Assembly (NCBI GenBank): GCA_034521495.1
Contig: JAXHMK010000019.1
Coordinates: forward strand, 124,001-188,000
Length of the DNA: 64,000 bases
From: Balneolaceae bacterium
GTDB lineage: Bacteria; Bacteroidota; Rhodothermia; Balneolales; Balneolaceae
Direction: 5' to 3'
Positions 1-64,000 of the stretch are shown piece by piece (the first letter of the stretch is position 1; each line of letters begins with the position of its first letter). A model generated the notes under the pieces. That model was not told the DNA's origin and searched no databases. It was given only the letters and a program-made list of their open reading frames with translations. The position numbers and the translations under genes are program-made.

Positions 1-886
1 AGGATGCGGGCTCAACCGCTACAAACCGGGTGTTCTTGCCGTCGATCAGATTATTCTTCAGGAATGGAAACGAGATCCCCGCAAAGTTGGATCCGCCGCC
101 GAGAGGTGCAACAACTATATCGGGATAGTCTCCGGCATACTCCAGTTGCTGAATCGACTCCTGGCCAATGATGGTTTGGTGCAGCAGAACATGGTTCAAC
201 ACTGAACCGAGTGAATATTTCGTTTGATCGTCACTCACCGCCCGTTCAATCGCTTCAGAGATGGCAATACCCAGGCTTCCGCTTGTATCCGGTGTTTCGG
301 CGAGAATTTTTCGGCCCGCCTCCGTTCTGTCACTTGGTGATGGATACACATCTGCCCCAAACGTATTCATCATCACTTTCCGATAGGGTTTTTGATCGTA
401 GCTGATCCGTACCATATACACCTCACAGCTCATATCAAACTGGGAGCACGCAAACGCCAGGGCCGTTCCCCACTGACCCGCGCCGGTCTCCGTCGTGATA
501 CTTTTTACACCTTCTTTCATATTGTAATACGCCTGGGGCACGGCCGTATTCGGTTTATGTGATCCGCTGGGGCTCACACCTTCATATTTGTAGTAAATTT
601 TTGCGGGTGTATCGAGCATCTTCTCCAAACCGGTAGCGCGGTACATCGGGGTGGGGCGCCAGATTTTGTAGATCTCGCGAACCTCATCAGGAATTTCAAT
701 GTATTGCTCTGCCGAAACTTCCTGTTCAATCAATCCCATCGGAAAAATCGGGCTCAGATCATCCGGTCCGGCCGGCTGCCGTGTTTTGGGATTCAGCGGC
801 GGCAGCGGTTTATTCGGCATATCAGCCACAATGTTATACCAGTGCGTAGGGATATCTGATTCATTCAGTGTAATTTTTCTGTTCAT
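1..886 (-). CDS. TrpB-like pyridoxal-phosphate enzyme (partial, runs off window)
   Basis: The minus-strand frame opens with ATG at 886 and continues without a stop to base 1, giving about 295 residues of a longer protein. It resembles the TrpB2-type tryptophan synthase beta chain, which condenses indole with serine using PLP. The PLP lysine lies in SGSHKPN (K111), followed by TETGAGQWG, and a GGGSN phosphate-binding loop lies near residue 264. The long N-terminal extension (IPTHWYN, then [10 protein letters not shown]) is typical of TrpB2 rather than classical TrpB. GGAG sits a few bases before the ATG. No trpA is visible, so it may be a stand-alone indole-salvage or related PLP lyase. The C-terminus is outside the window. 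Confidence 0.85.
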
Positions 887-1037
887 AGCTCCGTAATTTT
901 TTTTGATGAGATTGAGATTATAAAAAGTCGACTGCTAAAAATAAAAAGGACAGGGATATAAACAAGAGGAATGAGTGAGGAATATTTGATAAGTGATGGA
1001 GTCTTTTCCGGCACTCAATACTCATCATTGTATACTC

Positions 1038-1177
1038 GTACCGAAGGTCCTCCTTCGGTACGCACATTCGGAAGCTCTGCTTCCTTTATCCCGGCAGGCC
1101 CACAATCATCAATTTATACTGAGATTCAACTGAAGCAGAGCTTCAAAACCCGGTGTTCCGAAGGAGACCTTCGGAAC
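1038..1177. repeat. Cluster of short palindromes (repeat family G, copy 1)
   Basis: The gap between the TrpB-like gene and the DUF3127 gene holds four small inverted repeats: GTACCGAAGG...CCTTCGGTAC at 1038-1061, GGAAGCTCTGCTTCC at 1070-1084, GAAGCAGAGCTTC at about 1133-1145 and GTTCCGAAGG...CCTTCGGAAC at 1155-1177. The first two, with the CGCACATTC between them, recur in diverged form at 5269-5313. No gene is credible here. Confidence 0.6.
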
Positions 1178-1185
1178 AAGTAAAG

Positions 1186-1545
1186 TCAAAACGGCACATC
1201 GTCCTCATCAAAATCGACCTCCTGGTTGCCTTCCATCGTGAGGCCGGGGGCACTGGGCGGGGCTTCGCGATCGCCGGAGCCCTGCTCTACTTTCCACGCT
1301 TTTACATCGGTGTACCAGTTTCCTTTGTATTCGCGGCTCTGGATATCAATGTAAACCGTAATCTCGGCATCCTCTTCCACCGGCTGTTTGTCGATGTTAT
1401 CCCCCCATTGGGTAATGCACACTTTTTTGGGATATTTGCCTTTTGTTTCAAGGATAAAATCACGCTTCCGCCAGGGACCGTTTTTACTTTCTCCTGATTG
1501 TTCTTCAAGTATTTTTTCTACACGACCGCTTATTTTGAGATCCAT
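1186..1545 (-). CDS. DUF3127 domain protein with SSB-like C-terminal tip
   Basis: This 119-residue protein matches the DUF3127 family as I know it from Bacteroidota: a small predicted OB-fold beginning MDLKISGRVEKIL, with a GNWYTDVKAWKVE strand near the end of the fold. The C-terminal third is low in complexity (PPSAPG) and ends in the acidic tail DFDEDDVPF. That tail closely resembles the DDDIPF tip with which single-stranded DNA-binding protein recruits repair and replication enzymes. The architecture (OB-fold, flexible linker, acidic tip) is therefore SSB-like, although the fold differs from the canonical SSB family. The gene stands alone between two repeat-rich gaps. Confidence 0.8.
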   Translation of the reverse strand: MDLKISGRVEKILEEQSGESKNGPWRKRDFILETKGKYPKKVCITQWGDNIDKQPVEEDAEITVYIDIQSREYKGNWYTDVKAWKVEQGSGDREAPPSAPGLTMEGNQEVDFDEDDVPF

Positions 1546-1768
1546 AAGTTTTACTGTTTTTGTCTTTCTGATTTTGGATTAAGATATGAAATGATTTAAT
1601 GAATGTTGATTGGTGAATGGTGATTGTATAGTCATTGCGAGCTCCTAATTTTGCCCAAAAGGCCTGCTCTACGAAGTTTTAACGTAGTTGAGCGGCAACA
1701 CCATTGAAAAAGTGACAGATAATTTGCCCATAGTTCCAACTTTCAATTATAAGAAAGATCTCTCATCC

Positions 1769-1939
1769 TTCGGCCTTGATTGGTGGAGGGATTGCATGGT
1801 TTGCACCACAGCACGGGAGAAATCGCTCTGCGCGCTCACCTTGTGAGCATTCGCAGAGTGTACCCGTGCGGGTAAACCATGCCCCGGAAGCAATCACAGC
1901 CGGGAGTTTTTGATTCCTTTTGGCGGTCCAAAAGGAATA
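1769..1939. repeat. Structured palindromic element, subfamily A, copy 1
   Basis: This is a GC-rich island of about 170 bp in an AT-rich gap. The central hairpin is CACGGG...CTCTGCG...GCTCAC-CTT-GTGAGC...CGCAGAG...CCCGTG. It sits inside an ATGGTTT/AAACCAT stem and a GATTGC/GCAATC stem. A separate side hairpin, ATTCCTTTTGG-cggt-CCAAAAGGAAT, follows. A second copy lies at 39203-39370. No open reading frame fits it. Confidence 0.8.
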
Positions 1940-2236
1940 GGGAAATGCAACTATGTGCTATGAGGCTTTTTATCGTGGTAGTGAACGACCGGTATTCTCG
2001 TATGAATCCGATCACGGTTCCGGAATTCGAGCTCTGAACAATTTTTCAATGCGGTTTAATTCTTCAGAGCTAATCTTCGCTTAATACCAGAAAAGGTTTA
2101 AGAACGTTCATATAGCCGTCGGATAACCGAACTCGGCAGCAAGGTGTTAAATCCGGTATGTCAAGGCATCCATTGGAATAAAGTCAGATAATGTCTTGCT
2201 TGAAAAAAATCTTTCTACAATCAGCAGGTCAAGGAT

Positions 2237-2283
2237 GTCACTTGTGCCAAGCTTTTTGCAAAGGGAAAGGGGGCACAAGTGAC
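2237..2283. repeat. 12-bp perfect inverted repeat
   Basis: GTCACTTGTGCC at 2237-2248 and its exact complement GGCACAAGTGAC at 2272-2283 enclose a purine-rich loop. It lies about 80 bases before the DUF4160 gene and is not followed by a T-run on the plus strand, so I do not call it a terminator. The remainder of the 1546-2361 gap shows only the A element and weak palindromes such as GAGCTCTGAA...TTCAGAGCT near 2029-2070. Confidence 0.55.
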
Positions 2284-2361
2284 GCTCCGCTTAACACTTG
2301 CTTCAGGCGTAGTTTTCCCTGTTAGAATTGGTTTTTTTGTATAGAATATTAACTTTATGAT

Positions 2362-2601
2362 ATGAGTCCTACAGTATTCAGGTATAAGGGGTATCGTTTT
2401 TTCTTTTTTTCACGAGAAGAAGAAAGAATGCATATTCACGTTGTTCATGCAGAAGGTGAAGCCAAAGTTTGGATTGAGCCAGATATCGAACTTGAATCAT
2501 CATATCGACTTAGTAGTAAACAGGTGAAAGAAATCATTGAAATTGTAACAGAGCGTAAAGATGAAATCAAAAAAAGCTGGTACGACCACTTTGCACAGTG
2601 A
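2362..2601 (+). CDS. DUF4160 domain protein (putative TA partner)
   Basis: This 79-residue protein carries the DUF4160 signature: an N-terminal PTVFRYKGYRFFFFSREE, the EERMHIHV motif that follows, AKVWIEP and a C-terminal amphipathic helix. DUF4160 genes are usually paired with DUF2442 genes, and the pair is often proposed to be a type II toxin-antitoxin system, though biochemical proof is limited. Its last 41 bases overlap the start of the DUF2442 gene, so the two are probably translationally coupled. Its AT-rich composition and isolation between repeats fit a mobile accessory pair. Confidence 0.8.
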   Translation: MSPTVFRYKGYRFFFFSREEERMHIHVVHAEGEAKVWIEPDIELESSYRLSSKQVKEIIEIVTERKDEIKKSWYDHFAQ

Positions 2602-2830
2602 TACAGAGATTACGAATATTTCTCCCCATGGAATTTGGCTTTTTCATAAAGGCGAGGAATATTTTTTGCCATATGAATCATTTCCATGGTTTAAAAAAGC
2701 CGCAATTGAAGAGGTTTTAAATGTAGAAACTCTTTCTCCAACTCATTTTTACTGGCCGGATCTGGATGTAGACCTTCATCTTGATTCCATTAAACATCCG
2801 GAAAAATATCCATTAGTCAGTAAATCGTAA
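2561..2830 (+). CDS. DUF2442 domain protein (putative TA partner)
   Basis: This 89-residue protein has the DUF2442 pattern: an ISPHGIWLFHKGEEYFLPYESFPWFK core, an IEEVLNVE strand and HFYWPDLDVDLHLDSI near the end. It is the usual downstream neighbour of DUF4160. The overlap with the upstream gene (2561-2601) is larger than needed for simple coupling, so the true start may lie a little downstream. The first 15 residues do not look conserved, but no later ATG precedes the conserved core. Antitoxin or DNA-binding roles have been suggested for the family; nothing in this sequence decides which partner is the toxin. Confidence 0.8.
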   Translation: MKSKKAGTTTLHSDTEITNISPHGIWLFHKGEEYFLPYESFPWFKKAAIEEVLNVETLSPTHFYWPDLDVDLHLDSIKHPEKYPLVSKS

Positions 2831-2851
2831 GACTGACGTTAACATTCCTCT

Positions 2852-2900
2852 GAATTTCTCAAGAACTATTGAGAAATTCGGTCTCCCTTCAAAAGGGAGA
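2852..2900. terminator. Two adjacent hairpins between convergent genes
   Basis: GAATTTCTCAA (2852-2862) pairs with TTGAGAAATTC (2869-2879), and TCTCCCTT-caaa-AGGGAGA occupies 2882-2900. They sit between the convergent DUF2442 and ABC-F genes, where a bidirectional terminator is expected. Neither hairpin is followed by a long T-run, so intrinsic termination is only plausible. Confidence 0.35.
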
Positions 2901-2903
2901 GTT

Positions 2904-4820
2904 TCACCCCTCCTTCTCCGCCAGCTCCATCCATCGCAGTGTTTTCTCATCGACTTCATCTTTCAATTTCATGTATTTGGCAGACATCTCCTCTCTCTCT
3001 TTATAGTCTAATTCGGGCTGATTCATCTCCTCCTCCAACTGGTCGATCTCTTTCTCCAGGTTGGCTACTTGTTTCTCCAGTTTTTTAATCTCTTTCTTTT
3101 CGGAATACGTTAGTTTGTTGGACACAGGTTTTTTCTGTGGTTTTTTGACAGCTTTTTTCTTTTCTCTTTTTCGAGCTTGTAACTCTCTCCTCTTTTCAGC
3201 CTCCTCTTTTGCCTTCATTTCACGATATTCACTGTACGTGCCGTGATGGTCCCGAATCACACCATCTCCTTCAAAAACAAAATAGTGTTCCACCAGTTTG
3301 TCCATGAAAAAACGGTCGTGTGATACCACGATCAGACAGCCGCCAAAACTCAATAAAAAATCTTCCAGTACCTGAAGTGTATCAAGATCAAGATCATTTG
3401 TCGGCTCATCCAAAATCAGAAAGTTCGGATTTTTGATGAGGGTCATCATCAACCCAAGCCGGCGTTTTTCCCCGCCACTTAGTTTCTCCACCGGCGTATA
3501 TTTCATATCATCGGTAAACATGAAGTGTTCCAGGAATTGCGATGCCGAGATCCGGGTTCCGTCGGCCAGTTCAATGACCAAAGCAATCTCTTTCAACACT
3601 TCTATCACCCGCATCTGCTCGTCTACTTCAATACCTTTTTGCTGATAGTGGCCAAAAACAATCGTTTCACCGGTATCCACTTCACCGGAATCGGGCTCAA
3701 TTTCGCCCGTAAGTATTTTCAAAAAAGTGCTTTTCCCAACTCCGTTTTTCCCGATTATCCCGATTCGTTCACCGCGTTTAAATGAGTAGCTGAAATCATC
3801 TAAAATCACTGTTTCATCAAACCGTTTGGAGATATCGCTGAGTTCCAGGATTTTTTTACCCATCCTCTCCATCCCGGCTTCCAGTTGCATTTCACTATCC
3901 TGTTCCTGGTTTTTAACCTTATCTTTTACATCGTGAAATGACTGTATTCGAGATTTGGATTTAGAAGTCCGGGCTTTGGGTCCGCGCCGCATCCAATCCA
4001 GCTCTTTTTTATAGAGCTGTTCTGCTTTGTGCATTTCGGTTTGACGAATCGCTTCTCTTTCGGCTCGTTTTTCCAGGTAATACTGGTAATTCCCATTGTG
4101 GTGATAGAGCTTGCCGCGATTGATCTCAAGGATATGATCGCACACTCTGTCCAGGAAGTAGCGATCGTGGGTTACCATCAGCAGTGTAATCCCTGCCTGT
4201 ATCAGGTACGATTCCAGCCACTCAATCATCTCCAGGTCCAGGTGGTTGGTGGGCTCGTCGAGAATTACAAAATCTGGATTTTCGATCAATACAAATGCCA
4301 AAGCAACACGTTTTCGCTCCCCGCCGGAAAGTGTAGAAATGGATTGCTCAAGATCGTTGATATCCAGAATTGCAAGGATCTGCTCCATTCGCTGTTCATA
4401 ATCCCACGCGTTTGCGGCCTCCATTGCAGCCGTTGCTTTTTCAAATGCTTTCTGTGTTTGAGGATTGTAATCTTCTGCCTGAGCCTGTGCTGCTCGTTCA
4501 TACTCCTGTATAATCTGTACCAGTGTAGAATCGCCGGATGCAATATATTCCCGAATAGTTTTAGAATCATCCAGTTCTGGTTCCTGTGCCAGGAAACCTG
4601 TACGAATTCCGTTTCGAATCATCACATCCCCGGAATCTGCCACTTCTTTTCCGGCAAGAATTTTCAGAAGGGTTGATTTTCCCGTCCCGTTGGGTGCAAC
4701 AAGTGCTGTCTTATCCCCTTCAGAAACTCCAAATGTGAGATTTTCGAAGAGAACATTTTCGCCAAAACTTTTTGTAAGATTGTCTGTAGAGAGGATTGTC
4801 ATAGATGAAGCGATATTCAA
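2904..4820 (-). CDS. uup: ABC-F family ATPase, Uup-like
   Basis: This 638-residue soluble protein has two ABC ATPase domains and no membrane segments. The first has Walker A PNGTGKST, signature LSGGERKR and Walker B VILDEPTNHLDL. The second has GKNGVGKST, LSGGEKRR and LILDEPTNDLDL. A charged linker joins them, and a C-terminal coiled coil (KEIKKLEKQVANLEKEID onward) follows. This layout and length match Uup-type ABC-F proteins, which act on ribosomes or branched nucleic acids and are not transporters. Two ATGs are possible (4820 and 4802); the second starts directly at the conserved MTILSTDNLTKSF and may be the real one. No resistance-type insert was recognised. Confidence 0.88.
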   Translation of the reverse strand: MNIASSMTILSTDNLTKSFGENVLFENLTFGVSEGDKTALVAPNGTGKSTLLKILAGKEVADSGDVMIRNGIRTGFLAQEPELDDSKTIREYIASGDSTLVQIIQEYERAAQAQAEDYNPQTQKAFEKATAAMEAANAWDYEQRMEQILAILDINDLEQSISTLSGGERKRVALAFVLIENPDFVILDEPTNHLDLEMIEWLESYLIQAGITLLMVTHDRYFLDRVCDHILEINRGKLYHHNGNYQYYLEKRAEREAIRQTEMHKAEQLYKKELDWMRRGPKARTSKSKSRIQSFHDVKDKVKNQEQDSEMQLEAGMERMGKKILELSDISKRFDETVILDDFSYSFKRGERIGIIGKNGVGKSTFLKILTGEIEPDSGEVDTGETIVFGHYQQKGIEVDEQMRVIEVLKEIALVIELADGTRISASQFLEHFMFTDDMKYTPVEKLSGGEKRRLGLMMTLIKNPNFLILDEPTNDLDLDTLQVLEDFLLSFGGCLIVVSHDRFFMDKLVEHYFVFEGDGVIRDHHGTYSEYREMKAKEEAEKRRELQARKREKKKAVKKPQKKPVSNKLTYSEKKEIKKLEKQVANLEKEIDQLEEEMNQPELDYKEREEMSAKYMKLKDEVDEKTLRWMELAEKEG

Positions 4821-4928
4821 TTAGGGATTGAATATAGAAAGAATTCCCCTTCAATAACGAATGGATCTCTGTGACTTTTTTAAAAGATGAAATTCATTTT
4901 TTTAGCTGAAATATTTCAGTCATTTGAA

Positions 4929-5059
4929 AGAAGGCTTTGCAAAACTCTGACCGTCATCCTGAACTTGATTCAGGATCTCCAGATACTGGCTATAAAGACG
5001 AATGGAGAATCTGAATCGAGTTCAGATTGACCAATAACCACGGTTTTGCAAAGCCTTCT
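4929..5059. repeat. Inverted-repeat element with 17-bp perfect ends (family C)
   Basis: AGAAGGCTTTGCAAAAC at 4929-4945 and GTTTTGCAAAGCCTTCT at 5043-5059 are exact complements. Inside them a second imperfect palindrome (GTCATCCTGAACTTGATTC... against GAATCGAGTTCAGATTGAC) fills the interval. The unit could fold into one long hairpin, like a MITE or a large REP-type element. The related element at 6808-6909 shares the GGCTTTG/CAAAGCC ends. Confidence 0.7.
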
Positions 5060-5167
5060 AAAAATATCTTTCATTGCATGGCGCAAGCGTCCATGGTCAA
5101 CGAAGCCTTTGGCGTAGTAGACTCGCTTGTGCCTCACCCATTGGGCGCAATTCTGGAGACTTGTATG

Positions 5168-5267
5168 TGTTTAGCGGTTCGAATTAAATAACCTGACAGC
5201 ACCAACTGGATCTGTCAGCGTTTCGAACTAATGATAATTCCATTCGACGCTGACATGCCGCTAAACA
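5168..5267. repeat. Palindrome bounded by TGTTTAGCGG / CCGCTAAACA, with partial family D unit
   Basis: TGTTTAGCGG (5168-5177) pairs with CCGCTAAACA (5258-5267). Between them lies ACCTGACAGCACCAACTGG followed by ATCTGTCAGCG, and then CGACGCTGACA. These are the same stem sequences as the fuller family D elements at about 6415-6600 and 35300-35425, here in degenerate form. Confidence 0.6.
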
Positions 5268-5268
5268 G

Positions 5269-5313
5269 GTACGAAGATCTCCTTCGCAACGCACATTCTG
5301 AAGCTCTGCTTCA
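5269..5313. repeat. Repeat family G, copy 2
   Basis: GTACGAAGATCTCCTTCGC, CGCACATTC and TGAAGCTCTGCTTCA follow in the same order and spacing as the unit at 1038-1084, with several substitutions. The 4821-5394 gap therefore contains families C, D and G in tandem. It also contains two CTGGAGACTTG motifs (near 5153 and 5357), and no gene. Confidence 0.5.
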
Positions 5314-5394
5314 CATTTTGCTTACTTCATTTGCACGCTATTTCGAAGGGCACAAGTCTGGAGACTTGCGCCAGCCAAAGCCTGTCAGAAACTT

Positions 5395-6291
5395 TTAATC
5401 ATTATCCGACGAACGGTTCGGGTCTTCCGGAAGCCCGAGCTGTCTGAAAAACTCTTCAGGAGATTCTCTCTCACGAACAGTGTCATCCAGCTCCAGTCCC
5501 CGTTCTCTGTACAGAGCTCTGCGATTCGCCATATCCGCCACCAACTCCTGGTAAGCGATCTGACCAACCCGAACTGCAACTCTTCGGGGCACAACAACAA
5601 CTCCGTCAGAATCGGCTACAATTACATCTCCCGGATGCACAAGAGCACCACCAACCACAACCGGTCGCTGAACATCAATAATTTCATTTCTTCCAATACG
5701 CTCTCCTCTCCCGCGATCGTAATAGTTTGTATAAACCGGATTTTCCTGTAGAATGATCTCATCGATATCCCGGATTCCACCGGCTGAAACCACCCCGGCA
5801 GCTCCTGCATTTTGCCACTGCATAATATTGAATGAACCCACCGATCCTGTGTCGTTATCGTCTTCATTATCAATCACAACTACCGAACCCTCTTTGATGA
5901 ATTCCATAAACGGTTCCGGCGAAAGTTCGGAATACCACATGCCCCGCCACTCCCTGTATTCATCGTAATTTTCAGGTTTTGTAAGATCCGCGCCGGGATT
6001 CATGGGACGGTTTGTCGGCCCATAACGAACGGTTACTGCTATGCCGGCTATCCTGTGGCTCATCTCTTTTACATCTCGCCAAAGCGGAGCAATTTCAGGG
6101 TCCATCACTCCAACATCCATATAACCGACTGTTACCATTCCATCAACTACATCGGTTACCCTTGCGCCATCATACAGTTTGAGCAGCACCTCGTCAGTTA
6201 CATCAGAATCGTCCTGTGCAGTTACTACTGTTGCCAAAAGACTGACAAGCAAAAAGGAGATCGAAAGGATTCGTGTTTGATAACTATTCAT
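5395..6291 (-). CDS. Exported RraA/HMG-aldolase-like protein
   Basis: The mature domain matches the RraA/dimethylmenaquinone methyltransferase-like superfamily, which includes HMG/CHA aldolases. It has TVDAMVTVGYMD-type N-terminal strands (here VTDVVDGMVTVGYMD), SAGGIRD with the G-x-R-D pattern expected of the aldolase active site, and VVVGGALVHPGDVIVADSDG. The first 25 residues (NSYQTRILSISFLLVSLLATVVTAQ) form a clear Sec signal peptide, unusual because family members are normally cytosolic. Three in-frame ATGs (6303, 6297, 6291) are possible; I favour 6291, the shortest hydrophilic start before the signal. The C-terminal tail (after ALYRERG) is a charged extension. Substrate unknown. It stands alone with no operon partner. 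Confidence 0.75.
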   Translation of the reverse strand: MNSYQTRILSISFLLVSLLATVVTAQDDSDVTDEVLLKLYDGARVTDVVDGMVTVGYMDVGVMDPEIAPLWRDVKEMSHRIAGIAVTVRYGPTNRPMNPGADLTKPENYDEYREWRGMWYSELSPEPFMEFIKEGSVVVIDNEDDNDTGSVGSFNIMQWQNAGAAGVVSAGGIRDIDEIILQENPVYTNYYDRGRGERIGRNEIIDVQRPVVVGGALVHPGDVIVADSDGVVVVPRRVAVRVGQIAYQELVADMANRRALYRERGLELDDTVRERESPEEFFRQLGLPEDPNRSSDND

Positions 6292-6414
6292 GATCATAAT
6301 CATATTTTAATATTGTTGGTGATTTATCTGAATAAATATACAAAATTGAGTGAAGAAGGGATTCTGATGATGCTACTGATTTCCTTTGTTGTTGGTTGAG
6401 ATAAGCTATCAAAT

Positions 6415-6600
6415 GTCATGTCAAGGATGCAGTGTCGGCCGAAACCTGTCAGCACCAACTGCCCCGACGGGATCCCTATGGGGGATCTGACAGCGTTGAG
6501 TGTGTTTAGAAATTCGCCAGATGATTATCCTTCTCTAAGGACTTTGACGCTGACAGAAACCCGGAAAAGCACCGGGAATGCTGTCAGGTCTTCACACTGC
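6415..6600. repeat. Family D palindromic repeat with expanded loops
   Basis: The stems ACCTGTCAGCACCAACTG and GGATCTGACAGCGTT, then TTTGACGCTGACAGAAACCC and CCGGGAATGCTGTCAGG, occur in the same order (in reverse orientation) at 35300-35425. This copy carries extra sequence in two loops: a CCCC...GGGG mini-palindrome after CAACTG and about 40 bases after GCGTTGAG. The paired segments are otherwise nearly identical. Confidence 0.7.
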
Positions 6601-6807
6601 TTACAGATATGGATTGACACAACACAAATATGATTTGCAATTTTTTACCTGTCAACCTGAATCCCGGGAACCGGTACAGCTTTCAATTTAAGATCACCCC
6701 GTCATAAAAGGTAGAGAGTCGGCGCCCGGTATGACAAAAATGAGAATATTATTTTTTCTCACATCCTTTTTAGACAACCTCTTGATTATATAAAACCATT
6801 TTTAGGA

Positions 6808-6909
6808 GGCTTTGAAATACCCATCTGTCGGTTGTTTTTACCGGCTGATGGGTGTCCCCAACCCGTCAGCCCGCACATACAGCGTGCAGACGGGCAGTAA
6901 TGCAAAGCC
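6808..6909. repeat. Palindromic element with GGCTTTG / CAAAGCC ends
   Basis: GGCTTTG (6808-6814) pairs with CAAAGCC (6903-6909). Inside are two hairpins: ACCCATCTGTCGG with CCGGCTGATGGGT, and CCCGTCAGCCCGC with GCGTGCAGACGGG. The ends resemble those of the family C element at 4929-5059, which suggests a common origin with different inserts. Confidence 0.55.
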
Positions 6910-6949
6910 CTCTTTTAAAAAGTTTGAGTTAACTACTTATAAAAACCTT

Positions 6950-7512
6950 CGTATCTGTTTAGCGGCTGAATGCAGAATTTTTTTGATCTCAGATTGGAGA
7001 TACCTGTCCGACTGCTGGCTGATGCGATATTCGATCGCAGATCTAAAAAAAGAGGTCAGATCGTATCTCTGAGATCGTATATCTCCAATCGCATATCGGT
7101 ATTCCATACTCTACAAGGTTCTCTATTCAACGGTTGTGGAGTTACCCCATTTTTATGATATAAACTTATTATATGTTCTATGTCCTTTTGTCTTGATACA
7201 AAAGAACGAAAAAATCAAGGCTGTGAATAGTTGACGGCGGACACGAGTTCACCGTGGAATCCTTTCAATGGTCCATCTCGCTTATAGCCCTTGCATTGCG
7301 TTTCTCGCCGGTATGAAAGGATTCTCCTCACGGTTCAATCGTTGTCCTTTTTTCCGCCAACTATTCAAGGCCGACCTACACCTATTTTTTCAGTTTCCAT
7401 TTATAAAAATATATAAAGTATTGATAATATTTAATATATAGACTATGAAATGTGAATTTCGGGGTAACTTCTCTCAACGCTTATATTGACAATCATTCGC
7501 TAAACAGATACG
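6950..7512. repeat. 15-bp perfect inverted repeat enclosing the subfamily B element
   Basis: CGTATCTGTTTAGCG at 6950-6964 and CGCTAAACAGATACG at 7498-7512 are exact complements. The same TGTTTAGCG core bounds the palindrome at 5168-5267. The enclosed B element sits off-centre, so this outer repeat is probably an older palindromic element split by the B insertion. Confidence 0.6.
7141..7468. repeat. Structured palindromic element, subfamily B, copy 1 (328 bp)
   Basis: The element begins GTTACCCCATTTTTATGAT and ends TTTCGGGGTAAC, so GTTACCCC/GGGGTAAC form 8-bp terminal inverted repeats. Within it are a CTTTTGT-cttgat-ACAAAAG side hairpin (near 7185-7205), an outer stem GGCTGTGAATAGTTG/CAACTATTCAAGGCC, an inner stem ACCGTGGAATCCTTTCA with TGAAAGGATTC and CACGGT, and a 90-bp AT-rich tail. 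An inverted copy of almost the same length lies at 16738-17066. Confidence 0.8.
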
Positions 7513-7663
7513 AAAGCGGTCAGACGGGTATCTTTATAGCTGGCGCATCAAACACTGGCACAAGTCTTCGTACGTGTTTAACGATTTGTGGAACGGTAGA
7601 CCGCCGTCTACACATGTAGGGAAGGGAGGTTGCAAGAAAATCAGAGACAAGAGAAAGAGGTCT

Positions 7664-7821
7664 CTATTACCGTCTGCTTTAGCTGACGGAAAATATAAGA
7701 GCAAGGATTACGTGGCTTTAGCCAAATTTGGCTTCACTCGGATTCTTCACCAAGAGATGTGGCTAAAGCCACTCGATTTCTGACCGTTCGCTTGCCCGTC
7801 AGCTAAAGCAGACGGTAATAG
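7664..7821. repeat. Inverted-repeat element with 26-bp perfect arms (family E)
   Basis: The 26 bases at 7664-7689 (containing TTACCGTCTGCTTTAGCTG) are the exact reverse complement of 7796-7821. A second nested pair, GTGGCTTTAGCC (about 7712-7723) and GGCTAAAGCCAC (about 7760-7772), lies inside. The 158-bp unit can form a long cruciform. It encodes nothing recognisable and has no transposase nearby. Confidence 0.75.
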
Positions 7822-8142
7822 ATATAGAAACAAATATTAAAAACCTGTTAATCTGACTTAAGCTAAAAGTCGCTCTGACTTATTGTGGACGATCACTTTT
7901 TTAAACGCTAAACAAGTACAGACCTTCTCCCAAAGATGTAAAAGACAGATATCTTCTCTTTTTTTAAAATGCCATAGACAACTTTGAAAAAAATATATCT
8001 CGCACTTGTTTAAAAAAAAGGTATTTTATAAGATATTTTAATAATTGTTTTGATCCTGCCATATTTCAGCCCTCCGGGTATAAGATGGGATTTTCTGCTA
8101 TGAACTTATTGGAGTTATAAGAGAAAAAAATCCATAGGTGCT

Positions 8143-9909
8143 ATGGTGAATACAAGTCGCATTTTATTAGTTGACGATAACGAAGCGATCCACGAAGATA
8201 TCGAAGCCATTTTGTCGAGTCACCAGTCTGACGATGACGATGAACTTCAGATGTTAGAAGGTGCGCTTTTTGGAGAATCTGTATCATCCAATACAGAAGT
8301 ACTGGAGAATTTACGTTATCAGATTGATCACGCCTACCAGGGAGAAGAAGCGGTTCGTATGGTACAGGAGGCCGCTGAAAGTGGAAATCCATATTCACTC
8401 ATTTTTATGGATGTAAGAATGCCTCCCGGAATCGATGGAATTCAAGCGATTCAAAAAATCTGGGAATCCCATCCCTATATAGAGATAATTATATGCACTG
8501 CTTATTCAGATTACTCCTGGGATCAGATTGTGCAGAATGTTGGAAGTTCGGACAAGCTTCTATTTATGAAAAAACCATTCGATGCAACGGCACTCAAGCA
8601 GGCAGCACTCACGCTCACTACCAAATGGAACCTGCAACAGCAAGCCATTGAATATACAGATAAACTTGAACGTGAGGTGGAAGAGCAAACCAAAGAGTTA
8701 AACAAACTGGTAGAAGATTATAAAAAGATGAAGGAGAAAGCCGAAAAGGCCTCCAGTGCCAAAAGTGCTTTTCTTGCAAATATGAGTCACGAAATTCGCA
8801 CCCCTATGAATGGTGTAATGGGGATGAATGATCTTCTGCTTGAAACCAATCTCACGGATGAGCAGCGTGAACTTTCTAAAATGGTAAAAAGAAGTGCAAA
8901 ATCACTTTTGCGCGTCATAAATGATATTCTGGATCTCTCAAAAATTGAGGCGGGTAAAATGAAGCTCGAGAAGGTTCCTTTCAATATCCGTGAAACAGTT
9001 CATGAAGTTGTTCAAATCCTCTCCTTTACCTCAAATGATAAAGGACTGAAAATCAATAAGTCGATTGACGAATCTATCCCCACGCATTTAGTAGGAGATC
9101 CTGTTCGTATCCGGCAGGTGTTGATGAATTTTGGAGGAAATGCCGTAAAATTTACCGAAGAGGGATCCGTTTCCTTTCAGTTGGAAATACTGGAATCTAC
9201 CGGTGACTCTTTCAAACTGAAATTTTCTGTAACGGACACAGGCCCCGGCATCTCTAAACAACAGCAAGAAGATATTTTTAAAACCTTTACCCAGGGGGAC
9301 ACCTCCACAACACGAAAATATGGAGGAACGGGCCTCGGCCTCTCTATAAGTAAACAGTTGGTGGACCTTATGGGCGGAGAACTTAGCCTTGAGAGTGAAC
9401 CCGGAGAAGGATCAACGTTTTGGTTTACAGTTTCATTGAAAAAAGCCGGCAATCAAACTTCCGAAGAATCCATCGAGCAAACTGATTCAAATATTAGCTA
9501 TTTCAATTCAGATAAAAAACAAAAAATTCTTATAGCAGAAGACAATCAAATCAACCAGATCGTTGCCCGAAAAATCCTTGAGAAAGAAGGGTTTGAAGTG
9601 GATATCGCAGAAACTGGAAAAGAGGCCGTTGAGGCGGCTCAAACAGGAGACTATTCTTTTGTATTCATGGATATTCAGATGCCGGAAATGGATGGGTACG
9701 AAGCCACCCGAACAATACGGAAAATGGAAGAGGAATCGGGGGAACATATCCCAATCATTGCTCTTACAGCGTCCGCGATGGAAAAAGACCGGGAAAAGTG
9801 TTTAAACGTTGGCATGGATGAGTATCTGCCAAAACCCATAGAAAAAGAGGAGCTTCTTCGGGTTCTTAAAAAAACCGCACGGATGCTCTACAGCAAATCT
9901 GAAGCTTAA
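8143..9909 (+). CDS. Hybrid sensor kinase, REC-HisKA-HATPase-REC
   Basis: This 588-residue soluble protein starts with a receiver domain: acidic pair D11/D12, phosphoacceptor D90 in FMDVRMP, and lysine in FMKKPFD. A coiled coil (residues 165-205) leads to a HisKA dimerisation helix with phospho-histidine H216 in [12 protein letters not shown]. The HATPase has an N-box [10 protein letters not shown]1 DTGPGI and G2 [10 protein letters not shown]-terminal receiver carries D510 in [11 protein letters not shown]. The first receiver has an acidic insert (about residues 28-55) between alpha-1 and beta-2. There is no membrane segment, so the input is probably phosphotransfer or cytosolic. Twenty-three bases separate it from the sensor kinase downstream, with which it probably forms a phosphorelay. 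Confidence 0.92.
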
Positions 9910-9932
9910 TTTATGATCATCTGCCGTTACAA

Positions 9933-12900
9933 ATGAAATGGAGATCGCTGAAAAATCAAAGAATAGATCTGTTTATGAACCGCTACCTCCAAAATATTCT
10001 GGCTCTGTTCATAATTTTTAGCTGGTGTCTGGCTGATAATTATGATGTTTCTTCTGCTCAATCCAATTCCGGAAAACCCGAAATGCAATTCCAGCGGATT
10101 TATGAAGGGTTGAACAGTAACCGGGTTGCAGACATCTTCCAGGATCAGATGGGCTATATCTGGGTGGGCACCTATAGCGGCTTGCACAGATATAATGGAC
10201 TGGAATTTAAGATCTATACGTCTACAACAAACTCCAAAAGTATCAGTGACAATTTTGTAGGTGAAATTTATGAAGACGACAAAAACCGATTGTGGATCGG
10301 GACAGGAAATGGCATTGCCCGGTACAACAAAGAAAAAGATAACTTTATACGGTTCCAACTGCCCACAGAATCACAAACAAGCAGCGGTGAAGGCAATGTG
10401 GTAAATACGATCACTCAAGACAGTGAAGGAACACTTTGGGTAGCCGGAGGGGGCGATGGCCTGTACTATTTTAATAAAGATCAGAAAAAATTCCTGCCTC
10501 TCGGAATAACAAACCAGTTGGGAATTACAGCCATGGTTATTGATGAAAATGACGTTATCTGGCTTGCAACAGCAGAAAACGGTTTGGCAAGAGTAGATAT
10601 TGAAACACGCCAGGTAGAATTTTTTACACCCGATCCCTCAGACCCAACCTCCATCGCATCAGCTTCATTGACAGAAGTTATCCTCGATGCTCACGGCAAT
10701 CTCTGGGTGGGGACACAGCGATCGGGCCTGGAGCGTGTCATCACAGAAGATGAAAATATTTCATTCAAACACTACCTGCACGAACCGGGCAATCCAAACA
10801 GCCTTGGGAATAATAATATTTTTGCGATGTATGTAGACCGGCTGGACCAACTTTGGGTTGGGAACGAAAACGGCGGATTACATCTCTACAATGAGACTGA
10901 AGATAACTTTTATCGCTACAACAGCGATCCCAATACCCCCGGCAGCCTCACTCATAATTCAATCTGGACCATTTTCCAGGACCGCCAGATGCGCTACTGG
11001 ATTGGAATGGCACAATCAGGCATTAACATATCAGACAAGTACAACTCCAAATTCACTCACTATTACAACAACTCCCTCAGCCGGTACAGCCTCAACAATG
11101 ATATTATCAGGGATATTTGGGGAGATGATGAAGACAACCTATGGATCGCTACAGATGGCGGCGGATTGAACTATTTTAACAAAGGGGAGGGTACTTTTAC
11201 CCATTATATGAATGACCCGGATGATCCGAATTCGATAGGATCAAATGCCGTAATTTCGCTGAATGAAGATGAAAACGGAAATCTTTGGGTGGGAACGTGG
11301 GCCGGCGGCCTTAATATCCTCAGTAATAAAGAGGCCGGTGTTTTTACCACCTTCAATGAGATGTTTGATGTTGACAGTGACAACTATCCAATCCAGAGTG
11401 TCTTCGATTTTCATTTTGGCGAAGAGTATATCTGGGTTGCAGCCTTTCAAGATGGCTTGGTTCGATACAATCGTGATACCGGAAATGTTCAACAGTTTGC
11501 ATCTATACCGACTGATACAACTACCCTTTCATCAAATCTGATCATTCAAATTTACGAGGACAGCTTCGGGAATATCTGGATCGGCTCACTGGAAGGTTTA
11601 AGCCTGCTGCGTTCGGAAGAGAAAGATGCCCGGAATCCTGTTTTTGAACGTCTGTATTCCTCTGAGGAAGATTCTTTAAGTATAGCAAGTAACTCCATTC
11701 GGCATATTATTGAAGACAGTAATCACAATATTTGGTTTGCTACGAATAATGGATTATCCAAATATGTAACTGAAAAAGATCACTTTATAAACTACTACGA
11801 GTCGGACGGGTTACCCGTCAATGAAATCAGGTCGATTGTTGAAGATGACAGCGGAAATATCTGGCTCGGTACCATTGATGGAATCTCAAAATTTGATCCG
11901 TTGGAAGAGACCTTTACAAATTTCGATAAAAGTGACGGATTGCAGATTAACGAATTTTCGAGATATTCTGCGCACAAAACCAGCGAGGGAGAATTACTTT
12001 TTGGAGGCTTGGCTGGCTTCATCCTTTTCCACCCGGATAAAATTGAAAATAATCCCTATGAACCGCCTGTTTACTTAACGAATTTGAAGTTATCCAATCA
12101 ACCGGTCGATATAACCGATCCCGAATCGCCCCTGCAGAAAAATATATCCCTGGCTGATACACTGGTGCTTTCTTACCGGGAAAATGTAATAACGTTTGAT
12201 TTTGTAGCTCTGAACTATACACGTCCCGAATACAATCAATATGCTTACTTGATGGAGGGGTTCGAGGATGAGTGGAATTACGTTGGTTCACAAAGAAATG
12301 CAACATACACAAACCTCGATCCCGGCGAATACATATTCCGGGTTAAAGCATCCAATAACGATGGTATTTGGAATGAGGAGGGAACATCTATCACATTATT
12401 CATTACACCACCATTTTGGCAAACCACCTGGTTTTACTTGTTAACAGCTCTTTTTATTGGTGCTTCCATTTTTGCAATCTACCGGTTACGGGTTCGGTCT
12501 ATACGGGAAAGAAACCGACAACTGGCACAACTGGTTGCAGAACGAACAGAAGAATTGAAGGAGAAAAATCAAGACCTCGAAACAACGCTTGAGGAGTTAG
12601 AAACTACTAAAGATGAACTTATTGAAAAAGCTCATAAAGCCGGTATGGCTGATATCGCTACCGGGGTTTTACATAATGTTGGAAACGTCTTAACAAGTGT
12701 AAACACTTCCGCTTCTTTGATTGAAGAAACGGCACGGCAATCGAAACTGGAGGGATTGATCCAGGCCAACCTTCTGCTTCGCAAAAATATCGACAATATT
12801 GATGAGTTTATTGCAAATAATCCGAAAGGGAAAAATCTACTCAGGTATTATCTAAAACTTGAAGATCCTTTAAAAAAGGAACGGCAAAAAATGATTCGTC

Positions 12901-13448
12901 AATCTGAACGGCTGAACGAAAAGATTGAATTAATTAATGAAATAATTGCTGCTCAGCAAAATTATGCGAGTACCGGTATTCATGCCGAACAGGTTCTATT
13001 GGATGAAATTATAGACAATGCCATCTCTCTTCAGGCGGGGTCAATCGAACGCCATAACCTTGATATTGTAAAAGATCTTCAGGCATCAAATCCTGTATTT
13101 ATACAACGTTCAAAACTGATCCATGTACTTATTAATATTCTAAAAAATGCCAAAGAAGCAATGGCTGGTATGGACCCGGAAGAGAAGAAAATTGTGATCA
13201 AAACCTGGCAGGAAGACGACCGGGTATATCTTTCCATCAGCGATACCGGACCGGGAATTAAGAATGAGCATCTCGGAAAAATCTTTACCCAGGGATTTAC
13301 AACGAAGAAAAACGGGCACGGCTTCGGATTGCACAGCAGTGCTAATTATCTGAATGAGATGGGAGGCTCCATTAAAGTTCACCAAAATGGTAAAGACAAG
13401 GGAGCCACATTTACACTTAATTTGCCGTCAAGTTTAGTAAAAGAGTAA
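9933..13448 (+). CDS. Reg_prop beta-propeller sensor histidine kinase
   Basis: After a signal-like segment (hydrophobic around residues 19-31; ATG at 9975 is an alternative start) come about a dozen Reg_prop repeats of the IWVGT.SGL.RYN type. These are expected to form tandem periplasmic beta-propellers, as in hybrid two-component systems that sense glycans. A Y_Y_Y immunoglobulin-like domain (about residues 745-825), one membrane helix (about 834-855), a coiled coil and a kinase module follow. The phospho-histidine is H914 in GVLHNVGNVL, and the HATPase has NILKNAKEAM, DTGPGI and GHGFGLHSSAN. Unlike classical HTCS proteins it has no receiver or AraC domain. The preceding REC-HK-REC gene could supply the downstream steps. 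Confidence 0.9.
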   Translation: MKWRSLKNQRIDLFMNRYLQNILALFIIFSWCLADNYDVSSAQSNSGKPEMQFQRIYEGLNSNRVADIFQDQMGYIWVGTYSGLHRYNGLEFKIYTSTTNSKSISDNFVGEIYEDDKNRLWIGTGNGIARYNKEKDNFIRFQLPTESQTSSGEGNVVNTITQDSEGTLWVAGGGDGLYYFNKDQKKFLPLGITNQLGITAMVIDENDVIWLATAENGLARVDIETRQVEFFTPDPSDPTSIASASLTEVILDAHGNLWVGTQRSGLERVITEDENISFKHYLHEPGNPNSLGNNNIFAMYVDRLDQLWVGNENGGLHLYNETEDNFYRYNSDPNTPGSLTHNSIWTIFQDRQMRYWIGMAQSGINISDKYNSKFTHYYNNSLSRYSLNNDIIRDIWGDDEDNLWIATDGGGLNYFNKGEGTFTHYMNDPDDPNSIGSNAVISLNEDENGNLWVGTWAGGLNILSNKEAGVFTTFNEMFDVDSDNYPIQSVFDFHFGEEYIWVAAFQDGLVRYNRDTGNVQQFASIPTDTTTLSSNLIIQIYEDSFGNIWIGSLEGLSLLRSEEKDARNPVFERLYSSEEDSLSIASNSIRHIIEDSNHNIWFATNNGLSKYVTEKDHFINYYESDGLPVNEIRSIVEDDSGNIWLGTIDGISKFDPLEETFTNFDKSDGLQINEFSRYSAHKTSEGELLFGGLAGFILFHPDKIENNPYEPPVYLTNLKLSNQPVDITDPESPLQKNISLADTLVLSYRENVITFDFVALNYTRPEYNQYAYLMEGFEDEWNYVGSQRNATYTNLDPGEYIFRVKASNNDGIWNEEGTSITLFITPPFWQTTWFYLLTALFIGASIFAIYRLRVRSIRERNRQLAQLVAERTEELKEKNQDLETTLEELETTKDELIEKAHKAGMADIATGVLHNVGNVLTSVNTSASLIEETARQSKLEGLIQANLLLRKNIDNIDEFIANNPKGKNLLRYYLKLEDPLKKERQKMIRQSERLNEKIELINEIIAAQQNYASTGIHAEQVLLDEIIDNAISLQAGSIERHNLDIVKDLQASNPVFIQRSKLIHVLINILKNAKEAMAGMDPEEKKIVIKTWQEDDRVYLSISDTGPGIKNEHLGKIFTQGFTTKKNGHGFGLHSSANYLNEMGGSIKVHQNGKDKGATFTLNLPSSLVKE

Positions 13449-13450
13449 TG

Positions 13451-15337
13451 TTATTCCGCTCCCAGCCACCAGTTCCTAAGAGTTAACTGATCATCGGTTG
13501 GCTTTTCAACTTCCCGGATGATTCGTTTGATATATACCGGGTTCCCGTACACTCCGCTCAGAGTCACTTCTTCGCCATCACGCTCTACTACCAACTCAAT
13601 TTCAGTTTCCGGATTCCAACTCATGGAACCGCCTATGATCTGTTGCGCTGTTTGAAGATTGAGAGGTTCACCATTTACTGAAACAATCACATCGCCTCCC
13701 TGTGCACCTAATTCTTTAAGTGTGCTGTGAAGTTCAATATCCTCCCGCAGAAAAATTGTTCCTTCCTCCTGGTCAACATTAAAAAATGGAGTTGACTGAT
13801 CCGCAAAGAAAAATGATGTTGGACGTTCTGCTTCGGCTTGCTCCAACCCTACTTTTCTTAGATATGTATCATAATTGACAGGTGTGGATCCGATTACATG
13901 TGTTTCTAAGAATTCACCGATTTCCGGGTACGTCATCGTTGCGATCTCTTCAATTAAAGCATCATCCTCGAAAGGCCTTTCAGTTCCGTATCTCTCTGTG
14001 AGTTCTTTCATGAGTGTTATCATACTTCGTGTATTATCACTCTCTTCACGCATGATAATATCAAGACACATGTTGATAAGTGCCCCCTTCATATACACAT
14101 TCAGATAATTTGATGCATAAGGTTCATCCAGCACATTTTCACTCATCTCTGTAAAGCTCAGAGTATCATTGAAGGTCTTTGCGTATTGTATTTTCTGTGA
14201 GATTTTTTCGTAAAACTCCTCTTTCGTATCCAGGCCCTCATAAATCTGGAAATGACTGGCGAAATATTCTGTGAGTCCTTCATACATCCACAGGTGTTTT
14301 GAGAATGTGGGGGTGTAATAGTCAAAATATCGAATATCCTCAGAGTGTAGATTTAGCGGGGTAACGATATGGAAAAATTCATGCGAAATAACATCCACCA
14401 ACCCCTCTTCCAATTGATTGTTATTTATGTAATCCGGATAGACCATAACGGTTGAGGTATGATGCTCAAGAGCTCCGAAGTTCGTCGCATCCTGAGATTG
14501 ACCGGCCATGTAGAGAAAAATGCTATAGCGATCTGTTGTTTCCAGGTCTCCCAGGTACTGTTTTTGAGCAGACATGATATCATAGATTACATCTTTTTGT
14601 CCTGCAGCTGTGTGGTTACCAGATGGCGAATAGAGACTGAATACAATATCTATCCCATCTACCTCAAACTCCTCCTTGGTGAAATGCCCGTACATCATTG
14701 GATTGTCAATCACCTCAAAATATCGGTCGGCAAAATAGGTGGTGGTTATTTGATCTGTAGTAGTATCCGATGAGGCAATGTTTAAAGCCGAAGAACTTTT
14801 AAAATCTGTTGGGGACGTGATGTTTAATTCATATTTGTTTTCCTGCCATCCTTCAAAATATCCAACAAATCCATGGAGATTCAGTACGTAGATCTCTTCA
14901 GAAATATTTGTGCCTGCCATTGAGTAGGGAGTGGCTTTGTCAGTATTCTCAATGTCAAACGTATCATTGACTTTGTATTCCAGGTAATCAACACTTGGAG
15001 CATTGCTTAACGTCCACGTATTTGTATCGGTAGAGCTTACAGGTGCAGAACTGCCATCCATGTAGAACGCCGTCATATTTTCCACAAAAGATCCGAAATT
15101 GCTCTCCATATATGTTCCCGGTATAACTCTTGGCAAACGATATAAAACCGTATCCTGATCAAAATCTCCCGGATCTATCCGAACCGTCAGCTGATCGTTT
15201 TCCATAGCCGTTAGGTCAATTGATGTTTCGATTGGGACTGCCTGGATCGAGGTCTCATCCTCTTGAAGTTGAGAGCCAGATTTAGGGGAACAGCTCCAAA
15301 TAAAAAGGAGAAGTAGTAGAGGTATGTATTTTTTCAT
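13451..15337 (-). CDS. M61 family metallopeptidase lipoprotein with PDZ domain
   Basis: This 628-residue protein has a lipoprotein signal peptide (LLLLLFIWSC, lipobox ending in Cys16). A peptidase M61 N-terminal domain is followed by the catalytic domain, with zinc motif HEFFH near residue 317 and downstream glutamate in MYEGLTEYFA. A C-terminal PDZ-like domain follows (GGDVIVSVNGEPL). M61 enzymes are glycyl aminopeptidases; the lipobox places this one on the envelope. Its stop lies two bases from the stop of the convergent sensor kinase gene, leaving no room for a separate terminator. Confidence 0.88.
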   Translation of the reverse strand: MKKYIPLLLLLFIWSCSPKSGSQLQEDETSIQAVPIETSIDLTAMENDQLTVRIDPGDFDQDTVLYRLPRVIPGTYMESNFGSFVENMTAFYMDGSSAPVSSTDTNTWTLSNAPSVDYLEYKVNDTFDIENTDKATPYSMAGTNISEEIYVLNLHGFVGYFEGWQENKYELNITSPTDFKSSSALNIASSDTTTDQITTTYFADRYFEVIDNPMMYGHFTKEEFEVDGIDIVFSLYSPSGNHTAAGQKDVIYDIMSAQKQYLGDLETTDRYSIFLYMAGQSQDATNFGALEHHTSTVMVYPDYINNNQLEEGLVDVISHEFFHIVTPLNLHSEDIRYFDYYTPTFSKHLWMYEGLTEYFASHFQIYEGLDTKEEFYEKISQKIQYAKTFNDTLSFTEMSENVLDEPYASNYLNVYMKGALINMCLDIIMREESDNTRSMITLMKELTERYGTERPFEDDALIEEIATMTYPEIGEFLETHVIGSTPVNYDTYLRKVGLEQAEAERPTSFFFADQSTPFFNVDQEEGTIFLREDIELHSTLKELGAQGGDVIVSVNGEPLNLQTAQQIIGGSMSWNPETEIELVVERDGEEVTLSGVYGNPVYIKRIIREVEKPTDDQLTLRNWWLGAE

Positions 15338-15477
15338 TTAGTTGATTTTTAATCTATCAATTAAAATTTAAGATCGTATTTCAATGTTATTTTAGTTCTG
15401 AAATGGAACACATGTAACGGGTTTTTAATCATAAGTTGTTTAATATCCCTGATCCTTTAGGTAGGAAAAAAGATAAA

Positions 15478-15667
15478 AGTCCCCCTTTTGAAGGGGGAAG
15501 CGAACGGAGTGAGCTGGGGGATGACTTTCTAAATTTTGTGTTTTACCACCCCTTGGTTTTGAGGCATTACACCCCTCCCGGCTAAAGCCGTACTCCCCTC
15601 AAGGGGAGATTGATCATCCCCCATTGATCCCTTACAACTACGCCAAGGTTTCGTTGCACAGGTCGGA
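15478..15667. repeat. C/G-homopolymer-rich dispersed repeat
   Basis: CCCCCTT-ttg-AAGGGGG (15481-15497) is followed by a CGGAGTGAGCTGGGGGATGA segment, and 120 bases later by TCATCCCCCATTGATCCC and GGTCGGAGGGGGAC in the opposite sense. The arrangement is an imperfect large inverted repeat that also contains CCGGCTAAAGCCG and CCCCTCAAGGGG palindromes. Elsewhere in the 15338-15869 gap I see nothing. The short open frame across it is not protein-like. Confidence 0.5.
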
Positions 15668-15869
15668 GGGGGACACTTCACAAAAAGTGCAACCAATGTT
15701 AAAAAAATTGGACCATAAGTTGATACCTCGTGGGCTCTGCCCCGAAGTAGTTCATTCTGAACCATAAGGTAGGAAATATTTAAAGTTCTCATTGATGATT
15801 AGAAAAAAAGCGGCAAAAATATAATAAGAATTTGATTCTAAAGTAAAGTTGACATTGATTCTGTTGACT

Positions 15870-16565
15870 CTAAAACCCAATAGTGTAACCAAGCATCAGT
15901 GTAATATTTTGGTTATAGATATCATCATTTTCCTGGTTTTCGATCAATCTGGAAAGCCCGCGATAGTATCTGCCATCCAATGTGAGTGTGCCTAAAATCG
16001 GGATTTGAAAATCTATTCCGGATACAAGAACATATCCGCGATCTGCGTCGTTAAATGTAGCTTCCAGATCAGAAAAGTTGTCATCCACACAATCCTGTAT
16101 CCTTTGCTCTGCAGTTTCGTTTGTGAAGGAGATACTGCAATCCAGCCGAAACCCGAACACCGGCCCACCAGCTATATATGGATGTATAACCTCGGTACTC
16201 AAAAAAGGAAGTCGAATTTTTGCCAAAATTGGAATTTCCACATACGCAAGGTTGAATTCCAACTCTACATCACCCGGATTTATGGGATTTTCAGGATCTT
16301 GCTGCTGGAATTGCTGTAACTGTTCTGTTAGCCGGGTTCCCTTTTCGGCATAATATACCTCTGGTACTATAGAAAGCGGTCCAAGATTAATAATAGAGAA
16401 AGAAAGGCCTGCATTGAGACCCATTAAATCCTCTGTCTCGGAAACATCCTCTCCCACAAATCGCGATAAATTAAAACCGCCTCGTATTCCAATTTGTGCA
16501 GAAGAAGTTTGAACCAGCGTAATTGATACCAGAAGAAAGGCGAATAATAAAAATGGCTTTTTCAT
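15870..16565 (-). CDS. PorT-like outer-membrane beta-barrel protein
   Basis: This 231-residue protein has a Sec signal (KKPFLLFAFLLVSITLVQTSSAQ), then alternating amphipathic strands beginning IGIRGGFNLSRF and ending with the aromatic strand NQNITLMLGYTIGF. This is typical of small Bacteroidota barrels annotated PorT or outer membrane beta-barrel. Two cysteines (LDCS and QDCVDD) may form an extracellular loop disulfide. Function unknown; not linked to a type IX secretion gene here. It stands alone. Confidence 0.75.
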   Translation of the reverse strand: MKKPFLLFAFLLVSITLVQTSSAQIGIRGGFNLSRFVGEDVSETEDLMGLNAGLSFSIINLGPLSIVPEVYYAEKGTRLTEQLQQFQQQDPENPINPGDVELEFNLAYVEIPILAKIRLPFLSTEVIHPYIAGGPVFGFRLDCSISFTNETAEQRIQDCVDDNFSDLEATFNDADRGYVLVSGIDFQIPILGTLTLDGRYYRGLSRLIENQENDDIYNQNITLMLGYTIGF

Positions 16566-16600
16566 TGGATCATGATTTGATGGACAATCTTATAAACACC

Positions 16601-16654
16601 TGTTTACCGGTTGACGAAAAAAGTGACCTTTAAGCGTCTTTTAACCGGTAAACA
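16601..16654. repeat. 12-bp inverted repeat TGTTTACCGGTT / AACCGGTAAACA
   Basis: TGTTTACCGGTT at 16601-16612 is complementary to AACCGGTAAACA at 16643-16654. It lies about 40 bases upstream of the barrel gene start, and could be either a regulatory palindrome for that gene or another member of the TGTTTA-type palindromes at 5168 and 6950. Confidence 0.4.
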
Positions 16655-16737
16655 CATTATAAATATATATGCGTAAAGATTGCCACTTATTTACCATGAC
16701 CTCTTTTTTATATTCTTCTCCATATAAAAAAAGAGAA

Positions 16738-17066
16738 GTTACCCCGATATTTTCAAATTTAAATATCTAAGACAAATATAATCAGTGTTTTATAATTTTT
16801 ATAAAGTGGAAATGGTAAACATGGGAGTGTAATGGGCCTTGAATAGTTGGCGGGAAAAAGGACAACGAGTGAACCGTGAGATGAATCCTTTCATACCGGT
16901 GAGAAGCGAAATTTAAGGGCTAAAAGCGTGATGGACCATTGAAAGGATTCCACGGTGAACTCGGGTCCGCCGCCAAGTATTCACAGCCTTGATTTTTTCG
17001 TTCTTTTGTATCAAGACAAAAGAACAAACTACATGTAACATGTTTACATCATAAAAATGGGGTAAG
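16738..17066. repeat. Structured palindromic element, subfamily B, copy 2 (329 bp, inverted)
   Basis: Read in reverse, this begins GGACTTACCCCATTTTTATG and ends at GTTACCCCGATAT. It matches the 7141-7468 copy throughout: the CTTTTGT...ACAAAAG hairpin, GGCTGTGAATACTTGG/CCAACTATTCAAGGCC outer stem, GAATCCTTTCA/TGAAAGGATTC inner stem and AT-rich tail. Lengths differ by one base. It fills the gap downstream of the OmpA gene and upstream of the barrel gene. Confidence 0.8.
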
Positions 17067-17072
17067 TCCTCA

Positions 17073-17108
17073 TAAAAAAAGGGTTGCCATTGTTAAATGA
17101 CAACCCTT
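17073..17108 (-). terminator. Rho-independent terminator of the OmpA-family gene
   Basis: On the minus strand, AAGGGTTG-TCAT-...-ATGG-CAACCCTT forms a strong hairpin (17079-17108), followed immediately by TTTTTTT. It begins 22 bases past the stop codon of the gene at 17131, the expected position for an intrinsic terminator. Confidence 0.75.
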
Positions 17109-17130
17109 ATAAGTTCAGAGTTTTAATCTG

Positions 17131-18363
17131 TTATTCGATCGTAAGCTCTACACGGCGATTCAATTTACGTGCAGCTTCATTCTCGTTTGGTACAAGAGGA
17201 TCACTCTCGCCATACGCTTCTGTCATAATTCGGTTAGCGGATATTCCTGATTTCACGAGATACTCTTTCACAGCATTTGCTCGTCGATCAGAAAGTCCCT
17301 CGTTATACTCTTCTGTACCAATGTCGCAAGTGTGGCCGGCAACATTCAGTGTTCTGTCGGGATGGTTGTTCAATGCCCGTGCAATTTTTGCCAGTGTTGG
17401 TTTTGCACTTTCCCGAATTACGGATGAATCGAAGGCAAACAGAACATCGTTGGAGATCGTCATCTCTACACGATCCATATCTTCAAGCATTTGTTCGAGA
17501 TTGTTGAGTCGTTCTTCAAATTCATCCATGCGGTCTTCAAGCATTCTGAGATACTCTTGGTTATCGTCGATTCTGGATGTGTTATCCGCTACACGCTCAT
17601 CGAGATTATCAAGGCGTCTATTAACACCATCAAGTGCACTTGGATCGAGCCCAGGTGTGTATGTATGCCAGTCTGCATCCTTATCGCTGCTGCCAAACTT
17701 AATCTGGATACCTGCCGTTACTGCACTCCAGTTATCTGGCGTACGTCTGTGCAAGTCAATATCCATTTCGGGTCGAGTTCTAAATCCATCAATAAGTTCT
17801 GAATTAGAGATGAAATAGTCGTACTGAGCGAAAAGGTCAACTCGGCGTCCTAAATTAAAACGAACACCCGGTCCAAATGAAGCAAACATTGACGGTTCCG
17901 AATGATCCTCTCCCTTGAAATTTTCCCAGTTGCCAATCTGATTATTTACAGAAGTGGTTACATCACTAAAAATAAGACCAAGTCCCACACTGGTATATAA
18001 TTTCACATTTTCTGATGTAGACCCTAACAGCCTGAGTATATCAATCTGCGAAGACATCGAAGTAGTGATATAGCTATTTTCGAACTCACGTTCGAAGTAG
18101 TTATCATCATCCGGATGGGTAGTCATTTTTCCGAATGAAAAGTTTGTCTGAACTGCAATGGCAGGATTCGCAGCATATCGCAAATTAAATCCAAATGTTG
18201 GGTTGTATTCTGTACCTAAATTCATATGTCCCTGTGTTATACCTCCCAACAGACCAATACTTAATTTGTCCGGTACCTGATCTTCATCCTGTGCGTTAGC
18301 CGTTGATGTTATCAAGAGTGGTATCAACAGCACTGCAAGTAGCAAGTTGTAATGTGTTTTCAT
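17131..18363 (-). CDS. OprF/OmpA-family outer-membrane porin
   Basis: This 410-residue protein has a Sec signal ending TANAQ and an N-terminal beta-barrel (about residues 35-205, opening KLSIGLLGGITQGHMN). A coiled-coil linker follows (GVNRRLDNLDERVADNTSRI onward, about 225-275). The C-terminal OmpA domain has FAFDSSVIRESAKPTL, AGHTCDIGTEEYN and LSDRRANAVKEYL, which bind peptidoglycan diaminopimelate through conserved Asp and Arg. It anchors the outer membrane to the wall. A clear terminator follows. It is separated from the upstream lipoprotein gene by 318 bases and so has its own promoter. Confidence 0.9.
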   Translation of the reverse strand: MKTHYNLLLAVLLIPLLITSTANAQDEDQVPDKLSIGLLGGITQGHMNLGTEYNPTFGFNLRYAANPAIAVQTNFSFGKMTTHPDDDNYFEREFENSYITTSMSSQIDILRLLGSTSENVKLYTSVGLGLIFSDVTTSVNNQIGNWENFKGEDHSEPSMFASFGPGVRFNLGRRVDLFAQYDYFISNSELIDGFRTRPEMDIDLHRRTPDNWSAVTAGIQIKFGSSDKDADWHTYTPGLDPSALDGVNRRLDNLDERVADNTSRIDDNQEYLRMLEDRMDEFEERLNNLEQMLEDMDRVEMTISNDVLFAFDSSVIRESAKPTLAKIARALNNHPDRTLNVAGHTCDIGTEEYNEGLSDRRANAVKEYLVKSGISANRIMTEAYGESDPLVPNENEAARKLNRRVELTIE

Positions 18364-18681
18364 AATTATTTTAGTTCTGATTTGTATTTAACAATCGCCT
18401 AAGTAACTATTTATATAATAATTCAGCACTTAAGTTCCCATTATTGCTCTCAATTTAATTAACCTTTATTTGTATCAAAACATTTCATTTTAAATAGATA
18501 CAAATAAACAGTTATTCCTATCTTAATAATATGAGTTTCAAAGGATTATTGGAATACACAAATCTAAACAAATTATTTATTTTTTTTTCAATCCATCGGT
18601 TGAGCAAAGTTGAAAACAAGGAATCCAAAAAGCCCTTGTTATAACAGAATCAACTATTTTACAAATATTTAATTGAAACCT
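18364..18681. other. AT-rich intergenic region, nothing recognised
   Basis: This 318-base gap must contain the promoter of the OmpA gene. It is very AT-rich with long A/T runs (for example near 18570-18590). No convincing promoter motif, repeat or structured element was found. Confidence 0.4.
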
Positions 18682-19218
18682 TTATTCAGAAACAGGTCCG
18701 ATTGTTTGAATAAATGTCTCATCTCTCAAATATTTTCTAAATAGTTCGGGTAATTCTGTTCTGAAAATTGATGCTTTGGCATAGAAATAATGCACCCCAC
18801 GACTTGATGATTCATGCTGAAGTGTAATTCTCGCAGCGTCTAATGGAAGATCAGAAACAGTATTTCGTAAGCGGATAATAAATTCAGGAGAGCTGTACTT
18901 CTGTCCTGCCCCTTCGGAATCGGCTAACTCAGTTCGTACCATTTCTGCAGTTCGGTCGATCTCAAACCGTAAATTTTCCAGTGCTGTTTGGGTTGATAGT
19001 TCCGCTGCTCTCACAGAATCCATTGCAGATGAAAGCGAAAAACCATGAATTTCAAGAGAGTCGGTTGCAGAGTGAACTCCGTCATTGTACCAGGCGGGGA
19101 TTGCCGATTCCTCTTCAACCGGCCGTTCTCTTTCAACTTCTTCCTGAACGGATTCTGTACCTGAACACCCGGCGAGTACAAGTAGAAATGCTAAACACCC
19201 GAAAAAATATCTCATCAA
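18682..19218 (-). CDS. LPP20-like lipoprotein
   Basis: This 178-residue protein has a lipoprotein signal with lipobox LAGC (Cys18), an acidic low-complexity linker, then PAWYNDG and a compact alpha/beta domain with an AAELSTQTALENLRFEI helix. The P-x-W start and helix pattern resemble the LPP20 domain of small outer-membrane lipoproteins. Its start lies two bases past the htrA stop, so it is the last gene of the recO-htrA operon. Function unknown; the context suggests envelope stress or maintenance. Confidence 0.6.
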   Translation of the reverse strand: MMRYFFGCLAFLLVLAGCSGTESVQEEVERERPVEEESAIPAWYNDGVHSATDSLEIHGFSLSSAMDSVRAAELSTQTALENLRFEIDRTAEMVRTELADSEGAGQKYSSPEFIIRLRNTVSDLPLDAARITLQHESSSRGVHYFYAKASIFRTELPELFRKYLRDETFIQTIGPVSE

Positions 19219-19220
19219 AA

Positions 19221-20762
19221 CTAATTTAACTTATAGAAGCCGATGGCTCCGTCTGCAGTTTGTAATTTAAGCTCTAAAGATCTGTTGTTTTTCAGAGAAT
19301 TTGAAATTTCATTTTCCACATCGCTCATATTTTTAACGCCTGCACCATTCACCTCTAAAAGCTCGTCTCCTTCGCTAATTCCCTTGTTCCATGCTTCTGA
19401 GTTTGGCTGAACCCGGTAAAAATAAACGTTGAAAATTTCAGGGTCTTCCGGTGTGGATAATGCACGCAATGTAAATCCAAAGCTGTCGAACCGTTTATGT
19501 TCAATACCTCGTTCGTAACCATTCTCAGGAATCTCCTCCCACTGTTCCAATTCTTCCTCACCCTCAACATCCATTTGAGATGTCAACGGTTCTTGTTCAG
19601 GCCGCTCTTCGAGTGTTAAAACCCGATCAAATGTTTTGCCGTCTCTCCAGATTGTCAGTGTTACTTCATCATTCGGACGGTACATTGCCACCCGCTCCTG
19701 CAAGAGATTCGATTCGTCCACTTTTTCGCCATTAACGGCAAGAATCACATCATCGGGTTGGAGACCGGCTTCCTCGGCGGGGTTACCGGGAATTCCGCTG
19801 ATCATAACCCCACGAATTTCATCCATTCCAATTCGTTCAGCGGTTTGAGCGTCCACCGTAATTATTTGAATACCTAACAATCCCCGCCTGGGTTCTCCAT
19901 ATTCAATAATATCCCGTGCAATTTTCAACGCCAGGTTGCTTGGAACGGCAAAACCATACCCCTGGTAGGAGCCGCTTTGGGTGGCAATAGCTGTGTTGAT
20001 TCCAATCAGCTCACCGCTTGTATTTACCAGTGCTCCGCCGCTATTGCCCCTGTTAATGGCAGCATCTGTCTGAATGAAGCTCTCAATGCGATAATCATCA
20101 TTTATTATCTGTACATCACGGCTGAGAGCGCCTACAATTCCGGCTGTAACTGTAGAACGCAATCGAAATGGATTCCCGATGGCCAATACCCACTCCCCCA
20201 CTTCAACTTCATCAGAATTTCCAATCACAGCAGCAGGCAAATTGGCAGCGTCTATTTTCAGGACGGCCAGATCTGTACTGGAATCTCGTCCTACAATACG
20301 TGCATCGAAGGTTCGCTTGTCGTTCAGTGTTACAGAAATTCCATCCCGAACAGCATCTTCAATTACATGGTTATTGGTCAGTATATAACCATCCCTGGTA
20401 ATAAGTACACCCGATCCAACAGTACGGGCCCTTGGCGGCAGAAACCGTTCCCAGAATCCATCTTCTTCCTCCTCTTCATCACTACCTCCTCGAGTTCGGT
20501 TGCGGTTTGAGACAACCGTTTCAATATAAACTACAGTTGGTGTTATTCGTTTGGCGGCTGTTTGAAACAGGAACCGATCGTCGATTTTTTCAAGATCTTC
20601 GTCGCTCCAGATTGGTTCGGAGCTTTTTTTAACTTCCGTAACCTGCACTTCCGCTAAATCGAAAGAGAAGGAACCTTCGCGGAAAAGCATTAAAATCATT
20701 CCCAGCATAATTCCAATGAGTATCAACAGTATTCCGGAAAGTAATTTATCTCGAAATTTCAT
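19221..20762 (-). CDS. HtrA/DegQ-type periplasmic serine protease
   Basis: This 513-residue protein has an uncleaved N-terminal membrane anchor (residues about 10-27), then a trypsin-like domain with H132 (LTNNHVIEDA), D164 (SSTDLAVL) and S241 (GNSGGAL). Two PDZ domains follow; the second ends the protein. It degrades or refolds misfolded envelope proteins. An acidic loop (GSDEEEEEDG, about residues 94-103) in the protease domain corresponds to the LA-loop region. It starts one base after the recO stop and ends two bases before the lipoprotein start, so the three genes are one tight operon. Confidence 0.92.
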   Translation of the reverse strand: MKFRDKLLSGILLILIGIMLGMILMLFREGSFSFDLAEVQVTEVKKSSEPIWSDEDLEKIDDRFLFQTAAKRITPTVVYIETVVSNRNRTRGGSDEEEEEDGFWERFLPPRARTVGSGVLITRDGYILTNNHVIEDAVRDGISVTLNDKRTFDARIVGRDSSTDLAVLKIDAANLPAAVIGNSDEVEVGEWVLAIGNPFRLRSTVTAGIVGALSRDVQIINDDYRIESFIQTDAAINRGNSGGALVNTSGELIGINTAIATQSGSYQGYGFAVPSNLALKIARDIIEYGEPRRGLLGIQIITVDAQTAERIGMDEIRGVMISGIPGNPAEEAGLQPDDVILAVNGEKVDESNLLQERVAMYRPNDEVTLTIWRDGKTFDRVLTLEERPEQEPLTSQMDVEGEEELEQWEEIPENGYERGIEHKRFDSFGFTLRALSTPEDPEIFNVYFYRVQPNSEAWNKGISEGDELLEVNGAGVKNMSDVENEISNSLKNNRSLELKLQTADGAIGFYKLN

Positions 20763-20763
20763 A

Positions 20764-21504
20764 TCAATGATCTAAAATCTTATCAAAAATTCCATCGGAT
20801 TTCCTGGGTTTTACTCCTTCTATGTGGTAACGAATATACCTGTCTAAATATTCAATTAACTCACTTAGTTCACTTTTTTCCAAATCAATCCTAAAAATAG
20901 ACTTTTTCTTTGAAAATATTGTATCTCTGATAAACTGAAACTGCCCAGATGTAAGCTGAACCGATTCGGCCCCCTCTGTATTTTGTGATAACGTACCCAA
21001 CTCTATATTCATATAACCGGATGAGGTTTCATCATCTATATTTTCTTCAGGTTGTATTCCAATACCGATATGTGACATCACCCGCAGTTGAACATACGGG
21101 AAAATAATTCGGCCGGGATTATCGCAGGAATTGATCCACCTGAGAAATTTAACCAGGAATGCAAAAAGTATCTCATTTACCTCATTCTCGTGCAGTACCT
21201 GGTTGATCAGTTCGAGGGTGGTTGTGGCGAGAGCTAATTTTTCAAGATCAATCCGGAGCTGATCGAGTTTTAGAAGGTAGGAAGCTTCAGAAAGAGTTTG
21301 AACATTTCTGGTTGGTTTGATGTACACGACCACCTCTAAAACCTGTCCCGGAACCATCAGCGCCGAAAATTTGCTCTTCGGCCGTTTGGCTCCTTTTGCG
21401 ATCACAGCAATAACCCCATGCTTGCGGGTAAAAAGAGTCACAATTAAACTCGATTCGCTGTAGTCAACCGTTCGTAAAACAACAGCCTCTGTTTTTGTAA
21501 CCAT
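20764..21504 (-). CDS. recO: DNA repair protein RecO
   Basis: This 246-residue protein begins VTKTEAVVLRTVDYSESSLIVTLFT, the RecO N-terminal OB-fold, and has the RPKSKFSALMVPGQVLEV segment and the helical C-terminal domain ending in HIEGVKPRKS. RecO loads RecA onto SSB-coated DNA with RecR. The C-terminal zinc finger of some RecO proteins is absent: only one cysteine is present. It is the first gene of the operon with htrA; a 90-base gap separates it from the MMPL gene upstream. Confidence 0.9.
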   Translation of the reverse strand: MVTKTEAVVLRTVDYSESSLIVTLFTRKHGVIAVIAKGAKRPKSKFSALMVPGQVLEVVVYIKPTRNVQTLSEASYLLKLDQLRIDLEKLALATTTLELINQVLHENEVNEILFAFLVKFLRWINSCDNPGRIIFPYVQLRVMSHIGIGIQPEENIDDETSSGYMNIELGTLSQNTEGAESVQLTSGQFQFIRDTIFSKKKSIFRIDLEKSELSELIEYLDRYIRYHIEGVKPRKSDGIFDKILDH

Positions 21505-21591
21505 AAAAAAAGTTACTTAATTCGTTACATACAATGCACTATGCATCATATCAAAACTTACCGTGATTTACGAAAAATAATTGCAGAAGTA

Positions 21592-24111
21592 TTAATCGTG
21601 AATCTTATTTCTGTCTTCCAATACCTGTACAATAGACGGTAAAAATGTCAGGGCCGTAATCAGCGTCATTCCAATACCAATTACCGCCATCGTTCCGATA
21701 GAGTTCAATCCGGGATGATTGGTGAAGAGCAGACCGGCAAATCCCATCATTGTTGTTATTGAACCAATAGTAATATGCTGACCGGTACTGGAAAGAACCT
21801 CCCACATATTTTTCTCGCCTTCATCCCGAAATCGGTGAGCCAGGTGCACACCATTATCACAACCAATTCCAAGAATAGCGGGCAACACTACAAGATTGTA
21901 AAAATTGAATTTCAGGCCGAAAATCAAAAGTATCCCGAACAGCCAAAGCAATCCTATGATAAGGGGTATCAGTGCAATGAACGTCCAGCGAAAACTTCTG
22001 AATGAAACCAATATGATGATAAATACAACTATAAATGTAGCCAATACCATATAGGGACTCTCCTTACGCATAAGGTCGAGCATCGTTGCTGCCACGATAG
22101 ATGTACTTGCGGCATGATAAACCGTACCATCATCGAGAGTAATATCTGAAATCTCATTTTTAAAAGCGATCGACTTCAAGCCATCTGATAAACCCGGTTT
22201 TGGATAAACAATGACAAACCGTCCAATTTCCCCGTCTTTGGTCATGAACCTGTTTTTCAGGTAATCGGGAATCCGGTCTTCGTCCAGCGGCTCTCTTGTT
22301 TGTGAACCTCTTCGCAGAATATCGAGCGTTTCGCTCTCTTGATTTACAATAAAATCATTCTGGAGCAACTGCCTGATCCTGGAAATATATTTGAGTTTCT
22401 CCTCCGCTAATTCCTGTGTTGGCGGGAATCGCTCCTGCAAGGCTTCTACTTCATCAATAAGAGTTTCAGGATTTTCCTCCTTTTTGGTTCTGATTTTCTC
22501 AAGAACCTTAAAAACATCTTCTGTATTGTCTGTAATGATGTAGGCTGAATTTCTTCGGGTGTCTTCATCTGCTGCTTTTACAAAACTTCTAAACTCATCG
22601 TACTCCTCGTAGTCAGGTTCCAGTACTCCAAAATCGTATTCAAACCGAAGGTTGCCGGAAAAAGACAAAACAACCACAGAGATCAACAGTCCAAAAACAA
22701 CAATTGTTCTCGAAAACGGAAAACGTCGAATCACAGGCTTTTGGACTTTATCTTTTGCTCGTTCAACCAGCAGAATCCAGTTCCATCGGTCGAAAATTAC
22801 AAGCAGTGCCGGTAATACATATAACATGCAGAGGAGAGCCAAAACAATACCCAAACCCGCTATGAAACCAAATTCTGAGAAACCTCTGAAATCGGCTACA
22901 AGAAGTATAAAAAGTGCAGATGCGGTGGTAATGGCACTTACAAGTATGGCGGTTCCTGTTTTTCGATAAGATGCAAATACACTATCCTCAACGGATAACC
23001 CGGATGAACGAATCTCAATATATCGTGCATAGAAATGAATACCGTAATCAATTCCCAGGCCAAACAGAATCACAAAAAGTACGGAGGTCATTGTATTTAA
23101 CACTCCCAGAACCATATATGTAATGCCAAACGTCCACATGAGACTGATCAGCAATGGCAGACCGATAATAATCACAGGAACGGGCATTCGAATAATATGC
23201 TGAAAAATACCATGATCTTTATCTGATGCCGTCCCCCTTCGATAGTTGATATATTTCTTTCCGCCAAAGTAGATCATCACCAAAAGAATAACGCTCGAAA
23301 TTCCAAGTGCAAAGCTGTTGAATACATCATTCATAATGGATTCGAACTCAGTCAGATGCCGTTTTAACCGGCCGCCAAACTTTACCTCCATCTCCGGATG
23401 AAATGACTTTGGGTTCATTTTATCGATCAGTTCCTGGTACCGGTCGAACATATCTTCCAGGTATCGAATATTATTCTGCGAACCTGTTGGATAAAGAGTT
23501 AAAATTACCAGTGTACTATCTTCATTCACCTGGTATTCCGATGGAATCAGGTTGTCGTAACTCTGCTGGAATTGGTCAATTTGGCTCGAATCTTCATCTC
23601 CATCTTCCGATTCTTCATCTTCAAAATCAGCACCAAAATCCACGAAAAAAGGATTGGCTTCTTCTCGCGCCTCATCAATCTCTGCTTGCAAAAAATCGAT
23701 GATATCCTGAAGCTCTGAAGTAGTTGCAAGATATAATGCGTTATCTTTCAGAACCCCGGTTTCCCGTCTTAACTCCGCCCTGTTGAAGAAATAAATATCC
23801 TGCCGCGGATAGTAGAGATTCAGACTGCTGTCTGCTAATTGCCTGGCAAACTCAATATTTGCCTGGAAATCGGGAGATTTGATACCCACTTTCATTTCTG
23901 TTTCTCCCCCGGCTACATCTTTCAGCTTTTCAAGGGCTTGTACATTTGGATTGGACTCGGGAAGCAGATTGGCAAGATCTGTATCAACCTGCAAACGAAT
24001 TGCAAATATAGAAGCCAAAATCGCTAAACCGATCGATATGCCCAAAACCCAAAAGGGATGGTGAATATTAAATTTTACGAGAGGCTCAAAAAACTGAATT
24101 AATTTTTTCAT
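21592..24111 (-). CDS. RND/MMPL superfamily exporter with SSD-like halves
   Basis: This 839-residue protein has two pseudo-repeats, each with one membrane helix, a large periplasmic loop and a bundle of five helices. The sterol-sensing/MMPL signatures are GLGIDYGIHFYARYIE in the first half and GIGCDNGVHLAHRF in the second, carrying the acidic residues used for proton coupling. Family members export lipids, hopanoids or hydrophobic compounds. The first loop contains a poly-acidic patch (DFEDEESEDGDEDS). No periplasmic adaptor or TolC-like gene is adjacent, as is usual for this subgroup. The substrate cannot be inferred. Confidence 0.85.
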   Translation of the reverse strand: MKKLIQFFEPLVKFNIHHPFWVLGISIGLAILASIFAIRLQVDTDLANLLPESNPNVQALEKLKDVAGGETEMKVGIKSPDFQANIEFARQLADSSLNLYYPRQDIYFFNRAELRRETGVLKDNALYLATTSELQDIIDFLQAEIDEAREEANPFFVDFGADFEDEESEDGDEDSSQIDQFQQSYDNLIPSEYQVNEDSTLVILTLYPTGSQNNIRYLEDMFDRYQELIDKMNPKSFHPEMEVKFGGRLKRHLTEFESIMNDVFNSFALGISSVILLVMIYFGGKKYINYRRGTASDKDHGIFQHIIRMPVPVIIIGLPLLISLMWTFGITYMVLGVLNTMTSVLFVILFGLGIDYGIHFYARYIEIRSSGLSVEDSVFASYRKTGTAILVSAITTASALFILLVADFRGFSEFGFIAGLGIVLALLCMLYVLPALLVIFDRWNWILLVERAKDKVQKPVIRRFPFSRTIVVFGLLISVVVLSFSGNLRFEYDFGVLEPDYEEYDEFRSFVKAADEDTRRNSAYIITDNTEDVFKVLEKIRTKKEENPETLIDEVEALQERFPPTQELAEEKLKYISRIRQLLQNDFIVNQESETLDILRRGSQTREPLDEDRIPDYLKNRFMTKDGEIGRFVIVYPKPGLSDGLKSIAFKNEISDITLDDGTVYHAASTSIVAATMLDLMRKESPYMVLATFIVVFIIILVSFRSFRWTFIALIPLIIGLLWLFGILLIFGLKFNFYNLVVLPAILGIGCDNGVHLAHRFRDEGEKNMWEVLSSTGQHITIGSITTMMGFAGLLFTNHPGLNSIGTMAVIGIGMTLITALTFLPSIVQVLEDRNKIHD

Positions 24112-24399
24112 ATAGATTACAAACGATACAAACCTGCGCCGGAATCACTCTTTGTGGTAAAAATATAATTGGCAAAGATAAAGAAATTTACAAAGCTTAT
24201 CGATCAGCATGATTGCCTTAACGATTCCGGATGAATGAATTACATATCCTTAAAATCATCTTTTTTTTACAAATAAATTCAATAGAAAGAAGATCAGATT
24301 ACAACTACGTATTGAGGTACTGCGTAATGCTGTTAAACGTATCCCCTGGAACTTTAATATGATGTAAGAAATAACTTGTGCGGGAATTTCGCAGAAAAA

Positions 24400-25572
24400 T
24401 TAAGTTTTATTACTCCTGCTGACCAGTTCTTCATAGAAAGAAAAAAGATGATCAAAATGTTCATTTACCGTTCGGATTGAATTCCTGGCTGCATCAACAC
24501 AAGATTTAGTCAAATCGTTACGATTGCGGTCGGTAATTTTTAACAATGCCTCAGCCAGCTTTTCTTTATTTCCGGTTTTATAAATCTCAGCATAATCGGG
24601 TTCAGCCAGATCAATACCACCGCCTCTGTCTGGCACAACAATGGGGAGTCCGCTGCAGATAGCTTCAGCAACAACCAGTCCAAAAGTTTCAGCCGCTGAT
24701 CCATGTACGAAATAGTCGCTGCTTGCCATAATATCAGCAAGTTCCGATCGATTTGATGTAAAACCCATCAATTTCAAATGCTCAACATCTTTAGACTTAA
24801 ATTCAATCCACTTTTTAATTGGCCCGCCACCAAATATGATCAATCCCATCGCTTTCTTTTTCGAAGCTATTTTGAAACCATCAATAATTGTACTCAACCG
24901 TTTTTCGGGATGATGACGACTCACAGAAATTAATAAGTGCGCATCTTTGGGGAGACCCAGGTCACTTAAAATCTTTGCTCTCAATTCAGGATCTCTCCGG
25001 TCTGGTGAGAAAAAGTTTTTATCGATCCCAAAAGGTACAGAAACAGGGTTATGGATATTAAATTTTTTAAGCCTGGTTTTTAACCAATCACCACTTACAA
25101 TCGTTGCATCGTACTTGTGGCTCAGTCTCTTTAAAAACCGCCAATAGAATCCAAATAAACGGTCTATCCTTTCAAGTGACAGAAATTGGCCTAAAAATGT
25201 TTGCGGGTATACGGCTACAGGATCTTGATGAAAAATAAGTGTTTTTGCTGCATCCCCGTTCCACTGCCCGGCAAACCATCCGCCTGTCCAGGCTGATGAT
25301 CCTTCTACAACATCGGGTTTTTCGCGGTCAATAATCCTTTGAACCTCTTTTTTACGCCACAAAATGGTATATCTCGGATCTAACGGTAAGCGCGGTCCCT
25401 TCACCCAAATTACACGTCCTCCGTTTCGTTCTTCCTCGCCAGGTTTTCTGCCTGGAGCAATAATCACCATTTCATGCCCCAATCGGTTCGCTGCTCTTAA
25501 TTTTTGATTGATATAGGTTTTTACTCCTCCGCCCTGGTCAGTATAAAATTCAGCAACGTCAATTATTTTCAT
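24400..25572 (-). CDS. Glycosyltransferase family 4 protein
   Basis: This 390-residue GT-B enzyme begins KIIDVAEFYTDQGGGVKTYI, a nucleotide-sugar transferase start with the GGG acceptor loop, and has the E-x7-E region near HGSAAETFGLVVAEAICSG. It resembles alpha-mannosyltransferase-like GT4 proteins. No membrane helix. It faces away from the glycan genes at 26-33 kb but may belong to the same surface-glycan set. Donor and acceptor unknown. Confidence 0.82.
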   Translation of the reverse strand: MKIIDVAEFYTDQGGGVKTYINQKLRAANRLGHEMVIIAPGRKPGEEERNGGRVIWVKGPRLPLDPRYTILWRKKEVQRIIDREKPDVVEGSSAWTGGWFAGQWNGDAAKTLIFHQDPVAVYPQTFLGQFLSLERIDRLFGFYWRFLKRLSHKYDATIVSGDWLKTRLKKFNIHNPVSVPFGIDKNFFSPDRRDPELRAKILSDLGLPKDAHLLISVSRHHPEKRLSTIIDGFKIASKKKAMGLIIFGGGPIKKWIEFKSKDVEHLKLMGFTSNRSELADIMASSDYFVHGSAAETFGLVVAEAICSGLPIVVPDRGGGIDLAEPDYAEIYKTGNKEKLAEALLKITDRNRNDLTKSCVDAARNSIRTVNEHFDHLFSFYEELVSRSNKT

Positions 25573-26154
25573 CTACAAAAAACCCTACATGTATTTAAGA
25601 AAGAAACGAAGTAAAGGTTCGATTTTAGAATAGATAATCCGAGTTTTTTCATAGCCCTGTTTAATCACAAAATATTTATTTGCTTCATCAATTTTTTACC
25701 GGCAGTTGCTTATCAATACAAATTAATTCAAAAATACGCTCTTATTTTGCAAAACACTATCAACACAAACTCAATTATTGGCTAAATAAAGATAAGAGGG
25801 CTGTAACTTACCATATATGTTGTCTTCCCCCGGAGGTTTGAAGCATTGAAAAAGATATAATGCCAACTACCCGGAAAAACATTTGTAAAATTCTGCAATA
25901 CCCTCTGTAAATAATTTTACACTTACGCATTTAAACTCAGTTACAATAAGAGAGACAAATTACATTAGCAAATGACTCTGTTCTTAACCTATGCGAAAAT
26001 TCAAGGTAAAAAATTCCAAAAACCATCTTAAATATTGTAAGATATAGGTTCGAAGCAATATATTCGTATCTGTTTACTATCAGAGCGAAATCACTGTAGA
26101 ACATGCTTTATTTGATGAGGAAACATTAACTGTCAAAATGTAAAAAGAGATCAA
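25573..26154. other. AT-rich divergent intergenic region
   Basis: This 582-base gap between divergently read genes should contain two promoters. I found no repeat of the families seen elsewhere, no hairpin with a T-run and no coding potential. A CGTATCTGTTTAC near 26067 resembles the TGTTTA-type palindrome arms but has no complementary arm. Confidence 0.4.
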
Positions 26155-26658
26155 ATGGATCATTCATTTGCTAAAAAGGGAATAAAAATTATTGGTGTAA
26201 TTTTTGTTATCTATGTCGGTCTCGTTGCCACACACGAGGGGGAATTTTGGCCGTTTAGTATCTATCCTATGTTTTCTCAGGCTGGAAATCCCTGGACACG
26301 TGCCATCGTTTTAAATGTAACCGATCTTCCCGATGATCAAATATGGGAAAAACATCTGTTTAGCGAACGAGTAGCCGAACCGGTTCCGCTCAAAGAACAT
26401 GGCATTGATCAGATAGATTTTTCAAATTTTATATCAAAAACCCAAAACTGGACACCGGAGCGCAGGGATGCTCTGCAATTTATGTTTGGGCAGAATAATC
26501 TTAAGTCTCAGCGCTGGATGGCCTCAAAAGTAGAGGGAAAACTTATTGAAAATGATTCTGTAGTCGTAGAGATAAAACCATACTTATTAGTCACAGCCGA
26601 TACTGTTCGCATGAATCCGACCTTAGACGAATCTGAATATATAAGCGGGGAGGAATAG
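26155..26658 (+). CDS. Single-pass membrane protein, partner of HTTM-like protein (pair 1)
   Basis: I do not recognise the family. The 167-residue protein has one N-terminal membrane helix (about residues 10-26), then EGEFWPFSIYPMFSQ, and a mixed alpha/beta domain predicted to lie outside the membrane. The stop codon is followed directly by the ATG of the HTTM-like gene, so the two are translationally coupled. A protein of the same size and design, with PWPAFVFPGF after its helix, precedes the second HTTM-like gene at 27580-28677. The W-P-x3-(Y/F)-P-x-F pattern is common to both. I infer an accessory subunit of the polytopic partner. Confidence 0.7.
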   Translation: MDHSFAKKGIKIIGVIFVIYVGLVATHEGEFWPFSIYPMFSQAGNPWTRAIVLNVTDLPDDQIWEKHLFSERVAEPVPLKEHGIDQIDFSNFISKTQNWTPERRDALQFMFGQNNLKSQRWMASKVEGKLIENDSVVVEIKPYLLVTADTVRMNPTLDESEYISGEE

Positions 26659-27549
26659 ATGCGGTGGTATGAAAAAATTGCCCATCAGCTATTTGAACCC
26701 AAAAGAGATGTTTCTCCGGGAGAGCTCATTTTCTTCAAATTCTTTGAGCTGTTTATCCTTTTCTACACCATTCAATATTCATGGAAATGGGGGCTTTATG
26801 CAACATACCACAACTCTGAAGTAGTACTGCCGCTTGGCCTTGCAAATTATATCGATGTGTCCCTTTTCTTTGATACGAACATTCCAATTATCATAGCAGT
26901 CCTGGTTTCAATCTTTGCGATTTTTAGTTATTTCCGGATAGGTTCAAAATGGTTTTATACAGTTGTCCTTATATTGCTCCATCTGCAATATGTTATTCGG
27001 TTCTCGCAGGGTGAAATACCCCATAGCCAAAACATGATCGGTTTATCTGTATTTTGCCTGGCTGTTGGTTCTGTATTCTTCCCGGGGAAGGAAAAAATGC
27101 CCCGTTTTGTTTTAGGGGCTGTCATATTTTTTGTGGGGCTGGGATATACTTCTGCATTCTTCTCAAAACTGGTTGCATCCGGTATCCACTGGTTTGATGG
27201 ACGACATCTCTGGCTCTGGATTGGTGAAAAAAGTGTAGATATTATTTCTCGTGAAGGCAGTTTCCAGCTGAATTTTTTACAGCAACTGGCGTTAAGCAGT
27301 ACAACAGTGGCTTCCGTAATTTTGCTTTTTGGATGGCTTACAGAGTTAATCGGTTTTACAATGTGGTGGAAAAAACTGCGCCCCTATACTACATCTCTCC
27401 TTATCCTGATGCATATCGGTATTACATTAACAATGAGCATTCGGTTTGATGCATTTGTTTTTCAACTGATTTTGATTGGATACCCCTGGTACATTTTGAT
27501 TGACCGAATCGTAACCTCTGCGCCGCAATGGATCAGTAAAACTGTTTGA
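26659..27549 (+). CDS. HTTM/VKGC-like polytopic membrane protein (pair 1)
   Basis: This 296-residue protein has about seven membrane helices. The N-terminal PGELIFFKFFELFILFYT, the HSQNMIGLSVFCLAVG helix and the final LILIGYPWYILI helix have the look of the HTTM family (horizontally transferred transmembrane domain, related to vitamin K-dependent gamma-carboxylase) or DoxX-like proteins. No enzymatic residue can be assigned with confidence. It is coupled to the upstream single-pass gene. The convergent gene across 30 bases at 27580 is a second member of the same general class. Confidence 0.6.
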   Translation: MRWYEKIAHQLFEPKRDVSPGELIFFKFFELFILFYTIQYSWKWGLYATYHNSEVVLPLGLANYIDVSLFFDTNIPIIIAVLVSIFAIFSYFRIGSKWFYTVVLILLHLQYVIRFSQGEIPHSQNMIGLSVFCLAVGSVFFPGKEKMPRFVLGAVIFFVGLGYTSAFFSKLVASGIHWFDGRHLWLWIGEKSVDIISREGSFQLNFLQQLALSSTTVASVILLFGWLTELIGFTMWWKKLRPYTTSLLILMHIGITLTMSIRFDAFVFQLILIGYPWYILIDRIVTSAPQWISKTV

Positions 27550-27579
27550 GGTTTCGATAGGTTCAGCAACGAGTTTGTC

Positions 27580-28677
27580 TCACTTGGCACCAAGTTTTTG
27601 AACAGACTGATAAATTTGAGAGCTCAAATAATAGAGAGCTATCGGCAAGGCTATGAGTAAGATATAAAATTCAGAGGTCCTCAAATCAGAACTCAGAGCA
27701 GGAATGCTTAGGTAATCCGCAACAAATACTATCCCCAAAACCATTACAAAAAATATTACAAGAAGTACTATAGATGCATATCGTTGGGACGGAAATTTCT
27801 CTTTGATTTTATTATGAATGGCTGACCAGTTTAAAAAAGCCGCATAAGCCAAAAAATTGGGAAGAAAAGCGATGTTTAGAAGCATCATCGTTGAAAAGTG
27901 AAAAATGACCGCAAAGCAAACAAATATTCGGGTTGTTTTAGGATGCAAAATAGCCAGCAGAAAACCCGCCTCAAACAATACTGTTCCGTAATCAAGCAGT
28001 TCCCATGCAATTTTATTTTCAACATAGATCGCATATTCTGCCAGCAGATCCTGGCGGCCGTTCAGAAAAAACTGTTTAAAGTAGTGGCCATACGTAGCCT
28101 GTGTTCCAACATCCAGCCAGCCCCCTAAAATTTTTGGAAAGCCGGCTGTAAACATCATGAATCCAATCATGAATGCTAACAGAACTACAGGCCAGCTTTG
28201 TACTTTGTTATCAACTATTTTTTTTGAGTTCAAAAACGCATCAACCGAATAAGTTTTACCCCATCCGCTAAAGGCCATCACCATCGGTACGACTGCTATC
28301 AACAGGTCGTGATTAATTTTACCAACACTGTAAAAAAGTCCTTTCAGCACAAGAATGATAACACCCGTTGATAGGGATACAAACTTCGTTTTGAAGCCTA
28401 TTAACAGGGATATTAGAGAAGCAACCAGGAAAAAATGCAGAATATAGAATACAATTTCCGGCGGAAAATCTTGAAATATCGCCATCGGTCCGGGCGGAGG
28501 ATTATAGAAATCTTGCGGAAGAGAACCTAAAAAACTATAAATGCCGGTTGAAGGAAGCAGAAAAGCCAACAAAAACAGCGAAGTGAAAATCCGGTAAAGT
28601 GCCAGACCTTCCGGCGTTACTGAAAACGATCTGAAAATCCAGTTCGAGAACCTGTTTTTTTCGTTTGAATTCATCAC
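27580..28677 (-). CDS. HTTM-family membrane protein (pair 2)
   Basis: This 365-residue protein has about nine membrane helices and the typical HTTM opening: a short cytosolic stretch, then TPEGLALYRIFTSLFLLAFL. A conserved-looking KINHDLLIAVVPMVMAFSGWG loop and a GYGTVLFEAGFLLAI-type helix follow (here DYGTVLFEAGFLLAI). HTTM proteins resemble the membrane part of gamma-glutamyl carboxylase; most bacterial members have no known substrate. Its ATG overlaps the TGA of the upstream single-pass gene by four bases, so the pair is translationally coupled. It is convergent with pair 1. Confidence 0.65.
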   Translation of the reverse strand: MMNSNEKNRFSNWIFRSFSVTPEGLALYRIFTSLFLLAFLLPSTGIYSFLGSLPQDFYNPPPGPMAIFQDFPPEIVFYILHFFLVASLISLLIGFKTKFVSLSTGVIILVLKGLFYSVGKINHDLLIAVVPMVMAFSGWGKTYSVDAFLNSKKIVDNKVQSWPVVLLAFMIGFMMFTAGFPKILGGWLDVGTQATYGHYFKQFFLNGRQDLLAEYAIYVENKIAWELLDYGTVLFEAGFLLAILHPKTTRIFVCFAVIFHFSTMMLLNIAFLPNFLAYAAFLNWSAIHNKIKEKFPSQRYASIVLLVIFFVMVLGIVFVADYLSIPALSSDLRTSEFYILLIALPIALYYLSSQIYQSVQKLGAK

Positions 28678-29156
28678 TCAAAACCAAGTGGAATGGTAAT
28701 TGTTTGAGACGTCTCCCGGCCTGTAATACTCACTGAATTTTCATCATGGCGATAGCTGACAACCGACCACTCTAACTGCAATGATGAAAAATTTTCATCG
28801 GGATAAAGCCGGTCGAGCCTGTTACGAAACCATTCTTTAGCCTCATCGCTGAACTTTCGCTGATCGCTGAAATTACTCCTCAAAAAACCCTGCAACTGAG
28901 ATGCTGGTAGTCCTTCAAACAGGGCGGAAGGAGCTATTTCAATTCTCTCTCCAGGTTTGCTCCCCGGAACGGCAAAAAAACGTGCCTCGTCAATCTCAAC
29001 ATTGCCTTCCGTTGAATAAATGGTTTTAAATCCCGGAAAAACGAAAGCAGGCCAGGGCTCACTGTAGTGTAATCCTACAACCCCAACCAATATATATTGG
29101 AATGGCAAATAGAAAATAAAAAACAGGAAAATTCGCTTAACGGTTTTGGATTCCAT
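28674..29156 (-). CDS. Single-pass membrane protein, partner of HTTM-like protein (pair 2)
   Basis: This 160-residue protein has one N-terminal helix (FLFFIFYLPFQYILVGVVGL, residues about 10-29), SEPWPAFVFPGF directly after it, and a soluble C-terminal domain. Size, topology and the W-P...P-x-F motif match the protein at 26155-26658, though overall identity is low by eye. It overlaps the HTTM gene by four bases. It is divergent from the GT4 gene at 29217. Function unknown; I infer the same accessory role as in pair 1. Confidence 0.65.
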   Translation of the reverse strand: MESKTVKRIFLFFIFYLPFQYILVGVVGLHYSEPWPAFVFPGFKTIYSTEGNVEIDEARFFAVPGSKPGERIEIAPSALFEGLPASQLQGFLRSNFSDQRKFSDEAKEWFRNRLDRLYPDENFSSLQLEWSVVSYRHDENSVSITGRETSQTITIPLGFE

Positions 29157-29216
29157 TCATACCTCCGCCCACAGAACGAACTGTGATTTTATAACCAACT
29201 ATTATTAGCTATTTTC

Positions 29217-30356
29217 TTGAAAACATATCAAATATTTCTCTTGCCTGAAATTATTTTGCAAAAAGTATTACACTACAAAACAAACTTTCTAAATCCCTCC
29301 GAAACGTTCATCGACCGGCTCGTGCAAAATCATCTTCGATATAAGCCATCTGTACTTTGTTATCGGAAAAAATCGTTTACAGAAAATATTGAAGTTCACC
29401 AGGTGCCCTCATCAGGTATTCAGGCATGGATAAATATTGCCGCTTTTCATGCCAATCTCTCTCTTCCTTTTTACGACAAAACCATTCAAAATCTACAGCC
29501 GGATCTGATTCACGCACACTTTGGCTATGACGCCTACAAACTTATCAGCCTTGCACAAAAACACGAAATTCCACTGGTTGTTAGCTTTTACGGGAGCGAT
29601 GTTTCCCGTTTACCTTCTGAATTTGGCTGGAAAAGACGATACAGAATACTTGCATCAAACGGAAGTCATTTTATAGCGGCAACAGATTACATGAAATCTC
29701 AACTGACGGATCTCGGATTTCCGGAAACGAAAATTTCTGTGGTGCGATTTGGGTTAAATTTGAAAAAATTTGAATACCGGGAAAATTCACTCAACCCAAA
29801 AAAAATGATGATGGTGGGGCGAATGGTCGAAAAAAAAGGATATAAATACGCTATTGAGGCCGTATCAAACCTATTTAAAATGGGGTTAAAACCAGAGTTG
29901 AACATCTATGGATACGGCCCTCTTAAAAAAAGGCTGCAAAAATATGCGGCCGATCTACAAGTAGATGATTGCATCCACTTTCATGGATATCAGCCTATTG
30001 AAACGATTATAGATGCTCACGATCAGCATACTCTCATTCTTGCTCCAAGCACCACCGCAGCCGATGGTGATATGGAGGGTTTGCCAAATACGGTTTTGGA
30101 AGGGATGGCCAAAGGAACCCTGGTGGTTGCATCCCGGCATGCGGCAATTCCTGAAGCTGTTAAAGACAAGGAAACAGGCTTCCTGTTTGATGAGAAAGAT
30201 GTGGATGGGATGACCGAAACTCTCAGAAAAATAATGGTCGGGGAATATGACTTAAACACCATCCGAAGAGATGCCCGTTCTCTTGTGGAGAAGGAGTACG
30301 GCATAACCAGAATGGTTCATGAAGTGGAACAGATTTACGATGCTGAAACAGCTTAA
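29217..30356 (+). CDS. Glycosyltransferase family 4 protein
   Basis: This 379-residue GT-B enzyme has an N-terminal domain with NPSETFID, IHAHFGYDAY and VVSFYGSDV, and a C-terminal donor domain with MVGRMVEKKGY, GYGPL and PNTVLEGMAKG. It resembles colanic-acid-type GT4 proteins. The frame has no ATG ahead of the conserved core: 29217 is TTG, and TTGs at 29241 and 29256 are also possible. 29256 would place the start next to KVLHYKTNFLNPSETFI, where relatives usually begin, so the annotated N-terminus is uncertain. It opens the plus-strand run with the polymer transferase and the sulfotransferases. Confidence 0.82.
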   Translation: MKTYQIFLLPEIILQKVLHYKTNFLNPSETFIDRLVQNHLRYKPSVLCYRKKSFTENIEVHQVPSSGIQAWINIAAFHANLSLPFYDKTIQNLQPDLIHAHFGYDAYKLISLAQKHEIPLVVSFYGSDVSRLPSEFGWKRRYRILASNGSHFIAATDYMKSQLTDLGFPETKISVVRFGLNLKKFEYRENSLNPKKMMMVGRMVEKKGYKYAIEAVSNLFKMGLKPELNIYGYGPLKKRLQKYAADLQVDDCIHFHGYQPIETIIDAHDQHTLILAPSTTAADGDMEGLPNTVLEGMAKGTLVVASRHAAIPEAVKDKETGFLFDEKDVDGMTETLRKIMVGEYDLNTIRRDARSLVEKEYGITRMVHEVEQIYDAETA

Positions 30357-30467
30357 TCTCAAAATTTTCTAAAAATATAGCGGTTCTCAGGAGGCTTGAA
30401 CTGTTTTAGGTGATATCTTTATTTCTTAGCTTTGAATGCCGTGAATTATCACTTTTAAATAGATTTA

Positions 30468-31637
30468 ATGAAGATACTGATCTATGCGACAACCTTTGGA
30501 GCAGACCTGCTCAGCTTTACCAAATATCTGTCTGACAACACCAATTCTGATGTAAAGGTTGTATCAAACGATGCTGATAAATTTCAAAAAGAAGGTATCG
30601 TTGATTTTTGGGACCTTAATATTGATTTGCAAAGCACCAATAAAATGAGCCCCCTGAGAGGTATTAAAGGCTTTGAGCCAGATATTACAATTATGGATAA
30701 TAATATCCCATTGCGTAAAATCAGCCCGAAAGCATTGATACTTTGGCACGGGTATGGCTGGAAAGGTCCCAATGATGAAGTAGAATGGAAATGGATTCAT
30801 CGAAATATTGGACTCACCTGGGGAAGCATGAAAGAACCCAATCCTGATATAAAATGGCAATGTTTTGGCCCTGTTGATTTTGAACATAGAACCAAAGTCA
30901 GCGGATTTCATCCCGAAAATTGCCGTACACTCGGTTCAGCCAGTCACGATTATCTAAAAAAAGATGTTCCCAAAGAAGACCTTCAGCCCTATTATCCTTT
31001 TGATGTAGTGAATCGAAAAACAGTACTTATTGCTCCTACCTGGCACTATGGAGAAGTTTTTTCGCACTGGGGAGATGACGATACTCTTTTCAATAAATTA
31101 TTAACTGATCTCCAGGAACGAAATGTAAATGTAATTCTTCGGCTGCACGACTCTTTCCGATTTGAGCATCACTACCTTGAGTTTCTGCAACAACTTGAAA
31201 CTTCTTACAGTAATGTATTGCTAAAATATAAAGATCATCATCCAGACAACTTCCTGGACCTTCAGGTTGCCGATCTGTTAGTAACCAATTTTAGCAGTAT
31301 TGCCAACCTGTTTTATGCTACAAAACGCCCAACCGTACATATTTACCCGGTAAAAAGTAAAGACGAATCGTTTATGTGGCTCAATAAAACAATCTTAGGC
31401 ATCCGCAAGAAAAAAGTAGATTCAGTGAAATTTATCTGGAAATATCCCCCCGAAGACAACGGCGGTTTACTGGCCCGAAATTTCGATACAATGATGGATC
31501 AAATTATTACCGGGCTGGAACAACCCGATTGCTGTGAGGAAGCAGCTCGTAAATATCTTGACAAACATATGCTATCTGCTGATGGAAAAAGTTGTGAACG
31601 TATCTGGAACACTGTTAAAGAACTTGTAGAAAACTGA
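30468..31637 (+). CDS. CDP-glycerol glycerophosphotransferase-like protein
   Basis: This 389-residue protein has the GT-B-like fold of TagB/TagF-type polymerases: HGYGWKG in the first half, VLIAPTWHYGE, ILRLHDS, and ADLLVTNFSSIANLFYATKRP, which matches the D-(V/L)-L-(I/V)-T-(D/N)-(Y/F)-S-S motif. In Gram-negatives such enzymes often build glycerol- or ribitol-phosphate decorations on surface polysaccharide. There is no membrane helix. It lies between the GT4 and the sulfotransferase genes. Donor identity is inferred from the family only. Confidence 0.75.
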   Translation: MKILIYATTFGADLLSFTKYLSDNTNSDVKVVSNDADKFQKEGIVDFWDLNIDLQSTNKMSPLRGIKGFEPDITIMDNNIPLRKISPKALILWHGYGWKGPNDEVEWKWIHRNIGLTWGSMKEPNPDIKWQCFGPVDFEHRTKVSGFHPENCRTLGSASHDYLKKDVPKEDLQPYYPFDVVNRKTVLIAPTWHYGEVFSHWGDDDTLFNKLLTDLQERNVNVILRLHDSFRFEHHYLEFLQQLETSYSNVLLKYKDHHPDNFLDLQVADLLVTNFSSIANLFYATKRPTVHIYPVKSKDESFMWLNKTILGIRKKKVDSVKFIWKYPPEDNGGLLARNFDTMMDQIITGLEQPDCCEEAARKYLDKHMLSADGKSCERIWNTVKELVEN

Positions 31638-31673
31638 TAATCTTCAGTAAAAATTTGAATTATAGCTTTTAGT

Positions 31674-32687
31674 TTGAGCCAGACAATAACATCGAAAGAT
31701 TTAGACGATACCAAAAACCGGATATTCTTTATTATGGGTACAAGCCGGTCTGGTTCTACGCTGCTGCAAAGTATGCTCAGCAGCCATAGTGAACTGATTG
31801 TACCTCCCGAAACCCATTTCTTTCATTCATATCAACATCTGAGAGACGAATACAATCGTACAACTGAAAAGAGCTCATTCAGAGACGGCCTGGTTGATTT
31901 CTGGTATGACCATAAAACAAGAATACGGGATCTGGATCTTCAAAAAGAAGATGTTTTACAACTGGCAAATAATTTAAATCTCACAGCTCCCCTTGATCTG
32001 TTTATACTTCAACTTACCATGTACAGAATACAGCGGGATAAGCCAATTCTTGGTGAAAAAACGCCTCGGCATATGCTGCATATTCCGGAAATTTTAGCAG
32101 CTTTTCCCGATGCAAAAATTATATCTCTATTTAGAGATCCCCGGGCCAAGGCCTATTCCGAAATAAAAACGAAGTTCGGTTCCCCCTCCGTCTTTGTTTC
32201 TGCCAAACGATGGCGTAAATATGTACAGGTTCATCAACGGTTTGAGAAGGAGCTTTCTGATGAACAATACATGATGCTCAGATATACCGATTTAATTTCG
32301 GATGTAGAAGGAGTCCTCCAAAAAATTTGTGCCTTTTTAGGCGTATCTTTTCAGGAACAGATGCTAAACTATTACAACCGTGACGAAAAAGGATTTGCAG
32401 ACGGAGAAAACTCCTGGAAAAAACAGACTCTCAAACCAATTCAAAAGAACAAAAATAAGGAGTGGAAATCGGCCTTAACAGACTGGCAAATTGTATTGAT
32501 TGAAAAGCATACCGGCAAATATTTAAAATATATGAACTATCAAAAATGGTCGGAAGCCTCTTTTTCTTTCCCAAAAAAAATGTATTGGCAGGCCATCGAT
32601 TTTAGCAGATCCGTGCTGGCAACTCTCAGCGGATCAAGAGGTGAAGGGTATAGTGATCCTAATAAATTTACATTGAACAGAAACTAA
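31674..32687 (+). CDS. PAPS-dependent sulfotransferase
   Basis: This 337-residue protein has the 5-prime phosphosulfate loop GTSRSGSTLL near residue 22 and the 3-prime phosphate motif IISLFRDPRAKAYSE near residue 150. Both are diagnostic for the sulfotransferase fold that moves sulfate from PAPS to a hydroxyl or amine. HFFHSY may supply the catalytic region. The start at 31674 is TTG, since no ATG lies before the P-loop. The gene follows the CDP-glycerol-type enzyme by 36 bases and precedes a second sulfotransferase by 26. No PAPS synthesis genes are in the window. Confidence 0.82.
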   Translation: MSQTITSKDLDDTKNRIFFIMGTSRSGSTLLQSMLSSHSELIVPPETHFFHSYQHLRDEYNRTTEKSSFRDGLVDFWYDHKTRIRDLDLQKEDVLQLANNLNLTAPLDLFILQLTMYRIQRDKPILGEKTPRHMLHIPEILAAFPDAKIISLFRDPRAKAYSEIKTKFGSPSVFVSAKRWRKYVQVHQRFEKELSDEQYMMLRYTDLISDVEGVLQKICAFLGVSFQEQMLNYYNRDEKGFADGENSWKKQTLKPIQKNKNKEWKSALTDWQIVLIEKHTGKYLKYMNYQKWSEASFSFPKKMYWQAIDFSRSVLATLSGSRGEGYSDPNKFTLNRN

Positions 32688-32713
32688 AGAAACAGTAGAA
32701 CAAAGCAGAAAAC

Positions 32714-33610
32714 GTGGGTGTACTAAAAAAAATTGGTGACCAAATAACAGCATTATCCGATGCTATGGGTTTTGAACGCAGAGATCTCCAGGCTGATTTT
32801 GGAGTTCCCTGGCATTTTGTAAAAAGCAAAATTTTGAATTCTCATTTTAAATGGGATTATAATGAAATTGAGCGATACTGCATGTTTATCGGGTATCCCC
32901 GAAGCGGACACACGCTGGTAGGGTCGCTGCTGGATGCACATCCCGAGGTCGTTATCTCACACGAACTGGATGCCCTTCGATACCTCAGGGCCGGATTTAG
33001 CCGCGAGCAGATCTTCGCGATGATTCTACATAAAGACAAAGTTTTTACGGGAAAGGGACGCGAATGGACCGGTTACGATTACGCAGTAGAAGGATTGTGG
33101 CAGGGGCGTTATCGGCGATTGAGAGTTATTGGCGATAAGAAAGGCGGAGGCTCTTCCCGTCACCTCCAGGCAAAACCAGACATTATTGAAAAACTGCGAA
33201 AAAAAATGCAGGTACCCATCAAACTGATTCACATCGTTCGGCATCCCCTTGATAACATCGCCACTCATAAACGCAAGTATTCCATCAAACCCACCCTTCA
33301 GGAGGCAATTGATGATTACTTTAAGAGAGTTGAAGCAAATGCTAAATTGAAAACTGAAGTAGCCGATGAGGAATGGTGCGAACTAACCCATGAACAGTTT
33401 ATTGAGGACCCCGAGAAGTCTCTCACAACACTGATAGAGTTTCTTGAAGTTGAACCGTATGAAGATTACATCAAAGCGGCAGCAGATAAGGTGTTCAGTT
33501 CTCCGTCAAACAGCCGTAATAAAATTGAATGGCCAAAAGAGATGATCGACCAGGTAGCGGAAAGGAGCCAAAAATATGATTTTTTAAAAGATTACGATTT
33601 TACGGTTTAG
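32714..33610 (+). CDS. Second sulfotransferase-family protein
   Basis: This 298-residue P-loop protein has a GYPRSGHTLVGSLLDAHPE nucleotide loop near residue 58 and the downstream HIVRHPLDNIATHKRK motif, the 5-prime and 3-prime PAPS-binding segments. It is only distantly like its upstream neighbour, so the two probably sulfate different positions. The start is GTG at 32714. It is the last gene of the glycan run and is convergent with rdgB. Confidence 0.8.
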   Translation: MGVLKKIGDQITALSDAMGFERRDLQADFGVPWHFVKSKILNSHFKWDYNEIERYCMFIGYPRSGHTLVGSLLDAHPEVVISHELDALRYLRAGFSREQIFAMILHKDKVFTGKGREWTGYDYAVEGLWQGRYRRLRVIGDKKGGGSSRHLQAKPDIIEKLRKKMQVPIKLIHIVRHPLDNIATHKRKYSIKPTLQEAIDDYFKRVEANAKLKTEVADEEWCELTHEQFIEDPEKSLTTLIEFLEVEPYEDYIKAAADKVFSSPSNSRNKIEWPKEMIDQVAERSQKYDFLKDYDFTV

Positions 33611-33672
33611 ATATTGGGTGAAGCTTCTCAATCAGAGTCTCTACAAATCCCCGGAATCAAAATTTTGCCACT

Positions 33673-34257
33673 TTACTTAAGAAAGTTTAAAAACTTCTCT
33701 AAAGCCTTTCCCCTGTGGCTGATTTTATTTTTTTCTTTGGCATCAAGTTCGGCGAATGTTTGTCTATAACCATCGGGCTGAAAAACCGGATCGTACCCAA
33801 AACCTTTTGCTCCTTTTTCTTCGGCTAAGATGTTTCCTTTACAAACTCCCTCGAAAAAATGCTCCGCCTCATCTGTGATATACGCAATCACCGTTCGAAA
33901 TTGGGCCGCCCGATTTTTCTCATTGTCCATCTCTTTCAACAGTTTATCAACGTTATCCTGATAAGTTACATCTTCGCCTGCATATCTGGCTGAGTACACT
34001 CCCGGAGCACCGTCAAGTGCTTCCACCTCTAAGCCGGTATCGTCTGCAATGGAAGGTAATCCTGTTTTTTGATACCAGAATCTGGCTTTTTTCAGCGCAT
34101 TTCCTTTCAGATCGGGTTGATCCTCCTCTACTTCGGGAGCATTTGGATAATCCAGTGTTGACTTCAATTGAATGCCCAGCGGTTTTAAAATCTGCTGAAG
34201 CTCCTCAATTTTATGAGGATTACCAGAGGCAAGAAAAAGTATATTGGGTTTTGACAT
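33673..34257 (-). CDS. rdgB: Non-canonical purine NTP pyrophosphatase (RdgB/HAM1)
   Basis: This 194-residue protein has the RdgB hallmarks: LASGNPHKIEEL at the N-terminus, SIADDTGLEVEALDGAPGVYSARYAGE in the middle and KGFGYDPVF plus SHRGKALEK toward the end. It removes ITP, dITP and XTP from the nucleotide pool. It begins five bases downstream of the PfkB-type kinase gene and is probably cotranscribed with it. Confidence 0.93.
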   Translation of the reverse strand: MSKPNILFLASGNPHKIEELQQILKPLGIQLKSTLDYPNAPEVEEDQPDLKGNALKKARFWYQKTGLPSIADDTGLEVEALDGAPGVYSARYAGEDVTYQDNVDKLLKEMDNEKNRAAQFRTVIAYITDEAEHFFEGVCKGNILAEEKGAKGFGYDPVFQPDGYRQTFAELDAKEKNKISHRGKALEKFLNFLK

Positions 34258-34262
34258 CTCTA

Positions 34263-35180
34263 TTAATTTACTTCCGGAATCTCACTGAGTGCGCGAAACT
34301 CTCTGTACCGGTCGTAAATCTCTTTTTCAGTCAAATTTTTAAGCCGTTCGGGACCAAATTCTTCTACACAAAAACTCGCCATAACGGAACCAAAAATTAC
34401 TGCCCGGCGAAAGTTCTGAGGAGAGAGTTCGTTCGTGTAGGAGAGCCAGCCCAGCAGACCGCCCATAAATGAATCACCCGCCCCCGTCGGATCAAATATA
34501 TCGATCACAGGATATGCAGGAGCTGAAAAAATTTCATCATCCGTAAAAAGAAGCGCGCCATGTTCTCCTTTTTTTATGATCAGAAAATCAGGTCCCATAT
34601 CACGAATTATATCAGCCGCCTTAATCAGGTTTGGTTCATCAGCCAGTTCCCGGGCTTCCGAATCATTGATCACCAATAGATCCACTTCCTTTAAAGTCTC
34701 TTTCAAAGCATCCGGGTTTCCCTCAATCCAGAAATTCATGGTATCCATCACTACCAAATCGGGATTGTCTATCTGATCTAAGACCTTGCCCTGCAAACTC
34801 GGTTCTATATTTCCGAGTGCAACAAATGTAGAATCGCGGTAGGATTCGGGAATCACAGGATCAAAATGTTCAAACACATTCAGCTGCGTATCGAGTGTAT
34901 CCCGGTTGTTCAGATCGTAATGATATTTACCTTTCCAGAAAAACGTGTTGCCGCTGTCATCTATCTGCAAACCCTGCAGATCGATATCTTTGCTTTTGAA
35001 CAAGTCGATATCATCCTGGCTGAAATCTTTACCTACAACACCAACAAGGTTCACATTTTTTTGAAAGTAGGAAGAGGTGAGTGAAATATAGGTAGCAGAA
35101 CCGCCCAGTATCTTATCAACTTTACCAAACGGCGTTTCAATTCCATCATACGCGACAGACCCAACAACTAATAATGACAT
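34263..35180 (-). CDS. PfkB family carbohydrate/nucleoside kinase
   Basis: This 305-residue kinase has an N-terminal ILGGSATYISLTSSYF region and the C-terminal signature DPTGAGDSFMGGLL, whose aspartate is the catalytic base. The family includes ribokinase and adenosine kinase; the substrate cannot be set from sequence. Pairing with rdgB suggests a nucleoside or sugar salvage role, which is inference. It starts the rdgB operon. Confidence 0.85.
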   Translation of the reverse strand: MSLLVVGSVAYDGIETPFGKVDKILGGSATYISLTSSYFQKNVNLVGVVGKDFSQDDIDLFKSKDIDLQGLQIDDSGNTFFWKGKYHYDLNNRDTLDTQLNVFEHFDPVIPESYRDSTFVALGNIEPSLQGKVLDQIDNPDLVVMDTMNFWIEGNPDALKETLKEVDLLVINDSEARELADEPNLIKAADIIRDMGPDFLIIKKGEHGALLFTDDEIFSAPAYPVIDIFDPTGAGDSFMGGLLGWLSYTNELSPQNFRRAVIFGSVMASFCVEEFGPERLKNLTEKEIYDRYREFRALSEIPEVN

Positions 35181-35298
35181 ATACAGTAAATCAATTTATT
35201 TAATTCTGTTAAAGAGCAAAAAATACAGCTTTTAAAACTGTTTTGTAGCATTCAATTTTGACAGATCGGCTCTCTTTTTTTGCTACGAAAACACTAAT

Positions 35299-35428
35299 GT
35301 CATGTCAATTATCATTTGTCGGATATAGACCTGACAGCATTCCCGGTGTTTTTCCGGGTTTCTGTCAGCGTCAAAAATCAACGCTGTCAGATCCAGTGGG
35401 TGCTGACAGGTTGCTTCCGACATTTCAT
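35299..35428. repeat. Family D palindromic repeat (compact copy)
   Basis: Read in reverse: TGTCGGAAGCAACCTGTCAG, then CACCCACTGGATCTGACAG, CGTTGATTTTTGACGCTGAC, a GAAACCCGG/CCGGGAATG hairpin and CTGTCAGGTC, ending at GTCATGTC. The stems match those of the 6415-6600 copy almost exactly but with short loops. It lies between the kinase gene and the DUF547 gene; the rest of the gap holds nothing recognised. Confidence 0.7.
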
Positions 35429-35485
35429 ATTTGACTTAACACTAACTATATTTTTGTGATTGTGTGCTTTCGTAGCTAATAACAC

Positions 35486-36328
35486 CTACAAATCCTGGAA
35501 ATTACCCAGATCCAGTGTCCAGTCGTACTCTCTGAACTCCAGCGACGGATCGGCATTTTGTGGAATAGCATTGTACTTCTTTAAAAATTGTTTAGCCCCG
35601 TCAAGCCCGCCAAAATCTCCCCTGAACCAGCTCATTAACCGGGTTACTCTTGCTGTATTTTCCGATTCGTTGTAGTCTGTTGTTCTCGATAAATAGTTGC
35701 TGGTTGTACGATCTAACTGTTCATCAACATGCTGTGGATCATACACGGCCACATAGGGACAGCTTGCCGCTCCGCAGTTCAGCGCGAAATGAATTCTTGG
35801 ATCGATCTCTTCCCACATTAACTCTTTTTCGACCTCATCAATAAACCAATTGCGCATATATCCGAGTGACAACTTGATGGTTGAGCGTCTCATAATTCCA
35901 TGTTCCATATCATCAAAACTCATCCGATACCCTGCAATCGTTACCTGTGGTGATGAGAAAAAATTGTAACCAAACCACGAGTTTCGATCTTTAAAAAGTT
36001 CCGGCGAGTCCTGCAGAATGATCTGCACATAGGCGTTATACACATTTAACCAAAAAGCTTTTTTCTTTGCTTCCGTATCAAGTTCTGACTGTAGTTTACC
36101 GGGACTGATATTTGCGAGACATTTCGTAATATCATCTGCAGGCACCTCATCGCGAATTCGTTGTACCAACAGCATTGACAATTGTGCCAGGGTCGGCTGT
36201 TGATTCATCTCACCTTCAAACTGACTTAAATCACAACCTACTGTTTCCACCTGATTATACTCTCCTGAACACGAAATCATAGCAAAACACAATAAAATTA
36301 TTGAAAGACTACCGAACTTTCTTTTCAT
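35486..36328 (-). CDS. DUF547 lipoprotein
   Basis: The protein has the DUF547 pattern: KKAFWLNVYNAYVQIIL, SFDDMEHGIMR and HFALNCGAASCP, a papain-like or transglutaminase-like fold of unknown activity. Starting at the ATG at 36328 gives a clean lipoprotein signal KRKFGSLSIILLCFAMISCSG with Cys20. The upstream ATG at 36358 would add ten residues that disrupt it. No operon partner. Confidence 0.85.
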   Translation of the reverse strand: MKRKFGSLSIILLCFAMISCSGEYNQVETVGCDLSQFEGEMNQQPTLAQLSMLLVQRIRDEVPADDITKCLANISPGKLQSELDTEAKKKAFWLNVYNAYVQIILQDSPELFKDRNSWFGYNFFSSPQVTIAGYRMSFDDMEHGIMRRSTIKLSLGYMRNWFIDEVEKELMWEEIDPRIHFALNCGAASCPYVAVYDPQHVDEQLDRTTSNYLSRTTDYNESENTARVTRLMSWFRGDFGGLDGAKQFLKKYNAIPQNADPSLEFREYDWTLDLGNFQDL

Positions 36329-36462
36329 ATTTAAACATTTTATTAAACGTAAATTCAATCCAATAGATAAGAACCTGCGTATCTAAAAACCTAACAAATT
36401 GATAACAATAAGGATCTCCGTTTTTAACTCGATTTAGTTATTCGTTACTTGGTGAAACATTT

Positions 36463-37167
36463 ATGCCTATGCAAGTTAGTGTAATAATACCCACATATAA
36501 TGAAGAAGAATCGATTGGGAAACTTCTCAATCATTTAAAAAAATATGGCGACGAACGGCTCCATGAACTCATCGTAATAGATGGAGGAAGTGACGACCGC
36601 ACCGTTGAAATAGCCCGGAAAAGCGATGCTCGCTGCCTGGTATGCAAGAAAAAAGGCCGGGCCGCACAAATGAATATGGGATATCGACACTCATCCGGTG
36701 ATCTTCTCTATTTTGTTCACGCTGATTCGTTCCCTCCTGAAACCTATCTCGATGATCTTCAGACTGCTTTAAAAAACGGCTGTCCTGCCGGATGCTATCG
36801 GTTTCAGTTTGATTCGGACCGCTTGCTTTTAAAAGTGAACTCCTACTTTACCCGATTTGACCGGATTATGTGCCGGGGTGGAGATCAAACACTTTTCATC
36901 AGACGTAAACTATTTGAAAAACTGGGTGGATTTCGGGATGACTTCATGATTATGGAGGATTATGATCTAATTCAAAAAATTCAACGAAAAACCTCTTTTA
37001 AAATCATTCCAAAAGACGTGACCGTATCGGCAAGAAAATATGATATGAACCCGTACCTGAAAGTCAATTTTGCAAACTTCGTGGTTTTTATGATGTATTT
37101 TTTCGGAGCCCGCCAGCAAACTATGGTTTCCGCCTACAAGAACCTGATTCACCATCCAAAGTTATAA
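36463..37167 (+). CDS. Family 2 glycosyltransferase, TIGR04283 type
   Basis: This 234-residue GT-A enzyme begins VSVIIPTYNEEESIGKLL and has the IVIDGGSDDRT motif, FVHADS (metal-binding HxD) and MIMEDYDLIQKI (the ED catalytic region). This is the TIGR04283 group, often found with radical SAM/selenodomain genes. No such partner is here. The C-terminal NFVVFMMYFFGA helix may associate with the membrane. Confidence 0.85.
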   Translation: MPMQVSVIIPTYNEEESIGKLLNHLKKYGDERLHELIVIDGGSDDRTVEIARKSDARCLVCKKKGRAAQMNMGYRHSSGDLLYFVHADSFPPETYLDDLQTALKNGCPAGCYRFQFDSDRLLLKVNSYFTRFDRIMCRGGDQTLFIRRKLFEKLGGFRDDFMIMEDYDLIQKIQRKTSFKIIPKDVTVSARKYDMNPYLKVNFANFVVFMMYFFGARQQTMVSAYKNLIHHPKL

Positions 37168-37269
37168 TGTTCCATATCTCACTATCTTTTCTGGTTCAGT
37201 TCCTGCTCAATTAATCTTATTTTGTTTAGGTTGAAAACAGGTCAATCAGATTGCAAATAAAAGTGAGTT

Positions 37270-37737
37270 ATGGAAACGAAGTTTATGGAGCGAGCCATTG
37301 AATTGGCCCAAAAGGGCATGGATCAAAACCACGGCGGGCCTTTCGGTTGTGTGATTGTGAAAGACAACACCATTATTGCCGAGGGACACAATCGTGTAAC
37401 AACAGACAACGATCCCACAGCCCATGCCGAAATTATTGCCATTCGAAATGCCTGCGAAGAACTAAACGATTTTCAGCTCACCGATTGTGTGATTTACACC
37501 TCCTGCGAACCCTGTCCGATGTGTCTCGGTGCAATTTACTGGGCCCGGCCAAAACGAATCTATTATGCCGCAACACGCGAAGATGCAGCCGGTGCCGGTT
37601 TTGATGATGAATTTATCTATAAAGAGTTGGACATATCACCGGAACAACGAACCATTCCAATGATCGCCACTGAACGAAAAAGGGCAGTTCAGGTTTTTGA
37701 AAAGTGGAAGAAAAAAGAAGATAAAATTGACTACTAA
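37270..37737 (+). CDS. guaD: Guanine deaminase (CDA-fold nucleoside deaminase)
   Basis: This 155-residue cytidine-deaminase-fold protein has zinc ligands H52 (HAE, E54 the proton shuttle), C82 and C85 (EPCPMC). Its overall sequence, including AIYWARPKRIYYAA and AGFDDEFIYKE, closely follows the Bacillus GuaD type that converts guanine to xanthine. Length agrees with that family. Its stop is directly followed by the ATG of the Nudix gene. Confidence 0.88.
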   Translation: METKFMERAIELAQKGMDQNHGGPFGCVIVKDNTIIAEGHNRVTTDNDPTAHAEIIAIRNACEELNDFQLTDCVIYTSCEPCPMCLGAIYWARPKRIYYAATREDAAGAGFDDEFIYKELDISPEQRTIPMIATERKRAVQVFEKWKKKEDKIDY

Positions 37738-38376
37738 ATGGCGCTCCATCCTTTTTATAAATTTCTAATAGAGCAGTCTGAAAAAGATTTACCGGGACGA
37801 GAGGCTCAGATGAAAATGTCGCCCGAACCGCTTGATCCAAATTTTGTGCTGCCGCAGAAAGAATCCGACACTGCCTACCCCAGCAGTGTTTTAATTCCTC
37901 TCTTCCCTGATAAAAACCACCAACTGAATGTTATTCTAACTCTCCGAACGGAAGGTATTCGCCACGCCGGTCAGATAAGCTTCCCGGGCGGACGCCGTGA
38001 GGGTAGCGAATTACCAGAAGAAACAGCTCTAAGGGAAACAGAAGAGGAGATTGGTGTTACCCGAAATCAGATAGAGATTGCTTGCTGTATTACTCCTCTC
38101 TACCTGCACAGAACGGATAATCAAATCACCCCTTTTGTGGGTTTTTTAGAACAGGAGCCAAAACTACAGCCAAACCCGGCAGAAGTGAAAGAAGCTTTTT
38201 CAATTCCCCTGGAAAATTTAATCGAAAATGAAAACTATAAAGAAGAAAAGTGGGATCTGACCCCTACCAGTTTTCACGTACCTTACTGGACTATACACGA
38301 AGTTCCACTATGGGGGGCTACAGCTATGATGATGAGTGAATTACTTGAACTTTATAAGAAGTTTCTGCAGCGTTAA
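37738..38376 (+). CDS. Nudix hydrolase, CoA pyrophosphatase (NudL) type
   Basis: This 212-residue protein has a Nudix box (GX5EX7REUXEEXGU) from GGRREGSELPEET into RETEEEIGV, preceded by IRHAGQISFPGG. The latter is the UPF0035 motif of CoA pyrophosphatases, which cut CoA to 3-prime,5-prime-ADP and phosphopantetheine. It is cotranscribed and translationally adjacent to guaD. Confidence 0.87.
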   Translation: MALHPFYKFLIEQSEKDLPGREAQMKMSPEPLDPNFVLPQKESDTAYPSSVLIPLFPDKNHQLNVILTLRTEGIRHAGQISFPGGRREGSELPEETALRETEEEIGVTRNQIEIACCITPLYLHRTDNQITPFVGFLEQEPKLQPNPAEVKEAFSIPLENLIENENYKEEKWDLTPTSFHVPYWTIHEVPLWGATAMMMSELLELYKKFLQR

Positions 38377-38781
38377 AAATTTACTGATTCAGATTCATAC
38401 CAATTCACTTTAAAAATTGTGTTGCCCCGTTTTTGAGCAAAATTAGTCGCTCTGAAGAACAATAAAACAACCCTTTCTTCTCAGAATTAACATCTATACA
38501 GCATCTTTCGCTTTAGAGAAGTTAACCCGAAGATATTTTTTTGTACCATAAGTAATTAAAAATATTATTGATAACAGTTTTATGAAGTGGAAAATCTAAT
38601 TCCCTTGTTTCACCGCTCTCCCGTGAAACAGAATACAGGCGATGCTCTGCCCCGCCGTATATTGGCTACATACGGGCAGCAGAGCAGCCCTGACTACCAT
38701 CTCGGAGCAGAGCACCGAGACGAGAATAAAGAACTATTTATAAGTTTAAAATTAAAAAAATGGGGCAACTCCTATTTCTCT

Positions 38782-39508
38782 TTAGAGGACTTACCCCATT
38801 TTTTGTGTGAACTATTTGTTTGATGCTCTATATTCATTTGATTTGATACACTCCAGAGAGCTCCATTGTGTGGACACAAGTTTAGGAACTGAAAAAAGAG
38901 ATCCCTTCAGCCGGTAGTCGGATCCCATAGGGACTTCATCCCGTTAGAAAAGCGCTGACGGAATTCTTCAGGATGACATTGATCTATAAATTACGTTTTG
39001 TGGTAGTCCCTTTTTTAATGCGAAAAAAGGACTACTACGCTAAAGCTTTGAAGGCCAGGTGACGAAAAACGCATCGGGAATAGAGATGTTCACATTCTAT
39101 AATATTAAACTATGATTTACTTTCAGTTCTTTCTTGCCGTTTCCATCGGTTTTCCCGCTATTCCCGCATACCCTGATTGATCGATGATAGGTCGCCAATA
39201 TATTCGGCCTTGATGGGTGGAGGATTGGCATGGGGTGCAGCACAGCACGGGAGAAATCGCTCTGCGCGCTCACCCTGTGAGCATTCGCAGAGTGTACACG
39301 TGCGGGCAACCCATACCCGGAAGCCATCACAGCCGGGAGGTTTTGCTTACTTTTGGCGGTACAAAAGTAATAGGAAAAAATGCTATAGGACTGTTAATGT
39401 TGTATCAAAGCAAATTCGTTCTCTTTTTTCCGGTTTCCACTTATAAAATTCTACATTATGCTAATATTATTTAGCTTATGGATTATTAAGTAAAAATTTC
39501 GGGGTAAC
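38782..39508. repeat. Possible composite element carrying subfamily A core
   Basis: GGACTTACCCCATTTTTTGT at 38782 matches the left end of the two B elements, and AATTTCGGGGTAACTTCTCT at 39495-39514 matches their other end. Between them lie an A core (39203-39370) and the same AT-rich tail type (TTTCCACTTATAAAATTC). The distance (about 727 bp) is twice that of the B copies, so either extra DNA is inserted at about 38810-39190 or the left end is unrelated. Confidence 0.4.
39203..39370. repeat. Structured palindromic element, subfamily A, copy 2
   Basis: This aligns end to end with 1769-1939 in the same orientation. Compared with copy 1, the ATGGTTT/AAACCAT stem has become ATGGG/CCCAT, and the side hairpin has changed from ATTCCTTTTGG/CCAAAAGGAAT to TTACTTTTG/CAAAAGTAA, both still paired. 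The CACGGG/CCCGTG stem is weakened here (CACG/CGTG). Confidence 0.8.
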
Positions 39509-39598
39509 TTCTCTTTCGCTTTACCATTGATAAAGAGTCTGTTTACCCATATCTATACTATTCACAAAAATTAGAATTGATGTCTGCCAATTATAAAT

Positions 39599-40846
39599 AT
39601 GAATGATACAAGAGTTGTGGTTACCGGAATGGGTGCCATCACCCCCCTCGGCGAAAATATGCCTGAAACCTGGAAAAATGCTGTGGAAGGAGTAAGCGGA
39701 GCAGCAGATATTACACGCTTCAATCCAGAGAAATTTAAAGCTCAGTTTGCATGCGAAGTTAAAAATTTCAACCCAAAGAAGTATCTCGACCGCAATGAGA
39801 TTAAGCGGTCTGATCTCTTTACCCAATATGGCCTTTATGCAGCTGCCGAAGCGATGAACGATTCAGGCCTGGACCTTGAAAAAGTATCTCCGTTTGATGT
39901 TGGAGTGATCTGGGGAACCGGACAGGGTGGTATGGGTACATTTGAAGAGGAATTGAAAGGCTATATCGCTAATGATATGACTCCCAGATTCAGCCCGTTT
40001 TTTGTACCCAAACTCATCCCCAATATGGCTTCGGGTATGATCTCCATGAAGTTTGGGTTGATGGGCATTAACTATACCACAATATCTGCCTGTGCCAGTT
40101 CTAACACAGCTATCATGGATGCCTATAATTACATAAAAATGGGTAAAGCAAAAGCGTTTATTACCGGTGGTTCTGAAGCGCCCGTTACCGAAGCAACAAT
40201 CGGTGGATTTACAGCCATGCGTGCCATGAGCACCCGAAATGATTCACCTGAAACAGCTTCCCGGCCATTCGATCCCGAACGAGACGGTTTTGTAATGGGT
40301 GAAGGATCCTGTGCCCTGATTCTTGAGGAGTATGAACATGCCAAAAACCGGGGAGCAACGATATATGCAGAAGTAACCGGTGCTGCAATGACGGCCGATG
40401 CCTACCACTTGACAGCTACACATCCGGAAGGTCTTGGAGCACTCCGGGGCATGAAACTGGCTATGAAAGAAGCAAACTGCAATCCGGATGATATAGATTA
40501 TATCAACACACATTCCACATCTACACCGGTGGGAGACATCAGCGAGATGCTTGCTGTGTCTAAACTCTTTGAGAACAGTAATAAGAAACCAACAGTCAGT
40601 GCAACCAAATCCATGACCGGCCATCTTTTGGGTGCCGCAGGTGCTATAGAAGCAGTATTTTCTGTGAAATCTGTTCAGGAAAATATTATTCCGCCAACCA
40701 TTAATACGGAGTCAATTGACGATGAAATTCCAAAAGATATTGAGATTGTACTTGGTTCGGCCCAAAAACAGGAAGTAAATACTGCAATGAGTAATAATTT
40801 TGGTTTTGGAGGGCATAACGGAATTGTGATTTTTAAGAAAGTATGA
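39599..40846 (+). CDS. fabF: Beta-ketoacyl-ACP synthase II
   Basis: This 415-residue condensing enzyme of type II fatty acid synthesis has the full Cys-His-His triad: C165 in SACASSNTA, H305 in NTHSTSTPVGD and H342 in KSMTGHLLGAAGA. A glycine-rich C-terminus (NNFGFGGHNG) is normal. The usual neighbours (acpP, fabD, rnc) are absent; it stands alone between repeats and a small exported-protein gene, so it could be a second FabF copy. Confidence 0.9.
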   Translation: MNDTRVVVTGMGAITPLGENMPETWKNAVEGVSGAADITRFNPEKFKAQFACEVKNFNPKKYLDRNEIKRSDLFTQYGLYAAAEAMNDSGLDLEKVSPFDVGVIWGTGQGGMGTFEEELKGYIANDMTPRFSPFFVPKLIPNMASGMISMKFGLMGINYTTISACASSNTAIMDAYNYIKMGKAKAFITGGSEAPVTEATIGGFTAMRAMSTRNDSPETASRPFDPERDGFVMGEGSCALILEEYEHAKNRGATIYAEVTGAAMTADAYHLTATHPEGLGALRGMKLAMKEANCNPDDIDYINTHSTSTPVGDISEMLAVSKLFENSNKKPTVSATKSMTGHLLGAAGAIEAVFSVKSVQENIIPPTINTESIDDEIPKDIEIVLGSAQKQEVNTAMSNNFGFGGHNGIVIFKKV

Positions 40847-40992
40847 CTTCACTTGAACCGGTGTATTCTTTCACAAAATCAAATATTGAAAGAATTATAC
40901 CCTAATTTACGCCTAATTAATGAGGCCCTTGTTGTTTCCAATCAAAAGAAATAACATTTTATCCATATACAACTAATTAAACATTCAGGAAT

Positions 40993-41823
40993 ATGAAAAA
41001 GATTAAGTTTTCATTCATTTTAGCGACACTACTTGTCATCTGTTCAACCTCACTTTTTGCACAATCATCCCAGGAGATTCTTGATCAAATGATTGAGCAG
41101 TACACCAATTCTATCGAAGATGTTGAAACCATGATGATGATTACACGCATGGAGGGTTTCGTGGAAACAGATCCGGATACAACCTACTACAGAAAAGTTG
41201 AAACCGATGGCTTTCCAACGATGCAGGTTGTGAATTCAGGATCAAATACACCGGCAACAAACTACTACAATTTCCAGGAGAACTATGATGCACTGGTTGC
41301 TAATTCTACTTACGAGGGAACGGAAACAGTTAATGGGCGTCGGGCTCATGTTCTTTTCATTGAAGATGTAACAGCTCTATATGATGATATGGTAACCACC
41401 CCCGAGGCACAACAGCAACAACAACAGGCCGAACCGCAAAGCGGCCGGATGTATATTGATGCCGAAGATTATATTCCGATCCGTATGAACTTTGACATCA
41501 ATTACGATGGAGAGTATACGGGGTCAGCTGATATGGTAATGTCAGATATTCGAAATATTGACGGTATGCTGATACCTTTCATGATGGAGATGAGGATCGA
41601 GGGTATTTCAGGTTCTATGTCTGCTGAAGATATGGCCGAAGCGCAGCAAAGTATGAAAGATCTCGAAGAGCAGATGGAAAACGCATCAGGCTTACAAAAG
41701 CGAATTCTTGAACGCGCCGTTAAGCCGCAGATGGAACGACTGCAAAAAATGTTAGCAGAAGGAGCCATGACAATGACTACAATCATTGAGGATGTTCAAA
41801 CCAACATTACTATCCCGGAATAG
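40993..41823 (+). CDS. Exported protein, possibly LolA/LolB-like fold
   Basis: This 276-residue protein has a Sec signal ending SLFAQ, then a start (SSQEILDQMIEQYTNSIEDVETMMM) and strand pattern typical of outer-membrane lipoprotein-sorting-like proteins. A QQQQQQ tract lies near residue 144 and a charged helical segment (EAQQSMKDLEEQME) before the end. No lipobox. I cannot assign a function. A strong terminator follows. Confidence 0.55.
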   Translation: MKKIKFSFILATLLVICSTSLFAQSSQEILDQMIEQYTNSIEDVETMMMITRMEGFVETDPDTTYYRKVETDGFPTMQVVNSGSNTPATNYYNFQENYDALVANSTYEGTETVNGRRAHVLFIEDVTALYDDMVTTPEAQQQQQQAEPQSGRMYIDAEDYIPIRMNFDINYDGEYTGSADMVMSDIRNIDGMLIPFMMEMRIEGISGSMSAEDMAEAQQSMKDLEEQMENASGLQKRILERAVKPQMERLQKMLAEGAMTMTTIIEDVQTNITIPE

Positions 41824-41844
41824 AATCTTTTCCGCTTTTTTAGG

Positions 41845-41879
41845 GAGGGTATGAATTCATTTTCATACTCTCTTTTTTT
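41845..41879 (+). terminator. Rho-independent terminator
   Basis: GAGGGTATGAA (41845-41855) pairs over 11 bases with TTCATACTCTC (41862-41872), with a six-base loop and one G-T pair, followed by TTTTTTT. It lies 22 bases past the stop of the exported protein gene. Confidence 0.8.
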
Positions 41880-42006
41880 ATGATTGCACTACGATGAAAC
41901 TGCTGACTGATGATCTTTTGTAAAGCTATACGTGACAGGCAGATGAACGCATTCCAGGTAATCCCTGTTTTTATAATAGAATTAGGAATTAAAAAAATGA
42001 CCAGAT

Positions 42007-42294
42007 ATGGATAACAAAGAAGCGTATAAAGAGAAAATCAGAGCTCAACTGGATGAATGGAGAGCAGATGCCGACAAGCTGAAAGCTAAGATCAAACAGA
42101 AGCAGGCTGACGGAAAAATTGATTCTCAAAAATATCTTGATGAACTGAAGGAGAAACAGAAGACCGCAAGAGCTAAGCTGGAGCAACTTGAAGATTCAGG
42201 AGAAGAAGCCTGGGATGATATCAAAGCAGGTCTCGAAAAAGCTACCGGTGAATTGAAAGAAACATTTTCTAAAGTCCGGAGCAAATTCAACTAA
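42007..42294 (+). CDS. Small coiled-coil protein
   Basis: This 95-residue, highly charged protein is predicted to be almost wholly helical (LDEWRADADKLKAKIKQKQ, then LKEKQKTARAKLEQLEDSGE and AWDDIKAGLEKATGELKE). It lacks a signal peptide. The pattern resembles small stress-associated coiled-coil proteins found in cyanobacteria and Bacteroidota. It overlaps the 3-prime end of the convergent feoB by eight bases. Confidence 0.65.
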   Translation: MDNKEAYKEKIRAQLDEWRADADKLKAKIKQKQADGKIDSQKYLDELKEKQKTARAKLEQLEDSGEEAWDDIKAGLEKATGELKETFSKVRSKFN

Positions 42295-44437
42295 AGTTTG
42301 TTCCAACCTGGTATACAAGAAACGAGCAAATATATGCCAGTGAGGTCATATAAATAAACATAACGGCGGGCCACTTCCAGGAATTGGTTTCTCTTTTTAC
42401 GATGGCTATCGTACTCATACATTGCATTGCAAGTGCAAAGAAAACCATTAGTGATAAAGCAGTCCAAACACTGTAAATAGGCTCGCCATTACTATCAACA
42501 TCGCGCTGAAGTTTCTTTTGCAGGGAAACTGCATCATCCTGGTCTTGTACACTATAAATTGTATTGAGCGTGCCCACCATCACTTCCCGGGCTGCAAAGG
42601 ATGTAATCAAACCGATACCAATTTTCCAGTCAAAACCGAGGGGTTCAATTACCGGTTCAATGAACTGGCCAAATTGACCCGCATAACTCTGCTGCAGTTT
42701 TAATGATGCAGCAACTTGTTCATCTTCACTGGATCTTGTCTCAACATTCTCGGTTGTAATATTATCTGTGGCAAGCGTTTCAGGCTGATCCGTTTTCGGG
42801 AAGGAAGCCAGGAACCACAGCACAATTGAAATGCCCAGGATAATCTTTCCTGCCTCTGTTACAAATACTTTACCGCGGTCGAATACATTTTGGAACACGC
42901 CCGACCATTTTGGCATTTTATAACTTGGCAATTCCATAATAAACGGGGATGGCTGGTCCGTTTTTATAAACTGTTTCATCACAAATGCAGCGAGAATTGC
43001 CATCACAATTCCAAAAATATAGAGTCCAAAGAAGGTAATACCCTGGAGTGTAAAAATTCCCAGGAAAGTTGTACTGGGTATAAAAGCTGCAATCATCAGT
43101 GCGTAAACCGGTAATCTTGCCGAGCATGCCATAAATGGCAGCACCATGATTGTGATAATTCGATCACTCCAGTTCTCAATTGTCCGTGCAGCCATAATTC
43201 CGGGAATTGCACAGGCAAAGCCAGACATTAACGGAACCACAGATCGCCCATGTAAACCGATTCGGGTCATAAATCCATCCATTACAAACGCTGCGCGGGC
43301 CATATACCCGGTTCCTTCAAGAACCGATATAAAGAAGAAAAGAAATGTAATTTGCGGCAGGAAAATCACCACACCCCCCAAACCTGCAATCACCCCTTCA
43401 ACCAACAAGTCGTTTAATATACCGGGTGGTAAATTGGCTGCAACCCAACTTCCCATCTCAATAAAAAGCAGATCTATCAGATCCATAAATGGTTCAGCCC
43501 ACGAAAAAATAGATTGAAACATTAAGAGCAATACCAACCCGAAAATAACAGGCCCAAATACTTTATGGGTTACATATTCATCAATTTTATCTGAAAGCGT
43601 GGCTTTATCTTCACCGGATTTCACGACCGATCCGGCTGTACATTTTTCAATGTAATCATACCTCTTCAGTACTTCTTCAGCTGCATAATTCTTCCCGGCA
43701 TCATCGAGAATTTTTCGGGCTTTTTGTACGATCTGCCTTAATTGATGCTGTTTCTCGATCTCCGGAATGAGATTAATCGCCTGGTCATCTCCAATAAACC
43801 GAAGAGCCTCAACAGTCCACGTTCGTTCAGGCAGCCCGGTATGCGGTTTAATCCACTCTTCAATAATTATATTGATCGCCTTTCGTAACGATTCTCCAGG
43901 GTTCCACTGCAGGGGCTTTGAGGCATTTAACGTATGAGAGGAGAGATAATCACGAAGTTTCTGAACCTCTTTCTCGTTTTTCGTTACCATGGGGAGAACG
44001 GGAACTCCAAAACCTTTGGATATTTTATCTGCATTGATCTCAATCCCCCGTTCCTCGGCTACATCAACCATACTCAACACAACAATTACCGGAATTCCCA
44101 GATCCATTATTTGCGAAACCAGGTAAAGATTCCTGTCGAGGTTGCTGGCATCTGCCATTACAATCACAAGATCGGGCTCTGGTTCATGCTCATATTTTCC
44201 CGCCAAAACCTGGTAGGTAATTCTTTCGTCGATCTGTTTTGGATTCAGGCTGTATGTTCCGGGCAGATCAACAATTCTAAACTGTTTACCACCAATGGTT
44301 GCATAACCAACCTTCTTTTCAACCGTAACTCCGGGGTAATTGGCAATCTTTTGCTTTAACCCTGTTAAAGCGTTGAAAAGTGTAGATTTTCCCGTGTTAG
44401 GATTTCCGACTAACGCAATTGTTGTTTCTCTCTGCAC
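42287..44437 (-). CDS. feoB: Ferrous iron transporter FeoB
   Basis: This 716-residue protein has an N-terminal G domain (G1 GNPNTGKST at 10-18; G3 DLPGTYSL), a GDI-like helical domain and a polytopic C-terminal part with two Gate motifs (SGFACAIPGIMAARTI and TSFAAREVMVGTLNT). The G4 motif reads SMVD instead of the usual NxxD, which may weaken guanine specificity. It imports Fe2+. It follows two feoA genes in one operon (11-base gap). I saw no convincing Fur or DtxR site, only an AT-rich TTTAGATTGAGTTAAAA near the first feoA. Confidence 0.92.
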   Translation of the reverse strand: MQRETTIALVGNPNTGKSTLFNALTGLKQKIANYPGVTVEKKVGYATIGGKQFRIVDLPGTYSLNPKQIDERITYQVLAGKYEHEPEPDLVIVMADASNLDRNLYLVSQIMDLGIPVIVVLSMVDVAEERGIEINADKISKGFGVPVLPMVTKNEKEVQKLRDYLSSHTLNASKPLQWNPGESLRKAINIIIEEWIKPHTGLPERTWTVEALRFIGDDQAINLIPEIEKQHQLRQIVQKARKILDDAGKNYAAEEVLKRYDYIEKCTAGSVVKSGEDKATLSDKIDEYVTHKVFGPVIFGLVLLLMFQSIFSWAEPFMDLIDLLFIEMGSWVAANLPPGILNDLLVEGVIAGLGGVVIFLPQITFLFFFISVLEGTGYMARAAFVMDGFMTRIGLHGRSVVPLMSGFACAIPGIMAARTIENWSDRIITIMVLPFMACSARLPVYALMIAAFIPSTTFLGIFTLQGITFFGLYIFGIVMAILAAFVMKQFIKTDQPSPFIMELPSYKMPKWSGVFQNVFDRGKVFVTEAGKIILGISIVLWFLASFPKTDQPETLATDNITTENVETRSSEDEQVAASLKLQQSYAGQFGQFIEPVIEPLGFDWKIGIGLITSFAAREVMVGTLNTIYSVQDQDDAVSLQKKLQRDVDSNGEPIYSVWTALSLMVFFALAMQCMSTIAIVKRETNSWKWPAVMFIYMTSLAYICSFLVYQVGTNFS

Positions 44438-44448
44438 TTCTATTCACC

Positions 44449-44664
44449 CTATTCAATTTCAATACATTTCGCCTCTGATTCCCGAAGCGACAATAAATAT
44501 CCCCGTATTTTTACTTCGATGGGATAACCAAGAGGTGCCGCACGAACCACTTCTACTTTTGAGCCGGGAGTCAATCCCATTTCAAGCAGTCTCAACATTT
44601 CAGGCCCTTTGACATTTTTTATGGTTCTGACGCCTGATTCTTTTAGATCGGAAAGTTTTTTCAT
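44449..44664 (-). CDS. feoA: FeoA protein (second copy)
   Basis: This 71-residue SH3-like protein has LLEMGLTPGSKVEVVRAAPLG followed by PIEVKIRGYLLSLRESEA, the FeoA core. FeoA binds FeoB and supports iron uptake. It lies between the first feoA (3-base gap) and feoB. Confidence 0.88.
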   Translation of the reverse strand: MKKLSDLKESGVRTIKNVKGPEMLRLLEMGLTPGSKVEVVRAAPLGYPIEVKIRGYLLSLRESEAKCIEIE

Positions 44665-44667
44665 TCT

Positions 44668-44886
44668 CTATCTTGGTGTAACCAAAATGGATCGAGCCAG
44701 TTTGCCATTAATTGCAAGCTTGGTCCCTCCCACTTGTAATACGACATTTTTTTGGTTTGAGATGATTACTGCATGATTTCCCTCAACACAACCCAACTCC
44801 CTAAGACGCTTCGCCTCATCTGAACTGCACGAAAGCGTGGAGATATCAACGTTTTCACCGGGTTTTACAATGGTCAGTGGTAACAT
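44668..44886 (-). CDS. feoA: FeoA protein (first copy)
   Basis: This 72-residue protein has the same fold (RLRELGCVEGNHAVIISNQ, then VLQVGGTKLAINGKLARSI) but is diverged from the second copy. It is the promoter-proximal gene of the feoA-feoA-feoB operon. Its N-terminus (LPLTIVKPGENVDISTLS) contains a segment before the SH3 core. Confidence 0.85.
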   Translation of the reverse strand: MLPLTIVKPGENVDISTLSCSSDEAKRLRELGCVEGNHAVIISNQKNVVLQVGGTKLAINGKLARSILVTPR

Positions 44887-45065
44887 ATCTATATCAGTTA
44901 TACTATTTTAACTCAATCTAAATAAAGATATGAAATTAGGTGTTCAGGTGAAACCAAATCATAAACGAATTCAAATTTTTTATTCCAGGTGATTCGTAAA
45001 AAGAAGTTCACTATAAATTTTTATACTTAAGAAGGTTCTATTATTTCAACATTAGTTAAACACCT

Positions 45066-46160
45066 ATGAGCTCTTCACTAAAAATTGGCCGGTTTGCGGG
45101 GATTAAAGTTCAAATTCACTGGACGTTCTGGCTTCTTTTCCTGTTTATCGGATTCCTGGTCTTTACAAAAGATGGTACATTTGCAGATCTAATCTGGCAT
45201 TCTCTATTTATCATGGGATTGTTCATTTGTGTTGTTCTCCATGAATTTGGTCATGCACTGACTGCTAAAAATTATGGTATTCCAACTCGAAGCATAACCC
45301 TTCTTCCTATCGGCGGGCTGGCAAGCCTCAAAAAAATTCCGGACAATCCAAAAGAGGAGTTTCTTGTTGCAATAGCCGGGCCTGCTGTAAATGTTGTTAT
45401 AGCAATTATTCTGGTAATTTTTGTACCCACTGAGACCTATACTTCGATGGATCCGGAAACGTTGCAGGAAGAACTCTCGATGATTACTCCCGACAATTTT
45501 CTTTTCTATCTTCTCACTGCCAACATCGCACTGGTTCTCTTTAATCTCATTCCCGCTTTCCCCATGGATGGCGGACGAATATTTCGTGCCATCCTCACCA
45601 TGAAAATGGGACGAATTAAAGCTACTCAAATAGCCGCTTCGGTTGGAAAATTCCTGGCTCTTTTGTTTTTCCTTTACGGACTTTTTTATGGGATTTTGCT
45701 ATCGGTGATTGCCGTATTTATCTGGTTTGGTGCCCATTCAGAAAACATCATGATTCAGCAAATTGAATTGATGAGAGGCTATAAAATTCGTGATGCCATG
45801 ATTACCGAATACTCAACTCTGAATCCTGATGATATACTTAAAACCGCAGTTGATAAAATCCTGGCAAGTACACAACAGGATTTCGTTGTTGTTGAAAACG
45901 GTGAGATTGCCGGTATTCTGTATATGAATGATCTCTCCAAAGCCCTTCAAAGTTCAGGTGAAGAAACTCCCGTGCGTGAAGTAATGGACACCTCCGTAGT
46001 TACACTCGAAGCCAATAATGAACTGTCAAGCGCCTATCAAAAACTGAACCGGAAAAACCGCAATTTCTTTCCTGTGCTGGAAAATGGAGAGATTATCGGT
46101 GTGATGGATATGAATAACATCAACGAATTTCTGACTTTTCGGTCTGCTTTTGACTATTAG
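45066..46160 (+). CDS. Site-2 protease family protein with CBS pair
   Basis: This 364-residue membrane metalloprotease has zinc ligands H59 and H63 (LHEFGHAL) and the distal aspartate in NLIPAFPMDGGRIFRA (about residue 167), with about six helices. A C-terminal tandem CBS domain (KIRDAMITEYSTL onward, about 235-360) probably binds an adenine nucleotide. It belongs to the SpoIVFB-like S2P group, which cuts membrane-embedded substrates. Substrate unknown. Its stop is followed by REP hairpin R1. Confidence 0.88.
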   Translation: MSSSLKIGRFAGIKVQIHWTFWLLFLFIGFLVFTKDGTFADLIWHSLFIMGLFICVVLHEFGHALTAKNYGIPTRSITLLPIGGLASLKKIPDNPKEEFLVAIAGPAVNVVIAIILVIFVPTETYTSMDPETLQEELSMITPDNFLFYLLTANIALVLFNLIPAFPMDGGRIFRAILTMKMGRIKATQIAASVGKFLALLFFLYGLFYGILLSVIAVFIWFGAHSENIMIQQIELMRGYKIRDAMITEYSTLNPDDILKTAVDKILASTQQDFVVVENGEIAGILYMNDLSKALQSSGEETPVREVMDTSVVTLEANNELSSAYQKLNRKNRNFFPVLENGEIIGVMDMNNINEFLTFRSAFDY

Positions 46161-46182
46161 TAGGAAGATTCGCGAAGTAAGG

Positions 46183-46215
46183 AGATCCGCGAAGTTTTGG
46201 AAACTTCGCGGATCT
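46183..46215. repeat. REP-like hairpin R1
   Basis: AGATCCGCGAAGTTT and AAACTTCGCGGATCT form a perfect 15-bp stem around TGG. It lies between the convergent S2P and RAYT genes. A half-copy (GATTCGCGAAGTAAGG) lies directly before it and GTAGGAAG/CTTCCTAC pair outside it. Confidence 0.85.
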
Positions 46216-46226
46216 AATAAGGCTTC

Positions 46227-46883
46227 CTACTCAAATATTAAATGACTTATCTCTTCAAATTCGTCCTTCTGTACTGAAAGGTGAAACCTTTTTAATTCAT
46301 CTTCTCCCCCAAACCACTCAAAAACTTCATCTCTCTCTAATAAACTATTCTTGTTGGAAAGATATGCGCGATATGATGAAAAACTCCAGTTCCTCGCATT
46401 TTTTGTAAAACCATGGATTACTGGATTAAAATGGATATATCGAATCATATTGGCGAAATAATCATCTTGAGATATTTTTATTCGTTTCAAATTCTCCGAA
46501 AACAGGCTGCCTTTACGTTCATAAACTTTATTGTATGCCTTCGCATAAGAAATCAGACAATTCTTGAACTGCTTTGAAATATTCAAACTAAAATCGATTT
46601 GTCCTTCTAATCCGCGAAATCTTCCTGTACTTCGCGGATTTTTATCATCTAAGTCAAAAAAATTCTCTAATACACTCTCTTTTTTTACCCTTAACAAAAA
46701 ATGAAAATGATTCGGCATCAAACAATAGGCGTATATTTTTGATATTGGATGAATATATTTTTCAATCTTACTTAGAAAGAAAAAATAGTTTTCAGTTTCC
46801 CTGAAAATCAGATCATCTCCATTAGCATGATGATACACATGATAGATATGACCGGGTTCGAAAGGAATGACTTTCTGTGCCAT
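46227..46883 (-). CDS. REP-associated tyrosine transposase (RAYT)
   Basis: This is a Y1/HUH-type transposase with the RAYT signature YAYCLMPNHFHFLLRV (the HFH metal motif) and a YAKAYNKVYERKGSLF helix that should carry the catalytic tyrosine. The C-terminus has MIRYIHFNPVIHG and WSFSSY. I start at the ATG at 46883 (MAQKVIPFEPGHIYHVYHHA), because the longer frame to 46940 adds a poorly conserved tail. A REP-like hairpin lies inside the coding sequence at 46609-46640, encoding NPRSTGRFRG. Identical hairpins flank the gene and neighbouring genes, so this RAYT probably mobilises or mobilised them. Confidence 0.87.
   Translation of the reverse strand: MAQKVIPFEPGHIYHVYHHANGDDLIFRETENYFFFLSKIEKYIHPISKIYAYCLMPNHFHFLLRVKKESVLENFFDLDDKNPRSTGRFRGLEGQIDFSLNISKQFKNCLISYAKAYNKVYERKGSLFSENLKRIKISQDDYFANMIRYIHFNPVIHGFTKNARNWSFSSYRAYLSNKNSLLERDEVFEWFGGEDELKRFHLSVQKDEFEEISHLIFE
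46609..46640. repeat. REP-like hairpin R5 inside the RAYT coding sequence
   Basis: AATCCGCGAA and TTCGCGGATT form a 10-bp stem with a 12-base loop. The stem matches the core of hairpins R1-R4. It is in frame and adds about ten residues between two conserved segments of the transposase. Confidence 0.75.
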
Positions 46884-46980
46884 TTTATATTTATTTCTTG
46901 ATACAGTTTTAACTGCTTTACTTGTATGAACCCGAATCAAGAAAACCCTTACAGCATTGGTAAAGTTTATAGCCCTGAAG

Positions 46981-47013
46981 AGATCCGCGAAGTTTTGGAA
47001 ACTTCGCGGATCT
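46981..47013. repeat. REP-like hairpin R2
   Basis: This is the same 33-base sequence as R1, seven bases before the 3-prime end of mscL. It is preceded by a 30-base segment (containing TTGGTAAAGTTTATAGCC) that also precedes R3. Confidence 0.85.
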
Positions 47014-47019
47014 CACCCA

Positions 47020-47427
47020 TCAGGCTCCCTGCTCTTTCAGAAGATCTCTTATTTCTGTCAGCAATTTCTCTTCCGCATTTGGCTCCGGCGGAGGTGAAGG
47101 TATGGTCTCCTCTTTCTTTTTCATCTTTTCAAAAGACCGTATCACCATGAATATTGCAAAAGCGATAATTGTAAAATCAACCAGGTGCTGTAGAAAAACC
47201 CCGTAGTTTATCGTTACCGCGGCAACCTCACCGGAAGCTTCTTTAAGCGTGAGAACAAAATCACTAAAATCGACCCCTCCAAGTAATATGCCAATCGGCG
47301 GCATTAACACATCATTCACAAAAGAGGTAACAATCCGTCCAAATGCAGCTCCAATGACTACGGCAACAGCCAGGTCCAGCACATTCCCGCGAATGGCAAA
47401 CTTTTTAAAATCCTGAATTAAACTCAT
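47020..47427 (-). CDS. mscL: Large-conductance mechanosensitive channel
   Basis: This 135-residue protein begins [29 protein letters not shown] (family start and first helix) and has [20 protein letters not shown] (second helix). It ends with a charged [12 protein letters not shown] bundle helix. It opens under membrane tension to release solutes in hypo-osmotic shock. The osmoprotectant transporter next door is read divergently. Confidence 0.93.
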
Positions 47428-47563
47428 AAAATAGCAGATTCGTTAAGGTTTGGTTTCCTTCACTTTAATTATTATTCAAATGGTATACAATAGTTCGGAT
47501 TTAAAATTGATTCCATCTTTTTAATCAATCCTTACAGTTTTGGTAAAGTTTATAGCCTTATTT

Positions 47564-47596
47564 AGATCCGCGAAGTTTCCAAAACTTCGCGGATCT
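47564..47596. repeat. REP-like hairpin R3
   Basis: AGATCCGCGAAGTTT and AAACTTCGCGGATCT are here around CCA, i.e. R2 in the reverse sense. It ends 14 bases before the osmoprotectant ATPase start, so it sits in the 5-prime untranslated region and could influence expression. Confidence 0.85.
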
Positions 47597-47610
47597 TGTA
47601 CATTGCCTCC

Positions 47611-48345
47611 ATGATACAGGCACGCCACATAACCAAAACATACGATCAAAAAGTATTGGACGATGTTTCGCTTTCGATTGATAAGGGAAAAACGGTATCG
47701 CTGATTGGGCCAAGCGGATGTGGAAAATCTACCTTTCTTCGGATTATTATGGGACTGATTGAGGCCGATTCCGGTGAAATTCTGATTGAGGATGAACCGA
47801 TGACCGGGAAAAACGCTCTCTCCCTTCGAAGAAAAATGGGCTATGTGATTCAAAGCGGCGGACTGTTTCCTCATCTCACGGCCAGAGAAAATCTAACGCT
47901 GGTCACAAATTATCTCGGTTGGAATACTGAAAAAGAAGAGGAGCGAATTGATGAACTTTCAGCACTTACAAATATCGATTCATCGATGCTGGATCGTAAA
48001 CCTGAAAATCTTTCCGGCGGACAGGCACAACGAATCAGCCTGATGCGCGCGCTCATGCTTGATCCTCCGATTTTACTAATGGACGAGCCGTTGGGTTCCA
48101 TCGACCCGCTTGTGAGGTATGAATTGCAAAATGATCTTCGTTCAATCTTTCGTGAGCTTAAAAAATCCGTCTTGCTGGTTACGCACGATTTGGGCGAAGC
48201 CGCGTTTTTGGGTGATGAAATTGCCTTGATGCACTCCGGGAAAATCATTCAAAAAGGAACTATCAAAGAGATTATCGATCAGCCCGCGAATAACTTCGTA
48301 AAGGAGTTTGTGCAGGCACAACGCAGTCCGCTGGAGGAGTTGTAA
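47611..48345 (+). CDS. Osmoprotectant (glycine betaine/choline-type) ABC transporter ATPase
   Basis: This 244-residue ABC ATPase has Walker A GPSGCGKST, signature LSGGQAQRISL and Walker B ILLMDEPLGSID. It resembles OpuCA-type proteins but lacks the C-terminal CBS domains. I start at the ATG at 47611 (MIQARHITKTYD), because the upstream TTG lies in REP hairpin R3. It is followed directly by the fused substrate-binding/permease gene. Confidence 0.85.
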   Translation: MIQARHITKTYDQKVLDDVSLSIDKGKTVSLIGPSGCGKSTFLRIIMGLIEADSGEILIEDEPMTGKNALSLRRKMGYVIQSGGLFPHLTARENLTLVTNYLGWNTEKEEERIDELSALTNIDSSMLDRKPENLSGGQAQRISLMRALMLDPPILLMDEPLGSIDPLVRYELQNDLRSIFRELKKSVLLVTHDLGEAAFLGDEIALMHSGKIIQKGTIKEIIDQPANNFVKEFVQAQRSPLEEL

Positions 48346-48346
48346 G

Positions 48347-49816
48347 ATGAGATTCTTGATGCTTTTTCTCTTTTCCTTTTTTCTGATGACCGATTCAGTT
48401 TCAGCACAAAGTCAATCAGATGAAGCTGTAACTATCGGCACTAAAACGTTTACTGAATCCGTCATCCTTGGAGAGATTTTAAAACAGTCAATTGAATCTG
48501 ACGGACATCAAACCGCTCTCTACAAACAACTGGGCGGCACCCGGATCTTATGGAATGCACTTGTAGATGCCGAAATCGATCTCTATCCGGATTATACAGG
48601 AACCATCATCGAAGAGATATTATCCGGACGGGAAATTGAAAACCGGGACCAACTCATTGACGTTTTGGATCAGTTTGGAATTGAGATGACCGAACCGCTC
48701 GGATTCAACAACACCTATGCTCTTGGTATGAACCGTGAACGGGCTGAAGAATTAGGTATTGAAACCATTTCTGATCTGCGGGATCATCCCGAATTGATCT
48801 TTGGCTTTAGCAATGAATTCATGGATCGCGAAGATGGCTGGATTGGCGTTCAGCAGGTGTATCAACTCACTCCACAGCGGGTCAGAGGACTCGATCACGA
48901 CCTTGCCTACCGCGGGCTGGATGCCGGAAATATCGATGTGATCGACCTCTACTCCACCGATGCAGAGATTGATTATTATGACCTGAAAGTTTTGGAAGAT
49001 GATCTAAATTTCTTCCCTGATTATGAAGCGGTTTTTCTCTACAGGTCTGATCTGAATGAGGAGGTCGTTCAGGCGATCACCCGGTTTGAAGGAGAGATTT
49101 CAAGAGAAGAGATGATTGGAATGAATGCCGCTGTTAAGCTTGATCAGAAAGATGATGCCCTTGTTGCTTCAGAATTTTTAGCCGAAACCAGTCAAATTGA
49201 ATCCCGGGTTTCTGTAGAAGGATTTTGGGACCGGCTTTGGCGTCACACTCTCGATCACCTTTACCTGGTTGGAATTTCACTCGGGCTTGCGATCCTGCTT
49301 GCCATACCGGTTGGGGTGCTGGCCGTAAAAGTACAGATCTTAGAAACTGCCGTTTTGGGAGCTGTAGGGATTCTGCAGACGATCCCTTCCCTGGCACTTT
49401 TGGTTTTTATGATTCCACTCTTCGGAATCGGCGCATTACCCGCCATCGCCGCTTTGTTTCTGTACAGCCTTCTGCCCATTGTTCGAAATACACACGCCGG
49501 AATTAAAACTATTTCTGAACCGGTCAAAGAGTCCGCCAGGGCACTGGGATTGCCCAATTCCCTCATCCTCCGAAAAATCGAACTCCCGATAGCCGTTCCC
49601 TCCATTTTAGCAGGAATCAAAACCTCGGCGGTGATTAATGTAGGTACCGCTACCCTTGGAGCGTTAATTGGTGCCGGCGGGTATGGTCAGCCGATTTTAA
49701 CCGGTATCCGCCTCGACAGCGTCCCTTTAATTTTGGAGGGTGCAGTCCCGGCGGCTGTTTTGGCGCTACTGGTTCAAGGATTGTTTGATTTGGTGGAGCG
49801 GTGGTTGGTGAGGTGA
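48347..49816 (+). CDS. Fused osmoprotectant substrate-binding protein and permease
   Basis: From the ATG at 48347 (GGAGGAG lies seven bases upstream) the protein has a Sec signal (RFLMLFLFSFFLMTDSVSAQ). An OpuAC-type substrate-binding domain follows (VTIGTKTFTESVILGEIL; about residues 25-285), then a BPD permease with about six helices (HLYLVGISLGLAILLAIPVG to the end) and the EAA-type loop ESARALGLPNSL. The binding domain precedes the permease, whereas many known fusions have it after. Substrate is inferred from the family; glycine betaine, choline or ergothioneine are all possible. Confidence 0.85.
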   Translation: MRFLMLFLFSFFLMTDSVSAQSQSDEAVTIGTKTFTESVILGEILKQSIESDGHQTALYKQLGGTRILWNALVDAEIDLYPDYTGTIIEEILSGREIENRDQLIDVLDQFGIEMTEPLGFNNTYALGMNRERAEELGIETISDLRDHPELIFGFSNEFMDREDGWIGVQQVYQLTPQRVRGLDHDLAYRGLDAGNIDVIDLYSTDAEIDYYDLKVLEDDLNFFPDYEAVFLYRSDLNEEVVQAITRFEGEISREEMIGMNAAVKLDQKDDALVASEFLAETSQIESRVSVEGFWDRLWRHTLDHLYLVGISLGLAILLAIPVGVLAVKVQILETAVLGAVGILQTIPSLALLVFMIPLFGIGALPAIAALFLYSLLPIVRNTHAGIKTISEPVKESARALGLPNSLILRKIELPIAVPSILAGIKTSAVINVGTATLGALIGAGGYGQPILTGIRLDSVPLILEGAVPAAVLALLVQGLFDLVERWLVR

Positions 49817-49824
49817 TTGAAGAG

Positions 49825-49859
49825 AGATCCGCGAAGTCTTATGGAAACTTCGCGGATCT
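49825..49859. repeat. REP-like hairpin R4
   Basis: AGATCCGCGAAGT...ACTTCGCGGATCT with a longer CTTATGGAA loop lies eight bases after the permease stop. It may act as a transcript 3-prime stabiliser. Confidence 0.8.
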
Positions 49860-50029
49860 AATCAACCAATTATTGATATCTATTCTATAATCTAATAAAT
49901 GCCGTTTCATTAGAATAAGGAAATCCATAGTCCAACAGACTGGAATAAGGAAATCTTTCTATCTCCAAATCTCCATCTCTACTTCTTGCTAAAGAGAAAC
50001 GTTACCCTCATATCTTTTGTAATGAAAGT

Positions 50030-50470
50030 ATGAAATCAACAATTCTATTTCTTATTTGTCTTATCGTAATGGCTACCGATGCTCAATCGCAGGATCTCTC
50101 GTCTCACCGGTGGGAAGACCGCCTGATTTTAATTTTAACGGATGATACAAACAACTCTGTTTACCAAAATCAGATAGAAGAACTCTATTCGGATCAACAA
50201 GGCCTGGATGACAGAAAGCTTGTCATATACACTGTATTACCCGATAAATTTAAACGGGATGACAAAGAGAAAGAGGACTGGGTGGAATCCAATAAACTGT
50301 ATTCAGATTACAAGAAGAGTGAAAAACCGTTCGAAATATTACTGATCGGACTGGATGGCGGTGTAAAACTGCGGCAATCTGAACTCTTGTCAAATGAAGA
50401 CTTCTTTGGGAGAATTGACCAAATGCCAATGAGACGGAACGAGCTGAGACAACGCAACGGGGAAAATTAA
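50030..50470 (+). CDS. DUF4174 exported protein
   Basis: This 146-residue protein has a Sec signal ending DAQSQ, then the DUF4174 start HRWEDRLILILT, a TVLPDKF strand and LLIGLDGGVKLRQSELLSNEDFFGRIDQMPMRR. The fold is thioredoxin-like but without catalytic cysteines. Function unknown. Confidence 0.82.
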   Translation: MKSTILFLICLIVMATDAQSQDLSSHRWEDRLILILTDDTNNSVYQNQIEELYSDQQGLDDRKLVIYTVLPDKFKRDDKEKEDWVESNKLYSDYKKSEKPFEILLIGLDGGVKLRQSELLSNEDFFGRIDQMPMRRNELRQRNGEN

Positions 50471-50639
50471 TTTTTCACCTGCCAAATCTATTTTCATTTA
50501 CAGTTTGCCAAAAATAAATTGAGCTTTATTTCATTCGAAATTCGTAGCTAATAATAGAATTTCTTATCGGTCCAAAATCGGTGAGATTGAATCGTCTGCT
50601 GTACCAAAGCTATTAATTGTCGAGCTTAATCTGTCTGTT

Positions 50640-52637
50640 ATGAAAATCATCCAATACCTGATCATCTCTATCCTGTCAGTTTCATTTTTTCTTTCATGCT
50701 CAACGGACAGCGGTTCACTCTATCAATTGAATGTGAGTTCAGATCCGGTTGAGGCCGGAAGCGTCTCCCCTGCCGAAGGCGAATATGACGAAGGATCGGA
50801 AGTGAACGTCTCTGCGACACCCAATGATGGCTGGATGTTCGAACGATGGCAGGGATCCGTTACAGGTACGGATAATCCTATATCCGTCACAATGGACTCC
50901 GACAAGAACATCACCGCCCTTTTTGCAGAGCGGCAGTTTCCGCTTGAGACTGAAACGGACGGCGAGGGGACGGTCGAAGAGAGTTTGGTTCAAAGTAAAA
51001 TAACCGATTATGATTCCGGTGCTATTGTAGAATTGAATGCTGTTCCCGCCGGAGGTTGGAAATTTGTGGAGTGGCAGGGAGACCTTACGGGAAGTGACAA
51101 TCCTCAAACAATCACGATGGATGGACCAAAATCTGTCACAGCAGTCTTTGAAGAGGGCGTGAGCGAGCCAAATCCGTTGAGCGTCAACTTTGAAACCGAG
51201 AACTCATCTTCAGTTACAACTCTAATACCCAGGGAGGGTGGTTCCATCTCAACTACAGATTCAAGAGGAATCACATACACACTCGATATTCCGGAAAATG
51301 CACTGCTCTCACCTGAGGAGATTACAATGACCCCATTCAGCTCCATTGAGGACGCTCCGGTGGGTTCATCCTTTCGCCTGGGAGTGGATCTTCAGCCTGA
51401 AGGCCTGGAATTTCTTGAAGCAGCCACACTTCGAATCGAAGATCCCAACGGATTGCCCGGTTCAAACAGCAGCCAAATTGTTGCTTTTGGTGCAGAGTCC
51501 AACGGAGATGAGTTCTATTTCAGTTCGGTTCGTGAAACGACATCGAATGAGGTAGTCATGCCTGTCTCTCACTTCAGCGGAAATGGCTCCATGGAAGCGA
51601 CCGATGATGAGATACGAGATCAGCAGCAAAATCATCCGCCCACGGATCCAAGAGACAGAGCCTCTCAAAACCTGTTGAATGATCCATCAATACAGACTGA
51701 AGTTAGTATTCTTGAAGCATATCATGCCCAGGCGATGGCAATCATTTCCGTAGCAGGATCATCTCCGGAACTTATGGAGCAGGCGTTTCAGCTTTACAGA
51801 TTTTGGAAAATAAAGTTAAACACAGCAAGGTCGGAGGTTCAGGCCCAGGTTTCTGCATTGGATGCTCAACTAATATCTGCTATGATCTCAACCTTCCAAA
51901 CCGCTGTTGTACAGGCAAAAACCGATTGCCTGAACCACGATCTATCCAAAATTCGCTTGCTGCTGCGGTGGAGCTATCTGAGCCTGATTTACCCCGAGGT
52001 GGTTACCGGCTCTACCTCCCAAAGCCTTCTCGAGGATGCCGCCAATTGCGGCCAGTTTGAACTTGAGATTGAATCATCGATGGAGTTCAAGGATGGAGAT
52101 CCTGATGATAAAGTTTATGCAGCAATTAAAGGAGTGATTCCGATTGGAGCAGAAGTCTCTACTGCCGTCGGAATTACATTTTCCGGCCAGGGTAATGTTG
52201 AACACACCGGGTTGAGCTGGATCGACTCAGACAGCGATGATTGCATCACACTTTTTACCGGAAAAAATGGTGATATGACCATTACAGGATTAAACTTAGG
52301 ACTTAATATTGCAACGGCCGGGGCTAACGGAGCGCCAAGTGGAGTAGTGTTGCCTGTAAACTTTAGAATCACCATGGTGCCGGGAAATATTCGCGAGCAG
52401 CTGCAGATTGAATGCGATGGAGAAATAATTTCTGATGAAGAAACAGGAGTTTGGTTTAGCGGCTGGGCGGATCTTCATATCGATCAAATGACGGAACGAG
52501 GGTTTGAAATGAAAGAGTGGATTCCCCCCTCTTCTACAGCAGATCCTGCATTAATTGCAGTTAAAGTCAATGACCTTGAAAATGACATTCACATTGAGCA
52601 ATCGGAGTTTAAGTTGTTTCATCGGCCTGCTTTTTAA
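50640..52637 (+). CDS. Lipoprotein with two InlB B-type repeats
   Basis: This 665-residue protein has a lipobox FLSC (Cys20). Two divergent InlB/Flg_new repeats follow (GSVSPAEGEYDEGSEVNVSA with GWMFERWQGSVTG, and a matching GWKFVEWQGDLTG unit; about residues 28-175), then a ZU5-like beta region (STTDSRGITYTLDIPENALL) and a long unassigned C-terminal part. It is probably a surface adhesion or carbohydrate-binding lipoprotein. The last 300 residues have no recognised domain. Confidence 0.72.
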   Translation: MKIIQYLIISILSVSFFLSCSTDSGSLYQLNVSSDPVEAGSVSPAEGEYDEGSEVNVSATPNDGWMFERWQGSVTGTDNPISVTMDSDKNITALFAERQFPLETETDGEGTVEESLVQSKITDYDSGAIVELNAVPAGGWKFVEWQGDLTGSDNPQTITMDGPKSVTAVFEEGVSEPNPLSVNFETENSSSVTTLIPREGGSISTTDSRGITYTLDIPENALLSPEEITMTPFSSIEDAPVGSSFRLGVDLQPEGLEFLEAATLRIEDPNGLPGSNSSQIVAFGAESNGDEFYFSSVRETTSNEVVMPVSHFSGNGSMEATDDEIRDQQQNHPPTDPRDRASQNLLNDPSIQTEVSILEAYHAQAMAIISVAGSSPELMEQAFQLYRFWKIKLNTARSEVQAQVSALDAQLISAMISTFQTAVVQAKTDCLNHDLSKIRLLLRWSYLSLIYPEVVTGSTSQSLLEDAANCGQFELEIESSMEFKDGDPDDKVYAAIKGVIPIGAEVSTAVGITFSGQGNVEHTGLSWIDSDSDDCITLFTGKNGDMTITGLNLGLNIATAGANGAPSGVVLPVNFRITMVPGNIREQLQIECDGEIISDEETGVWFSGWADLHIDQMTERGFEMKEWIPPSSTADPALIAVKVNDLENDIHIEQSEFKLFHRPAF

Positions 52638-52694
52638 ATTGTGTCTCTATAAGTTCTCTTACAGGTGCAAAAAATATTTCATGATTTTCTCCAC

Positions 52695-55600
52695 TCAATA
52701 CCTCTGATACACATGATCAAACACCTCGTTCACCGTTGAGGTGAACAGGCGCCGGTCGTACACATCAGGCAGAATACTGTCGAACTCCCGCTCGATGGTT
52801 ACTTTCACATCGGAGATGTAGCGCTGCTGTTTTTTCCAGTCCTGCACCAGCTTCTCCTGCTTCAGCTTTTCAATCAGATCGTGAACCCCTTCCTTGATCT
52901 TTTTTCGTTCGGCCGGTTTCAGATCGATTTTCTGCCGCTGGGTGACGATATCGAAAATAGCGAGCTCCTCCTCATCCATGTTCTCTTTAACTGCGCGTTC
53001 TCCCTCCTCACTCAAGTCTTTGGCCAGATCGAACAACTCTTCCAGCTGCAGATCCACATTGATGCTGTAGTTGTTGTACTTCTCGATCATCTCCTCAAAC
53101 CGCTCCTTAAAATCCATCCGGGTCCGGTTCTGCTCCACCATCTCCTCGATGCGTTCTTTCAAGGTAGTTTTGATCTTCTCCAGCTCAATACGCTTGTGCT
53201 TTTTCTTGTTGAATCGCTCTTTCAGCTTCTCAAAATCAATCTTTCCAATATCGATCAGATCGGTATCGTAATCAATCGTATACCCCTCGCTGACAATCGA
53301 CTCGTCCAGTTTTTTCTCAATTTTATATTCTACTTCTGAAATATCATCCGGCTGAAACGGCTCCAGGATTTTAATCTTGTCAGCAATCGCTTTTAATGCG
53401 GACCGTACCGGCAGATATTGGTACGCATCGGGATCGGGCAGGATCGCCTTGTAGAGCTTGTTCACAACCCGCGCATGTTTATTGAACTCTTTTTTCTTCT
53501 GATCGTTCATCAGAACGTTTTCAACGGCATCATCAACCGACTCATCCAGTTCCCTGTACTCCACAATTGCTTTGGCAAACTCATCCAGGTACACAGTTTG
53601 GTCAAATCCTTTTGCCTGAATGATCTTGTCCAGATCCACTTCCTGTTCATCGCAGAACGCTTTCGCTTCCGCAATCGCCTCTTCAAGCTGACGAACCAAC
53701 TCTTCTTTATCCTTCACCGGCGCTTCACCGCCCTCTTCCTCTTTCTTACCGGTCGCATAGATAGCCAGTGCTTTCTGAAGGTTTCGGAACACACCCACAT
53801 AATCCACAATCAGGCCGTTATTTTTGCCCTCAAACACGCGATTGGCTCGGGCGATGGTCTGCATCAGGGTGTGGCTCTTCATCGGCTTGTCAAGGTAGAG
53901 AGTAGATAAACTGGGCACATCAAAACCGGTGATCCACATCGCGCAGACAAACACCAGGCGCAGCGGATTCTCCTCATCCTTAAACATCTCATCCAGCGGC
54001 TCTTTTTCAATTCGCATGCGATGCTTTTTGATATCCAGTCCTTTCTTCTCAAAATCCCGGATCTCATTCTGGGACTGGGAGATCATCACGGCCATATCCG
54101 TCTCATTCATAAAATGGACTTTCTCCAATAGCACATTGCGCCGGGAGCCGACAGCCGTTTTCAGCTCCTCTTTATACTCCTGCAATTTCTTCTTCCAATA
54201 TTTTTCAACCAGGTCATACATCTTGATCGCCGTAAACCGGTCCACGGCAATGAACAGTCCTTTGCCCATGTATCCCCTGTTCAGAAAATGTTCCACCAAG
54301 TCTTCCGCGATGGTCTCCAACCTGTCGTTCCGGGTAAGCAGGTGATACTCCTGCCTGAACTCCCGCTCCAGCTTCTCCTCCTGTTTCTCAGTCAGGTTGG
54401 CATCATCCAGAATCTCGGCCAGCTCCTCATTCAGATCCTCGTTGGTGAGCTGAAGCTCCGGAATGCGGTTCTCGTAAAACAGAGGTACTGTAGCCCCATC
54501 CTCAATGGACTGCTTAAAGTCATACACGCTCACATAGTCCCCGAATACCTCCCTCGTCTTTTCATCTTCTCCTTTGATCAGCGGGGTTCCGGTAAAGCCG
54601 AGAAAGGCCGCATTGGGCAGCGCTTTCCGCATGTTCATAGCCAGCACATCATACTGGGTTCTGTGCGCCTCATCGGTCATCACAATGATATCTTCATCTT
54701 CGCTGAGGACCGGGAACTCCTCGCCGTCCCTTGCGTGGAATTTGTGGATCAGCGTAAACACATAGCGGTGATTTTCGCGCAGCAACTGCTGAAGCTGTTC
54801 CTTGCTGTCGGCCCGAACCGTTTTTTCGGGTTCGGTAACAGCGCCTACAGAAGCAAAGTTCTTGTAAATCTGATCGTCCAGGTCAATGCGGTCGGTCACA
54901 ATCACAAACTTCCAGTTGCCCGGCAAAGCCCGCATGATCTTCCGGGTAAAGAACACCATCGAGAAGCTCTTCCCGCTTCCCTGTGTGTGCCAGAATACTC
55001 CCAGCTTTCCCTTGTTCTTTTCGATGTGTCGTACGGCTTGAATCGCGTTGTTCACTCCCAGATATTGGTGGTTTTTGGCCAGCAGCTTTTGCGGCTCCCC
55101 GCCGGTTGTTTTGAACAGCACGTAGTGTTCCAGAAGATCCATCAACCGCTCTTTCTCACAGATTCCCCGGATGGCCGTCTCCAGGCTCACTCTACCGGGT
55201 TCCTCCTCATCACTGATCTTCTTCCACTCGTTAAAATGCTCCCAGGGAGAGGTGATGGTTCCTACTTTGGTATCCGATCCGTTGGAGAGGATAATCACTT
55301 GATTGTACCAGAAGAGCTGCGGGATCGTATCTTTATAATCGTGCAGGTTATCGTGATAAGCTTCGTAGAGACGTCGGGTTGATTTCTTGAGTTCGAACAA
55401 AATCATGGGGAGGCCGTTGACAAACCCGATCAAATCCGGCCGGCGCCGGTGCATCTCACCGGATACCCATAGCTGGCTGACCAAAAGATAGTCGTTCTTC
55501 TCAGGGTTTTGCCAGTCGATTACCTTTACTGTATGCTGAACTTGTGTTCCCTCGGCATTCCGGTACTCCACATCCACACCGTCTCGGATCAGGTCATACA

Positions 55601-55874
55601 CCTGTTGATTGGCTTTAACGGGATGGACAGAAGAACGGTCTCGCGTAATTTCTTTGATCGCCTCCTCAATCTGATCTTTGGGGATGTCCGGATTGAAACC
55701 CTGAAGCTTCTCTCGAAGAACATTTGTCAGCACCACCTCTTCCGTCGTCTCACGGCCGAGATCTCCCTCTGCGCCCAATACCTCATCATAGGCGTTGTGC
55801 GTTTTCCAATTCAGGTCACTGAAAAGATCAATAGCAGGTTGTTCTACAGTGCTGTCTTCGGTGTATTTACTCAC
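52695..55874 (-). CDS. hsdR: Type I restriction enzyme R subunit
   Basis: This 1059-residue protein has the N-terminal PD-(D/E)xK nuclease (ELKKS near residue 160), SF2 helicase motifs (TQGSGKSFS near 299; TDEAHRTQYD near 398; SLSTLYLDKPM later) and the C-terminal helical domain that binds the methylase. It cleaves unmodified DNA far from the site after ATP-driven translocation, together with HsdM and HsdS. It overlaps the upstream AlbA-type gene by eight bases and is the last gene of the island. It appears intact. Confidence 0.92.
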   Translation of the reverse strand: MSKYTEDSTVEQPAIDLFSDLNWKTHNAYDEVLGAEGDLGRETTEEVVLTNVLREKLQGFNPDIPKDQIEEAIKEITRDRSSVHPVKANQQVYDLIRDGVDVEYRNAEGTQVQHTVKVIDWQNPEKNDYLLVSQLWVSGEMHRRRPDLIGFVNGLPMILFELKKSTRRLYEAYHDNLHDYKDTIPQLFWYNQVIILSNGSDTKVGTITSPWEHFNEWKKISDEEEPGRVSLETAIRGICEKERLMDLLEHYVLFKTTGGEPQKLLAKNHQYLGVNNAIQAVRHIEKNKGKLGVFWHTQGSGKSFSMVFFTRKIMRALPGNWKFVIVTDRIDLDDQIYKNFASVGAVTEPEKTVRADSKEQLQQLLRENHRYVFTLIHKFHARDGEEFPVLSEDEDIIVMTDEAHRTQYDVLAMNMRKALPNAAFLGFTGTPLIKGEDEKTREVFGDYVSVYDFKQSIEDGATVPLFYENRIPELQLTNEDLNEELAEILDDANLTEKQEEKLEREFRQEYHLLTRNDRLETIAEDLVEHFLNRGYMGKGLFIAVDRFTAIKMYDLVEKYWKKKLQEYKEELKTAVGSRRNVLLEKVHFMNETDMAVMISQSQNEIRDFEKKGLDIKKHRMRIEKEPLDEMFKDEENPLRLVFVCAMWITGFDVPSLSTLYLDKPMKSHTLMQTIARANRVFEGKNNGLIVDYVGVFRNLQKALAIYATGKKEEEGGEAPVKDKEELVRQLEEAIAEAKAFCDEQEVDLDKIIQAKGFDQTVYLDEFAKAIVEYRELDESVDDAVENVLMNDQKKKEFNKHARVVNKLYKAILPDPDAYQYLPVRSALKAIADKIKILEPFQPDDISEVEYKIEKKLDESIVSEGYTIDYDTDLIDIGKIDFEKLKERFNKKKHKRIELEKIKTTLKERIEEMVEQNRTRMDFKERFEEMIEKYNNYSINVDLQLEELFDLAKDLSEEGERAVKENMDEEELAIFDIVTQRQKIDLKPAERKKIKEGVHDLIEKLKQEKLVQDWKKQQRYISDVKVTIEREFDSILPDVYDRRLFTSTVNEVFDHVYQRY

Positions 55875-57879
55875 TGGTTATATAAGCTTGTTTTTCGTGA
55901 TTAGGAGTTGACGGAAAAGCCATTTTCATCTCATCTTTTTCAACAAGTTTTTTAATATACCGCTGCCTCAGGCCATCACTATTTCTATCAACAATTTGAG
56001 AAAGAGCATTAATGGTAATGTACTGCTCCCTACATAAATCTAAGATAACGCTGCTTAATGTCTCTACGGCTACTCTTTTTTTATTTCGTGGAACTTTCGC
56101 TTTTTCTTTAAGCTCGTTCAAATAATCATCCGAAAGTTCATATAATTGATCAATTACAGGAAAATCGAACTCCGCTGTAATCAGACGTCCTTTTGTGTCA
56201 CGCTCTTTTTCACTGTTATGTTTGGAGCTATCAGCTTTATGTTCGGAGCTCTCGCCTATATGTTCGGAGCTTGCAGGATTGTGTTCGGAGCTTTTACCAA
56301 AATCAGATTCCGTATTTTTTGCAGAAACACCTCCTTTTGAGAAAACGTCCTCCGGTGTCGGAAGATCTCGACCAGGTAATGTATATGTCCTTCCTTTTGT
56401 TTTGCCGGTTGGAACCAGGAAATTAGACTTTACCAAATTCTGAAGAGATAAAGAAATGTCATGCGGATGTGTTTCAGATATAGATTGGATACGTTGATGA
56501 GAAATTACACCTTCTGATTCCGCTGTCGCAAGAATAATTCGTTCGAGCATGTTTATCTTATCAATTTCTTTTCCAAATAAATCCCGCAATTCATCCATTG
56601 TTTCATCAGGAATTAAAGATTGCATTCTTAATTCCATGAGGGTTTGTTCAGGCTCCTGAATTTCATGCAAATAGGGTTTACGCCAGTGTTGTTTATCCCA
56701 ATTCTGTATAATTTTGGGTATCCCGGAGCCAGCTCTTTCTCCCAACCCCGCGAGTAGAAACATTTGATGCATAATTCGGTTTCTACAGTCAGAAATTCCA
56801 CCTCCGTAAGCCGTTTCAACAGGAATACGCATTAATCCGGGGTTGCGAAATCCAAACATATCCGGCCTTTTTACTACTAAAATTGACACCCGTCCCATAT
56901 AATCTGCATGAACAAGAGCGTTTATCAATGCTTCCCTTATTGCCTCGTGTACCGGTGTGTCTTCAACACGCTGTCCCTTTTTAAGTTGAAATGGCACTTT
57001 AAGGTCAGTAGTCATTTTGCGATACACAATTTGATAAAAATCAAAAATGTTGCCCGACCACGTGCCATCAGGAACCACACGATCTACCCATCGCAGCTCG
57101 GTTTTGGCTTCAGGTCGTTCCTGGTAGTCCACAAAGTAGTACGGAACTGCATCTTGAATAACTTCCCATTTACCAAACATTAAAATACCGGCTAATGTTA
57201 AACCCTCTTTTCCAGTTTCACGATCACGTTTATAGCCACCAATTTTTCTCAAAAAATCGATATGGTTTAGCTCTAAAAAAGGATGGTTACTATTCCTCAG
57301 GCGTAGCATCTGCCGAAATCTTATCAGTGTTTCATCTTCAATATCTTTTAAGTTGTAACCTGGAAAAATTTTACTATCCCTATCATCGTACTGTTGCTCA
57401 GCCAACATTCTTTTAACCGTTTCATCATCACATAATCTATCTCCTTCGTGAAGCCTTTTATATGTGTTGCCGATTGGATTATTATTTAAATATACCGGTT
57501 TTTGCTTGCGAGTAGCCGGAGGAACGTAGATTACGATGATATCTCCATTCGGCCCCGGAATTAACTTGATATCTTTATTCCCAACGGTATTAAAACTAAC
57601 CTTCTGTTTATTATTTAGTGTGTCATAGATTTGTGAGACCAGTATTTCTGCTTTGGGTATACCAAAGGGCTCAAATGAATCGTCCATCTCTTTTACCCCA
57701 AGTAGTAAGAAGCCTCCATCAGTATTAGCAAAAGCAGAATACGTTTCCCACATGGATTTCGGGACAGATCCCAGCCCGTCTTTTCCAAGAGCTTTCTTGC
57801 ACTCCAATTCATGACTTTCTTTGATCAAATGGAGATCTGCAATAGTTGAAATGTCTGTCTGTTTGCTAAAAAGGGTCAT
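55867..57879 (-). CDS. AlbA_2/Schlafen-type ATP-binding protein with SSEH heptad repeats
   Basis: The 670-residue protein has an AlbA_2 domain (ESHELECKKALGKDG, about 20-150) and a GHKL-type ATPase domain (EAIREALINALVHADY near residue 315). A winged-helix region follows. After residue 510, four 7-residue repeats (SSEHNPA, SSEHIGE, SSEHKAD, SSKHNSE) are encoded by a 21-bp tandem repeat at about 56213-56296. A C-terminal helical domain ends it. Such proteins often sit beside restriction systems. It overlaps hsdR by eight bases. Confidence 0.75.
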   Translation of the reverse strand: MTLFSKQTDISTIADLHLIKESHELECKKALGKDGLGSVPKSMWETYSAFANTDGGFLLLGVKEMDDSFEPFGIPKAEILVSQIYDTLNNKQKVSFNTVGNKDIKLIPGPNGDIIVIYVPPATRKQKPVYLNNNPIGNTYKRLHEGDRLCDDETVKRMLAEQQYDDRDSKIFPGYNLKDIEDETLIRFRQMLRLRNSNHPFLELNHIDFLRKIGGYKRDRETGKEGLTLAGILMFGKWEVIQDAVPYYFVDYQERPEAKTELRWVDRVVPDGTWSGNIFDFYQIVYRKMTTDLKVPFQLKKGQRVEDTPVHEAIREALINALVHADYMGRVSILVVKRPDMFGFRNPGLMRIPVETAYGGGISDCRNRIMHQMFLLAGLGERAGSGIPKIIQNWDKQHWRKPYLHEIQEPEQTLMELRMQSLIPDETMDELRDLFGKEIDKINMLERIILATAESEGVISHQRIQSISETHPHDISLSLQNLVKSNFLVPTGKTKGRTYTLPGRDLPTPEDVFSKGGVSAKNTESDFGKSSEHNPASSEHIGESSEHKADSSKHNSEKERDTKGRLITAEFDFPVIDQLYELSDDYLNELKEKAKVPRNKKRVAVETLSSVILDLCREQYITINALSQIVDRNSDGLRQRYIKKLVEKDEMKMAFPSTPNHEKQAYITSE

Positions 57880-57894
57880 TTAAACTTTTCTTTA

Positions 57895-58062
57895 TTAACA
57901 TTCATCACCACCTTTTTCCAACTCTTTAAACACCACCTCCGACATCCCGCCAATTCCATTACGCCCCATCGACTCAACCCAATCCCAAAGTTTCGGGAAA
58001 TTTTCAATCGGATACTGTCTCCAGGCACCGATGATCGCATCCGAATCGAGGGAATATCTCAA
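57895..58062 (-). pseudogene. Truncated DUF4411 (PIN-domain) toxin-like gene
   Basis: A TTG overlapping the stop of the XRE-ImmA gene opens a 55-residue frame beginning RYSLDSDAIIGAWRQYP and continuing LWDWVESMG. This is the N-terminus of DUF4411 proteins, PIN-like nucleases encoded after XRE-ImmA genes. D6 and D8 are present, but the frame stops after GGDEC; full proteins are about three times longer and carry further acidic residues. The AlbA-type gene begins 15 bases later. I infer a remnant cut by recombination at that junction. Confidence 0.7.
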
Positions 58063-59219
58063 ACGTAGTTCCCCTCCTCCGGCCAGCCGAAGGTTTTCGC
58101 GGCAAGTTCATTCAGGTTGGGCACTTTCCATCCGGTAAGATTAGCCAGCTCCGCAACCGTAATCTGTTCGTTGAAATAGTTTTGAAACGCAGCTTTCAGA
58201 TAGAGCCGTCCTTTTTGGACGATCCGGTTGTAATAGGGATTGCCGCCAGAGCCTCCGCTTCCCGAGCTGTCATAAAATGAAAATTCAGGCAATAGAACAT
58301 CATACTCGCTCTCGCTGATAAGTCCACATTTTTTTAAACGGATCATCATCACATATCCCGAAACCCGGAATCGGTTGCTTACACGTTTTACTTCTTTTAC
58401 CGAAAAATCGGATCTGTTAAATTCATTTTTCAGCAGATCTTCCGGTACCAAAATCTCAGCGGCCAGACGATTACAGGACTGTTCAAGTGAGCGGTTACTT
58501 CCGAAATAATTCGTGAGCGAATCATTAATCAGCACGGAGTTTCTGAACAGAACATGGGCCAGTTCATGGATCAGCGTGAATATCCGGGCGTTGTAGGAAT
58601 CTTTTGAATTGATACCGATAACCGGAAATGGAGTATCTGCAATCGCAAACCCCCGGCATTCACTTACTTCTACATAAGGAAACTGCAAAACATAGATATC
58701 CCGTTCTTCCAGCAGGTTTTTCCACTCTGTCAGGGCGTTCGAAGAACTGTTCCATGATCTTTGCAGATCAAATGACACATCCAGCCAGTCCCTCACCTCT
58801 TTGGCCATGACCGAAATTTGCTTTTCGCCAACTTCATACTCCGGAATTTTCTCAGGGGATTGATTTAACGACCGATAGAGGCTAACCAGCTCTTCCCGGT
58901 TTCTGCGTGCTTCCCGGATGGCGGATATCAGTTTGGGTGAAGTGGATTCGAGCGCAAGATTATTAATCGTCCTGAACTCCGACAACGGCTCCTCTTCTTC
59001 GGGAACAGTCTCCAGATAGAAATAGGCAGGGGTTCTGTCTAATTTGTCAGCAATTTTAATCAACTGATTGGTGGTCGGCTTCTCCTCTCCCTGTTCCCAT
59101 TTCAGCCACCTCTCCTCATTCACTGCCAATTTCTTAGCAATTACAGGTATATCATACCCCATTCGCTCGCGTGAGAACGTTAAGACAGAAGGATTGATAT
59201 TTTCTCTTACAGTGGCCAT
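58059..59219 (-). CDS. XRE-family HTH with ImmA/IrrE metallopeptidase domain
   Basis: This 386-residue protein has an N-terminal helix-turn-helix (YDIPVIAKKLAVNEERWLKWE, residues about 22-60) and a C-terminal ImmA/IrrE zinc peptidase with HELAHVLF near residue 218. The family cleaves or controls repressors and is frequently coupled with DUF4411 PIN genes, sometimes as a toxin-antitoxin-like pair. Its TGA overlaps the TTG of the truncated DUF4411 frame. Confidence 0.85.
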   Translation of the reverse strand: MATVRENINPSVLTFSRERMGYDIPVIAKKLAVNEERWLKWEQGEEKPTTNQLIKIADKLDRTPAYFYLETVPEEEEPLSEFRTINNLALESTSPKLISAIREARRNREELVSLYRSLNQSPEKIPEYEVGEKQISVMAKEVRDWLDVSFDLQRSWNSSSNALTEWKNLLEERDIYVLQFPYVEVSECRGFAIADTPFPVIGINSKDSYNARIFTLIHELAHVLFRNSVLINDSLTNYFGSNRSLEQSCNRLAAEILVPEDLLKNEFNRSDFSVKEVKRVSNRFRVSGYVMMIRLKKCGLISESEYDVLLPEFSFYDSSGSGGSGGNPYYNRIVQKGRLYLKAAFQNYFNEQITVAELANLTGWKVPNLNELAAKTFGWPEEGNYV

Positions 59220-59534
59220 TTCTGATGAATATAACGAAAATATTTTGGTCCTGATTTCTTGAATAAATGTAAGAATAATCTCCTCTCCAGAGGAGACAGT
59301 CCCGAAGCTTCGGGACAGAGGTGTGTTCGTGTGAGACAGTTACGCCGCCAGCGTGACAGAGGTGTGTTAGGGACAGGCCGGAGGGGATTTTAATGCCCAT
59401 CCACATTGCATACTGTAACTATCGTAAGTATGGTCAACGTAATCAGATCTTATTGCTTATTCTACTTGTAGAAGGATATTGGGCCAGTTTTTGTGGTTTC
59501 GGTTGGCATTCTTTCATTTTTAAATTAAAGTTTA
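59220..59534. other. Intergenic gap with short repeats, no gene
   Basis: The gap includes CTCTCCAGAGGAG, CCCGAAGCTTCGGG and two copies of ACAGAGGTGTGTT (near 59316 and 59358), ending in GGCCGGAGGGGATTT. No coding potential. Confidence 0.4.
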
Positions 59535-59855
59535 TCAAAAACTGATATACCTGTACTCAAAATCTGTTTCTTTAAATCCACATTCATGCCTGATTTTCTC
59601 CAGACATTTCGAGTGTAAGTCTCGAAACGTTTTTTGATACTCTATTACCTCTTCAGTTGGAATTTGTTCTTTTTTGGACTCGGCTTTCTTTATTCTTTTG
59701 GACCATTCTCGTTGCGAGTCAATTAATTTCCCCAGTGTTTCCAATACCTCATCTGGTGCCCAAATATGCATTTCATCGTATGCGGCCAAAAATTCATTCT
59801 TTTCTGCGTCACTTGAGGTTTCTGTAGCATCAGCCTTTTGTAAAAAGACACGCAT
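59535..59855 (-). CDS. Hypothetical protein, probable C-terminal half of a frameshifted gene
   Basis: This 106-residue frame begins RVFLQKADATETSSD and contains FLAAYDEMHIWAPDEVLETLGKLID, a helical pattern seen in single-pass membrane proteins of unknown function. Deleting one A from the AAAAA run at about 59858-59862 joins it to the upstream membrane-helix frame as ...YSRLIKSMRVFLQKA..., which is how relatives read. I therefore regard the two frames as one gene with a +1 lesion or an assembly error. Confidence 0.6.
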   Translation of the reverse strand: MRVFLQKADATETSSDAEKNEFLAAYDEMHIWAPDEVLETLGKLIDSQREWSKRIKKAESKKEQIPTEEVIEYQKTFRDLHSKCLEKIRHECGFKETDFEYRYISF

Positions 59856-60075
59856 ACTTTTTAATTAATCGGCTATAAACCTCTCTTCTTCTATACAACA
59901 AATCCAATTCTGTAGCACGGTTTTTTTCAAGCTCTGAGACAAAGGTTTGTTCGATTCTTTTATGGAAAAACAATCCAATTCCTACAAGAATGAGAAAGAA
60001 TATAAATCCACCTAATCCTAAAGTGATCAGTAGCTCATTAGCGAGCTCGTTAATAACATCATTTTGATTATTCAT
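59830..60075 (-). CDS. Hypothetical membrane protein, probable N-terminal half of a frameshifted gene
   Basis: This 81-residue frame has one membrane helix (LLITLGLGGFIFFLILVGIG, about 15-36) and a basic helix (LDLLYRRREVYSRLIKK), then ends in YACLFTKG, which looks out of frame. The adjoining frame at 59535-59855 continues the expected protein. Confidence 0.6.
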   Translation of the reverse strand: MNNQNDVINELANELLITLGLGGFIFFLILVGIGLFFHKRIEQTFVSELEKNRATELDLLYRRREVYSRLIKKYACLFTKG

Positions 60076-60092
60076 AGTCTACTTTTTAGACT

Positions 60093-60182
60093 TCAAAGTT
60101 CATTCTGCTTATCCTCCATTTTGGAGAGGTATTGAGCAAGCTCTTTATGTGTTTGTACCCAGGTGAATTTTACATTTAACAG
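60093..60182 (-). pseudogene. Possible N-terminal remnant of an McrB-like ATPase
   Basis: The frame reads KIDLLNVKFTWVQTHKELAQ, then YLSKMEDKQNEL and a stop. The FTWV...EL...L pattern recalls the start of McrB-type AAA proteins. There is no good start codon and no continuation, so at best it is a scar. Low confidence. Confidence 0.25.
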
Positions 60183-60190
60183 ATCAATTT

Positions 60191-60219
60191 TGTGGATAAC
60201 TTTGTCGGATTGTGGATAA
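60191..60219. promoter_or_regulatory. Two perfect DnaA-box sequences, 20-bp period
   Basis: TGTGGATAA occurs at 60191-60199 and 60211-60219, the complement of the consensus DnaA box TTATCCACA, both in the same orientation and 20 bp apart. A 16-bp direct repeat, TTTGCGATGAAATAAA, is found at 60226-60241 and 60292-60307. No replication gene is near. The biological role is open. Confidence 0.45.
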
Positions 60220-60308
60220 CTTACATTTGCGATGAAATAAACAAACCATTGAATTTAATAAACTTAAGAGAGTAGAGATTCAAAAAAGCACTTTGCGATG
60301 AAATAAAA

Positions 60309-61715
60309 CTAAGCCCATACTGGAATATACTTTGCATATCTTTTTGATGTATTTGAAGGATCGTCAAGTTTAATCAATCCTGCCTCAATCGTAGACTGTA
60401 TAATTTGTGATGCTGTATTTGACTTACGTTCTCCCAAACCAAATCTATCCCTAAGTGATGAGTTCGTCATTTTTTCATTGCTTACAAATCGTAGACAACA
60501 GTGCAAATAACAGGCACGCACTTTATCATTCCCATCCATTTCTTCAAAATCCTTATGTGAATAAAGTGTAACTGTTGTGTGATTATGTCTTTCTTTAAAA
60601 TCAGGAGCTGGCAATTGGTGATATTCTGTTTCAAAAACTACTTTATCAATTCCACTGCTTTTCTCTTCACAAATTCCCAGAATTCTCATAATATCTGCAA
60701 GATCTTCATTTCTGGTCTTGTTTTCATCTACAAAACGTTCAATCGGAATGAGGGGCTTTCCAGGATTTGTAAACTCAATTCGATCTTCAAAAATTTCAAT
60801 TTTTACATTGGTGCCAGTTTCCAAGAAATCCTGATGGATTAATGCATTCGCCACCAACTCTCGTATTGCAACCTTAGGATACATCTTCACATTCTTTCTA
60901 AGTGCCTTTTCAATGACTTCATTTTCAGGTGTTTGAGATTGAATGAAACTCACCAAACCTTCAAAACCTGTCACATAGCCTTTCACTCCTTGTTGATCCC
61001 GTTCAGTATGTACTCTGTTCTTCCCTTTATATACAATTACACGTGGAGCTTTTCTATACAATTGGTCAAATTGACTCAAATCTTTTGCCAGTAGCAAGGC
61101 TCCTAAATTAGTAATCGTATAACCTGAATTATCATGAGCGACTATTTTTTTGCTCTGGAATTTTTCAATGATCGATGCATGACTTGATGGCAGCGGCTGT
61201 TCCAGCAAATCAAAATAGATTTGAATGTCCAATAATTGAATTGCATCTGATGCAGAAAGCCCAGTTTTTGCTTCTCTAAGCAACCAATTCTCCTGGTCCT
61301 CATTGAAAATTCTCTTCAATTGTTCGGGAGACATAGCGGTAAGTTCTTGGCCGGATCTCATATAATATGCCCCCTCAAGATGATATGCTGATCCTTTGGG
61401 CCGGGATGGAATATCGAAAACTACTATCCTTCCATCTCTGTGATTGAACTCACGTACATTCACTCTAAAGTTAAGTGAATTGTATAGTTGAGAACTTATT
61501 TTGCTAATGTCTTTAAATGCACTTGTTCCCACAACGTTTCTTGGCATTTTATCTGAAACGCCCAAAACCAAAAATCCACCGCCCTCATTTGCGATAGCGA
61601 CACAATATTTATTTAATTTTTGGTAATCGTACTGAGTTTTAGCTTCCTTAAACTCAAGATTTCGTGACTCTTTTCGATGTGTCAACCACCCCTCTATATC
61701 ATGTAGTGTTACCAT
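60309..61715 (-). CDS. AlbA_2/Schlafen-type ATP-binding protein
   Basis: This 468-residue protein has an AlbA_2 domain (LTHRKESRNLEFKEAKTQYD, about 10-140), a GHKL ATPase region with VAIRELVANALIHQDF near residue 285, and a C-terminal winged helix (MTNSSLRDRFGLGERKSNTA). It resembles the second AlbA-type gene of this island in the order of its domains, but is otherwise distinct. Genes of this family lie between hsdS and hsdR in many type I loci and may have a defence or regulatory role. Confidence 0.78.
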   Translation of the reverse strand: MVTLHDIEGWLTHRKESRNLEFKEAKTQYDYQKLNKYCVAIANEGGGFLVLGVSDKMPRNVVGTSAFKDISKISSQLYNSLNFRVNVREFNHRDGRIVVFDIPSRPKGSAYHLEGAYYMRSGQELTAMSPEQLKRIFNEDQENWLLREAKTGLSASDAIQLLDIQIYFDLLEQPLPSSHASIIEKFQSKKIVAHDNSGYTITNLGALLLAKDLSQFDQLYRKAPRVIVYKGKNRVHTERDQQGVKGYVTGFEGLVSFIQSQTPENEVIEKALRKNVKMYPKVAIRELVANALIHQDFLETGTNVKIEIFEDRIEFTNPGKPLIPIERFVDENKTRNEDLADIMRILGICEEKSSGIDKVVFETEYHQLPAPDFKERHNHTTVTLYSHKDFEEMDGNDKVRACYLHCCLRFVSNEKMTNSSLRDRFGLGERKSNTASQIIQSTIEAGLIKLDDPSNTSKRYAKYIPVWA

Positions 61716-61736
61716 AACATTTTATCAATTATTATA

Positions 61737-62976
61737 CTACACCTTCCCCGAAATCAACCTCGGCAACAACAAATCACGGGTTGCTTTCAGTTTTTTATTT
61801 TTCACTAATCAATATTTCTATCTAGATACCCAAAGTTTTGGACTAACAGTTCTTGAAATTTTTCCAGATACTTCTTGTAGATGGTACTACTGATTGAATA
61901 TTCTTTTAATCACTGTCCCTGTCATTAATGTTTGTGCTGAGCAGCACCTTGGCATATCGCCGTATCACTTTAAATCGTGTACTCTGTAATAGAGTGAGAA
62001 ATATATAGCTATAATCAAATGGCTTATTTTTCTGTATGATTGCACAACAGGCCTATCAGAGCGCATCCATATCAATTTTCCCATCACAATATTCAACTGT
62101 AGCTCCATACATAGCTATTAGCACCAACTTTCGAACAAAGCTTGCACATGAATTTTCGAGGCCAAGTTTTGACCTTTCTTGCACTTACCTGAATAGATTC
62201 ATTCAACTCCATAGATTTAGGCCATACGAATACTCCTATCGTGATCCTTTGCTGATTTTCTACTTGCATTCGCAGCACTTGTATCATAAAGGTCAATAAC
62301 TTCTTTAACCTCCCACCCCTCCGGCACCTCACCCAAATCCGTCGCCGAATCCACCATCTCATCCTCCTCGTGGCCGGGGTAGCGGTAGTGCACAAACCAC
62401 TCGCGGTAGATGAGCCGGGCCAACTCCTCCAAGATGGCAATGCGCCGGGTGTTGTTTTCAATCAGGTCGTCAAATGCAGAGAGGATTGAGGCGATTATTT
62501 CCTGTCTTTTTGAGATCTGGAATTTCAACTTCAAACTTTCTTAGTCTCAGTTAGTAAAAGATTCTTTTGCGAGGTTCCACCTGCTTTATTAATTAAAAGA
62601 TTTGTAGAGTCAAGTAGCTTATAGAAAAGATATTTTGGGTTAACCTTCGATTTATCGGGTTTTAGTATGGCCACACTTTTTTGAAATGTCGTAGTCTCCC
62701 ATTTATCAGATTTTCTAACAAAAGCCATCCGTCCAATTGTGCCACTATTTGTTATCAGAATATCATCTGAGTTCTAAATTGAGTCCTTCTATGTGTCTTT
62801 GAGAAATCATCTTTTGTTATTTGTCTGGCTCCATCATAATTGATTTTTCCATCTCTTATATCCTTACAACTGATAAAGTAATATCCAGAAGACTCCTTAT
62901 CTTGACTATTGCCGTGCTTCCCATCAGTAATATTTAAGCAAATCTCTTGCAGTTCTTTCACTATTGATTTAGCCAC
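61737..62976 (-). pseudogene. hsdS: Frameshifted type I specificity subunit hsdS
   Basis: Reading from GTG at 62976 (overlapping the hsdM stop), the protein begins AKSIVKELQEICLNITDG, typical of a first target-recognition domain. It then shifts frame near 62765 (before NSDDILITNSGTIGRMAF), near 62545 ([12 protein letters not shown] lies in another frame) and near 62525 ([20 protein letters not shown]). The central repeat [16 protein letters not shown] is intact. The second domain is further broken (LVLIAMYGAT around 62100-62140 is out of frame), and the normal end LKATRDLLLPRLISGKV closes at 61737. The total span fits a full hsdS of about 410 codons with several indels. Confidence 0.75.
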
Positions 62977-63039
62977 CTGTAATAATATTATTTATGCTGT
63001 CAGAAATATCATTTTCCAATTCAGTTGAGCCTCTAGCAT

Positions 63040-64000
63040 TCAGTAACTCCAGCTCCTCATACAGACTCCTAAGCGAACTTTAAAGTCCACATCATCCTCT
63101 TCCCGCTCGGCCACTCCTACATAGCGCCCAGGGTTCAGGCTCCAGCCTTGTTCTTCAATTTCTTCTATGGTGGCCACTTTGCAGAGACCGGGAATGTCTT
63201 TGTACTCTCCATTTGGAAAAAGATCGTTCATGTTCTCCGGCTGAGAAATATTATTGCCGTCGGCCTTGTACTCTACATCCGGTTCAGCAGCCATTGGCAG
63301 GGTGTCTTCCATCGCCTCGCCCCGGTACCGACGCACGATCCCAGCCAGGAAGTCAATCTGCTCGGGGGTAAAATCGCGGTGGGCGCGGTCAATCTGCCGG
63401 TAGATATTCCGGGCATCCACAAACAGCACTTTGTTTTCGCGGTCGGTTCCTTTCTTGCCCTTGTCAAAGAACCAGAGCGTACAGGGCAGCGTCACCGTAT
63501 AGAAGAAGTTGGAGCCGATGGAGACGATCACATCTACCACGCCCTCTTCAATCAGTTTCCTGCGGATCTCCATCTCGCTGTGGCGGGCATCGGCGGCAGA
63601 GTTGGCCATCACGAACCCGGCGCGGCCGTTTTCATTCAGTGCACTGTAAAATTCCTGTATCCAGAGGTAGTTGGCATTGTCCGTACTCGGTATGCCCAGC
63701 GGGTAGCGGGGATCGCCTTCAATCGCCTCCTTATCCACTCCGCTCACGTTAAACGGCGGATTGGCCATCACATAATCGAACTTCGCCACCACATCGTGAA
63801 TGTTCTCATAGTAGGTGTTTCCCGAGCGGATATCCCCCTCTAATCCGTGAACGGCCAGGTTCATCTTACAAAGGCGTACGGTGTTTTCCACCTTCTCCTG
63901 TCCGTAGATGGAGAGCACATCGCCGCCATTCTGCCGGTGGCGCTCCCGGAACTTGGCACTCTGCACAAACATGCCGCCCGATCCGCAAGCTGTATCTAAA
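63040..64000 (-). CDS. hsdM: Type I modification methylase HsdM (partial; C-terminal frameshift)
   Basis: The frame enters from the right edge with [14 protein letters not shown] (SAM motif I) and contains MANPPFNVS (NPPF catalytic motif IV) of N6-adenine methylases. It ends at 63040 after [16 protein letters not shown]. In the next frame the expected end [20 protein letters not shown] continues to a stop at 62969, overlapping hsdS. One missing base near 63075 explains the switch. The N-terminal part is outside the window. Confidence 0.88.

What the first reader, a model, noticed from the sequence alone, without database searches (positions are those of the whole stretch)
26155..29156. Duplicated module: single-pass protein + HTTM-like membrane protein, facing pairs
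Two gene pairs converge: 26155-26658/26659-27549 on the plus strand and 28674-29156/27580-28677 on the minus strand. In each, a 160-residue single-pass protein carrying a W-P-x3-(Y/F)-P-x-F motif just after its helix is translationally coupled to a polytopic HTTM/VKGC-like protein. HTTM proteins are related to gamma-carboxylase but mostly uncharacterised. Constant pairing suggests a two-subunit membrane enzyme or sensor, here within a sulfated-glycan cluster. This is my leading candidate for an undescribed protein system in the window.
Basis: partly seen in the sequence, partly recalled or inferred. Interest (0 to 1): 0.65.

Follow-up and report, generated by a model that had tools for sequence, protein, structure and literature searches.

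The report
Two split vitamin-K-carboxylase-like membrane enzymes
Two facing gene pairs in a Rhodohalobacter-like bacterium each seem to encode, as two separate proteins, the two halves of a membrane enzyme built like the human vitamin K carboxylase, placed among genes that build and export surface sugars.

Summary
A1 (26155-26658+)/B1 (26659-27549+) and A2 (28674-29156-)/B2 (27580-28677-) are real, coupled, convergent gene pairs.
Pairing is conserved: in 92 family genomes A1 is directly 5' of B1 at 58 of 60 places, and 27 of 27 A2 have B2; also 79 of 79 kept genome-contig loci.
B1 and B2 models match human gamma-glutamyl carboxylase (GGCX) far above other folds (Z 13.5, 16.4) and keep GGCX-like H, K, W, H positions nearly invariantly.
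The small partner looks like the missing GGCX half (TM9, linker, lumenal domain) supplied in trans. Its W-P-x3-Y-P-x-F segment also ends single-chain HTTM proteins, B2 and A1 are fused in one genus, and 18 of 18 compact HTTM frames kept from a phylum sample have a 5' single-pass partner (controls 0 of 50, 1 of 54). SdpA/SdpB has the same layout without SdpA sequence similarity.
Chemistry is inferred: a quinol-dependent, periplasmic-face enzyme in a surface-glycan export locus. Substrate and reaction are unknown; lumenal-domain homology is not significant by sequence; no A1/B1 interface was predicted.

The parts
26155..26658 (+). A1: single-pass small partner, 167 aa; helix about residues 3-26, then GEFWPFSIYPMFS, then a small alpha/beta domain
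   Evidence: no Pfam/NCBIfam match
26239..26277 (+). A1 motif G29-S41 (GEFWPFSIYPMFS), proposed equivalent of the GGCX TM9-lumenal linker
   Evidence: 86 of 89 distinct A1 relatives found without the motif scan
26659..27549 (+). B1: compact polytopic protein with the GGCX transmembrane fold, 296 aa
   Evidence: VIA Z 13.5, 257 residues on GGCX 31-331; hhalign to B2 90%; no Pfam match
27022..27024 (+). B1 H122 (GGCX H160-like), 91 of 92 rows
27166..27168 (+). B1 K170 (GGCX K218-like), 92 of 92 rows
27412..27414 (+). B1 H252 (position of the GGCX histidine after F286), 92 of 92 rows
27580..28677 (-). B2: HTTM protein, 365 aa, GGCX transmembrane fold plus two C-terminal helices
   Evidence: Pfam HTTM 42.4 bits, cut-off 27.7; VIA Z 16.4, 290 residues; hhalign to bacterial VKGC TMD 96%; helices
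28309..28311 (-). B2 H123 (GGCX H160-like, in I-N-H), 30 of 30 rows
28132..28134 (-). B2 K182 (GGCX K218-like; W187 at K+5 as W223 in GGCX), 30 of 30 rows
27898..27900 (-). B2 H260 (position of the GGCX histidine after F286), 30 of 30 rows
28674..29156 (-). A2: single-pass small partner of B2, 160 aa
   Evidence: next to B2 at 27 of 27 places
29028..29060 (-). A2 motif E33-F43 (EPWPAFVFPGF) directly after the helix
21592..24111 (-). MMPL-family exporter, the commonest conserved neighbour of A1/B1
   Evidence: cluster c0 in 65 of 108 distinct relative loci (75 of 124 before merging); Pfam MMPL on a member; window gene 78% identical to a member
29217..30356 (+). GT4 glycosyltransferase, conserved neighbour
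   Evidence: cluster c1 in 50 of 108 distinct loci
31674..33610 (+). two sulfotransferase genes downstream of the pairs
   Evidence: Pfam Sulfotransfer_3 on both

Best explanation
Each pair is a two-chain ('split') membrane enzyme of the gamma-glutamyl-carboxylase (GGCX/VKGC, HTTM) superfamily. B is the transmembrane catalytic half: a conserved lysine in the place of the GGCX base that deprotonates the hydroquinone, with the facing histidine, tryptophan and second histidine around the quinone pocket. A is the other half supplied in trans: the equivalent of TM9, followed at once by a membrane-embedded linker (W-P-x3-Y/F-P-x-F, in the place of GGCX G-Y-S-W-D-M-M, which walls the vitamin-K pocket) and a periplasmic substrate-gripping domain. 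The two pairs belong to one system and probably one assembly. I infer that menaquinol bound in B is oxidised and the strong base so made acts on a substrate presented by A at the outer face of the inner membrane, most likely a glycolipid or lipid-linked glycan, or a protein of its export route, made by the surrounding glycosyltransferase, flippase, MMPL and Wzi genes. Shown: pairing, GGCX fold of B (predicted models), conserved landmark residues, fusions, glycan-locus context. Inferred: the A-to-GGCX equivalence, quinone use, the reaction, the substrate.
For: GGCX stands out among solved folds: B2 Foldseek 14 matches at E up to 0.001, all GGCX, VIA Z 16.4 over 290 residues, next unrelated chain 7.0; B1 VIA Z 13.5 over 257 residues, next unrelated 4.8. 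Profile homology: B2 to bacterial VKGC TMD 96%, B1 to B2 90%, above 40 of 40 window shuffles and the reversed profile. H/K/W/H conserved where GGCX has H160, K218, W223 and the histidine after F286. Pairing: 58 of 60; 27 of 27; 79 of 79. Same motif after a C-terminal TM in single-chain HTTM proteins L155, L156, L367, that is, in GGCX domain order. B2::A1 fusion in 5 genomes of genus g64, in operon A2-(B2::A1)-B1. Four-gene order A2-B2-A1-B1 in L227, L230/L278, L279. 18 of 18 compact HTTM frames kept have a 5' single-pass partner; controls 0 of 50 and 1 of 54. Surface-glycan neighbours. The genome also encodes VKOR and a full-length VKGC.
Against: By sequence, the A domains are not demonstrably related to the VKGC lumenal domain: A2 21.5% (above 40 of 40 shuffles), A1 0.7% (4 of 40 shuffles as good). 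The A1-B1 read-through model gives no confident interface: pTM 0.70, residues 37-45 under pLDDT 50. For B1, Foldseek has no match at E up to 0.001 (best 0.021), and its Z of 13.5 is near the level that the tool warns can occur for helical bundles; B1 to VKGC TMD directly is only 12.7%. Conserved H/K/W could be structural in this fold: seven SdpB rows and two Flavobacteria-type compact HTTMs have no histidine in the H160 segment yet also have partners. A1/B1 often occur without A2/B2: 57 genomes have B1, 26 have A2, so the pairs are not obligate partners of each other. No substrate gene was identified, and the glycan-locus context could partly reflect shared synteny within the class.
Confidence: 0.6

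Rival explanations
1. SdpA/SdpB-like peptide maturation: the pairs process or modify a secreted peptide or protein rather than a glycan.
For: Same layout as SdpA/SdpB (small single-pass protein with an aromatic motif after its helix, then compact HTTM, adjacent or overlapping genes); [quoted passage not shown] an HTTM gene occurs in a linaridin cluster (PMC9927463, passages).
Against: SdpB model TIGR04033 finds nothing in the own genome and SdpA model TIGR04034 finds nothing there; hhalign SdpA to A1/A2 under 1%; no recurrent small secreted precursor was noticed among neighbours, which are largely glycan genes, though genes under 90 aa were not called; SdpB has no histidine in the segment where B1/B2 keep one.
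Confidence: 0.2
2. Non-catalytic assembly factor: the GGCX-like half is a scaffold or chaperone for the MMPL exporter or glycan machinery, and the conserved residues are structural.
For: MMPL gene in 64 of the 97 distinct loci with A1/B1, DUF3047 in 42, often divergent from A1; no histidine in the H160 segment of other HTTM pairs.
Against: B1 K170, W178, H252 and B2 H123, K182, W187, H260 are invariant in the rows examined although the proteins are otherwise diverged; B2 profile is closest to true VKGC among those compared.
Confidence: 0.15
3. Two unrelated coupled pairs that merely share hydrophobic composition and sit together by chance.
For: No phmmer hit between the pairs; A1/A2 profile similarity not significant.
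Against: B1/B2 profile homology and common fold; convergent arrangement in 20 genomes; B2::A1 fusion and four-gene operons.
Confidence: 0.03

Closest known systems
GGCX / bacterial VKGC (HTTM PF05090 + VKGC_lumenal_dom PF22777)
   Same: Transmembrane fold, H/K/W/H landmarks, domain order when fused (TMD, TM, linker, lumenal domain).
   Different: Here the TM9-lumenal half is a separate gene without a PF22777 match; no propeptide substrate known; activity untested.
SdpA/SdpB (TIGR04034/TIGR04033) and YitP/YitO of Bacillus subtilis
   Same: Two-gene layout, single-pass partner with an aromatic motif after the helix, compact HTTM.
   Different: No match to either model, no detectable SdpA similarity, no H160-like histidine in seven SdpB rows, no SdpC-like gene noticed, glycan setting.
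DUF5819 (PF19136) proteins beside compact HTTM genes (L359, L362)
   Same: 5' single-pass partner with W-x-L-F-A-P after its helix.
   Different: A1 and A2 do not match DUF5819.
Single-chain HTTM proteins L155, L156, L367
   Same: B2-like HTTM core followed by a TM and S-W-P-x3-Y-P-T-F.
   Different: One chain of 539-547 aa instead of two.

Membership tests
HTTM (Pfam PF05090) | B2 match above curated cut-off | tested here: met
   B2 42.4 bits against 27.7; 10 of 28 B2 rows match at E up to 0.01
HTTM (Pfam PF05090) | B1 match above curated cut-off | tested here: not met
   B1 0 families; HTTM not among the families listed for the 141 members of A5, which include its B1 rows. B1 is therefore placed by fold and profile only, not filed as PF05090.
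GGCX/VKGC fold | GGCX transmembrane domain fold | tested here: met
   B2; B1 (Foldseek E only 0.021)
GGCX/VKGC carboxylase | Lysine at the K218 position | tested here: met
   B1 K170 92 of 92, B2 K182 30 of 30; position by hhalign and the GGCX-VKGC alignment
GGCX/VKGC carboxylase | Histidine at the H160 position | tested here: met
   B1 H122 91 of 92, B2 H123 30 of 30
GGCX/VKGC carboxylase | TM9 and lumenal domain (PF22777) in the same chain | tested here: not met
   Separate genes; no PF22777 match; in the own genome PF22777 matches only the C9 protein
GGCX/VKGC carboxylase | Vitamin-K-dependent glutamate carboxylation | not testable with these tools
   needs biochemistry
SdpAB | B protein matches TIGR04033 | tested here: not met
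   0 matches in the own genome
SdpAB | A protein matches TIGR04034 | tested here: not met
   own genome 0 matches; hhalign A1 0.4%, A2 0.9%
SdpAB | SdpC-like precursor gene adjacent | tested here: inconclusive
   none noticed among neighbours, but no SdpC model was run
DUF5819 (PF19136) | A protein matches the family | tested here: not met
   no match for A1/A2; not listed for A5 members; L359 and L362 partners do match

The most novel reading that the evidence does not exclude
A1-B1-A2-B2 is a four-subunit, menaquinol-powered enzyme that uses vitamin-K-type superbase chemistry on a surface glycan or glycolipid (carbanion formation leading to carboxylation or epimerisation) before export. More generally, SdpA, DUF5819 and similar small partners of HTTM proteins are all detached lumenal halves of GGCX-type enzymes.
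Probability: 0.15. Interest if true: 0.9.

Novelty: new variant of a known kind. Interest (0 to 1): 0.6.

Why it matters
HTTM proteins are widespread and, to my knowledge, mostly without assigned function, and how SdpA/SdpB mature a peptide is not explained in the passages read. If compact HTTM proteins are the catalytic half of split GGCX-type enzymes whose other half is the small partner, then known GGCX structures give direct, testable residues (K170/K182, H122/H123, the WP-YP-F linker) for a large unassigned group, and quinone-driven base chemistry would extend from blood-clotting proteins to bacterial surface biosynthesis.

Tried and rejected
Pfam, NCBIfam and PDB sequence searches gave no family for A1, A2 or B1; the weak XopAJ hit of A1 (E 0.14) and the scattered hits were taken as chance. 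A first fused alignment (A5) misplaced the A1 rows (identity mostly 9-18%) and was not used for folding. hhalign of the A families against the VKGC lumenal domain gave at most 21.5%; against SdpA under 1%; against the C-terminal part of L367 about 3% or less, so the link rests on motif, position and fusion. VIA lists were filled by the GGCX transmembrane part, so the A1 domain was barely tested for fold. My first neighbour counts (124 loci) held the same locus twice in some cases; merged counts (108) are. My first control (0 of 50) allowed fewer candidate partners than the test did; the rerun with all frames gives 60 with 7, of which six hosts are HTTM proteins of the test set or the split VKGC of L363, leaving 1 of 54. 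Literature: in the listings shown (capped) for I saw no paper joining HTTM with SdpA/SdpB (HTTM count 0 in the 20 papers) and none describing these pairs; the library is open-access only. A remembered linaridin epimerase precedent was searched, not found in the ten papers listed, and is not used as evidence. A sensor role was dropped for lack of any supporting domain.
Full report
Observation. A1 ends in TAG directly followed by the ATG of B1; A2 and B2 overlap by 4 nt (GTG start) or 1 nt (ATG one codon later). Both small proteins have one hydrophobic helix near the N terminus followed at once by W-P-x3-(Y/F)-P-x-F. B2 is a Pfam HTTM protein (42.4 bits); A1, A2 and B1 match nothing in Pfam or convincingly in NCBIfam, nor do sets of their relatives; 10 of 28 B2 rows match HTTM. 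The window lies in a 4.57 Mb genome. The nearest named relative seen is Rhodohalobacter sulfatireducens WB101 (A1 81% identical; its contig has the length of G068 C66).

Conservation of the pairing. In 92 genomes of the family, B1 is found in 57, A1 in 56, A2 in 26 and B2 in 33. Of 60 B1 places 58 have A1 directly 5' on the same strand; the two exceptions are partial matches of 150 and 67 residues, the first at a contig end. Of 60 A1 places the two unpaired are a second place in G071 and one piece of a split match in G072. All 27 A2 places have B2 downstream. Of 36 B2 places 27 have A2 by this search. The other nine are one at a contig end (G077), four places in G015, G016 and G017 (G017 in two pieces) with a divergent E-P-Y-P-A small protein upstream, and four in long frames of 541-568 aa (G025, G040, G041, G091), of which I inspected G040 and G041. 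B1 and B2 are convergent in 20 genomes; the three other same-contig combinations are distant (G017, two pieces) or a second copy (G072). A scan of the species-genome contig collection with the A1 profile found 94 relatives and kept the best 80 (79 loci), selected by motif; in 79 of 79 B1 lies next. Many of these are the same genomes as above; they also include Reichenbachiella, a Saprospiraceae MAG and a KSB1 MAG. In the class 112 of 244 genomes have a B1 match. In an even phylum sample 50 of 395 genomes match; the two matches outside the class are weak and belong to other HTTM proteins, which also have 5' partners.

One system of four. In some relatives the order is A2-B2-A1-B1 on one strand (L227, L230/L278, L279). 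In genus g64 B2 and A1 are one protein of 520-565 aa in five genomes (L281, L320-L323: both profiles hit the same frame); a sixth genome shows the same frames, not profiled (L355). This ties the two pairs physically. Yet many genomes have A1-B1 without A2-B2, so the pairs can also act alone.

Fold and residues. AlphaFold2 models: B2 pLDDT 89.1, pTM 0.89; A1-Q-B1 read-through chain pLDDT 87.1, pTM 0.70, residues 37-45 under 50. Foldseek and VIA rank human GGCX structures first for both. B2: E 3.7e-05, 14 matches at E up to 0.001, all GGCX; Z 16.4, 290 residues, rmsd 4.5, next unrelated chain Z 7.0. B1: best E 0.021, none at 0.001; Z 13.5, 257 residues of model 168-464 on GGCX 31-331, rmsd 4.2, next unrelated 4.8; the tool warns that Z under about 13 can be a common arrangement for helical bundles. 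Profile comparison: B2 to the TMD of 26 bacterial VKGC rows 96%, E 3.8e-9; B1 to B2 90%, E 1.4e-6; B1 to VKGC TMD 12.7%. For these three the reversed profile and 40 of 40 shuffles within 20-column windows score lower. Aligned landmarks: H122 in B1 and H123 in B2; K170 and K182; W178 and W187; H252 and H260, conserved in 91-92 of 92 B1 rows and 30 of 30 B2 rows (rows not weighted for relatedness). The GGCX paper (PMC12589487, parts 1 and 2 of 3) names K218 as the base deprotonating the hydroquinone, H160, W223 and F286 in the pocket, and the linker after TM9 (Y395, S398, M401, M402) as wall and gate of the pocket; one search shows the GGCX letters, including the histidine after F286, and their match to the bacterial VKGC of this genome.

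The partner. GGCX and VKGC carry after their transmembrane core one more helix, a linker and a lumenal domain. B1 covers only GGCX 31-331. Three single-chain HTTM proteins (L155, L156 of the same family; L367 from another family of the phylum) continue after the core with a helix and N/D-S-W-P-x3-Y-P-T-F, the motif of A1 and A2, at the place of the GGCX linker. From (395 genomes of the phylum, at most six candidates scored per genome) I took the 26 HTTM matches with an open frame under 430 aa. I set aside six broken or cut ones (G043, seen as L363; G497 twice, G463, G454 C107 and G014, not inspected) and two short VKGCs that have PF22777 (G328, G346). Of the 18 kept, 18 have a 5' single-pass partner: 17 by script, and one (G369, SdpB) by the SdpA model, where the script failed on an over-long frame. 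Ten of the 18 are of the B2 type; eight are other types, one of which (G150 C235) runs off its contig. Among other polytopic proteins of similar length 0 of 50 had such a partner when only non-overlapping frames counted, and 1 of 54 when any frame counted as in the test (after removing six HTTM hosts that the script had let in). Two of the partners match DUF5819. Partner motifs differ by lineage (W-x-L-F-A-P, G-Y-S-F-F-A/S-P-N, SdpA G-W-x-F-F-T) but follow the helix; two long HTTM proteins have R-W-D/N-M-F after their last helix (L364, L365). By sequence alone the A domains are not shown to be lumenal domains (A2 21.5%, A1 0.7%). The A-to-GGCX equivalence is therefore an inference from position, motif and fusion.

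Setting. Around the pairs (five called genes either side), 124 loci merged to 108 distinct ones have an MMPL exporter in 65, GT4 glycosyltransferases in 50, DUF3047 in 42, an uncharacterised cluster in 41, a flippase-like cluster (judged from its sequence, not scanned) in 24, an MlaC-type protein in 24, Wzi in 21 and the sulfotransferase-type cluster in 8. Of the 97 distinct loci with A1/B1, 73 have the MMPL or the DUF3047 gene. Many contigs are short, so absences are not informative, and housekeeping neighbours of the genus also occur. The single-chain relatives sit by Wzi and polysaccharide deacetylase (L367), O-antigen ligase (L366), and a polysaccharide flippase and glycosyltransferases (L155). 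In the window the neighbours are the MMPL gene (named through its cluster), two GT4 genes, a CDP-glycerol-transferase-like gene and two sulfotransferases. A glycan or glycolipid substrate is the simplest reading, not a demonstrated one. The genome has a VKOR homologue and a complete VKGC elsewhere, so quinone chemistry of this kind is plausible in the cell.

Against. No predicted interface, no substrate, no demonstrated quinone. Some compact HTTM pairs lack a histidine in the H160 segment, so conserved residues alone do not prove carboxylase-like catalysis. The pairs fail membership as GGCX/VKGC (no lumenal domain in the chain, no PF22777) and as SdpAB (no TIGR match), so I call them a split variant that probably works like the former, and do not file them as either.

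Noticed in passing
L155:8598-10241 (-), L156:8884-10521 (+), L367:3280-4899 (-): Single-chain HTTM proteins of 539-547 aa with the WPxxxYPxF motif in the C-terminal part; Pfam gives L155 and L367 no family for that part (L156 not scanned).
   Followed up: partly
window 21592-24111 (-): MMPL-type exporter gene that stays near A1/B1 in most distinct relative loci, frequently together with a DUF3047 gene; no window gene matched the DUF3047 cluster.
   Followed up: partly
own genome C9:232522-233832 (L001): A complete bacterial VKGC (456 aa, HTTM plus lumenal domain), directly followed by a receptor-like gene; phmmer E 2e-45 to human GGCX.
   Followed up: partly
L359:5224-5919 and L362:5173-5829: DUF5819 proteins lie directly 5' of compact HTTM genes, suggesting that DUF5819 is an HTTM partner family.
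   Followed up: partly
L363:4028-5476: A VKGC gene whose transmembrane half and lumenal half lie in two adjacent frames (300 and 175 aa), possibly a frameshift or a natural split.
   Followed up: no
L131: Two divergent A1-B1 copies and one A2-B2 copy within 10 kb in G072.
   Followed up: no
window 30468-31637 (+): CDP-glycerol glycerophosphotransferase-like gene between a glycosyltransferase and the sulfotransferases.
   Followed up: no
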